Shown here: in pieces, positions 1-33,718 of the stretch
Position numbering within the stretch: position 1 is the stretch's first letter
Layout of the letters: the number at the start of each line of letters is the position of its first letter
Origin: an uncultured Pelagibacteraceae bacterium
GTDB taxonomy: Bacteria > Pseudomonadota > Alphaproteobacteria > Pelagibacterales > Pelagibacteraceae
DNA length: 33,718 nucleotides
Direction of reading: 5' to 3'
NCBI GenBank assembly: GCA_902523495.1
Contig: CABYZU010000011.1
Span: 1-33,718 of the forward strand
Made by a program: the position numbers and the translations under genes
Notes under the pieces: generated by a model
What the model saw: the letters and a program-made list of their open reading frames with translations, nothing else
Databases searched by the model: none
What the model was told of the DNA's origin: nothing

Positions 1-725
1 ATTGCAGAAACGAAATTACTTGTTCTATAAAAATCATCCATAGAACCAGTATCTAGCCATGCACCACCTCTCCCAATCAAGTCTGCAGATAATTCATTTC
101 TTATTTTATAAAATTTTAACAAATCAATAATTTCAACTTCACCTCTCTTAGAAGGTTTCAACTTTTTTGCATATTTCGTTACTTTATTATCAAAGAAATA
201 TAATCCAGTAATTGCAAGATCTGAAAAAAATTTCTTTGGTTTTTCTTGAATCTTTATAATTTTATTACGTCTATTTAATTTTGCTACTCCATATAATTCT
301 GGCTTTATTACTTTGTGTAAAATTACTTTTGCACCTTTTTTTAGTTTGGTGCTTGATAGTAATAATTTTGATAAATTTTGACCATAAAAGAAATTGTCTC
401 CGAGAATCATTGCAACGTTTTCTTTACCAATAAATTTTTCTCCAATTACAAAAGCATCAGGCAATCCAATTGGTTTAGGTTGTTCCAGATAGCTAATCTT
501 CATGCCTAGATTATTTCCATCTGGTAAAATTTTTTTATATTGGTTGAGTTGTCCTTTATTAACAATAATTAGTATATCTTTTATTTTCGATAACATTAAA
601 ATTGATAAGGGATAAAAAATTAGAGGCTTATCATAAATGGGTAATAATTGTTTATTAACTGCTTTTGTCAAAGGACTCATTCTTGTTCCTTTACCCCCAG
701 CTAAAATAATTCCTTTTTTAATCAT
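1..725 (-). CDS. rmlA: Glucose-1-phosphate thymidylyltransferase RmlA/RfbA, 3' end missing (window edge)
   Basis: Makes dTDP-glucose from glucose-1-phosphate and dTTP, the first step towards dTDP-rhamnose and other dTDP-6-deoxysugars; cytoplasmic. Reading the minus strand from the ATG at 725-723 gives an open frame that runs off the window after about 241 residues of a family usually near 290. It shows the nucleotide-binding signature LAGGKGTRMSPLT (residues 8-20), then QLLPIYDKP, a LGDNFFYG metal/sugar loop, YGVAKLN, QEKPKKF, ITGLYFFD and GGAWLDTGS, all in family order. The start lies inside the end of rmlB (8-base overlap, ATGATTAA), so the two genes are translationally coupled with rmlB upstream. 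rmlC and rmlD are not in the window and could lie beyond the left edge. Confidence 0.95.
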   Translation of the reverse strand, partial: MIKKGIILAGGKGTRMSPLTKAVNKQLLPIYDKPLIFYPLSILMLSKIKDILIIVNKGQLNQYKKILPDGNNLGMKISYLEQPKPIGLPDAFVIGEKFIGKENVAMILGDNFFYGQNLSKLLLSSTKLKKGAKVILHKVIKPELYGVAKLNRRNKIIKIQEKPKKFFSDLAITGLYFFDNKVTKYAKKLKPSKRGEVEIIDLLKFYKIRNELSADLIGRGGAWLDTGSMDDFYRTSNFVSA

Positions 726-1734
726 TTTTTCCTAATCTATTTAAAATATCTTTTTTTGAAAGGGATTTATAATATGATTTATTTTCAAAATACCAATTAA
801 GTGTTAATTTTATTCCCTCTGAAAATTTTGTCTTTGGAAACCATTTTAATTTTCTTTTAATCTTATTACTGTTAAGAGCATATCTAATATCATGACCAGG
901 ACGATCTTTTACAAAATTTATTTTAACTCTCTTACCAAGTTTGATTATCTTTTTTGAATTTTTTAAGATTTCCTTTGTAACTTCTAAGTTATTTAAGTTT
1001 TTATTAGATCCAATATTATAAAACTCACCAATCTGTCCTTTTTGAAAAACTTTAAGTAATGCTTCGCAATGATCTTTAACATAAATCCATTCTCTGGAGT
1101 TTTTACCTTTACCATAAATAGGCAAAGGCCTATCATTCATAATATTAAATATCAGTTTAGGGATTAATTTTTCTGGATGTTGTTTTGGACCATAATTATT
1201 TGAACAATTTGTTACCATAGCAGGAAGATTATAAGTTCTTATATATGAATTAACTAAATGGTCTGATGCAGCTTTACTAGCAGCATAAGGTGAGCTTGGT
1301 TGATAAGGATATTTCTCATCAGATCTTCCAGTTAATACATCACCATAAACCTCATCCGTTGAAATATGAATTAATCTTGATTTATTTTTTTTTGAAAAAT
1401 TTTTAAAACACTCTAAAAGGTTGTATACACCAACAATATTACTTTGAATGAAATTTCCAGGGTTATCAATCGATCTGTCAACGTGAGTTTCAGCAGCTAG
1501 ATTGAAAATTCCTAAAGGTTTGTATTTTGCAAACACTTTGCTAATCTTTTTATTTGAAATATCAATTTTTATAAATTTATATTTTTTAGATTTATTAAAA
1601 TCTTTTGTATTATATAAGTTTGAAGAATAAGTACCCTTATCTATGTTTATAACATAAAAATTTTTTTTTAATAATAATTCTATAAGATTACTTCCTATAA
1701 ATCCTAATCCACCAGTAACTACGATTTTTTTCAT
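718..1734 (-). CDS. rmlB: dTDP-glucose 4,6-dehydratase RmlB/RfbB
   Basis: Second enzyme of dTDP-deoxysugar synthesis: NAD-dependent conversion of dTDP-glucose to dTDP-4-keto-6-deoxyglucose in the cytoplasm. The 338 residues match the usual family length. Seen directly: Rossmann motif GGLGFIGS (8-15), NLAAETHVDRSI (78-89), the catalytic STDEVYG (125-131) with T126/D127/E128, and the short-chain-dehydrogenase pair Y150/K154 in YAASK. NNYGPKQHPEKLIP and REWIYVKDH are also typical of RmlB. It is the first gene of a leftward pair with rmlA and is divergent from the GT2 gene, which fits a surface-polysaccharide locus. Nothing looks degraded. Confidence 0.97.
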   Translation of the reverse strand: MKKIVVTGGLGFIGSNLIELLLKKNFYVINIDKGTYSSNLYNTKDFNKSKKYKFIKIDISNKKISKVFAKYKPLGIFNLAAETHVDRSIDNPGNFIQSNIVGVYNLLECFKNFSKKNKSRLIHISTDEVYGDVLTGRSDEKYPYQPSSPYAASKAASDHLVNSYIRTYNLPAMVTNCSNNYGPKQHPEKLIPKLIFNIMNDRPLPIYGKGKNSREWIYVKDHCEALLKVFQKGQIGEFYNIGSNKNLNNLEVTKEILKNSKKIIKLGKRVKINFVKDRPGHDIRYALNSNKIKRKLKWFPKTKFSEGIKLTLNWYFENKSYYKSLSKKDILNRLGKND

Positions 1735-1788
1735 TTTTTGATTTTTACATTAAAAATAAATTTTAGTATAGTCGAGTATATATATATT

Positions 1789-2661
1789 ATGTCAATAACT
1801 AGGCAAAATCTTTCAGTGATAATCGTTAGTTATAAAAGTGATCATGTAATAGAAAATTGTATTAATTCTATAGATAGTGAAATTGAAATTATTGTTATTG
1901 ATAATTCGAATAACGATCAATTTAAAAAAAAAATTGAAACTAAGTATAAAAACGTTAAATGTATTTTATCAGAAGAAAATTTAGGTATGGGAGGTGGAAA
2001 TAATTTAGGTATTAAAAATGTGAATAAAGATTTTGCGTTAATATTAAATCCAGATGTATCTTTAGCGAATAACTCTATGAATGAAATATTTGTAGCATCA
2101 AAAGAAATTGATAATTTTGGAATTATATCACCAATTTCGAACAAAGACGAATATCCAAATTATGTTTTAAAAAAGGGTCATAACTTTGATCCAGAAAAAC
2201 CCTTTAAAGTTAAAAGTGTTGATGGATATGCAATGCTTTTAAATTTAAAACAATTAAAAAAAATAGAAGATTTCAATTTTTTTGATGAGAACTTTTTTTT
2301 ATATCTTGAAAATGAGGATTTGTGTAAGCGATTAATAGAGAAAAATGAAGATATCTATATAATTCCAAAATCGAAAATAAGTCATTTAGGAGGAAAAGCC
2401 GTTGATCCTAAGTATAAAGATCAAATTGAATATTTAAGAAATTGGCATTGGATGTGGTCAAAATTTTATTTTAATAGAAAACATTACGGTTATTTTATCG
2501 CTTTATCGAAAGTTCTTAAAAATTTTATTTCTGCAAAAATAAAATTTTTTTATTATTTAATTACTTTCAATACCTTTAAGAGAAAAATTTATCAGATGAG
2601 ATTATTAGGATTAATAAGTTCTATGATAGGTAAAAATTCTTATTATAGACCTAACTTTTGA
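1789..2661 (+). CDS. Family-2 glycosyltransferase (rhamnosyltransferase/WbbL-like)
   Basis: Probable nucleotide-sugar-dependent glycosyltransferase for a surface glycan; acceptor unknown. Starting at the ATG at 1789 it has 290 residues. A TTG at 1738 in the same frame would add 17 residues, but that stretch is the AT-rich promoter region beside rmlB. GT-A features: LSVIIVSYKS (8-17), VIDNSN (36-41), ENLGMGGGNNLGI (63-75), the metal-binding equivalent LNPDV (86-90), and LYLENEDLCKRL (171-182), typical of WbbL-type enzymes. The C-terminal 80 residues are basic and aromatic, perhaps membrane-associated, without a clear transmembrane helix. It is divergent from rmlBA, so a dTDP-sugar donor is a reasonable inference. 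Confidence 0.85.
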   Translation: MSITRQNLSVIIVSYKSDHVIENCINSIDSEIEIIVIDNSNNDQFKKKIETKYKNVKCILSEENLGMGGGNNLGIKNVNKDFALILNPDVSLANNSMNEIFVASKEIDNFGIISPISNKDEYPNYVLKKGHNFDPEKPFKVKSVDGYAMLLNLKQLKKIEDFNFFDENFFLYLENEDLCKRLIEKNEDIYIIPKSKISHLGGKAVDPKYKDQIEYLRNWHWMWSKFYFNRKHYGYFIALSKVLKNFISAKIKFFYYLITFNTFKRKIYQMRLLGLISSMIGKNSYYRPNF

Positions 2662-2665
2662 AAAC

Positions 2666-3193
2666 TTAATGACCAGGGAATTCAATTAAATTTTCCACTG
2701 AGTATCCCTTTTTAACTAATCCATCAGAACCACTAAGATCAAAAAGATTTATTACAAATATAAATCCAGCAACTTTCCCTTTGGAAATTTCTATAAGTTT
2801 AGCTGCAGCATTAGCAGTACCACCAGTAGCAATTAGATCATCGATAACCAAAATAGAATCTCCCTCATTGATTGAATCTTTATGGACTTCTATAGTAGCT
2901 TTCCCGTACTCTAATTCAAAATCAACAGAGTATACATCAGCTGGCAATTTATTTTTTTTTCTAAACATTATAAATGGTTTTTTCAAAATATAAGAAACAG
3001 CAGACGCAAAAACAAATCCTCTAGACTCAATTGCTGCAATCTTATCAAATTTCATCTTTTTTGATCTTTCTATAATTTGATCAATTGTTTCTGAAAAAGC
3101 TTTCTCATTTTTTATTAGTGTAGTGATATCTCTAAATAAAATACCTTTTTTTGGATAATCTGGGATAGATCTAATAAAGTCTTTTAAATTCAT
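2666..3193 (-). CDS. apt: Adenine phosphoribosyltransferase
   Basis: Salvages adenine to AMP using PRPP; cytoplasmic. The 175 residues match the usual Apt length. Recognisable elements are the N-terminal IRSIPDYPKKGILFRDIT (8-24), AAIESRGFVFASA (53-65), FRKKNKLP (77-84) and the PRPP-binding loop VIDDLIATGGTA (116-127) with both acidic residues. It starts 41 bases from the divergent MTA phosphorylase gene. MTA phosphorylase releases adenine, exactly the Apt substrate, so the pairing makes metabolic sense. It converges on the GT2 gene with only 4 bases between the stops. Confidence 0.96.
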   Translation of the reverse strand: MNLKDFIRSIPDYPKKGILFRDITTLIKNEKAFSETIDQIIERSKKMKFDKIAAIESRGFVFASAVSYILKKPFIMFRKKNKLPADVYSVDFELEYGKATIEVHKDSINEGDSILVIDDLIATGGTANAAAKLIEISKGKVAGFIFVINLFDLSGSDGLVKKGYSVENLIEFPGH

Positions 3194-3234
3194 ATGAGTA
3201 AATTATAAAAGTATAAATAAATTAAATTTATAAC

Positions 3235-4107
3235 ATGACAATAAATAAATTGGCAATTATTGGTGGCAGTGGCCTTTATGATGTTGAGGAGTTCAAAAAT
3301 CGAGAATTATTAGATTTAAATACTCCTTGGGGGAAACCCTCAGACCAAATTTTAAAAACCAACTACAATAATAAAGAAGTTTACTTTTTACCAAGACATG
3401 GAAGGGGTCACTTTATTTCACCGTCTAAAATAAATTTTAGAGCTAATATTGACGCTCTTAAACAATTGGGTGTAACAGATATTATATCAGTTTCAGCAGT
3501 TGGATCTTTAAAAGAGGATTTACCTCCTGGAAAATTTGTTATTGTTGATCAGTTTATTGACCGTACTTTCGCTAGAGAGAAAACATTTTTTGATGAGGAA
3601 ATTGTTGCTCACGTTTCTATGGCTCATCCAACATCAAATGGTTTGATGAACGCATGTGAAGAGGCGATAAAAAAAGAGAAAATTCAATATCAAAGAAATG
3701 GAACATATGTTGTTATGGAAGGACCTCAATTTTCAACATTAGCAGAATCAAATTTGTACAGATCTTGGAAAGCAGATGTAATTGGGATGACTAATATGCC
3801 AGAGGCAAAATTAGCAAGGGAAGCAGAAATAAGATACGCATCTGTTTCGATGGTTACCGATTATGATTGTTGGCATCCAGACCACGAAAATGTTGACGTT
3901 CAACAAGTTGTAAAAGTTTTGTTAGGTAATGCTGTTAAAGCAAAGAATATGATTAAAAATTTGATAGAAAATTTTGAAGATCACATTGATCCTAATGATC
4001 CAACCAATAATTGTTTAGATGTAGCTATAATTACTGCACCAGAAAAAAGAACGAAAAAAACTAAAGAAAAATTAAATACAGTAGCGGGAAGGATATTAAA
4101 AAAATGA
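3235..4107 (+). CDS. mtnP: S-methyl-5'-thioadenosine phosphorylase
   Basis: Phosphorolyses MTA to adenine and 5-methylthioribose-1-phosphate. The 290 residues fit the trimeric PNP/MTAP family. Seen: phosphate loop GGSGLY (10-15), LPRHGRGH (52-59), NFRANIDALK, MEGPQFST (161-168), GMTNMPEAKLAREAE (184-198) and VTDYDCWH (207-214). The last two regions, especially the DYD aspartates, mark MTA rather than inosine/guanosine preference. First gene of a rightward operon whose members overlap by ATGA; the next gene starts inside its last codon. Since it makes the sugar phosphate directly, no MtnK kinase is needed, and none is present. The 41-base AT-rich spacer to apt must hold two divergent promoters. 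Confidence 0.96.
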   Translation: MTINKLAIIGGSGLYDVEEFKNRELLDLNTPWGKPSDQILKTNYNNKEVYFLPRHGRGHFISPSKINFRANIDALKQLGVTDIISVSAVGSLKEDLPPGKFVIVDQFIDRTFAREKTFFDEEIVAHVSMAHPTSNGLMNACEEAIKKEKIQYQRNGTYVVMEGPQFSTLAESNLYRSWKADVIGMTNMPEAKLAREAEIRYASVSMVTDYDCWHPDHENVDVQQVVKVLLGNAVKAKNMIKNLIENFEDHIDPNDPTNNCLDVAIITAPEKRTKKTKEKLNTVAGRILKK

Positions 4108-5036
4108 AAAAACTATTATTAATTCTAATATTTTTAGCAGCTTCAAATACAGCTTACGCAAATGGAAAAATTTTAAAAAGTGGTTTTATTTCTAAATCAT
4201 CTTCGGTAAAAGAAAGTATTAATATTGATGACCCTAAAAATAAAATTATAATTATTTACAATCATGGTCAAAATTCAAATGATAAAGCCCACAAGAGTGA
4301 ATGTATTTGGGTAAATCAAATAAGAAATCAAGCTTCATTAGTTGATAAGGAAATTAATAATAAAAAAATTATGGTTTATAATTTCTGTTCAAATGATTTT
4401 GCAGGTGATATGTCATTAAAAAAACACTGGTGGAATTCTAAAACTCCTTATGTAGGTAAACACAAATTAGATAAAAGAGTTGAAAAAAATTTAGAATTAG
4501 TTGAAAAATTTATAAGTATAGGGGTTCCTAGAAAACAAATTTTCATATCAGGTCATTCATGCGGGGGTCTATTAACTTTAATGTTGTTATCAGCTCACCC
4601 TGAAAAAGTGGGTGGGGGCATATCATACATGCAAGCTTGTTTTGGTAAGCTTTCTAAAACTTATAAAGTAAAAAAAGTAGGCCCTGAAAAAGCATTAGAA
4701 AAATTTGCTAAAAAATATCCAGGCCCTGCTCAATTACGAGCAAAACAAATTAATAATATTAAAGAATCTGATAATGTTCCTGTTTTAGCTTTCACTCACC
4801 CCAAGGATAAATGGGAAGGACTGTTATCTGACTGGTTAGAGGAAGTTACAGGGGTCAAAAGAATTGTTATTTCTGAAGACTTTAAAATTAAAGGAAAATC
4901 CTGTGTTGTAAAAGGAGATGATTGGCAAGAAAATATTTCAGCTCGGAAAAATCCGGGTCATGAAATGAACCAAGGATTATGTTTTCAATACTATAATCCT
5001 GAAATTCTTAATTTTATTGCCTCAAGATTAAAATGA
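4104..5036 (+). CDS. Secreted alpha/beta-hydrolase-fold protein of unknown function
   Basis: Not assigned to a named family. The N-terminus MKKLLLILIFLAASNTAYA is a classical Sec signal peptide with cleavage likely after residue 19 (AYA/N), so the product should be periplasmic. The mature part looks like an alpha/beta hydrolase: IIIIYNHGQNSND (48-60) as first strand and oxyanion region, the nucleophile elbow SGHSCGG (149-155) with Ser152, and a late NPGHEMNQG (283-291) with a candidate catalytic His286. Six cysteines (67, 95, 153, 179, 267, 293) could form disulfides. It sits between mtnP and mtnA with ATGA overlaps at both ends, so it is co-translated with MTA-salvage enzymes although it acts in another compartment. 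Substrate unknown. Confidence 0.8.
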   Translation: MKKLLLILIFLAASNTAYANGKILKSGFISKSSSVKESINIDDPKNKIIIIYNHGQNSNDKAHKSECIWVNQIRNQASLVDKEINNKKIMVYNFCSNDFAGDMSLKKHWWNSKTPYVGKHKLDKRVEKNLELVEKFISIGVPRKQIFISGHSCGGLLTLMLLSAHPEKVGGGISYMQACFGKLSKTYKVKKVGPEKALEKFAKKYPGPAQLRAKQINNIKESDNVPVLAFTHPKDKWEGLLSDWLEEVTGVKRIVISEDFKIKGKSCVVKGDDWQENISARKNPGHEMNQGLCFQYYNPEILNFIASRLK

Positions 5037-6103
5037 AAATTAAAGGAAAAGAATATCGTACTATTTGGTTTGAAAATAATATTGTAAAAATTATTGATCA
5101 AACAAAACTTCCACATCAATTTATTATCAAAGACCTAATAACAGTTAAGGACTCAATAAATGCGATTAAGGTAATGGAAGTAAGAGGCGCACCTTTAATA
5201 GGGGCTACAGCAGCTTATGGAATGGTTTTAGCCATAATTGAAAATAATGACCAATCATTTTTAAAGAAATCTGCAGGAGATTTAATTAGTTCAAGACCAA
5301 CAGCAATAAATTTAAAGTGGGCTGTTGATAGAATGATGAATAAATTATCAGGTGTTAATAGCGATAAAATATTAGAAATAGCCTTGAATGAAGCAAAAGA
5401 AATTTGTGAGGAAGATGTAAAATTTTGTGAAAATATAGGATTAAATGGACTAAAAATTATTGAGGAAATTTATAATAAAAAAAAAGATACAGTTAATATA
5501 TTAACTCATTGTAATGCAGGTTGGCTTGCAACAATAAATTGGGGAACAGCAACTTCTCCAATTTATCATGCGCACAAAAAAGGAATTCCTGTTCATGTGT
5601 GGGCAGATGAAACCAGACCAAGAAATCAAGGAGCAAATCTAACCTCATTTGAATTAAATGAAGAAGGAGTTAATAACACAATCATTGCAGATAACACAGG
5701 TGGAATTTTAATGCAAAGAGGTGAGGTTGATATGTGTATTGTTGGAACAGATAGAACTTTAGCTAATGGAGATGTTTGTAATAAAGTTGGAACTTATCTT
5801 AAAGCATTAGCAGCACATGATAATAGTATCCCTTTTTATGTAGCACTACCAAGTTCAACAATTGATTGGAATATTAAAGATCGTAAAGATATACCAATTG
5901 AGGAAAGAAATTCAGATGAATTAACTCATATTGAAGGTTTAAATGAAAAAGGAGATATAAAGAAAATACAAATTTATCCAAAAAAAAGTAAAGCTATGAA
6001 TTTAGCTTTTGATGTAACTCCAGCAAAATATGTTACGGGATTAATTACCGAAAAAGGTGTGTGTGAAGCTTCAGAAAAAGGACTTAAAGAGTTATTTCAA
6101 TGA
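5033..6103 (+). CDS. mtnA: Methylthioribose-1-phosphate isomerase
   Basis: Isomerises 5-methylthioribose-1-phosphate to 5-methylthioribulose-1-phosphate. The 356 residues are typical of MtnA. Family signatures: MEVRGAPLIGATAAYG (48-63), LTHCNAGWLATINWGTA (157-173) with catalytic Cys160, ADETRPRNQGANLTSFEL (191-208), and GTDRTLANGDVCNKVGTY (238-255) with catalytic Asp240. Those two residue numbers equal the ones reported for Bacillus subtilis MtnA, so the enzyme should be active and is not an eIF2B-type regulator. ATGA overlaps join it to the secreted hydrolase upstream and the aldolase downstream. Confidence 0.97.
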   Translation: MKIKGKEYRTIWFENNIVKIIDQTKLPHQFIIKDLITVKDSINAIKVMEVRGAPLIGATAAYGMVLAIIENNDQSFLKKSAGDLISSRPTAINLKWAVDRMMNKLSGVNSDKILEIALNEAKEICEEDVKFCENIGLNGLKIIEEIYNKKKDTVNILTHCNAGWLATINWGTATSPIYHAHKKGIPVHVWADETRPRNQGANLTSFELNEEGVNNTIIADNTGGILMQRGEVDMCIVGTDRTLANGDVCNKVGTYLKALAAHDNSIPFYVALPSSTIDWNIKDRKDIPIEERNSDELTHIEGLNEKGDIKKIQIYPKKSKAMNLAFDVTPAKYVTGLITEKGVCEASEKGLKELFQ

Positions 6104-6753
6104 AGAATTTAAGGGAAAGAAATCAAATTATTGAATATTCGTTAAAATTAAATTCTACAAATCTTTCACCTCTTAGATCTGGCAATATATCGTTGAGAGG
6201 TATTGAGGATGATGCAGAGGGATACTTAATTACCCCATCAGGAAAAAAATATGAAACATTAAAACCTGAAGATATTGTTTTTATGGGTTTAAATGAAGAA
6301 GAAGAAAAAAACTTAACGAACAAACCTTCATCTGAATGGAGATTCCATCGAGATATTTATGTAAATAAAAAAGAAGCGCACGCCATTGTTCACGCTCATT
6401 CTCCACACGCAACAGCTGTATCTTCACATGGAAAACCTATTCCACCATTTCATTATATGATTGCTCTTGCAGGAGGAGATAACATTAAATGTGCTGAATA
6501 CGCTACTTTTGGAACAGAAGAATTATCTAAAAATGTTATCAAAGCTTTAGAAAATAGATATGCTTGTTTAATGTCTAATCACGGTCAAGTTGCTTTTGGA
6601 AAAAATTTAGAGGATGCATTTGAACTTGCACAAGAGATAGAAAATATTTGTCATCAATACACTATTGCTTTAAAATTAGGGCAACCTAAGATTCTTTCAT
6701 TTGAAGAAATGAAAAAAGTTTTAAATAAGGCTAAGAATTATAAAAAAGGGTAA
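6100..6753 (+). CDS. Class II (FucA-like) aldolase, probable methylthioribulose-1-phosphate aldolase
   Basis: Zinc-dependent class II aldolase of the FucA/AraD fold, 217 residues. Seen: SGNISLR (27-33), LITPSGKKYETL (43-54), SSEWRFHRDIY (77-87) with candidate catalytic Glu79, HAIVHAHSPHATA (94-106) with zinc ligands His98 and His100, and MSNHGQVAFG (158-167) with His161. The spacings Glu-19-His-2-His-61-His equal those of E. coli FucA (E73/H92/H94/H155). MtnB dehydratases share this fold, but no mtnC, mtnD or mtnE gene accompanies it. Placed directly after mtnA, the likeliest role is cleavage of 5-methylthioribulose-1-phosphate to DHAP and methylthioacetaldehyde, as in the DHAP shunt. The fold is near certain; the substrate is inferred from context. 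Confidence 0.85.
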   Translation: MKNLRERNQIIEYSLKLNSTNLSPLRSGNISLRGIEDDAEGYLITPSGKKYETLKPEDIVFMGLNEEEEKNLTNKPSSEWRFHRDIYVNKKEAHAIVHAHSPHATAVSSHGKPIPPFHYMIALAGGDNIKCAEYATFGTEELSKNVIKALENRYACLMSNHGQVAFGKNLEDAFELAQEIENICHQYTIALKLGQPKILSFEEMKKVLNKAKNYKKG

Positions 6754-6754
6754 G

Positions 6755-7795
6755 ATGATTAAAGTTGGGGAGCATATTACTTTAGATATTATCGGTACTA
6801 CAAAAGAGTACGATCCTTCAGTTTTTGAAAAAGTTATACATAAAATAGCAAAAGCAGCCAATGTTACAATTTTGAATATTTCAAAATATAAATTTGAACC
6901 TCAAGGTTTTACTATTTTAGCTTTATTAGCTGAAAGTCATATCAGTTTTCATACGTTTCCAGAAAATGGAATAATTAGTTTTGATTTTTTTACTTGCGGA
7001 AAAATAAGCCCATCAGTAGCAATTGATATTGTAAAAAAAGAATTTGAACATAAACGTATAGTTAAAAAAGAATTTAATAGAGATACTAGATCTCTTTACC
7101 GCGATATCTATAGTTCACCTGGTTTACAAAAATCATATGTTGTTAAGGAGGTTCTAGAAGATTTTAAATCAAAAGTTGGTCAACACATAGAAATTTTAGA
7201 ATTAGAACAATTTGGAACATCTCTATTTATTGATGGTGAGATACAAGTCGCAGCTACAGATGAACATTTATACAGCTCAACTTTTGTAGGAGCTGGCTTA
7301 AAATTAAACAAAAAAAAAGAAAGAGCAGCAATAATCGGTGGTGGTGATGGTGGTGTTGCTAGAGAATGTATATCAAAAAAGTTTAATTTTATAGATTGGT
7401 ATGAGTTAGATCCAGAAGTTGTTGAGGTTTGCAATAAACATCTTGGTGATATTGGAAAAAAAGCAACAGAAAAAAATTCTGTAAAGTGTATGTGGGGTGA
7501 TGCTTTTGAAAGTATCAAGACTATAGACGAAGATACATACGATCATATTTTTGTTGATTTGAATGATGACCAGTTTTGCATAGAACTTGCTTCTAAAAAT
7601 ATGGACTCTTTAGTAAGAATACTCAAACCTAAAGGAGTAATCACTGCACAAATTGGAAGTCAGGATAAAAAACCTCTTCAAGTTGAAAATTGGTTGAATG
7701 TATTCAATCATTATTTTGGAAACACAAATTTATCAAGAGTTTACATACCAAGTTTTGACTGCTCTTGGAATTTTTCCTCATCAATTAATCATTAA
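6755..7795 (+). CDS. Fused S-adenosylmethionine decarboxylase / aminopropyltransferase (SpeD-SpeE)
   Basis: A 346-residue fusion. Residues 1-120 are a class 1b SpeD: LAESHISFHTFPENG (58-72), with predicted self-cleavage between Glu60 and Ser61 giving the pyruvoyl group, plus His66 and Cys81. The 61/66/81 spacing equals Thermotoga maritima S63/H68/C83. Residues about 123-346 are a spermidine-synthase domain: GGGDGG (195-200), YELDPEV (216-222), WGDAF (247-251), and YDHIFVDLND (262-271) keeping the two aspartates (268, 271) matching human D173/D176. The usual YQE and PTYPSG positions read YSS (173-175) and PSFDCSW (332-338), so the amine acceptor may differ from putrescine. It produces MTA, the substrate of mtnP. 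It starts one base after the aldolase stop, as last gene of the operon. Confidence 0.93.
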   Translation: MIKVGEHITLDIIGTTKEYDPSVFEKVIHKIAKAANVTILNISKYKFEPQGFTILALLAESHISFHTFPENGIISFDFFTCGKISPSVAIDIVKKEFEHKRIVKKEFNRDTRSLYRDIYSSPGLQKSYVVKEVLEDFKSKVGQHIEILELEQFGTSLFIDGEIQVAATDEHLYSSTFVGAGLKLNKKKERAAIIGGGDGGVARECISKKFNFIDWYELDPEVVEVCNKHLGDIGKKATEKNSVKCMWGDAFESIKTIDEDTYDHIFVDLNDDQFCIELASKNMDSLVRILKPKGVITAQIGSQDKKPLQVENWLNVFNHYFGNTNLSRVYIPSFDCSWNFSSSINH

Positions 7796-7843
7796 TTTTT
7801 TCTTTGTAATACTCTTAATTTGTGAAATACTTATTTTTTTATT

Positions 7844-7850
7844 AAAGGAG
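7844..7850 (+). promoter_or_regulatory. Strong Shine-Dalgarno site of the ABC binding-protein gene
   Basis: AAAGGAG ends 5 bases before the ATG at 7856. Most genes in the window have weak or no such site, so this fits high expression of the periplasmic binding protein and fixes its start. The 60-base spacer from 7796 is otherwise AT-rich; I could not pick a convincing -35/-10 pair in it. Confidence 0.75.
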
Positions 7851-7855
7851 AAATA

Positions 7856-8683
7856 ATGAATAATTTTAAGAAAACTATTTTTTCAGTTTTATTTTCTTTA
7901 TTAATTATAGGAAACGTAAATGCTGACAAAATAAAAATTGGAACAGAGGGCGCTTATCCTCCATGGAACTCAAAAAACGAGGCAGGTAAGTTAATAGGAT
8001 TTGAAGTTGAATTAGCTTACACGCTATGTAGATATATTGGACAGCAATGTGTAATAGTTGAGCAAGATTGGGATGGAATGATTCCAGCTTTAATCATGAG
8101 AAAGTTCGATGCAATAATGGCTGGAATGTCAATTACTGCAGAGAGACAAAAAGCAATAAGCTTTTCTCAAGGTTATGCGGATGAAGTTGCATCTTTAGCT
8201 GTAATGAAAGGTTCAAGTCTTGAAGGTTTAGATACACCAGCAGGTATTAATTTGACTAAACCAAATTCAGATGCCAAGAAAGCTTTAAAAACACTTACTG
8301 GAGCATTAGCAGGTAAAACTGTTTGCGTTCAAACTGCTACAATCCACCAAAACTTTTTAGACTCAGGTGACGTAGGAAAAGTAAATGTAAGAACTTATAA
8401 AACACAAGATGAAGTTAATTTAGATTTAGCCTCAGGAAGATGTGATGCTGCATTAGCAGCTGCTGTTGCATTTAGCGATTATGCAGAAAAATCTGGTAAG
8501 CCTGTTGTATTAACTGGACCAACTTTCTCAGGTGGAGCATTTGGTAATGGTGTTGGAGTTGGTATTAGAAAAGATGATGCTGAACTTTTAAATGCATTTA
8601 ACAAAGCAATCGATAAAGCGAGAAAAAACGGAGACATTAGTAGAATTGCTACTAAGTGGTTTGGTTTCGACGCTTCTATGTAA
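7856..8683 (+). CDS. Periplasmic substrate-binding protein of a polar (basic) amino-acid ABC transporter
   Basis: Type II solute-binding protein of the HisJ/ArgT/OccT family, 275 residues. A signal peptide covers residues 1-23 (hydrophobic FSVLFSLLIIG, cleavage after NVNA). The mature start KIKIGTEGAYPPWNSKNEAGKL, then GFEVELA, WDGMIPALIMRKFDAIMAGMSIT and the C-terminal KWFGF are typical of binding proteins for lysine/arginine/ornithine, histidine or opines. The ligand cannot be fixed by eye; a basic amino acid or polyamine precursor would suit the neighbouring polyamine operon. A perfect hairpin follows the stop codon and separates it from the permease genes. Confidence 0.9.
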   Translation: MNNFKKTIFSVLFSLLIIGNVNADKIKIGTEGAYPPWNSKNEAGKLIGFEVELAYTLCRYIGQQCVIVEQDWDGMIPALIMRKFDAIMAGMSITAERQKAISFSQGYADEVASLAVMKGSSLEGLDTPAGINLTKPNSDAKKALKTLTGALAGKTVCVQTATIHQNFLDSGDVGKVNVRTYKTQDEVNLDLASGRCDAALAAAVAFSDYAEKSGKPVVLTGPTFSGGAFGNGVGVGIRKDDAELLNAFNKAIDKARKNGDISRIATKWFGFDASM

Positions 8684-8696
8684 TTAAATTTTAGAT

Positions 8697-8723
8697 TTGG
8701 CGACTATAATGTATAGTCGCCAA
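8697..8723 (+). promoter_or_regulatory. Perfect intercistronic hairpin between ABC binding-protein and permease genes
   Basis: A 12-base arm (8697-8708, TTGGCGACTATA) is followed by a 3-base loop and its exact reverse complement (8712-8723). The G/C-rich core GGCGAC/GTCGCC stands out in AT-rich DNA. No T-tract follows, and the permease ATG is at 8729, 5 bases after the stem, leaving no Shine-Dalgarno site outside it. It most likely protects the upstream mRNA from 3' decay and lowers permease translation, giving more binding protein than permease. Confidence 0.8.
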
Positions 8724-8728
8724 TCTGT

Positions 8729-9421
8729 ATGGAACTTCTAGCATTTGGAGATACCGGCTGGGGTGATGAATTATTTTATGCAACCCTGATGACAATAGCT
8801 GTTTCGATAACAGCAATGTTGATAGGTTTCTTTTTTGCATTAATTTTTACCCCTTTAAAATTATCTCAAAATAAGTTTTTAAATTTTATAGCTAATTCTT
8901 ACACCACGATAATTAGAGGTGTTCCAGAATTATTAGTAATTTACCTTTTCTTTTTTGGTGGAACTGGTGCAGTTATGTTTATTGCATCAATATTCGGTTA
9001 TAATGAATATATTGAAATAAATGCATTTATCACTGGGGCATTTGCAATTGGAATAATTTCTGGCGCTTATTCAACTGAGGTTTTTAGAGGAGCAATTCAA
9101 TCAATTGATAAAGGACAGTTCGAAGCTGCTAATGTATTAGGTTTAAACAAATTTGGAAAATTTTTTAAAATCATTTTACCTCAAACATTAAGATTAGCTA
9201 TTCCAAATCTGAGTAATGTTTGGCAAATAACACTTAAAGATACATCTTTAATTTCAGTTACAGGTTTAGTTGAAATCATGAGACAATCATATGTTGCAGC
9301 AGGCTCAACTAGAGATCCATTGTTTTTTTATTCTTTTGCTGCAGTTTTATATCTATTGCTCACTTTTGTGAGCATGAAATTAATTAATAGACTAGAAGTT
9401 AAATATAGTAGGGGGTATTAA
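8729..9421 (+). CDS. Polar amino-acid ABC transporter permease, HisQ/OccQ type
   Basis: Inner-membrane permease of 230 residues with about five hydrophobic helices. The family signatures are SYTTIIRGVPELLVIYLFFFGG (about 57-78) and the ATPase-contacting EAA loop EAANVLGLNKFGKFFKIILPQ (132-152). The sequence then runs LRLAIPNLSNVWQITLKDTSLIS. It pairs with the next permease, whose start overlaps its stop by one base (TAATG). The ATG at 8729 lies just downstream of the hairpin stem and lacks an obvious ribosome-binding site. No ATPase gene is adjacent, so an ATPase from elsewhere must serve this transporter. Confidence 0.93.
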   Translation: MELLAFGDTGWGDELFYATLMTIAVSITAMLIGFFFALIFTPLKLSQNKFLNFIANSYTTIIRGVPELLVIYLFFFGGTGAVMFIASIFGYNEYIEINAFITGAFAIGIISGAYSTEVFRGAIQSIDKGQFEAANVLGLNKFGKFFKIILPQTLRLAIPNLSNVWQITLKDTSLISVTGLVEIMRQSYVAAGSTRDPLFFYSFAAVLYLLLTFVSMKLINRLEVKYSRGY

Positions 9422-10095
9422 TGGATATTGAGTTGATGGTTAATAGTTTACCTAAATTATTAAGTGCAGCATTCATCACTTTAAAGCTTCTTTCGGTTTC
9501 TCTGATAATAGGACTATTCATTGGATTATTTTTTGCAATTTTAAGATTAAATAAAAATATTTTTATCAATAAATTTGCTTATGGATATTCCTATGTTTTT
9601 AGAGGAACACCACTTTTAGTTCAAATTTTTATAATTTATTTTGGACTAGGTCAGATTGAATATTTAAGATCGACAGTTTTATGGGTAATTTTGAAAGAGC
9701 CATATTGGTGTGCAATTATTGCTTTTGCATTAAATACGGGTGCTTATACTTCTGAGATATTAAGATCAGCATTTCAAACAATTAAACCTGGAATAGTTGA
9801 GGCCGGAAAAAGCTTGGGTATTTCTAATAGAGTAATCTTTTATAAAATTCAGATCCCTATTGCTATCAGACAGTCTTTACCGGCTTATGGCAATGAAATA
9901 ATTTTAATGATGAAAGGAACTTCATTAGCAAGCACAGTAACCATAATGGACCTTACAGGTGTTGCAAAATATATAATCTCAACGACTTTTAAACCAATCG
10001 AGGTTTTCATAGTTGCTGGCGGAATTTATCTATTTATGACTTTTATTATTCACAATTTAATCAAATATTTAGAGAAGAAATACAGTTTTAATTAA
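9421..10095 (+). CDS. Polar amino-acid ABC transporter permease, HisM/OccM type
   Basis: Second membrane subunit, 224 residues. Seen: YSYVFRGTPLLVQIFIIYFGLGQ (about 56-78), the EAA loop EAGKSLGISNRVIFYKIQIP (121-140), then IRQSLPAYGNEIILMMKGTSL, the usual HisM/OccM order. It forms a heterodimer with the preceding permease, coupled by a one-base stop/start overlap. The stop codon ends at 10095 and the convergent FkbM-family gene ends at 10096, so the two transcription units touch without any spacer or visible terminator. Confidence 0.93.
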   Translation: MDIELMVNSLPKLLSAAFITLKLLSVSLIIGLFIGLFFAILRLNKNIFINKFAYGYSYVFRGTPLLVQIFIIYFGLGQIEYLRSTVLWVILKEPYWCAIIAFALNTGAYTSEILRSAFQTIKPGIVEAGKSLGISNRVIFYKIQIPIAIRQSLPAYGNEIILMMKGTSLASTVTIMDLTGVAKYIISTTFKPIEVFIVAGGIYLFMTFIIHNLIKYLEKKYSFN

Positions 10096-11046
10096 TCACG
10101 ATGATTTTATTATAGATTTACTTTTAAGAACAAGCACATCTTTTAAATATTTATTCATATTATTTTCATCAACTTGTTTGTCATTCAAATCATTAAGAAA
10201 ATATTTTTTTTTGAATTTTCTCAAAGATTTTTTCATAATGTCATGATCAAAATCATTTATCTCAAAAAAACACAACTTAACATTATAGTCATCAATAATA
10301 TCTCCGATTTGATTTAATATTCTTGGCTCTGCTCCTTGAATATCCATCTTAATAATAATGTTATCGTTCTTTTTAATTTTTGAAAATATATTTGATATAG
10401 TTAGAGTCTCTATTTTAGAGAAATTAAATTCAGATTTTGATTTTAACATAATATTTTTTTTTGACTCTTTACCAAAGTAATCAACAATAGTGCCACTACC
10501 TGAATTATTCTTAAAAACTTTAAGATCTAAATATCCATTTTCATCACTAATAACATTATTTAAAATCAGTACTTTATCCTGTTTTTCTTTAAAAGATTTT
10601 TGAACTGATAAACTCTGTCTGAATAATTCAACACATTTAAGATTAGGTTCTACATATATTAATTTATCAAATTTTTTAAAATTATAGTAAAATAGTGTAT
10701 GACACCCGATATTTGCACCTAAATCTACGAATATTAAATTATCAAAATTAAACTTGTCATAATAATTAAAAATTTTATTTTCCCAATTTGGATCTGCAAC
10801 TTGACCAATGTGACTGTAGTCATGACTATCCATAAAGATATCTATTTTCCTATCATTTGAAACAAATACTTTATTCATTTTTTTCACAGGCTTTAGATCA
10901 TTATTAGCTAATGCTTTTAAATATGCATTTCTAAGTTTTCTGAATATAAAATCGAGAGAACTTTTTTTAGAAAAAAATTTTATATAATTTGTATGATCGA
11001 AATATGAAACAATTTTTTTATAAATGACTTCTTTTATTTTTGACAT
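10096..11046 (-). CDS. FkbM-family methyltransferase
   Basis: S-adenosylmethionine-dependent methyltransferase of the FkbM type, 316 residues, with a basic N-terminal extension of about 100 residues before the core. Core motifs: NLIFVDLGANIGCHTLFYY (103-121) with the SAM loop DLGANIG, LIYVEPNLKCVELF (129-142) with ribose-binding Glu133, and the family hallmark KMDIQGAEPRIL later on. FkbM proteins near glycosyltransferases usually O-methylate sugars of surface glycans, which is the most likely role here. The M24-fold gene lies one base upstream on the same strand, so they are probably cotranscribed. Confidence 0.88.
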   Translation of the reverse strand: MSKIKEVIYKKIVSYFDHTNYIKFFSKKSSLDFIFRKLRNAYLKALANNDLKPVKKMNKVFVSNDRKIDIFMDSHDYSHIGQVADPNWENKIFNYYDKFNFDNLIFVDLGANIGCHTLFYYNFKKFDKLIYVEPNLKCVELFRQSLSVQKSFKEKQDKVLILNNVISDENGYLDLKVFKNNSGSGTIVDYFGKESKKNIMLKSKSEFNFSKIETLTISNIFSKIKKNDNIIIKMDIQGAEPRILNQIGDIIDDYNVKLCFFEINDFDHDIMKKSLRKFKKKYFLNDLNDKQVDENNMNKYLKDVLVLKSKSIIKSS

Positions 11047-11047
11047 T

Positions 11048-12199
11048 TTACAACACTACAAGATCGAGTTTTTGTTTTCCAAGTCTTTCATTACCTTGAT
11101 TAGTTACTAAATAAGTTTCACCCAAATTCATAGCTAATTGATTTTCAGAGTCCATCAATATCATGTGTAAAAAGAAAATATTACCAATTTCAATAATATA
11201 AGGATTTCCTTTATATATCATTGGCCAGTCCATCCAATTTGGAGAAAAAGTTGCACCTAAGGAATAGCCGCATGCATTCATTCTTGCCTTATTGAAACCA
11301 AGATCATCAAATGTTTTTGAATGAATGTCAAAAACTTCTCCAACTTTATTCCCAGGTTTTAATTTACTTTCACAATTTTTAAGAGCCTCAAGGCATGCTT
11401 CATACATTTTATGATGTTTTGGATCTGCTTTTCCAATAGGAATAGTTCTGAACATAGCAGAATGATAGTGTTTATATGTACCAGCCCATTCAATGGTCAA
11501 TTGATCTTGACTATTTAAAATTTGTTTTTCTGCCTGATAACGACAAAGAAGAGCATTTTTACCAGAGCCAATTATAAATTCATTTGCAGGATAATCTCCA
11601 CCACCATCAAATATAACTCTATTCATCTCAGCTAATATCTTGGACTCATTAACACCAGCCTTTGAGTATTTCCATACTTCGTCTAAAGCTTGATCAGCAA
11701 GCTCTGCAGCTTTTTTTACATAAACAATTTCCTCTTTAGATTTTACTACTCGTAATTTTGTTATTAAGTCTGATTTATCCTCAAGAGAACAATAATTTTC
11801 TAAAGATTTGTTTAATTGAAGAGCATTACGTCCAGTTAAACCATAAGCTTCATATTCAACTCCTAATTTTTTTCCTTTAAGATTTAATTCATCTAGAATA
11901 ATCTTAAGATCATCTGTTGGATTTGATCCATCCTTATCAACCCAAATTCTAATATCTTCTATGTTGGATGTATTTTGAGCCTGTCTTAAATCAGGAGCTC
12001 TAGTGAGTAATATTATATTTCCTCTTTTATCTAATACTAATGTTTGAAAAAAAACATAACCAAAAGTGTCATAACCAGTTAACCAATACATAGACTCTTG
12101 TCTAAACATTAAAAGAGCATCAAGGTTTTGCTCCTTCATAGAATTTAATACTTTACCTTTTCTTTTTGAAAACTCTTCTTTTGTAAAATGGAGTGCCAT
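11048..12199 (-). CDS. M24-fold (creatinase/DoeA-like) hydrolase with altered metal site
   Basis: A 383-residue pita-bread-fold protein with an N-terminal creatinase domain (about 8-150) and a C-terminal M24 domain (about 157-375). The five metal ligands of classical M24 peptidases are mostly replaced: the two aspartates align with Glu237 (IEWAG) and His246 (HYHSAMFRT), and the usual GHG/GHS histidine is Tyr312 in ACGYSLG; Glu361 (LGETYLVT) remains. This pattern resembles ectoine hydrolase (DoeA) and metal-free creatinase more than Xaa-Pro dipeptidase. Substrate unknown; a small amide or compatible solute is an inference. It lies between sugar genes but has no obvious link to them. Confidence 0.8.
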   Translation of the reverse strand: MALHFTKEEFSKRKGKVLNSMKEQNLDALLMFRQESMYWLTGYDTFGYVFFQTLVLDKRGNIILLTRAPDLRQAQNTSNIEDIRIWVDKDGSNPTDDLKIILDELNLKGKKLGVEYEAYGLTGRNALQLNKSLENYCSLEDKSDLITKLRVVKSKEEIVYVKKAAELADQALDEVWKYSKAGVNESKILAEMNRVIFDGGGDYPANEFIIGSGKNALLCRYQAEKQILNSQDQLTIEWAGTYKHYHSAMFRTIPIGKADPKHHKMYEACLEALKNCESKLKPGNKVGEVFDIHSKTFDDLGFNKARMNACGYSLGATFSPNWMDWPMIYKGNPYIIEIGNIFFLHMILMDSENQLAMNLGETYLVTNQGNERLGKQKLDLVVL

Positions 12200-12208
12200 T
12201 AGAATGAT

Positions 12209-12598
12209 TTAATAACTAGTATATTCTTTTATCTCTTTTATGATTGAACCAGTGTGATTATTAATTTCTAGTTTTATTTTCGCTCGGTCATCATTAAGAA
12301 AATGCACGTCTCTTGAAAGTTTAATAAATCTTTCACCAAAATTTTTATCTTTTTCACATTGTCTTTTGTTATCCTCAATAACCCAAAGTTTAGAATTTAT
12401 TTCTTTTAATGACTGATAAAGATCATTCAGTTTATCATCAGATTTTACGTTTTTTTCTAACTGTTTTCTTAGAATAGAATGTTCATTGTTAATAAATTTT
12501 AGTTTTTCAGTATTTTTAATTTTTTCTTGTTTGATTTCTAAAATTGAAATTTTATCTAGTAGTTCACCTATTGAAACTTCTATTATAATTTTATTCAT
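12209..12598 (-). CDS. Small coiled-coil protein, DUF6165-like
   Basis: A 129-residue, highly charged, helical protein with no signal peptide or membrane segment. Its N-terminus MNKIIIEVSIGELLDKISILEIKQEKI looks like the conserved start of DUF6165 proteins, which often sit beside glycosyltransferases; I recall this family from memory. The rest (LRKQLEKN, LYQSLKEINSKLWVIEDNKR, IKLEINNHTGSIIKEI) reads as long amphipathic helices. No catalytic motif is visible. It is divergent from the GT9 gene, 32 bases away, and next to the FkbM and GT4 genes, suggesting an accessory role in glycan assembly. Confidence 0.75.
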   Translation of the reverse strand: MNKIIIEVSIGELLDKISILEIKQEKIKNTEKLKFINNEHSILRKQLEKNVKSDDKLNDLYQSLKEINSKLWVIEDNKRQCEKDKNFGERFIKLSRDVHFLNDDRAKIKLEINNHTGSIIKEIKEYTSY

Positions 12599-12630
12599 AA
12601 AATTTAATACTGTGCTATCTTGTTATAAAT

Positions 12631-13572
12631 ATGTCTAATATTTTAATTATTAAACACGGATCATTAGGAGATATAGCTCAAGCAAGCGGTGCAATTCAAG
12701 ATATATCTGAAAATCACAAAAATGATCGAATTTATTTACTAACTACAAAAGCTTACTTAGAAGTTTTTAAAAAAAATCCATTTATTCATGAAGTAATTCT
12801 AGATAAAAGGTTACCAAAATATAATCTCATCTACTTATATTTTTTAATGAGAGAACTAAAGAAACATAGTTTTTCAAAAGTTTATGACCTTCAAAATTCT
12901 TCAAGAACAAATTTTTATAAGAGTATTCTTTTTCCTAGAGCAAAAAAAGAAATATGGTCAAGCTCAATTACAACTTTACCCGAAGTGATAAATAAAAAGG
13001 AATTTGATAAACATTCTGTTCTAGACAGATTTAATCATCAATTACAAACCTCAGGATTAAAAACAACCTATACCTTAAATCCTGATTTTAGTTGGGCGTG
13101 TTCTGAGATTAGTAGAATTAAGAATAATTTTAAGTTGGATAAATTTATTTTATTATTTCCATTTTGTTCACCCCATCTAAATATTAAGAAATGGCCGTAT
13201 TATAATGATCTTATTAAACTCATTTTAGATAAATTTGGAAATGAGTATAAAATTGTTATAGCTCCAGGCCCTTCTGAGATAAATTATGCAAAAGAAATAA
13301 ATGCTCTAGCTTTATTAGACAATGGAAAAGCACTAGATATTTCTCAATTAACTTCTTTGATAAAAGATAGCTCTTTTATTATTGCTAATGATACTGGACC
13401 TGCTCATATTGCAGCTCATGTAGGAGCGAAAGGTTTAACTTTGTTTGGAAAACATACAACAGCTTACAAAGTCAGCATTGAAAGGGAAAATTTTAAAGCA
13501 ATTGAAGTTACTGATCTTAATAATTTAAGTGCAGAAAAAGTTTATGAGAGATTACTTAATTCTTTAAATTAA
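12631..13572 (+). CDS. Family-9 (heptosyltransferase-like) glycosyltransferase
   Basis: GT-B fold enzyme of 313 residues related to WaaC/WaaF. Seen: ILIIKHGSLGDIAQASGAIQDI (4-25) at the acceptor-side N-terminus, YDLQNSSRTNFYKSILF in the middle, LLFPFCSPHLNIKKWP replacing the usual P-G-S-R-x-K-x-W region, and the donor-binding FIIANDTGPAHIAAHVGAKGLTLFG near the C-terminus. It probably transfers a heptose or related sugar to a lipid-linked or LPS-type core. Its last 4 bases overlap the end of the convergent GT4 gene. Confidence 0.88.
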   Translation: MSNILIIKHGSLGDIAQASGAIQDISENHKNDRIYLLTTKAYLEVFKKNPFIHEVILDKRLPKYNLIYLYFLMRELKKHSFSKVYDLQNSSRTNFYKSILFPRAKKEIWSSSITTLPEVINKKEFDKHSVLDRFNHQLQTSGLKTTYTLNPDFSWACSEISRIKNNFKLDKFILLFPFCSPHLNIKKWPYYNDLIKLILDKFGNEYKIVIAPGPSEINYAKEINALALLDNGKALDISQLTSLIKDSSFIIANDTGPAHIAAHVGAKGLTLFGKHTTAYKVSIERENFKAIEVTDLNNLSAEKVYERLLNSLN

Positions 13573-14651
13573 TTAAGAACTTTTTTGTATTCTTCTAAAG
13601 TTTTATTCCATTGAAATTTTGAAACATATTCTTTGGCATTTTTTCCAAGTTCAATGTATCTTTTATTTTCAATTATTGAATTTAATGATGAGTAAATATC
13701 ATCTAAATTGTTTCCATCACAAATCAACCCAGTTTTATTGTGAACGATGGCATCCGATGCACCACCATCTTTTCCTCCAATTGAAGGAATTCCGTATTGT
13801 GCAGCTTCTACATAAGCTATTCCAAAACCTTCGACAGAAGTTTTGTGTGTTATAGACGGCATTACAAAAATATTTGATTTAGCTATTAAAGCATTCTTTA
13901 AATCAGTACTTATGTCCTTAAAAAACATTACTTGCGAGGTTAGATCTAATTCTTCAACTAATTTTTTAATATTTTTTTCCTCATCACCGTAGCCAATACA
14001 AATATAAACAATATCAGGATACAATTGTTTTAAATTTCTTAGTGCCATAATTATCTTTTCATGATTTTTTCTTTTAACAAATCTAGAGACAGTAATTAAT
14101 CTAGGCGATTTTATTTTTAATAAACTTTCGACTTTCTTAAGAGATGTTTTATTCAATATTTGAACTGGGTCAGCTCCAGGGTTTATAACTACAACTCTTT
14201 CTTGTTCTACACCATTATTTATTGCTAAATTTTTTGTGTACTTAGAATTCGCTATTACTTTTTCTACGTTATTAAGAACTTTTGTAACTCTTTTGTTTAA
14301 TGAACTTCCTAATGGATGGTTGATCTCTTTACCATGAACTAAACAATATTTTTTTTTATCAGTTTTTATTAGCTCTAAACTTTTCCAATGATCAGCAATA
14401 ATACCTTGAACTTTATTTTCTTTTAAAAATTCATTAATTAATTGAGCTTTTCTAATTTTTCTTAAAAATTTTATTCCACCAACTCTTTCAATTGAAAAAC
14501 TGGTTTGCTCATCAAACTCTTTATGATTCTCTTGGTAATCTGCAAAAACTTTAATCATAAAATTTTTTGACATTTCACGAGATAAACCCCACATTAAACT
14601 TTGCATTCCACCCAATTCTGGTGGGAATGCTCTTGTCACAATAAGATACAT
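13569..14651 (-). CDS. Family-4 glycosyltransferase
   Basis: GT-B retaining glycosyltransferase of 360 residues. The N-terminus MYLIVTRAFPPELGGMQSLMWGLSREM is the usual GT4 opening. The donor domain has RLITVSRFVKRKNHEKIIMAL, YICIGYGDEEKNIKKLV and MPSITHKTSVEGFGIAYVEAAQYGIPSIGG, which holds the E-x7-E-type motif (EGFGIAYVE). Substrate unknown; context points to surface polysaccharide. Its ATG overlaps the stop of the thioredoxin-like gene (TAATG), so the two are cotranscribed leftward although no functional link is evident. It ends in a 4-base convergent overlap with the GT9 gene. Confidence 0.92.
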   Translation of the reverse strand: MYLIVTRAFPPELGGMQSLMWGLSREMSKNFMIKVFADYQENHKEFDEQTSFSIERVGGIKFLRKIRKAQLINEFLKENKVQGIIADHWKSLELIKTDKKKYCLVHGKEINHPLGSSLNKRVTKVLNNVEKVIANSKYTKNLAINNGVEQERVVVINPGADPVQILNKTSLKKVESLLKIKSPRLITVSRFVKRKNHEKIIMALRNLKQLYPDIVYICIGYGDEEKNIKKLVEELDLTSQVMFFKDISTDLKNALIAKSNIFVMPSITHKTSVEGFGIAYVEAAQYGIPSIGGKDGGASDAIVHNKTGLICDGNNLDDIYSSLNSIIENKRYIELGKNAKEYVSKFQWNKTLEEYKKVLN

Positions 14652-15205
14652 TAATCAGTTTTCCACTTAATACCACATCCAGCACTAGGAACTTGGTTTT
14701 CAGGACCTTTATTAGTTTCAGCAATTTGCTTCATGGCTTTTAAAAGGTCACTATCTCCATTTCTCACTGGGATTAATTTTTTAAGTTCCCTAACTCTTCC
14801 CCTATATTGAAGTTTTAGATCTTTGTTATATCCAAAAAAATCTGGAGTACATACTGCATCATAAGTTTTTGCAATTTCTTGAGTTTCATCAACTAAATAG
14901 GGGAAATCAAATTCATTTTCTTTTGAAAATTTGATCATGTTTTCAAATGAATCTTCAGGATAATTTTCTGAATCATTAGCACAAATAGCGACTGAGTTGA
15001 TACCAATGTCTTTTAATTTTTTACAATCTTGAACAATATCTTTTGTAACTGCTTTAACATATGGACAGTGATTACATATAAACATAATTAATGTTCCTTT
15101 TTCACCTTTTACATCGGTTAAGGAAAGAATTTTTCCCTCTGTTGATTTAAGCTTAAAGTCATGAGCTTTTTGACCAAAATCACATATTGGAGTTTGTACG
15201 GGCAT
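14651..15205 (-). CDS. Thioredoxin-fold (AhpC/TSA-like redoxin) protein
   Basis: A 184-residue cytoplasmic thioredoxin-fold protein with no signal peptide. The sequence runs GQKAHDFKLKSTEGKILSLTDV (11-32), LIMFICNHCPYVKAV (39-53) with a CxxC redox centre Cys44-Cys47, AICANDSENYPEDSFENM, FPYLVDETQEIAKTYDAVCTPDFFG with the cis-proline region, then YRGRVREL. This fits the thioredoxin-family proteins annotated as peroxiredoxin-like in proteobacteria. The partner is unknown. It starts only 20 bases from the divergent gamma-carbonic-anhydrase-like gene. Confidence 0.88.
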   Translation of the reverse strand: MPVQTPICDFGQKAHDFKLKSTEGKILSLTDVKGEKGTLIMFICNHCPYVKAVTKDIVQDCKKLKDIGINSVAICANDSENYPEDSFENMIKFSKENEFDFPYLVDETQEIAKTYDAVCTPDFFGYNKDLKLQYRGRVRELKKLIPVRNGDSDLLKAMKQIAETNKGPENQVPSAGCGIKWKTD

Positions 15206-15225
15206 AATGTAATAATATATAAATT

Positions 15226-15738
15226 ATGTTTTACGATTTAAAAGATAAAAAACCAAAAAACTCTGGCGAAAATTGGGTAGCGCCAAATGCAACTATAATA
15301 GGTGATGTTACCTTAGAAAAAAATTCTAGTATTTGGTTTAATGCAACTTTAAGAGGTGATGTAGAAAATATTCATATAGGTGAAGGTTCTAATGTTCAAG
15401 ATGGATGTGTTCTACATACAGACCCTGGATATCCGTTAAAGGTTGGAAAAAATGTTACAATAGGCCATATGGTTATGCTGCACGGTTGCACAATTGGAGA
15501 AAATAGTTTGATAGGAATTGGTGCTGTTATACTCAACAATGCAAAGATTGGAAAAAATTGTATTATTGGTGCTAAAGCTTTAGTTACGGAAAATAAAGAA
15601 ATACCTGACAACTCTTTAGTAATTGGTTCTCCTGGAAAAGTTGTGAGGGAACTCACTGAAGATGAGAAAAAAGCAATAACTAAAAATACAAAACACTATC
15701 AAGATAACTGGAAAAAGTACTCTAAATCAATTTTTTGA
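15226..15738 (+). CDS. Gamma-carbonic-anhydrase-like hexapeptide-repeat protein (YrdA/PaaY family)
   Basis: Left-handed beta-helix protein of 170 residues with hexapeptide repeats over about 20-130 (NATIIGDVTLEKNSSIWFNA, NVTIGHMVML, NSLIGIGAVI, NCIIGAKALV). The three zinc histidines of the family are at H64 (CVLHTD), H81 and H86 (IGHMVMLHG). The family includes gamma carbonic anhydrases and PaaY-type thioesterases; which activity applies cannot be read from sequence. It is the first gene of a rightward run with the BtuF-like gene, 4 bases downstream. Confidence 0.9.
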   Translation: MFYDLKDKKPKNSGENWVAPNATIIGDVTLEKNSSIWFNATLRGDVENIHIGEGSNVQDGCVLHTDPGYPLKVGKNVTIGHMVMLHGCTIGENSLIGIGAVILNNAKIGKNCIIGAKALVTENKEIPDNSLVIGSPGKVVRELTEDEKKAITKNTKHYQDNWKKYSKSIF

Positions 15739-15742
15739 TACT

Positions 15743-16672
15743 ATGGAAAAAATTGTTACATTAATCCCAAGTGCGACGGAGATCGTTACATTCTTAGGTA
15801 AAAAAAATTCAATTGTAGGAAGATCTCATGAGTGTGATTACCCAAAAGATTTAAACAAAATAAAAAAGCTGACTTCACCAAAAATAAATGTTGAAGGAAC
15901 AAGTGGAGAAATTCATAAAGAAATTACTAAAATTTTAGAAAATTCTTTATCTGTTTATAAAGTAGATGTAAATGAATTAAAGAAACTAAATCCAGATGTT
16001 GTTGTAACACAAGCACACTGTGAGGTATGTGCTGTTAGCTTTTCAAAAGTTGAAGAAATTGTCTTTAATCATCTCAATAAAAATACTAAAATAATATCTC
16101 TTCAACCCAACACTTTAAATGAAGTTTTTGATGATATTAAGAGAGTAGCTAAAGGCCTAAACATAGATGAAATAACTACAAAAAATTTGATTAAACCATT
16201 GGAAGAAAGGTTAGAGAGTATTAAAAGTAAAAGCTTAAAGAAAAAAAAAAGAACAATAGCATGTATAGAGTGGATAGATCCTTTGATGGTTGCGGGTAAT
16301 TGGATACCAGAAATGGTCAAAATATCTGGTGGTGAGGATATATTTGGAAAATCAGGGAAAGATTCACATTGGGTTAAATTTGATGAAATTCAAAAATACG
16401 ATCCAGAAGTTATAATTTTTTTACCGTGTGGGTATGATATTGAAAAAACCAAAAATGAAGTTGAAAATTTATTTAAAAAGCAAAATAAATGGAATGTGTT
16501 AAATGCATTCAAAAATAAAGAAATTTATATAGTTGACGGTAACCAATTTTTTAATAGACCTGGACCAAGATTATTAGAGTCTCTTGAGATTTTTGCAGAA
16601 ATCATTCATCCTGAATTATTCAATTTTAACCACAATCAGATTGGGTGGATAAATTTTTTTAATTCAAAATGA
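15743..16672 (+). CDS. BtuF-like helical-backbone metal/cobalamin-binding-fold protein without signal peptide
   Basis: A 309-residue protein of the ABC transporter class III binding-protein fold: IVTLIPSATEIVTFLGKKNSIVGRSHECDYP (4-34), LNPDVVVTQAHCEVCAV (85-101), then ACIEWIDPLMVAGNWIPEMVKISGG (173-197) and YDPEVIIFLPCGYD. It begins directly with MEKIVTLIPS and has no signal peptide or lipobox, so it should be cytoplasmic. Such short BtuF homologues are often annotated cobalamin-binding protein without proof. The C-E-V-C pair (residues about 96-99) could bind a metal. No BtuC/BtuD genes are nearby. Confidence 0.8.
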   Translation: MEKIVTLIPSATEIVTFLGKKNSIVGRSHECDYPKDLNKIKKLTSPKINVEGTSGEIHKEITKILENSLSVYKVDVNELKKLNPDVVVTQAHCEVCAVSFSKVEEIVFNHLNKNTKIISLQPNTLNEVFDDIKRVAKGLNIDEITTKNLIKPLEERLESIKSKSLKKKKRTIACIEWIDPLMVAGNWIPEMVKISGGEDIFGKSGKDSHWVKFDEIQKYDPEVIIFLPCGYDIEKTKNEVENLFKKQNKWNVLNAFKNKEIYIVDGNQFFNRPGPRLLESLEIFAEIIHPELFNFNHNQIGWINFFNSK

Positions 16673-16706
16673 AAAAAATTATTTTTATTAATTTTATTTT
16701 TAATTT

Positions 16707-17147
16707 ATGCCCACATATACAGTAACTAATTCAAATTTTAACATGTCACCTAAACAACAAAAGAACTTAGCAGAGGGTATTACCAAAGTTCATAATACAG
16801 TTACAGGAGCTAACACTTATTTTGCACAAGTAATATTTAATAAAACAAAAAAAAGTAATCATTTTATGGGCGGAAAAAGAGTTAAGGAGCCGTCTTTATT
16901 TTTACTTGGTCAAATTAGAGCAGGTCGATCAAAAAAGGTGAAAGATAAATTAATTACAGATTTAAAAAATGTATTGGTAAAAAATTCTAAATTAGATGAA
17001 ACCCAAGTTTGGGTTTACGTTAATGACCTTCCACCATCTCAAATGATCGAATATGGGGCTGTCTTACCAGAGTCAGGTAAAGAGAAACAGTGGTTTGCAA
17101 ATTTACCTATTAAATTAAAGAAAAAATTAGTGGCTATCGAAAAATAA
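16707..17147 (+). CDS. Tautomerase-superfamily protein, cis-3-chloroacrylic acid dehalogenase (cis-CaaD)/Cg10062-like
   Basis: A 146-residue protein with proline directly after the initiator Met. Numbering from that proline, it has Pro1, His28, Arg70, Arg73, Tyr103 and Glu114, the six catalytic residues reported for cis-CaaD and its homologue Cg10062, with identical spacing. The C-terminal region WVYVNDLPPSQMIEYGAVLP also looks like cis-CaaD, with WF about 15 residues further on. cis-CaaD hydrates cis-3-haloacrylate to malonate semialdehyde; Cg10062 also hydrates acetylenic acids. The true substrate here is unknown. It is followed convergently by a PNPOx-like gene and a 3-hydroxyisobutyrate-dehydrogenase-family gene. 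Family assignment is strong; activity is inference. Confidence 0.88.
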   Translation: MPTYTVTNSNFNMSPKQQKNLAEGITKVHNTVTGANTYFAQVIFNKTKKSNHFMGGKRVKEPSLFLLGQIRAGRSKKVKDKLITDLKNVLVKNSKLDETQVWVYVNDLPPSQMIEYGAVLPESGKEKQWFANLPIKLKKKLVAIEK

Positions 17148-17148
17148 T

Positions 17149-17748
17149 TTAAGGAACTAACCAATCATTCTTGTTTTTTTCTAAATTAAACTTAGCTCTT
17201 CTATGTCCTTTAGCAGCAAGATATAGCCATTCAACAGATTTAATTTTACATTTAATAACAGTAAAGTTTTTATAACCCTCTTCACTTTGTTCCATAGTAT
17301 AATCAAAATCTTCTAATTTGGATATCATTCCCGAAGTTGGATCATTTGATGTAGTCCCTGGAGGACTATCAGTTAAATAACAACGTCTGCTTATATGTTG
17401 AGTTTTTTTCCAAGACTCTTTTGTTATAGAATTTTGATTATTAACCTCACACTCTACTTTAACCCTTAGTTGTATCTTTTCTTCTTTATCGTAGAAAACT
17501 AAAGAGGCATTTTTATTATTTTTTAGTATATGCACTTTTGGAGATCTTAAATCAGTGTGAAACTGTAAGAGTTTACTTTCTCTGTCTGATTTACGTAAGA
17601 CAACTATTCTACCATCAACTTCATTTTGATTAGCGCAAATAAAAACTGGAATTCTAAATGGTGAATTTCTATTGGTCACAGCATCATCCAACATAGACCA
17701 ATATTTGTTTTGAATTTCCTCTAAATCTTCATAGTACGCTGGCTGCAT
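17149..17748 (-). CDS. Pyridoxamine 5'-phosphate oxidase-like FMN-binding protein
   Basis: A 199-residue split-barrel flavoprotein. The N-terminal segment has IQNKYWSMLDDAVTNRNSPFRIPVFICANQ, then GRIVVLRKSDRESKLLQFHTDLRSPKVHILKNNKNASLVFYDKEEKIQLRV, the usual FMN-phosphate and barrel region, and a C-terminal VEWLYLAAKGHRRAKF like the end of PNPOx domains. It belongs to the general PNPOx-like group rather than clear PdxH, so a role in vitamin B6 synthesis is not claimed. It lies 3 bases downstream of the 3-hydroxyisobutyrate-dehydrogenase-like gene on the same strand and converges on the tautomerase gene with 1 base between. Confidence 0.82.
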   Translation of the reverse strand: MQPAYYEDLEEIQNKYWSMLDDAVTNRNSPFRIPVFICANQNEVDGRIVVLRKSDRESKLLQFHTDLRSPKVHILKNNKNASLVFYDKEEKIQLRVKVECEVNNQNSITKESWKKTQHISRRCYLTDSPPGTTSNDPTSGMISKLEDFDYTMEQSEEGYKNFTVIKCKIKSVEWLYLAAKGHRRAKFNLEKNKNDWLVP

Positions 17749-17751
17749 ACT

Positions 17752-18621
17752 TTACTTTCTAAATCTTTTTATTAAGCTTGAGGTATCCCAACGATTTCCA
17801 CCTAAATCTTGAACTTCTCCATAATATTTATCAACTAATTCGGTTACAGGTAACAATGAGCCATTATTTTTAGCTTCATCCATTGCAATTTTTAAATCTT
17901 TTCTCATCCAATCAACTGCAAAACCAAAATCAAATTTATCACCAATCATAGTTTTATATCTATTTTCCATTTGCCAAGATTGTGCTGCACCTTTTGAAAT
18001 AACTTCAATTACATCCTCCATATTCAAACCAGCTTTCATTCCAAAATTAATAGCTTCAGATAAACCTTGTACTAAACCTGCAATACAAATTTGATTAACC
18101 ATTTTAGCAAGTTGTCCATTTCCTGGACCACCAAGTAATTTCATTTTTTTACTATAACAATCAATTTTATCTTTTGCTTTATCAAAGTCAGATTGATCAC
18201 CACCGATCATAACTGTTAATGCACCATTCTCTGCACCTGCCTGCCCACCCGATACTGGTGCATCTAGTGCACCAAACCCATTTTTTTTTGCATAAGAATG
18301 TATTTCTTTTGCAATTGATGCTGAAGCGGTTGTGTTATCAATATAAACTGCACCTCTTTTAATTGTTTTAAATGCACCGTTGTCTCCAAAGGTTACTTCT
18401 CTTAAATCATTGTCATTTCCTACACATGTAAAAATGTATTCAGCATCTTTTGCAGCTTTAGCTGGAGTATCAGCCATTTGACCTTTGTATTCTTTAATCC
18501 ATTTTTCAGCTTTAGATTTTGTTCTGTTAAAAACAGTTACATTATGTCCGCCTTTTGATATATAACCAGCCATCGGATAACCCATGACACCAAGACCTAT
18601 GAAAGCAACATTACAACTCAT
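17752..18621 (-). CDS. 3-hydroxyisobutyrate / beta-hydroxyacid dehydrogenase family protein
   Basis: NAD(P)-dependent oxidoreductase of 289 residues interconverting a beta-hydroxy acid and its semialdehyde. Seen: dinucleotide motif GLGVMG (9-14), FNRT (31-34) after beta-2, substrate motif DAPVSGGQAGAENG (120-133), the catalytic-lysine helix GNGQLAKMVNQ (167-177) with Lys173, and WMRKDLKIA (238-246). Arg33 in NRT suggests NADP may be used. Substrates in this family include 3-hydroxyisobutyrate, tartronate semialdehyde, succinate semialdehyde and malonate semialdehyde; sequence alone does not decide. Neighbouring genes leave malonate semialdehyde as an attractive possibility. Its start codon is only 11 bases from the divergent MFS gene. 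Confidence 0.9.
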   Translation of the reverse strand: MSCNVAFIGLGVMGYPMAGYISKGGHNVTVFNRTKSKAEKWIKEYKGQMADTPAKAAKDAEYIFTCVGNDNDLREVTFGDNGAFKTIKRGAVYIDNTTASASIAKEIHSYAKKNGFGALDAPVSGGQAGAENGALTVMIGGDQSDFDKAKDKIDCYSKKMKLLGGPGNGQLAKMVNQICIAGLVQGLSEAINFGMKAGLNMEDVIEVISKGAAQSWQMENRYKTMIGDKFDFGFAVDWMRKDLKIAMDEAKNNGSLLPVTELVDKYYGEVQDLGGNRWDTSSLIKRFRK

Positions 18622-18632
18622 AATTTTTTAAT

Positions 18633-19838
18633 ATGTTTAAAAGTTTAAGTTTAAAAGTAATTATATTTGGATTTATTTTTACATTTTTTTCTAGTTTTGG
18701 ACAGAGTTTTTTTCTTGGTCTTTTTAATTCTAGTATACGAGACGCATTATCTATTACTCAGGGACAATTTGGAACAATTTATGCATCTGCAACATTATTG
18801 AGCAGCTTTTTATTAATTTGGGTTGGAAAAAAAATAGATGATATCAATATATTTAAATTTGCCTTTTTTGTTACAATACTTTTGTCTTTTTCATGTTTTT
18901 TCTTTTCAAAAATTTCTTCAATAACTTTTTTATTTATTGCAATTTTTTTAATGAGATTTTCAGGTCAAGGTATGATGTCTCATACTGCAACAACAACAAT
19001 TTCCAGATATTTCACAAAATCTAGAGGTAAAGCTTTAAGCACAAGTTGGTTTGGTCTTTCTACTGCTGAATTTATACTACCAGTTTTAATTGTATATTTA
19101 CTTACTATAACCTCTTGGCAAAACTTATGGATATATATTTCAATACTAGTTTTGATATTTCTGCCAACAACTTCTTTTACTTTAGTTAAGAACTTAAACT
19201 TTGAATCTAGAGAGGAGACAAACAAAAAAGAATTTAATGAAAAAATAAAACAATGGAAGAGAATAGATGTTCTGAAGGATTACAGATTTTATATAGTTTG
19301 TCTAAATATGTTAGCGATGCCATGGATTGCAACTGGCGTTTTTGTTTATCAATCTTTTATTAGTGAGTCCAAAGGGTGGGGTACATATGTAATTGCACAA
19401 TCTTTTATGGTTTACTCAGTTTTATCAGTATTAACTTTGTTAATAGCAGGGTTTTTAATTGATAGATTTACGAGTAGAAAATTACTTATTTTTATGAATA
19501 TTCCATTATTAATCTCTACTGTAGTTCTAATGTATTTTGATATTTCATTTTCTGCTTTCATATTTTTAGGTCTAATTGGTATTTCAAATGGACTCGCAAA
19601 CGTCCTGGGCTCTTCAACTTGGGCAGAAATTTATGGTGTAAGATATATTGGTTCAATTAAAGCTTTAACTACGGCTTTGATGGTTTTCTCTACTGCTTTT
19701 GGTACTGCTTTATTTGGCTTATTAATAGACATTGGATTTTCAATAGAGCACATAGCCTTAATATCTTTTATTTATATTGCCATATCAGCTGCTCTTTTAT
19801 TGTTTGTTAAAAATAAGCTAAATCCAAAGTATTTATAA
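18633..19838 (+). CDS. Major facilitator superfamily transporter
   Basis: A 401-residue integral membrane protein with about 12 hydrophobic helices, split by a charged central loop (about 190-215, NFESREETNKKEFNEKIKQWKR), the normal 6+6 MFS plan. MFS-type signals include LIWVGKKIDDINIF (61-74) between helices 2 and 3, and the repeat-like LIAGFLIDRFTSRKLL in the second half. Substrate unknown. The start is fixed by the first helix at residues 9-24. Divergent start codons 11 bases apart suggest joint control with the beta-hydroxyacid dehydrogenase and perhaps transport of a related organic acid. Confidence 0.88.
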   Translation: MFKSLSLKVIIFGFIFTFFSSFGQSFFLGLFNSSIRDALSITQGQFGTIYASATLLSSFLLIWVGKKIDDINIFKFAFFVTILLSFSCFFFSKISSITFLFIAIFLMRFSGQGMMSHTATTTISRYFTKSRGKALSTSWFGLSTAEFILPVLIVYLLTITSWQNLWIYISILVLIFLPTTSFTLVKNLNFESREETNKKEFNEKIKQWKRIDVLKDYRFYIVCLNMLAMPWIATGVFVYQSFISESKGWGTYVIAQSFMVYSVLSVLTLLIAGFLIDRFTSRKLLIFMNIPLLISTVVLMYFDISFSAFIFLGLIGISNGLANVLGSSTWAEIYGVRYIGSIKALTTALMVFSTAFGTALFGLLIDIGFSIEHIALISFIYIAISAALLLFVKNKLNPKYL

Positions 19839-19846
19839 AATTCTCC

Positions 19847-19875
19847 TTGATTTTTTTAACTTCACTGTGTAGATA
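19847..19875 (+). promoter_or_regulatory. Candidate rpoZ promoter giving a leaderless mRNA
   Basis: TTGATT (19847-19852) is 17 bases from TAGATA (19870-19875), a fair sigma-70-type pair. Normal initiation about 7 bases downstream of the -10 falls on the A of the rpoZ ATG at 19882. No Shine-Dalgarno sequence precedes that ATG, which agrees with leaderless translation. This is pattern matching only. Confidence 0.35.
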
Positions 19876-19881
19876 CTCCGC

Positions 19882-20418
19882 ATGGCACGAGTTACTGTAG
19901 AAGATTGCATAGACAAAGTAGACAGCCCTTACGAGTTAGTTTTGGTAGCTAAAGAAAGAGCAACTCAACTCAATACAGGTGTAGAACCTACTTTAGAAAA
20001 AGACAACGATAAAAATACCGTTATCGCTCTTAGAGAAATAGCTGAAGAAAATATAAAAGTTAATGAACTTACTGATAGCGCTGTTTACAAATTAAGAAAA
20101 CATGTAGAGCAGGTAGATGATGGTGTAGAGGATGATGAAGATGTAGGTGATGATTTTGAAAGTTTATACAAAGGTGAAATTTCAAAAAGCGGAGCACCTA
20201 TTTTACCATCTAAAAGAGCAAGAAAAACACCTGAGAAAATACAAGTTTCAAATGATGATTTAGCGGAGTTATCTCAAACAGCTAAGCCAGATATTGATAC
20301 ATCAGCAACAGATGAAACAGGAGATGATCAAGGAGATGTTTCATTAGACGAAGTTACTGAAACTGAAAATCAAGCTTCAGAGCAAGAAGCGTCCAATGAT
20401 CCTGAAAACAATCAATAA
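19882..20418 (+). CDS. rpoZ: RNA polymerase omega subunit with a long acidic C-terminal tail
   Basis: Residues 1-about 75 are a clear omega subunit ([30 protein letters not shown], then [21 protein letters not shown]), which helps assemble and stabilise the beta' subunit. The DNDKN-x-VIALREIA block is the form seen in Alphaproteobacteria. At 178 residues it is much longer than usual (about 90-130). The extra about 95 residues are acidic and low in complexity, rich in D, E, S, T, N and Q, with no aromatic residue after the FESLYKG segment, so probably disordered. It stands alone on its strand: the stop abuts the convergent CoA-transferase stop with no spacer, and spoT does not follow. Confidence 0.93.
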
Positions 20419-21561
20419 TTAAGAAAATTCTTTTAAAATTTTTTCCCTATGTTCATCTAGATCAGGTATATCTCCTCTAGTTTCTTCATCTTTATAGGAA
20501 GACATCTTAATTGGATTTCCAGCTAATTTAAAATCTCCAATTTTTTTGTGAAAGGCTTTAACGATCATGTTTCTTGCTTCAACTTGAGGATTTTCAACAG
20601 CTTCTTTTATATTAAATATTGGACCACATGGAATTTTTTCTTTTTCCATATCTTTGACCCACTCTGAAGTAGTTCTAGATGACAATTTGTTTTCAAGAAT
20701 AGTTTTAAGTTCATCCATATTTATAGCTCTAGATGAATTATCGGAAAATTTAGGATCTTTGCTTATTTCAGGCATTGCTAAAAGTTCACAAAGTTTTTCA
20801 AATAATCTATCGTTTCCAGCAGCTATGATAATGTAACTATCTTTGGTTTTAAAAGCCTCAAATGGTGCGATTGATGGATGACGGGAACCCATAGGTTTGG
20901 GTATCTCATTTTTTGCTAAGTAACGAGCAATTGCATTTTCCAAAATTGCTATTTGACAATCAAGCATCGAAACATCTATGTACATTCCCTTACCGGTCTT
21001 TTGTCTATCATAAAGAGCCGCATTAATTCCAATTGCTGTAAATAAACCAGCTGTTATGTCTCCTATTGATGTTCCAACTCTTGTTGGTTCTGAGTTTGGT
21101 TGACCAGTTACACTCATTAAACCACCCATACCTTGTACCACCATATCATAAGCTGGTAATTCTTTAAGAGGTCCAGTTTGTCCAAAACCAGATGCAGATG
21201 CATAAATTAATTTTGGATAATTTTTATTTACATCTTTCCAGCCATATCCCCATTTTTCTAAAGTGCCTGGTTTAAAATTTTCGACTAATATATCTGCTTT
21301 AGATAAAATTTTATCAAAAATTTTTTTATCTTCCTCATTTTTTAAGTTTAGAGCAATACTTTCTTTACCTCTATTAAGCGACATGAAATAAGCTGAATAT
21401 TCTTCGATGAATGGTCCAAATTTACGGGAGTCATCACCAATTTCTGGAGCTTCAATTTTAATTACTCTCGCGCCAAGATCTGATAAAATCATAGTACAGT
21501 AGGGACCAACTAATACTCTTGTTAAATCAACAACTAGTAGGTTTTTTAAAGGTCCATTCAT
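20419..21561 (-). CDS. CaiB/BaiF (class III) CoA-transferase
   Basis: Transfers CoA between carboxylic acids; 380 residues, normal for family III. Seen: VDLTRVLVGPYCTMILSDLGARVIKIE (11-37), RGKESIALNLK (64-74), YDMVVQGMGGLMSVTGQP (138-155), and the catalytic aspartate Asp168 in GTSIGDITAGLFTA (163-176), matching Asp169 of formyl-CoA transferase. HPSIAPFEAFKTKDSYIIIAAGND follows. Substrates cannot be read from sequence. It is divergent from a TRAP transporter gene set, with 95 bases between start codons, suggesting that it activates the acid the TRAP system imports. Formyl-, succinyl- and acetyl-CoA donors are all possible. Confidence 0.92.
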   Translation of the reverse strand: MNGPLKNLLVVDLTRVLVGPYCTMILSDLGARVIKIEAPEIGDDSRKFGPFIEEYSAYFMSLNRGKESIALNLKNEEDKKIFDKILSKADILVENFKPGTLEKWGYGWKDVNKNYPKLIYASASGFGQTGPLKELPAYDMVVQGMGGLMSVTGQPNSEPTRVGTSIGDITAGLFTAIGINAALYDRQKTGKGMYIDVSMLDCQIAILENAIARYLAKNEIPKPMGSRHPSIAPFEAFKTKDSYIIIAAGNDRLFEKLCELLAMPEISKDPKFSDNSSRAINMDELKTILENKLSSRTTSEWVKDMEKEKIPCGPIFNIKEAVENPQVEARNMIVKAFHKKIGDFKLAGNPIKMSSYKDEETRGDIPDLDEHREKILKEFS

Positions 21562-21593
21562 ATAATCTTTAACTTTTCTGAGTTTTTGACGAC

Positions 21594-21622
21594 TTGACTC
21601 TTATTAATAAGTTCACTTTAAT
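21594..21622 (+). promoter_or_regulatory. Probable dctP promoter with a palindromic operator-like site in its spacer
   Basis: TTGACT (21594-21599) and TTTAAT (21617-21622) are separated by 17 bases, each one mismatch from the sigma-70 consensus. The spacer begins with the perfect 12-base palindrome CTTATTAATAAG (21600-21611). A regulator bound there would block RNA polymerase. The palindrome lies near the middle of the 95-base region between the divergent CoA-transferase and TRAP genes, so one regulator could control both. AT-only palindromes also occur by chance in such DNA. Confidence 0.5.
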
Positions 21623-21656
21623 TGAATTATTAAAAATAACAATAGAGGGAAAAATA

Positions 21657-22667
21657 ATGTTAAAAAAAATATCTTTATATTTAACTTCATTAGTTTTTGT
21701 TTTTACGACTATTGGTTCTGCTTATGCGGTTACGTTAAAAGCAAGTCACCAGTGGCCTGGAACACCAAGAGCTGATGGATCTTTCGACCCACGTCATGAA
21801 ATGGTTCAAATCATTGCTGACGAGGTAAAAAAAGCAAATGTTGGAGTAGATATAAGAATTTACCCAGCTAAATCATTATACAAACCTAAAGAACAGTGGA
21901 AGCCAATGACGACTGGTCAGCTGGATATTTCTGCTTTTCCATTAGCTTACGCATCTAAGTTTCATCCAGAGTTTGATGCTACTCTAATGCCAGGTACAGT
22001 TAAAAATCATGATCATGCATTAAGGTTTAATAAAGGACCAATGATGACTGAGATTAAAAAGATCATTAACGATGCAGGTGTGGTAGTTTTATCTGACGCA
22101 TGGTTAGGTGGTGGTTTTGCTTCAAAGTCAAAATGTATTAAAAATCCTAGTGATGCAAAGGGTCAAGTTATGAGAGCTGCAGGTAAAGCATTTAACCAAA
22201 TGTTAGAAGCAGCAGGAGCAGGTATACAAAGTATGCCATCATCTGAAATTTACACAGGTTTACAAACAGGTGTATTAACAGGTGCTAATACTAGTTCAGG
22301 AAGTTTTGTAAGTTACAAAATTTATGAACAAGTTTCATGCGCAACTCCTCCAGGAAAATTTGGTTTATGGTTTATGTATGAACCAATTTTGATGTCCAAA
22401 AAGTCTTTTGATGCTTTAAATTCTAAGCAACAAAAAGCTTTAATGAAAGCTGGAAAAGTAGCTGAGAAATACATGACAGCTCAAGTAGAAAACTTAGACA
22501 AAAAGTTTGAAGATGCTTATAAAGCTGCAGGTGTAAAATTAGTATACATGGATGCAAAAGACCATGCTGCGTGGGTAGAGATTGCAAAAAAATCTTCACA
22601 CAAAGCATTTGCTGATAAAGTTCCAGGTGGCGATAAGCTGATGGAAATGGCTTTAGCAGTTAAATAA
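21657..22667 (+). CDS. dctP: TRAP transporter periplasmic substrate-binding protein (DctP family)
   Basis: Captures an organic anion in the periplasm and delivers it to the DctQM membrane complex. From the ATG at 21657 it has 336 residues, a normal DctP length. That ATG is chosen because AGAGGGA sits at 21644-21650 and because residues 1-about 24 (MLKKISLYLTSLVFVFTTIGSAYA) form a proper signal peptide; an in-frame TTG at 21594 overlaps the promoter. The mature protein starts VTLKASHQWPGTPRADGSFDPRH and contains IYPAKSLYKPKEQWKPMTTGQLDI and QGYTGL-like SSEIYTGLQTGVLTGANTS. Ligand unknown; a carboxylate or sulfonate is likely. A strong terminator hairpin follows. Confidence 0.93.
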   Translation: MLKKISLYLTSLVFVFTTIGSAYAVTLKASHQWPGTPRADGSFDPRHEMVQIIADEVKKANVGVDIRIYPAKSLYKPKEQWKPMTTGQLDISAFPLAYASKFHPEFDATLMPGTVKNHDHALRFNKGPMMTEIKKIINDAGVVVLSDAWLGGGFASKSKCIKNPSDAKGQVMRAAGKAFNQMLEAAGAGIQSMPSSEIYTGLQTGVLTGANTSSGSFVSYKIYEQVSCATPPGKFGLWFMYEPILMSKKSFDALNSKQQKALMKAGKVAEKYMTAQVENLDKKFEDAYKAAGVKLVYMDAKDHAAWVEIAKKSSHKAFADKVPGGDKLMEMALAVK

Positions 22668-22681
22668 AATAATATATAAAG

Positions 22682-22718
22682 AACCCCTATTTATTCATAA
22701 TAAATAGGGGTTTTTTTT
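22682..22718 (+). terminator. Strong intrinsic terminator/attenuator between dctP and dctQ
   Basis: Arms of 14 bases (22682-22695 and 22699-22712) are perfect reverse complements around a 3-base CAT loop, with a CCCC/GGGG core, followed by an uninterrupted run of T from 22711 to 22718. The dctQ ATG begins at 22719, the next base. As a DNA pattern this is a textbook rho-independent terminator. Located inside the operon, it should let most transcripts end after dctP and allow a fraction to continue into dctQM. Confidence 0.92.
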
Positions 22719-23213
22719 ATGAAAAAAAAATATCTACAAATTTGTGATTTTATAGCTAAGGCTTGTGGTGCTTTTGCAGTATTAGCTTTGCTTTTATCTA
22801 TCTTAGTCATTGTTGAACTAGTTTTTGAAAGATATTTTTTTCAAAGAGCAATCACTTGGCAAACAGAACTTGTAACTATGCTTTTAGTTGCTTCGACTTT
22901 TATAGGAAGTGTATATGTGCTTAGTGAAAAAGCTCACGTTAGTATGGAATGGATCTACGATTTTTTGTCAAAAAAAAATATAATTAGATTAAAAATTTTT
23001 ACATCTTCAATAAGTTTACTTTTTTTCTTAATTTTATTTTATTTTGGATTTTTAATGTTCGAGGAAGCATTTACTAAAAATTATTCAACAGGAACTGTCT
23101 GGGATCCACCATTATGGATACCATATTCATCAATGATGTTGGGGGCTTTGTTAATGATATTACAGTATATCGCAGAAATAATAAAATTAACTGATGAAAA
23201 GGACTTTAGTTAA
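22719..23213 (+). CDS. dctQ: TRAP transporter small membrane subunit (DctQ)
   Basis: Small membrane subunit of 164 residues with four hydrophobic helices (about 15-37, 47-67, 87-112 and 128-150). The WQTELVTMLLVASTFIGSVYVLSEKAHVSMEWIYDFLS region (44-82) is typical for DctQ. It joins DctM to form the sodium-driven translocator. The ATG touches the T-tract of the upstream terminator, leaving no room for a Shine-Dalgarno site except the hairpin arm itself (AGGGG). The stop TAA is followed immediately by the dctM ATG. Confidence 0.92.
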   Translation: MKKKYLQICDFIAKACGAFAVLALLLSILVIVELVFERYFFQRAITWQTELVTMLLVASTFIGSVYVLSEKAHVSMEWIYDFLSKKNIIRLKIFTSSISLLFFLILFYFGFLMFEEAFTKNYSTGTVWDPPLWIPYSSMMLGALLMILQYIAEIIKLTDEKDFS

Positions 23214-24545
23214 ATGGACCCATTAATTATAGCAGTAATTGTTGCAGTTTTTACTTTATTGGTACTTTTCTCTGGAATTCCAATTGCTTTTGGTTTGAGC
23301 TTTGTTTCAATAGCTCTGTTAGTTACATTTGAAGGTTTTCAAATGCTTGACGTCTTTGCCGAAACATTTTTTGCAGGACTAAACTCTTTTGTTTTACTTT
23401 CTATACCTATGTTTATTTTAATGGGAATGGCTGTTGCTAATTCTCCAGCGGGAAAAGATTTGTATACAGGATTAGATAGATGGCTTTGGAGAGTACCAGG
23501 GGGATTGGTAATTTCTAATATTGGAGCATGCTCAGTTTTTGCAGCTTTGAGCGGATCTAGTCCCGCAACTTGTGCTGCGATCGGTACAATGGGAATACCA
23601 GAAATGAGAAAAAGGGGATATTCGGATCAGATTGCAACAGGAACTATCGCAGCTGGTGGAACTTTAGGAGTTTTAATCCCTCCAAGTATTGTTTTAATTG
23701 TTTATGGAATCGCAACCGGTACATCTATTGGAAGATTATTTTTATGTGGTCTTGTGCCAGGTTTTATGTTGGCAGGAATGTTTGCGATATGGGCTCTAAT
23801 ACATAGTTATTTTATTGATAAAGATGCAGCAAAAGCTTTAAGAAATAGAGTAAGACCAACTCTAAAAGAAAAACTTGAAGTTTTACCAAGAATTCTACCT
23901 TTTTTAGCAATCATCGCTGGTGTTTTGTATGTACTTTATGGAGGAGTTGCAACACCCTCTGAGGCATCTGGAGTAGGAGCATTTTTAGTTTTTGTATTAA
24001 TTGCTGTTGTTTACAAAATTTATCAGCCAAAAAAGATTTGGAACATTGTTAAAGTTTCAATGAAAGAAAGCGTAATGATAATGTTCATTATTGCTGCCTC
24101 ATATCTTTTTGCATTTACTCTTTCACAACTGTATGTAACTCAGTCTTTAGCACAGAGTATGGTCGAATTAAGCTCTAACAAATGGGTTGTGTTTTTACTA
24201 ATAAACATATTTCTTTTAATAGCTGGTTTCTTTTTACCACCAGTTGCAGTTATTGTAATGACTTCAGCTATATTATTACCTGTTATTACTACTTTAGGTT
24301 TTGACCCATACTGGTTTGCAATAGTATTTACAATCAATATGGAGATTGGCTTAATCACACCACCAGTTGGATTAAATCTTTATATTATAAAAGGAATTAC
24401 TCCAGACGTTAGTTTGTCAGAAATTTTAAAAGGATCTATACCATTTATGATAATTATGGCTTTAGCTATAGTAATTTTATGTATTTTTCCTGAAATTGTT
24501 ACATGGTTTCCTGATAAAATAATGGGTAAAGACCTTGGATTCTAA
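23214..24545 (+). CDS. dctM: TRAP transporter large membrane subunit (DctM)
   Basis: Main transport subunit of 443 residues with about 12 hydrophobic segments, matching DctM length. Signature stretches: FVLLSIPMFILMGMAVANSPAGKDL (59-83), ALSGSSPATCAAIGTMGIPEM (109-129), AAGGTLGVLIPPSIVLIVYG (146-165) and, near the end, EIGLITPPVGLNLYIIKGI. No fusion or frameshift seen. It directly abuts dctQ and overlaps the following dusA frame by 11 bases, so dusA is probably read from the same transcript without sharing its function. Confidence 0.95.
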   Translation: MDPLIIAVIVAVFTLLVLFSGIPIAFGLSFVSIALLVTFEGFQMLDVFAETFFAGLNSFVLLSIPMFILMGMAVANSPAGKDLYTGLDRWLWRVPGGLVISNIGACSVFAALSGSSPATCAAIGTMGIPEMRKRGYSDQIATGTIAAGGTLGVLIPPSIVLIVYGIATGTSIGRLFLCGLVPGFMLAGMFAIWALIHSYFIDKDAAKALRNRVRPTLKEKLEVLPRILPFLAIIAGVLYVLYGGVATPSEASGVGAFLVFVLIAVVYKIYQPKKIWNIVKVSMKESVMIMFIIAASYLFAFTLSQLYVTQSLAQSMVELSSNKWVVFLLINIFLLIAGFFLPPVAVIVMTSAILLPVITTLGFDPYWFAIVFTINMEIGLITPPVGLNLYIIKGITPDVSLSEILKGSIPFMIIMALAIVILCIFPEIVTWFPDKIMGKDLGF

Positions 24546-25539
24546 AAAAGAGATAAACAGAAAAATATCAGTTGCCCCAATGATGGATTGCACAGATAGG
24601 CATGATCGTTTCTTTTTAAGACTGATGAGCAAAAATGTAATGCTCTATACTGAGATGGTTGCTACGAAATCAGCAATTCATGGTGATCGAAAAAAAATTT
24701 TATCTTATAGTTCTGAAGAAAAACCATTAGCTTTACAAGTTGGTGGGTCTGATAAAGAGGAATTAGCAGAAGTAGCTAAAATTGCTGAGGATATGGGATA
24801 CGATGAAATTAACGTTAACCTCGGTTGTCCTAGCAAAAAAGTCCAAAAAAATAGATTTGGTGCATGTTTAATAAAAGAACCTGATTTAGTTGCTGAATGC
24901 ATCAATTCAATGGTGAACGCATGTGAAATTCCTGTTACTGCAAAGACAAGAATCGGTTTCGATGATACTGAGGAATTTGATTATTTGAATAATTTTATTC
25001 ATAAGATGAAAGATGCTGGTTCAAAAACTTTTATCTTGCATGCGAGGAAAGCAATTTTGACAGGTCTATCTCCAAAACAAAATTTAAATATTCCAAAGCT
25101 AAATTATAAGATGGTTTACGACATCAAAAAAGAAAATCCTAATTTAGAAATAATTATTAATGGAGGAATTACAAAAGTTAAGGAAATTAATAACCATTTA
25201 AAGTTTTGTGATGGTGTAATGATAGGTAGATCAATATATCAAAATCCATATTCTTTAATTGAAATTGAAAAAGAAATATTCAAGACAGAAAATAATCCCA
25301 CAAGGGAGCAAGTAGTAGAACAACTTTTAGAGTATGCCGATAAAGAAGTGAAATTAGGCACCAAGATTAATCACATAATGAGACATACAGTAGGTTTATA
25401 TTATGGACAAGTTGGTTCGAAAGAATGGAAAAGATATTTAAGTGATAACATGATGGCAAGAGACTCAGATTTTCAAAAAGCAAAACATATTATGACCATT
25501 GTTCAAAATAATGAGAAAGCAATTCAGGCTAACTCATAA
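24535..25539 (+). CDS. dusA: tRNA-dihydrouridine synthase A
   Basis: FMN-dependent reduction of uridines in the tRNA D-loop, 334 residues. Seen: the FMN-binding start ISVAPMMDCTDRHDRFFLRL (11-30), QVGGSDKEELAEVAK (68-82), catalytic Cys98 in VNLGCPSKKVQKNRFGACL (94-112), and ITAKTRIG-like VTAKTRIGFDD. The DRHDRFF variant and RFGACL mark DusA rather than DusB or DusC. An in-frame TAA at 24520-24522 and the conserved motif from residue 11 leave TTG at 24535 as the only standard start codon. That places the start 11 bases inside dctM. The stop overlaps the TauE/SafE ATG (TAATG). Confidence 0.94.
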   Translation: MDSKKEINRKISVAPMMDCTDRHDRFFLRLMSKNVMLYTEMVATKSAIHGDRKKILSYSSEEKPLALQVGGSDKEELAEVAKIAEDMGYDEINVNLGCPSKKVQKNRFGACLIKEPDLVAECINSMVNACEIPVTAKTRIGFDDTEEFDYLNNFIHKMKDAGSKTFILHARKAILTGLSPKQNLNIPKLNYKMVYDIKKENPNLEIIINGGITKVKEINNHLKFCDGVMIGRSIYQNPYSLIEIEKEIFKTENNPTREQVVEQLLEYADKEVKLGTKINHIMRHTVGLYYGQVGSKEWKRYLSDNMMARDSDFQKAKHIMTIVQNNEKAIQANS

Positions 25540-26375
25540 TGGAAACTATAGACATCAATGAAATTATAAATCTTTTAATTGTTTTATCCCTAGCAGCATC
25601 TATTGCTGGTTTTATGGCAGGTTTATTGGGTGTTGGTGGTGGGATCATAATAGTACCAGCACTTTATTATGCTTTTACTGTTTTAGATTTTGATATTGCA
25701 ACTAGAATGCATCTTTCAGTTGGTACGTCATTAGCAATTATAATCCCAACATCTATAATATCAACTAAAACTCATATGGAGTATGATGCTGTTGATTTTA
25801 AGCTAATAAAATCTTTTGGAATTTTTATTTTGTTAGGAGTTATTGGTGGAACATTTCTAGCAGTTAACTTAAAAACACCGGCTTTTATTTTATTTTTTTC
25901 CATTATGGCTTTTATAGTTGGCTTATTTTTTATCTTTTTTAGAGAACAACTTTTAAAAAATCCAAAAATGATATCTGATTCAGCTAAAAATATTTCTGGG
26001 ATCATAATAGGTTTTATATCTGTATTATTAGGTATTGGTGGTGGATCATTAATGGTTCCTTTCATGAGAACTTTTGGCTACGATATTAGAAGATCAATAG
26101 GCACTGCTGCAGGGGTTGGTTTTCTAATTGCAGTTTTTGGCACTATCACAATGATTACTGGAGGTAAAATTTTGGATAATATTAACACTCCTTACAGCGT
26201 AGGATATGTAAATTTACTTGGTTTTTTAGTTTTTGTACCCGTCACAATGATAATGGCGAGGGTAGGTGCTAGAGCAGTTTATAAAATTGACAAAAAAATT
26301 TTAAGTAAAATCTTTGGAACATTTTTAATTGTTGTGTCAATTAGATCTTTTTTTGAATATCTATCTATAAGTTAA
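25539..26375 (+). CDS. TauE/SafE-family (DUF81) membrane permease
   Basis: A 278-residue polytopic protein with about eight hydrophobic helices and the internal duplication typical of TauE/SafE. The paired glycine motifs are MAGLLGVGGGIIIVPAL (26-42) and ISVLLGIGGGSLMVPFM (about 159-175). Family members have been linked to export of sulfite, sulfoacetate and other small organosulfur anions; the substrate here is unknown. Given the methylthio-metabolism elsewhere in the window a sulfur substrate is possible, but it is not in the same operon. It converges on the DUF2061 gene with one base between stops. Confidence 0.9.
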   Translation: METIDINEIINLLIVLSLAASIAGFMAGLLGVGGGIIIVPALYYAFTVLDFDIATRMHLSVGTSLAIIIPTSIISTKTHMEYDAVDFKLIKSFGIFILLGVIGGTFLAVNLKTPAFILFFSIMAFIVGLFFIFFREQLLKNPKMISDSAKNISGIIIGFISVLLGIGGGSLMVPFMRTFGYDIRRSIGTAAGVGFLIAVFGTITMITGGKILDNINTPYSVGYVNLLGFLVFVPVTMIMARVGARAVYKIDKKILSKIFGTFLIVVSIRSFFEYLSIS

Positions 26376-26376
26376 T

Positions 26377-26577
26377 TTAATCTGTTCCCCACTTAATCTT
26401 GGTCCAAATTCTCTCGTGAAAATAGTAGAAAAATAAAGGAATTATAGATCCAACGCCTAGTATTCCAGCACCAGTAAATGTTCCAGTATAAATATATCCA
26501 AAAATCATCCAATAAACAAAAATGATGAATCGCCAAGAAAAAGTTTTTGCAATTGATCTAATTTTTTTATCAGCCAT
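26377..26577 (-). CDS. Small DUF2061 membrane protein
   Basis: A 66-residue protein with two hydrophobic segments (about 15-30 and 36-51). The opening KKIRSIAKTFSWRFIIFVYWM and the FYYFHERIWTKIKWG ending are characteristic of DUF2061, a family of small proteins with unknown function. Its ATG at 26577 is immediately preceded on its own strand by nine T residues that form the tail of a hairpin terminator, so it has no usual ribosome-binding site. It may be expressed only by readthrough from the phosphomannomutase gene or from an unseen promoter. Confidence 0.83.
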   Translation of the reverse strand: MADKKIRSIAKTFSWRFIIFVYWMIFGYIYTGTFTGAGILGVGSIIPLFFYYFHERIWTKIKWGTD

Positions 26578-26616
26578 AAAAAAAAAGAGGTGATTTCAGT
26601 CTCCCTCCATCACCTC
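26578..26616 (-). terminator. Intrinsic terminator downstream of phosphomannomutase, touching the DUF2061 start codon
   Basis: Read on the minus strand, GAGGTGAT (26616-26609), a 14-base purine-rich loop and ATCACCTC (26594-26587) form an 8-base-pair stem followed by nine T residues (26586-26578). The next base starts the DUF2061 ATG. The orientation fits termination of the upstream phosphomannomutase transcript, about 70 bases after its stop. On the plus strand no T-tract follows, so it is not a terminator for the TauE/SafE gene. Confidence 0.75.
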
Positions 26617-26687
26617 ACATATTCAACTTTAAATGATTCTTTACAATTTTATGAACACTTAATAGTTGAATCTTTTAATTATTAAGT

Positions 26688-28142
26688 TCAAATTTTTTGA
26701 TCATATTCACCAATTTTTCCAGTTTTCTTAAGCGTCTCGTCTATGAATTTAAAGATATTTAATTTTCTCAAATCTGACGTTGGACTTTCTGTAACCACAA
26801 CTAATGAAGGTTTATTTGATGAAGCTCTAATTAGACCCCATGAACCATCATCAAAAGAAAATCTCACTCCATTTACAGTTATTATTTCTTTTATTTCCTG
26901 ATTATCTATTTTTATTTTTTGCTCTTTTATTTTTTGGAATTCATTTACCATTTCATCTACTACTCTATATTTTTCCTCGTCTGAGCAAAAAGGAGCCATT
27001 GTAGGTGATTGATAAGTAATAGGAAGTTCTTTTATAATTTCGCTCATTTTTTTATCATGATTATTTAACAGATGACAAACCTGAATAGCTGAATTTATAC
27101 CATCATCATAGCCATATCCTAATGGTTGATTAAAAAAAAAATGTCCACTTTTCTCAAATCCAGCTAAGGCTTTCTCATTATGAACTTTTCTTTTTATGTG
27201 TGAATGACCGGTTTTCCAATATAAAGTTTTACATTGATTTTGACTTAAAACTTTATCTGTTGAGTAAAGACCAGTTGATTTAACATCTACAATAAACTTT
27301 GAATTTTTATGAGTACTTGAGAGATTTCTTGCAATCAACAAACCTATTTTATCTGAAAAAATTTCATTTCCCTCATCATCGATTACACCTACGCGATCTC
27401 CATCACCATCAAAACCAAAGCCTATATCAGCTTTATTATCTTTTACAGATTTTGCGATTGCATGAAGCATTTCTAGATCTTCGGGATTTGGATTATATTT
27501 TGGAAAATTCCAATTTAAATCGCAATCTAGCTCAATCACCTCACATCCTATACCCTTAAGTATATCTGGAGCAAATATACCCGCAGTACCGTTACCACAT
27601 GCAACTACAGCTTTAATTTTTTTACTTATTTTATTTTTGTTTATCAAATCATCTTTATAAATTTTATCAAAATTTTTTATTTGTTTTTGATTACCGTTTC
27701 CCTTAGTAAAATTTTGACCTAAAGTAATTTCTTTAAGTTCTTTCATTTCCTCTGGGGCATGTGTTAATCCCTTTTTAATGCCCATTTTTACACCCGTCCA
27801 ACCATTTTCATTATGACTTGCTGTCACCATTGCAACTGCATCCGCGTCTAAATTAAATTGAGCATAATAAACCATTGGTGATAAAGATAAGCCGACATCT
27901 TCTATAAAACATCCAGTTGAAATTAAACCATCTTTGAGTGCGGTTTTTATTTTTTCACTATATGATCTGTAATCATGTCCAACGATTACCCTGGGGTTAT
28001 CTTTTTTAGTATGTTTCTTAATCTGTGTTCCAAGGCCCTTGCCAAGATTCGTTATTCCTTGTTCGTTGATGTCTTTTTCAAAGACCCAACGGGCGTCATA
28101 TTCCCTAAAACCATAGGGGTCTATTTTTAATGATTGAGCCAT
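26688..28142 (-). CDS. manB: Phosphomannomutase/phosphoglucomutase (ManB/AlgC type)
   Basis: Interconverts hexose 6- and 1-phosphates, supplying mannose-1-P or glucose-1-P for nucleotide sugars and so feeding the RmlA reaction. The 484 residues fit the alpha-D-phosphohexomutase superfamily. Seen: phosphoserine loop MVTASHNENGWTGVKMG (105-121) with Ser109, metal loop GFGFDGDGDRVGV (241-253) with Asp245/247/249, sugar-binding FEKSGHFFF (329-337), and the phosphate-binding domain with VNGVRFSFDDGSWGLIRASSNKP near the C-terminus. The sugar loop reads EKSGH instead of the common EMSGH. It starts 158 bases from divergent nrdA. Confidence 0.9.
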   Translation of the reverse strand: MAQSLKIDPYGFREYDARWVFEKDINEQGITNLGKGLGTQIKKHTKKDNPRVIVGHDYRSYSEKIKTALKDGLISTGCFIEDVGLSLSPMVYYAQFNLDADAVAMVTASHNENGWTGVKMGIKKGLTHAPEEMKELKEITLGQNFTKGNGNQKQIKNFDKIYKDDLINKNKISKKIKAVVACGNGTAGIFAPDILKGIGCEVIELDCDLNWNFPKYNPNPEDLEMLHAIAKSVKDNKADIGFGFDGDGDRVGVIDDEGNEIFSDKIGLLIARNLSSTHKNSKFIVDVKSTGLYSTDKVLSQNQCKTLYWKTGHSHIKRKVHNEKALAGFEKSGHFFFNQPLGYGYDDGINSAIQVCHLLNNHDKKMSEIIKELPITYQSPTMAPFCSDEEKYRVVDEMVNEFQKIKEQKIKIDNQEIKEIITVNGVRFSFDDGSWGLIRASSNKPSLVVVTESPTSDLRKLNIFKFIDETLKKTGKIGEYDQKI

Positions 28143-28219
28143 ATTGTTAATTACTTACATTTTTTTGACTTTTATAGTTGAATTATTTTTTCAATGTTCT
28201 ATAAATGTTCTGTTGATTT

Positions 28220-28267
28220 ACTTCTTATATAGTATATTAATACAAAGCGCATACAACATGTAGTTGT
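28220..28267 (+). promoter_or_regulatory. nrdA: nrdA upstream region with a possible NrdR-like box pair (weak)
   Basis: The 158-base divergent spacer contains ACTTCTTATATAGTAT (28220-28235), whose right half resembles the NrdR box, and an inverted repeat ACAAC-5-GTTGT (28253-28267). The centres are about 32 bases apart, near three helical turns, which is a known NrdR box spacing. The match to the consensus is only partial, especially for the second site. The rest of the spacer is AT-rich with no other clear signal. Confidence 0.25.
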
Positions 28268-28300
28268 TTTCGCAATAATAAAATAATAAATTAAAAAAAT

Positions 28301-30241
28301 ATGAATAAAATACTATCGCAGGCCTTAAAGAAAGCTGTCTCTGAATATACACCTACAGTTAAAGAGGTTCCAAAAGGCAATAGACCAGATTTATTTTCAT
28401 TAAATAATGAAACGGAATTATTTCAAAATGACAAAGGTATAATCATTAAAATTGACAGGTCTCGAGACGCAAAACTAACTGATTTTGGTAAAGCGACTTT
28501 AAAGGATAGATACTTAGGTCAAAATGAGTCTTACCAAGACTTATTTGCGAGAGTAGCAAGCACATATTCAGACGATAATTTACATGCGCAACGAGTTTAC
28601 AACTATATAAGTAACTTGTGGTTCATGCCAGCAACTCCAGTTTTATCCAACGGAGGTACCAAAAGGGGTTTACCTATTTCTTGTTTTCTTAATGAAGCCT
28701 CAGATAGTTTAGGAGGCATTCTAGATCTTTGGAGTGAGAATGTTTGGTTAGCTGCCAAAGGTGGAGGTATTGGAAGTTATTGGGGTAATCTAAGGTCTAT
28801 TGGAGAAAAAATAGGAAAAGTTGGAAAAACTTCTGGAATAATTCCTTTTATAAAAGTTATGGACTCTTTAACTATGGCAATTAGCCAAGGTTCTCTTAGA
28901 AGAGGTTCGGCTGCGTGTTATCTACCGATTGATCATCCTGAGATTGAAGAATTCATTGAAATGAGAAGACCAACAGGTGGTGATCCAAATAGAAAATCTT
29001 TAAACTTGCATCACGGTGTCTTAGTTTCAGACGCATTCATGAGAGCGGTTGAAACAGATGAACAATGGGCACTCAAAAGTCCCGTTGATGGAACTATTCA
29101 ACAAACATTATCAGCTAGAAACCTGTGGATTAGATTGTTAACAGCAAGAATAGAAACAGGGGAACCTTATATAATTTATATTGATACCGTTAATAGACAG
29201 ATCCCTCAACATCATAAATTAGCTAACCTTACAGTCAAGACATCCAATCTGTGCAGCGAAATAACTTTACCTACAGGAATTGATAAGGATGGACACGATA
29301 GAACAGCTGTTTGTTGTCTGTCTTCGCTGAATTTAGAAAAGTATGATGAGTGGAAAGACGATCCTAATATGATTGGTGATGTAATGAGATTTTTAGATAA
29401 CGTTTTATCTGATTTTATAAATAAAGCACCAGATCAATTTAAAGATGCCAAGTATTCAGCAGAGAGAGAGAGAAGTGTAGGTTTAGGTGTAATGGGTTTT
29501 CATTCTTTTTTACAAAAAAATAGAATTCCACTTGAGTCAGTGATGGCAAAATCCTGGAACAAAAAAATATTTAAACAAATTGATGAACAAGTCAATCAGG
29601 CTTCAAAAGATTTAGCTAAAGAAAGAGGGGCATGTCCTGATGCTGCAGAATATGGATTTCAAGAAAGATTTTCAAATAAAACTGCAATAGCTCCTACAGC
29701 CTCTATATCGATAATTTGTGGTGGAGCCTCTCCTGGAGTAGAACCTGTTGCTGCTAATAGCTATACTCATAAAACTTTATCAGGATCATTTAATGTTAGA
29801 AATAGATATCTTGAGGAGATCTTAGAAGGTCATGGTAAAAACGATGACGAAACCTGGTCTACAATTACAACCAATCAGGGATCTGTTTCACATTTAGATT
29901 TTTTAACCGATTTAGAAAAAGATGTCTTTAAAACAGCTTTTGAGCTGAATCAGAAATGGATCATTGAACTCAGTGGTGATCGAACACCTTTTATTTCGCA
30001 GGCTCAATCGGTAAATTTATTTTTACCAGCAGACGTTCATAAAAAAGAATTACATAGAATTCATTTTGATGCTTGGAAAAAAGGTTTAAAAAGCCTTTAT
30101 TACTGTAGATCAAAATCAATTCAAAGAGCTGAAAACATTAATGATGCCAAATCAACGGATGTTACAGCTAATGTATATAAATCCAAAAACAATCAACCAA
30201 ACCAAGAACCAGAATACGAGGAGTGTTTATCATGTCAGTAA
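28301..30241 (+). CDS. nrdA: Class I ribonucleotide reductase, alpha (large) subunit
   Basis: Reduces ribonucleoside diphosphates to deoxyribonucleotides. The 646 residues are short for NrdA (about 760): the N-terminus goes straight into the catalytic barrel, so there is no ATP-cone and no classical dATP activity control. Catalytic residues are in place: Cys128 (LPISCFL) and Cys338/339 (TAVCCLSSLNL) for the redox pair, SNLCSEITLP (315-324) with Asn316, Cys318 (thiyl radical) and Glu320, the tyrosine pair in KSLYYCRSK for radical transfer, and a C-terminal C-x-x-C (642-645) for reduction by thioredoxin. It overlaps nrdB by 10 bases. NrdI and NrdH are not in the window. Confidence 0.96.
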   Translation: MNKILSQALKKAVSEYTPTVKEVPKGNRPDLFSLNNETELFQNDKGIIIKIDRSRDAKLTDFGKATLKDRYLGQNESYQDLFARVASTYSDDNLHAQRVYNYISNLWFMPATPVLSNGGTKRGLPISCFLNEASDSLGGILDLWSENVWLAAKGGGIGSYWGNLRSIGEKIGKVGKTSGIIPFIKVMDSLTMAISQGSLRRGSAACYLPIDHPEIEEFIEMRRPTGGDPNRKSLNLHHGVLVSDAFMRAVETDEQWALKSPVDGTIQQTLSARNLWIRLLTARIETGEPYIIYIDTVNRQIPQHHKLANLTVKTSNLCSEITLPTGIDKDGHDRTAVCCLSSLNLEKYDEWKDDPNMIGDVMRFLDNVLSDFINKAPDQFKDAKYSAERERSVGLGVMGFHSFLQKNRIPLESVMAKSWNKKIFKQIDEQVNQASKDLAKERGACPDAAEYGFQERFSNKTAIAPTASISIICGGASPGVEPVAANSYTHKTLSGSFNVRNRYLEEILEGHGKNDDETWSTITTNQGSVSHLDFLTDLEKDVFKTAFELNQKWIIELSGDRTPFISQAQSVNLFLPADVHKKELHRIHFDAWKKGLKSLYYCRSKSIQRAENINDAKSTDVTANVYKSKNNQPNQEPEYEECLSCQ

Positions 30242-31248
30242 CAGAGAAAATTAAAATGCCAAATAAAGAAATAGTTCAGCCAAAAAAAATGGGCCTACTA
30301 GTTGAAAATCCAGTTTATAAACCTTTTAGATATCCATGGTGTTATGATGCATGGTTAACTCAACAAAGAATTCATTGGTTACCAGAAGAGGTGCCATTAG
30401 GGGATGATGTCAGAGACTGGCAAAAAAATCTAACTCAATCAGAAAAAAATTTATTAACTCAGATATTTAGATTTTTCACTCAAGCTGATGTTGAAGTTAA
30501 CAATTGTTATTTAAGACATTATACAACTGTGTTTAAACCGACTGAAGTTTTAATGATGATGACTGCTTTTGCATCTATGGAAACAGTGCACATTGCAGCT
30601 TACTCTCATTTATTAGATACGATCGGAATGCCAGAGTCGGAATATTCCGCATTTATGAAGTATAAAGAAATGAAAGATAAATATGACTACATGCAGAATT
30701 TTGACATGAGTTCAAAAGAGGACATTGCAAAAACAGTTGCTGTTTTTAGTGCGTTCACTGAGGGTCTTCAACTTTTTGCAAGTTTTGCAATTCTTTTAAA
30801 TTTTCCAAGACATAACAAAATGAAAGGCATGGGTCAGATAGTTACTTGGTCTGTTAGAGATGAAACACTTCATTGTAATTCAATGATTAGAATTTTCAAA
30901 GAATTCATAAAAGAAAATCCTGAAATATGGAATGCAAAATTAAAAAAAGAACTTTATGAAGCTTGCAGAACTATCATAGAACATGAGGATGCTTTTATTG
31001 ATTTAGCTTTTGAAATGGGTCCAATGGAAGGCTTGACTGCAAAAGAAGTCAAAGATTATATTAGATTTATTGGAAACAGAAGATTAGTTCAATTAGGTCT
31101 AGAGCCTATTTATGATGTTCAAAAAAATCCATTAGGATGGTTAGATACGATGCTAAATGCTGTTGAGCACATGAACTTTTTTGAAGGTCGTGCAACTGAA
31201 TATTCTAAAGCATCCACACAAGGAACTTGGGTAGAAGCTTTTAGTTAA
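30232..31248 (+). CDS. nrdB: Class I ribonucleotide reductase, beta (radical-generating) subunit
   Basis: Ferritin-like dimetal subunit that generates the radical used by NrdA. The ATG at 30232 gives 338 residues and follows GAGGAG at 30218-30223; a GTG at 30223 in frame is less likely. Ligands can be placed by spacing against E. coli NrdB: Asp86 (TQADVEV), Glu117 and His120 with the radical tyrosine Tyr124 in METVHIAAYSH (116-126), then FTEGLQLFASF for the next Glu, and RDETLHCN for the last Glu and His. The radical tyrosine is present, so it is not a tyrosine-lacking class Ic type. The metal is not decidable from sequence. Confidence 0.96.
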   Translation: MSVTEKIKMPNKEIVQPKKMGLLVENPVYKPFRYPWCYDAWLTQQRIHWLPEEVPLGDDVRDWQKNLTQSEKNLLTQIFRFFTQADVEVNNCYLRHYTTVFKPTEVLMMMTAFASMETVHIAAYSHLLDTIGMPESEYSAFMKYKEMKDKYDYMQNFDMSSKEDIAKTVAVFSAFTEGLQLFASFAILLNFPRHNKMKGMGQIVTWSVRDETLHCNSMIRIFKEFIKENPEIWNAKLKKELYEACRTIIEHEDAFIDLAFEMGPMEGLTAKEVKDYIRFIGNRRLVQLGLEPIYDVQKNPLGWLDTMLNAVEHMNFFEGRATEYSKASTQGTWVEAFS

Positions 31249-31291
31249 TATATAAATTACATACACATAAATATCAAATGAGCATTCTCTA

Positions 31292-31594
31292 ATGTTTATC
31301 GCAATGAATAGGTTTAAAATTGTATTAGGTAAAGAAGCCGAATTTGAAAAAGTTTGGAAAGAAAGAGATACACACCTTAATGATGTTAAAGGTTTTAAAG
31401 AGTTCCATTTAGTTAAAGGTGAAAAAAATGAAGAATTTTCATTATACGCCTCTCATAGCATTTGGAATTCTAAAGACGATTTTATTAACTGGACTAAATC
31501 AGAAAATTTTAGATTAGCTCATAAAAATGCGGGACAACATAAAGATTTATATCTTGGAGCACCTAACTTTGAAGGTTTTGAAGTAGTGCTTTAA
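31292..31594 (+). CDS. Antibiotic-biosynthesis-monooxygenase-fold protein, IsdG-like candidate heme oxygenase
   Basis: A 100-residue dimeric alpha+beta barrel protein. It has Asn6 (MNRFKI), Trp67 (DFINWTKSE) and His77 (FRLAHKN), the same residues at almost the same positions as the catalytic Asn/Trp/His triad of IsdG-type heme-degrading monooxygenases. KGFKEFHLVKG and SIWNSKDDF also fit the family. Heme breakdown for iron is a plausible role; other ABM proteins act on quinones or have no known function. It sits 43 bases after nrdB on the same strand, possibly cotranscribed. Confidence 0.8.
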   Translation: MFIAMNRFKIVLGKEAEFEKVWKERDTHLNDVKGFKEFHLVKGEKNEEFSLYASHSIWNSKDDFINWTKSENFRLAHKNAGQHKDLYLGAPNFEGFEVVL

Positions 31595-31626
31595 ATATAT
31601 CTTAAACTTAAATCAAGGAGTGAAAT

Positions 31627-31812
31627 ATGAAAATATTAAAAGAATTGAGTGATGCAAAATTAGTTATTGTAGATTTAGAGGTAAGATTAGGAGAAAAGTT
31701 AAGGAGTGCTCCTACTTTATGTGCAAAGTATAAAGGAAAAATTATACCTCTTAATACTGCTCATGATGGAAGACCGATATTAATGAAAGAAGAAAATTCT
31801 ATAGAAAACTAA
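31627..31812 (+). CDS. Small protein of unknown function (61 aa)
   Basis: Not recognised. The ATG at 31627 is preceded by AAGGAG (31615-31620) at good spacing, one of the best ribosome-binding sites in the window, which argues that it is a real gene. The product is soluble, mixed charge, with two beta-like stretches (AKLVIVDLEVRLGEKL and LCAKYKGKIIPLNT) and a single cysteine (Cys32). It lies between the IsdG-like gene and a DUF4149-like membrane-protein gene (3 bases downstream), suggesting one transcript. No function is proposed. Confidence 0.65.
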   Translation: MKILKELSDAKLVIVDLEVRLGEKLRSAPTLCAKYKGKIIPLNTAHDGRPILMKEENSIEN

Positions 31813-31815
31813 ATT

Positions 31816-32205
31816 ATGATTGAGCAAGTTAGTATTTATTTAACGGCAATGGTTTTAGGAATTATGTTATTTTTTTCATTTGTAATTGCTCCAGTAGTAT
31901 TTACTACCCTGGATGAAGATAATGCTCGAAAGTTTATAAGAAGAATATTTCCTTTTTATTATAACGTAAATTTAGGGATAAGTTTAATTGTTCTATTTAC
32001 ATTTATATCTTTAAGCAAGTTAGGAGTTGATTTTTACTTAATATTAGTCATTAGCTTGTTATTTGCTATATCAAATTACCTATTGATGCCATTGATCAAT
32101 AAATACAGAGATCAAAATCAGGAAAAAAAATTTAAATACTCTCATTTTATATCTGTTGTTATTAATTTTGTGCAGATGATTTTCTTAGTAGTATTGCTTA
32201 TTTAA
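31816..32205 (+). CDS. DUF4149-like (TMEM205-type) membrane protein
   Basis: A 129-residue protein with four hydrophobic helices (about 6-29, 48-66, 70-91 and 107-128). The first helix pair with FFSFVIAPVVFTTLDEDNARKFIRRIFPFYY is characteristic of DUF4149 proteins. No enzymatic motif. The function of the family in bacteria is unknown. It follows the 61-residue gene by 3 bases on the same strand and converges on prpC with a 19-base spacer that has no clear terminator. Confidence 0.78.
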   Translation: MIEQVSIYLTAMVLGIMLFFSFVIAPVVFTTLDEDNARKFIRRIFPFYYNVNLGISLIVLFTFISLSKLGVDFYLILVISLLFAISNYLLMPLINKYRDQNQEKKFKYSHFISVVINFVQMIFLVVLLI

Positions 32206-32224
32206 TAAAATCTTTGTTTAATAA

Positions 32225-33349
32225 TTATCTCTGGTTTAAACGAATAACTTTTCTATATTTGCTACCCTTGTAGCTAGCGAGAGGTCTTATTAATTTGTTT
32301 GCAGCATGTTGCTCAATTATATGAGCTGACCAACCTGTAATTCTTGAGATTACAAATATTGGCGTAAAAAAATCAGTATCAAAACCCATTAAATGGTAAG
32401 TAGGTCCAGTAGGATAATCCACATTTGGATAGATATTTTTTCTCTCAATCATTACTTTTTCAACAATGTCATAAATTTTTTCAAATTTTTTATCTTTTTT
32501 AATTTTCGCAACTTTTCCAAAATATTCTCTCATTGTAGGAACTCTTGAGTCACCACTTTTGTATACTCTATGACCAAATCCCATTACAACGTCCTTATTA
32601 TCAAGTGCATTATTAATCCATTTTAATGCATTTTCAGGTTTTTTAATTTTGTTCATCATGTGCATCACTTCTTCATTAGCTCCACCATGTAGAGGACCTT
32701 TTAAACTAGCGATTGCTCCAGTAATTGCTCCATGAATATCAGATAAACTACTCGTTATAGTTCTAGCTGTAAATGTCGATACATTAAAACTATGCTCAGC
32801 GTATAAAATTAATGAGACATCAAAAGCTTTTACAATATCTTTACCAGGTACTTTTCCAAAACACATATGAAAAAAGTTTTCAGAAAATGAGAGATTTTTT
32901 TTGGGGGGAATAATCTTTTTGCCTTTTCTTACTCTATAAAATGCTGCTAAAGCAACTGGAGTTTTAGCAAAGATTCTCATTACTTTTCTCATGTTTGATT
33001 TTGGTGAATTGTCTTTGGTCTCTTTATCCTCAAGACCCATTATACTAACAGCAGTTCTTGCAACATCCATAGGGTGAGCTTTTTTGGGGAATTTTTTAAT
33101 GTCATCTAATAAAGTTTTTGATAGGTTTCTTTCTTTTTTTTCAACTTTTTCAAAAGCTTTTAATTGTCTTTTAGTTGGCAGCTCACCATTTAAAATTAAA
33201 TAAGCAACTTCTTCAAATTTACATTTTGCACATAAATCCTGAGCAGCATAACCCCTATAAGTTAAAGAGTTGATTTCAGGCATTACTTTAGAAACTTCTG
33301 TTTCATCAACAGTTATTCCAAGCAGGCCTTTTTTTATATCCTCACTCAT
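32225..33349 (-). CDS. prpC: 2-methylcitrate synthase (citrate synthase family)
   Basis: Condenses propionyl-CoA with oxaloacetate in the methylcitrate cycle. The 374 residues and the N-terminus KGLLGITVDETEVSKVMPEINSLTYRGYAAQDL (6-38) are typical of PrpC rather than the longer GltA. The catalytic residues are in place: His221 (GPLHGGANE), His260 (MGFGHRVYKSGDSRVP) and Asp311 (YPNVDYPTGPTYHLMG). The ATG overlaps the prpB stop (TAATG), so both are translated from one leftward transcript. No prpD/acnD or prpF is seen in the window. It would handle propionyl-CoA from odd-chain, branched-chain or acrylate-type substrates. Confidence 0.95.
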   Translation of the reverse strand: MSEDIKKGLLGITVDETEVSKVMPEINSLTYRGYAAQDLCAKCKFEEVAYLILNGELPTKRQLKAFEKVEKKERNLSKTLLDDIKKFPKKAHPMDVARTAVSIMGLEDKETKDNSPKSNMRKVMRIFAKTPVALAAFYRVRKGKKIIPPKKNLSFSENFFHMCFGKVPGKDIVKAFDVSLILYAEHSFNVSTFTARTITSSLSDIHGAITGAIASLKGPLHGGANEEVMHMMNKIKKPENALKWINNALDNKDVVMGFGHRVYKSGDSRVPTMREYFGKVAKIKKDKKFEKIYDIVEKVMIERKNIYPNVDYPTGPTYHLMGFDTDFFTPIFVISRITGWSAHIIEQHAANKLIRPLASYKGSKYRKVIRLNQR

Positions 33350-33718
33350 TATTCATGACCCTCTGTGTCAAAATTATAAATTTTTTCGTCTAAACTATTG
33401 TATTTTTCATAATCTACAAGATCATATAATCTTTTCCTGGTTTGCATTTTATCAATAATATTATTTTGATGTCCACTTGAATAAATGTCTCTTAAACCGT
33501 CTTCAACATTTTTCATTGCTAATCTCTGAGTTGTAACGGGATAAATAACTATATTATATCCAAGATTTTCTAGTTCTTTGTAGTTTAATAATTTTGTTTT
33601 TCCAAATTCAGTCATATTAGCTAGCAAATAACATGAAAGTTCTTTTCTAACTTTTTCAAAATCTTTTTCATTGTGAAGTGCTTCAGGAAATATAATCTCC
33701 GCACCAGCGTCGATATAA
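33349..33718 (-). CDS. prpB: 2-methylisocitrate lyase, C-terminal part (5' end outside window)
   Basis: Cleaves 2-methylisocitrate to pyruvate and succinate. The minus-strand frame is open from the right window edge to the TAA at 33351-33349, giving about 122 residues. It begins YIDAGAEIIFPEALHNEKDF, the conserved AGA-x-x-IFPEA strand of the ICL/PEP-mutase family, continues CYLLANMTEFGKT (the LLANMTEFGKTP-like motif), then YNIVIYPVTTQRLAMKNVEDGL and ends in DLVDYEKYNSLDEKIYNFDTEGHE, all typical of PrpB. The apparent start at 33627 is only an internal leucine codon. Coupled to prpC by a TAATG overlap. Confidence 0.93.
   Translation of the reverse strand, partial: YIDAGAEIIFPEALHNEKDFEKVRKELSCYLLANMTEFGKTKLLNYKELENLGYNIVIYPVTTQRLAMKNVEDGLRDIYSSGHQNNIIDKMQTRKRLYDLVDYEKYNSLDEKIYNFDTEGHE

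Follow-up and report, generated by a model that had tools for sequence, protein, structure and literature searches.

The best described relatives of the protein considered here are two characterised enzymes, cis-3-chloroacrylic acid dehalogenase (cis-CaaD) and Cg10062 (also called CgX) from Corynebacterium glutamicum. According to PMC5818174, Tyr103 and Glu114 are the residues that complete the hydratase machinery, and the same source gives the list of six catalytic residues used below, which also contains Pro1, His28, Arg70 and Arg73. That paper further reports that cis-CaaD activity is present in CgX and cis-CaaD and absent from Linker 1 and Fused 4-OT, and that phenylenolpyruvate tautomerase activity occurs in every enzyme tested along the path from 4-OT to cis-CaaD, with a stepwise drop toward the latter. 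For Cg10062, which has the full residue set, it describes cis-CaaD activity that is inefficient and not isomer-specific, and a function that is "unknown". Simulations of cis-CaaD in PMC11641302 give Thr34 special prominence, and the PDB includes a T34A mutant of this enzyme (9ng8). Within the open-licence PMC literature, no paper on a cis-CaaD-like protein from SAR11 was recognised; of three papers naming both a tautomerase and SAR11, PMC10286711 deals with an archaeal 4-oxalocrotonate tautomerase and the other two concern thiamin.

The window, that is, the whole stretch of 33,718 nucleotides that was analysed, belongs to a SAR11 genome of 872,558 bases in 41 contigs. It contains an intact open reading frame on the forward strand, with an ATG at 16707 and a stop codon at 17145-17147, whose features are as follows (residue numbers are those of cis-CaaD, counted after removal of the Met):

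16707..17147, forward strand: cis-CaaD-like tautomerase-superfamily protein, 146 aa (145 without the Met), assigned from the ORF, Pfam and phmmer against the PDB
16710..16712, forward strand: codon of Pro1, the catalytic N-terminal proline, found in 63/63 SAR11 sequences
16791..16793, forward strand: codon of His28, found in 63/63 SAR11 sequences
16809..16823, forward strand: loop Ala34-Asn35-Thr36-Tyr37-Phe38, with Ala34 and Phe38 in 63/63 SAR11 sequences (Thr34 and Leu38 in cis-CaaD)
16917..16919, forward strand: codon of Arg70, carboxylate binding by analogy, found in 63/63 SAR11 sequences
16926..16928, forward strand: codon of Arg73, carboxylate binding by analogy, found in 63/63 SAR11 sequences
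17016..17018, forward strand: codon of Tyr103, which sets the group apart from Linker-1-like relatives, found in 63/63 SAR11 sequences
17049..17051, forward strand: codon of Glu114, general base by analogy, found in 63/63 SAR11 sequences

All six residues that the sequence-only reading had located at cis-CaaD positions are thus seen in the window ORF. The protein matches the Pfam profiles Tautomerase_3 (PF14832, E 4.3e-12) and PF01361 (E 1.2e-9), and the MSAD profile Tautomerase_2 (PF14552) is absent among its Pfam matches at E 0.001. In a phmmer search of PDB sequences the best match is Cg10062 (3n4g, E 9.2e-26), and N1 (7m58, titled as a cis-CaaD family member, E 2.3e-23) and cis-CaaD (2flt, E 1.7e-22) are also found; by BLASTP, identity is 33.3% over 144 aa to Cg10062 and 34.1% over 132 aa to cis-CaaD. 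On these scores the homology to both enzymes is far above chance. The predicted monomer is a modest model (pLDDT 64, pTM 0.58) built from 37 SAR11 sequences, with an E-H-E ... E-H-E arrangement followed by C-terminal helices, which fits a fused double beta-alpha-beta chain of about 145 residues. Its 11 best fold matches in the PDB by Foldseek are Cg10062 and cis-CaaD entries (full-length TM about 0.6, rmsd about 9 A), several matched entries being titled as intermediates of acetylenecarboxylic acid hydration; N1 is a fold match as well.

Cg10062 (3n4g/7ms0), the best PDB match of the SAR11 protein by both sequence and fold, has the same six residues, the same length, Ala34 and Ile69, but differs in overall sequence (33% identity), in having Leu38 and Pro35 instead of Phe38 and Asn35, and in lying on a branch of its own with a Methylobacterium homologue. 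In cis-CaaD the six residues, the fold, Gly33, Ala39, Gln40 and Trp101 are shared, whereas identity is 34%, Thr34, Gln35, Leu38 and His69 take the places of Ala34, Asn35, Phe38 and Ile69, and the founder sequence nests with Burkholderiales plasmid homologues. The nearest proteins by BLAST outside SAR11 (36-47%) are plasmid-borne cis-CaaD-like proteins of Caballeronia, Paraburkholderia, Cupriavidus, Microvirga and Methylobacterium, together with three from Pseudomonadota (L166, L184, L186); these share Ala34, Phe38 and the six residues with SAR11, which is set apart from them by Asn35 and by forming its own clade. Linker 1 (Ps01740, 5uif) and its relatives have Pro1, His28, both arginines and an equivalent of Glu114, but lack Tyr103.

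Phylogenetic placement was obtained from a tree of 54 sequences (LG+G4), in which SAR11 was thinned to 28 sequences at 90% identity and supports, given as SH-aLRT/ultrafast bootstrap, are taken as splits of an unrooted tree. The tree excludes the homologues L202 (altered end) and L203 (frameshift), and likewise L164-L165, L174-L183, L185 and L192-L194, which represent other Tautomerase_3 branches or are partial or interrupted. A subgroup of 46 sequences, including cis-CaaD, Cg10062 and SAR11, is separated from eight Linker-1-like sequences at 98.8/100. Within it, one clade (97.3/99) unites the 28 SAR11 representatives with L187 and L188, two Pseudomonadota sequences lacking Pro1; SAR11 alone is not a split, because these two nest inside the clade, on a long branch and with weak support (60.3/47). 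A Microvirga/L184 pair stands next to this clade (63.3/84). The cis-CaaD founder falls in an eight-sequence branch with Burkholderiales plasmid homologues and L186 (86.3/94), with SAR11 outside it, and the SAR11 and cis-CaaD sides unite at 88.6/91 to the exclusion of L190 and of the pair formed by Cg10062 and a Methylobacterium sequence (86.5/97), so that SAR11 is not grouped directly with Cg10062. By this tree, the SAR11 protein is a separate clade inside the cis-CaaD-like subgroup, somewhat closer to the cis-CaaD branch than to Cg10062. The cis-CaaD-type membership claimed from the letters alone is therefore borne out, as the window protein lies inside the subgroup, on its own branch and not far from the cis-CaaD clade. 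Several homologues depart from the usual gene form: L187 and L188, as well as L209 and L210, start with Met-Ala and lack Pro1 while keeping the other five catalytic residues (Pseudomonadota, 42% identity to the SAR11 protein); L185 is interrupted by one in-frame TAG; and L203, a Paraburkholderia plasmid copy, carries an apparent frameshift.

Conservation was followed in 63 SAR11 sequences (loci L001-L063, 60 distinct, L001 being the window itself), all of which keep the six catalytic residues together with Ala34, Phe38, Gly72 and Tyr115. The gene is under purifying selection, with a median pairwise Nei-Gojobori dN/dS of 0.084 (189 of 190 pairs from 20 sequences). Outside SAR11, all six residues occur in 16 of 18 aligned members of the subgroup, Cg10062 among them, the exceptions being the Pro1-less L187 and L188, and in none of eight Linker-1-like relatives, in which Tyr103 is missing. 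The six residues mark the cis-CaaD-like subgroup and not dehalogenase activity, because they are also present in those 16 non-SAR11 members. At three positions close to the active site, Ala34, Phe38 and Ile69 are found in 28/28 SAR11 representatives, as against Thr34, Leu38 and His69 in the founder cis-CaaD (a combination chosen as a marker in this analysis, with no published definition) and Ala34, Leu38 and Ile69 in Cg10062. Of the 18 subgroup members outside SAR11, 16 share Phe38, the two exceptions being the characterised enzymes cis-CaaD and Cg10062, and the SAR11 pocket may therefore favour a different substrate. Asn35 is found in 28/28 SAR11 representatives and in 1/18 other members.

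Regarding its distribution, the tautomerase is a common accessory gene of SAR11 and not a contamination, because it is seen in many SAR11 genomes. Carriers number 19 among 101 genomes sampled from the genus (about one in five), 64 of 247 from the family, spread over 5 of 14 genera, and 44 of 247 in a sample of the order that overlaps the others; the counts for the class (14/337) and the phylum (18/349) take in other branches of the Pfam family. Every sample includes the source genome itself. Among genomes at least 90% complete, the gene is present in 2/16 of the genus and 24/102 of the family. In a genome collection where 215 loci encode a relative, of which 80 were kept, the named relatives are all titled Pelagibacteraceae or Pelagibacterales. 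The expectation that such an enzyme would be out of place in a streamlined ocean bacterium was thus only half right. A phage or viral origin was considered and rejected, with no match in 50,697 phage records and 88 pattern hits on viral contigs that all failed tblastn.

The gene neighbourhood was examined in 164 SAR11 locus records, which include the window and some duplicate records of the same genome. In the window, the gene is flanked by the following:

15226..15738, forward strand: gamma-carbonic-anhydrase/PaaY-like gene (gammaCA), left border of a variable slot (NF050158, 190 bits, below the cut-off of 250)
15743..16672, forward strand: BtuF-like substrate-binding protein, an insert beside the tautomerase (PF01497, E 1.5e-14)
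17149..17748, reverse strand: PPOX-type FMN protein, right border of the variable slot (PF12766; TIGR04026 below cut-off)

Of all the records, the window, its copy L001 and the locus L085 are the only ones in which the BtuF-like gene adjoins the tautomerase. The commonest context, in 51 of the 164 records, has the gammaCA-like gene upstream and the PPOX-like gene downstream on the opposite strand. A search of 22 genomes from this genus that lack the tautomerase gave 21 gammaCA loci: both border genes abut directly in five, the PPOX gene lies 0.3-1.2 kb away in four, and it was not seen within 1.5 kb in 12. Immediate neighbours are of many types (112 clusters) and include elsewhere a fabI-like gene (by eye), an SSS symporter (by profile, below cut-off) with an ABC ATPase (by eye) and, in genus g12, an SDR with DUF1330. 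The latter was discarded as a clue, being adjacent or near in nine records, one of them or more in a second genus, yet present in 94 of 101 genomes and hence uninformative. Among the profile-annotated neighbours, a minority of the 112 clusters, no gene linked to haloacrylates, alkynes or dehalogenation was recognised, and no annotated neighbour recurs across lineages so as to name a pathway, ExaC with DUF779 and a 2-keto-4-pentenoate-hydratase-like gene being partial exceptions.

In genus g4, 20 locus records from 17 genomes place the tautomerase between mtnP and mtnA, with an upstream gap of 4-18 bp; by ORF call it overlaps mtnA in 15 of the 20. Since mtnP and mtnA adjoin each other directly in 14 of 22 loci (30 genomes searched), the tautomerase here, too, resembles a single gene inserted where two operon genes meet. 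It occupies the slot in 2 of the 22, and the apparent 5'-methylthioadenosine (MTA) salvage operon was not accepted as strong evidence of a functional link. Other sequence is found between or beside both genes in L268, L270, L274 and L280; in the g4 carrier G174 the mtnP/mtnA pair is intact and the tautomerase is elsewhere; and no mtnA match at E 1e-50 was obtained in 6 of 20 carriers, including G188, a genome that is 55% complete. Taken together, the tautomerase looks like a single-gene cassette at several sites. The window has its own MTA salvage cluster (3235-7795), made up of mtnP (3235-4107), mtnA (5033-6103), a class II aldolase (6100-6753) and a fusion of AdoMet decarboxylase and spermidine synthase (6755-7795). 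Its mtnP and mtnA are separated by a gene for a protein of 310 aa (4104-5036) whose start, by eye, resembles a signal peptide and whose match to Abhydrolase_2 is below threshold; in the 14 of 22 loci with mtnP and mtnA adjoining, this protein is missing from that position. The junction, like that of gammaCA/PPOX (15739-17148) some 10 kb away in the window, has the look of a slot gaining and losing single genes in SAR11, among them the tautomerase, abhydrolase-like proteins and others (L064, L276, L278, L268, L270, L274, L280, L254).

An association with ExaC and DUF779 is suggestive. Downstream neighbours of the tautomerase include ExaC acetaldehyde dehydrogenase in 13 of 164 records, accompanied by DUF779 in ten of them, and the gap would be about 300 bp if ExaC starts at an internal Met. 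DUF779 is present in 13 of 19 tautomerase carriers versus 21 of 82 non-carriers (Fisher p 0.0008, with no correction for ancestry), often on another contig than the tautomerase, as in the source genome (C13 versus C11). The pair also stands beside the plasmid homologue of Cupriavidus oxalaticus (L197), the only one of 19 non-SAR11 loci to have it; among ten records of plasmid homologues, five of them without annotated features in the stretch, this pair was the sole exception to the lack of a common neighbourhood gene. Downstream of the tautomerase, ExaC is followed by DUF779 and an opposite-strand GYD-domain gene in L134, L142, L145, L152, L156-L159, L161 and L163.

By analogy with the two characterised enzymes, the SAR11 gene may encode a cofactor-independent hydratase of the cis-CaaD/Cg10062 type acting on a small unsaturated carboxylic acid, a tentative reading to which we give a probability of roughly 0.45. 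The roles of the residues are presumably those of the characterised enzymes. The enzyme would be a homotrimer of fused beta-alpha-beta units. Its substrate, a small activated acid with alpha,beta-unsaturation (acetylenic, allenic or enoic), would be bound through the carboxylate by Arg70, Arg73 and His28; a water molecule activated by Glu114 and Tyr103 would then attack C-3, and C-2 would receive a proton from the cationic Pro1. Malonate semialdehyde or a close beta-oxo acid would be the product, which MmsA can convert to acetyl-CoA, and SAR11 would carry the gene as an optional scavenging or detoxifying function. MmsA (TIGR01722) scores 702.9 bits in the source genome, above the cut-off, and exceeds it in 35 of 39 SAR11 genomes, comprising 25 of 29 carriers (the others being G311, G315, G118 and G148) and all 10 non-carriers. 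Being equally present in genomes without the tautomerase, MmsA is permissive for this route and shows no link to the gene. MSAD (PF14552) reaches its cut-off in 0 of the 39. The hydratase reading is backed by the six residues, purifying selection, the grouping with cis-CaaD and Cg10062 apart from the Linker-1-like sequences, the fold matches and the presence of MmsA. Against it count the contexts examined, in which no substrate-specific partner gene was recognised, Phe38 in place of Leu38, and the phenylenolpyruvate activity that PMC5818174 reports for all the linker-path enzymes tested.

This last activity also gives weight to the main and serious rival, which we consider less likely: that the protein is a keto-enol tautomerase, in which Pro1 transfers a proton within the enol form of a 2-oxo acid and the hydratase residues, retained by inheritance, serve as a scaffold for carboxylate binding. 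A 2-keto-4-pentenoate-hydratase-like gene that lies 8-23 bp downstream of the tautomerase, or of an intervening DUF1330 gene, in 5 of 164 records would suit such a function, but its best profile, HpaH, gives 76 bits against a cut-off of 352, and the slot accepts many unrelated genes. Moreover, Tyr103 and Glu114, which complete the hydratase machinery, are invariant in the SAR11 set, and phenylenolpyruvate activity declines along the path toward cis-CaaD (PMC5818174).

The remaining active alternatives are special cases of the hydratase reading with a named substrate. Taken jointly, they would make the SAR11 clade a hydrolytic carbon-heteroatom lyase for acrylates that occur naturally in seawater and carry a 3-substituent, whether a halogen or, in 3-(methylthio)acrylate, a methylthio group; this is unlikely. 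The first of them, in which the protein serves physiologically as a cis-3-haloacrylate dehalogenase for 3-bromo- or 3-chloroacrylates of the sea, is rather improbable. It would agree with the presence of all six cis-CaaD residues, with a tree that puts SAR11 closer to the branch of the cis-CaaD founder than to Cg10062 (88.6/91) and with the malonate semialdehyde route through MmsA; however, residues 34, 38 and 69 are unlike those of cis-CaaD, Cg10062 dehalogenates only inefficiently with the same six residues (PMC5818174), and the profile-annotated neighbours, a minority of clusters, include no recognised dehalogenation-linked gene. No finding made here favours haloacrylate dehalogenation over other substrates. 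Of the initial proposal, the subgroup placement and the full hydratase residue set, under purifying selection, are supported, and the dehalogenase activity is left unsupported, Thr34, Leu38 and His69 being absent.

The second special case, very improbable, is the removal of methanethiol from free 3-(methylthio)acrylate, in which addition of water and loss of CH3SH would leave malonate semialdehyde, as a sulfur counterpart of the cis-CaaD reaction. PMC3660561 describes an equivalent hydration by DmdD on the CoA ester, giving malonate semialdehyde, acetaldehyde and methanethiol, and PMC5069961 states that Ca. Pelagibacter ubique produces methanethiol and that its genome has no DmdD orthologue. 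The pathway intermediate is, however, the CoA ester, which a carboxylate-binding site should not take. Two genomic contexts point in the same direction as the DmdD precedent, each with its counterpart: the position between mtnP and mtnA is found in one genus (20 locus records), but is cassette-like given that both genes abut in 14 of 22 loci, and 6 of 20 carriers have no mtnA match; and a DMSP-demethylase-like GcvT-family gene of L057 (3022-4164, reverse strand; NF009133, 376 bits against a cut-off of 410), 48 bp downstream on the same strand as the tautomerase, represents an adjacency to a DmdA-like gene that was seen once. Finally, a decaying or catalytically dead relative, suggested by the patchy presence and by the Pro1-less non-SAR11 sequences L187 and L188, is hardly credible for an intact ORF with six residues in 63/63 sequences and a dN/dS of 0.08.

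A selected and conserved clade of this kind in abundant ocean bacteria represents a natural setting in which the substrate of a cis-CaaD-like enzyme should exist, and offers a ready panel of proteins for assays. Were the enzyme a 3-(methylthio)acrylate lyase, it would provide a cofactor-free release of methanethiol in organisms that make this compound without DmdD. If the substrate is a haloacrylate, an alkynoate or methylthioacrylate, the surface ocean would have, in the SAR11 clade, a sink for it that had escaped notice.
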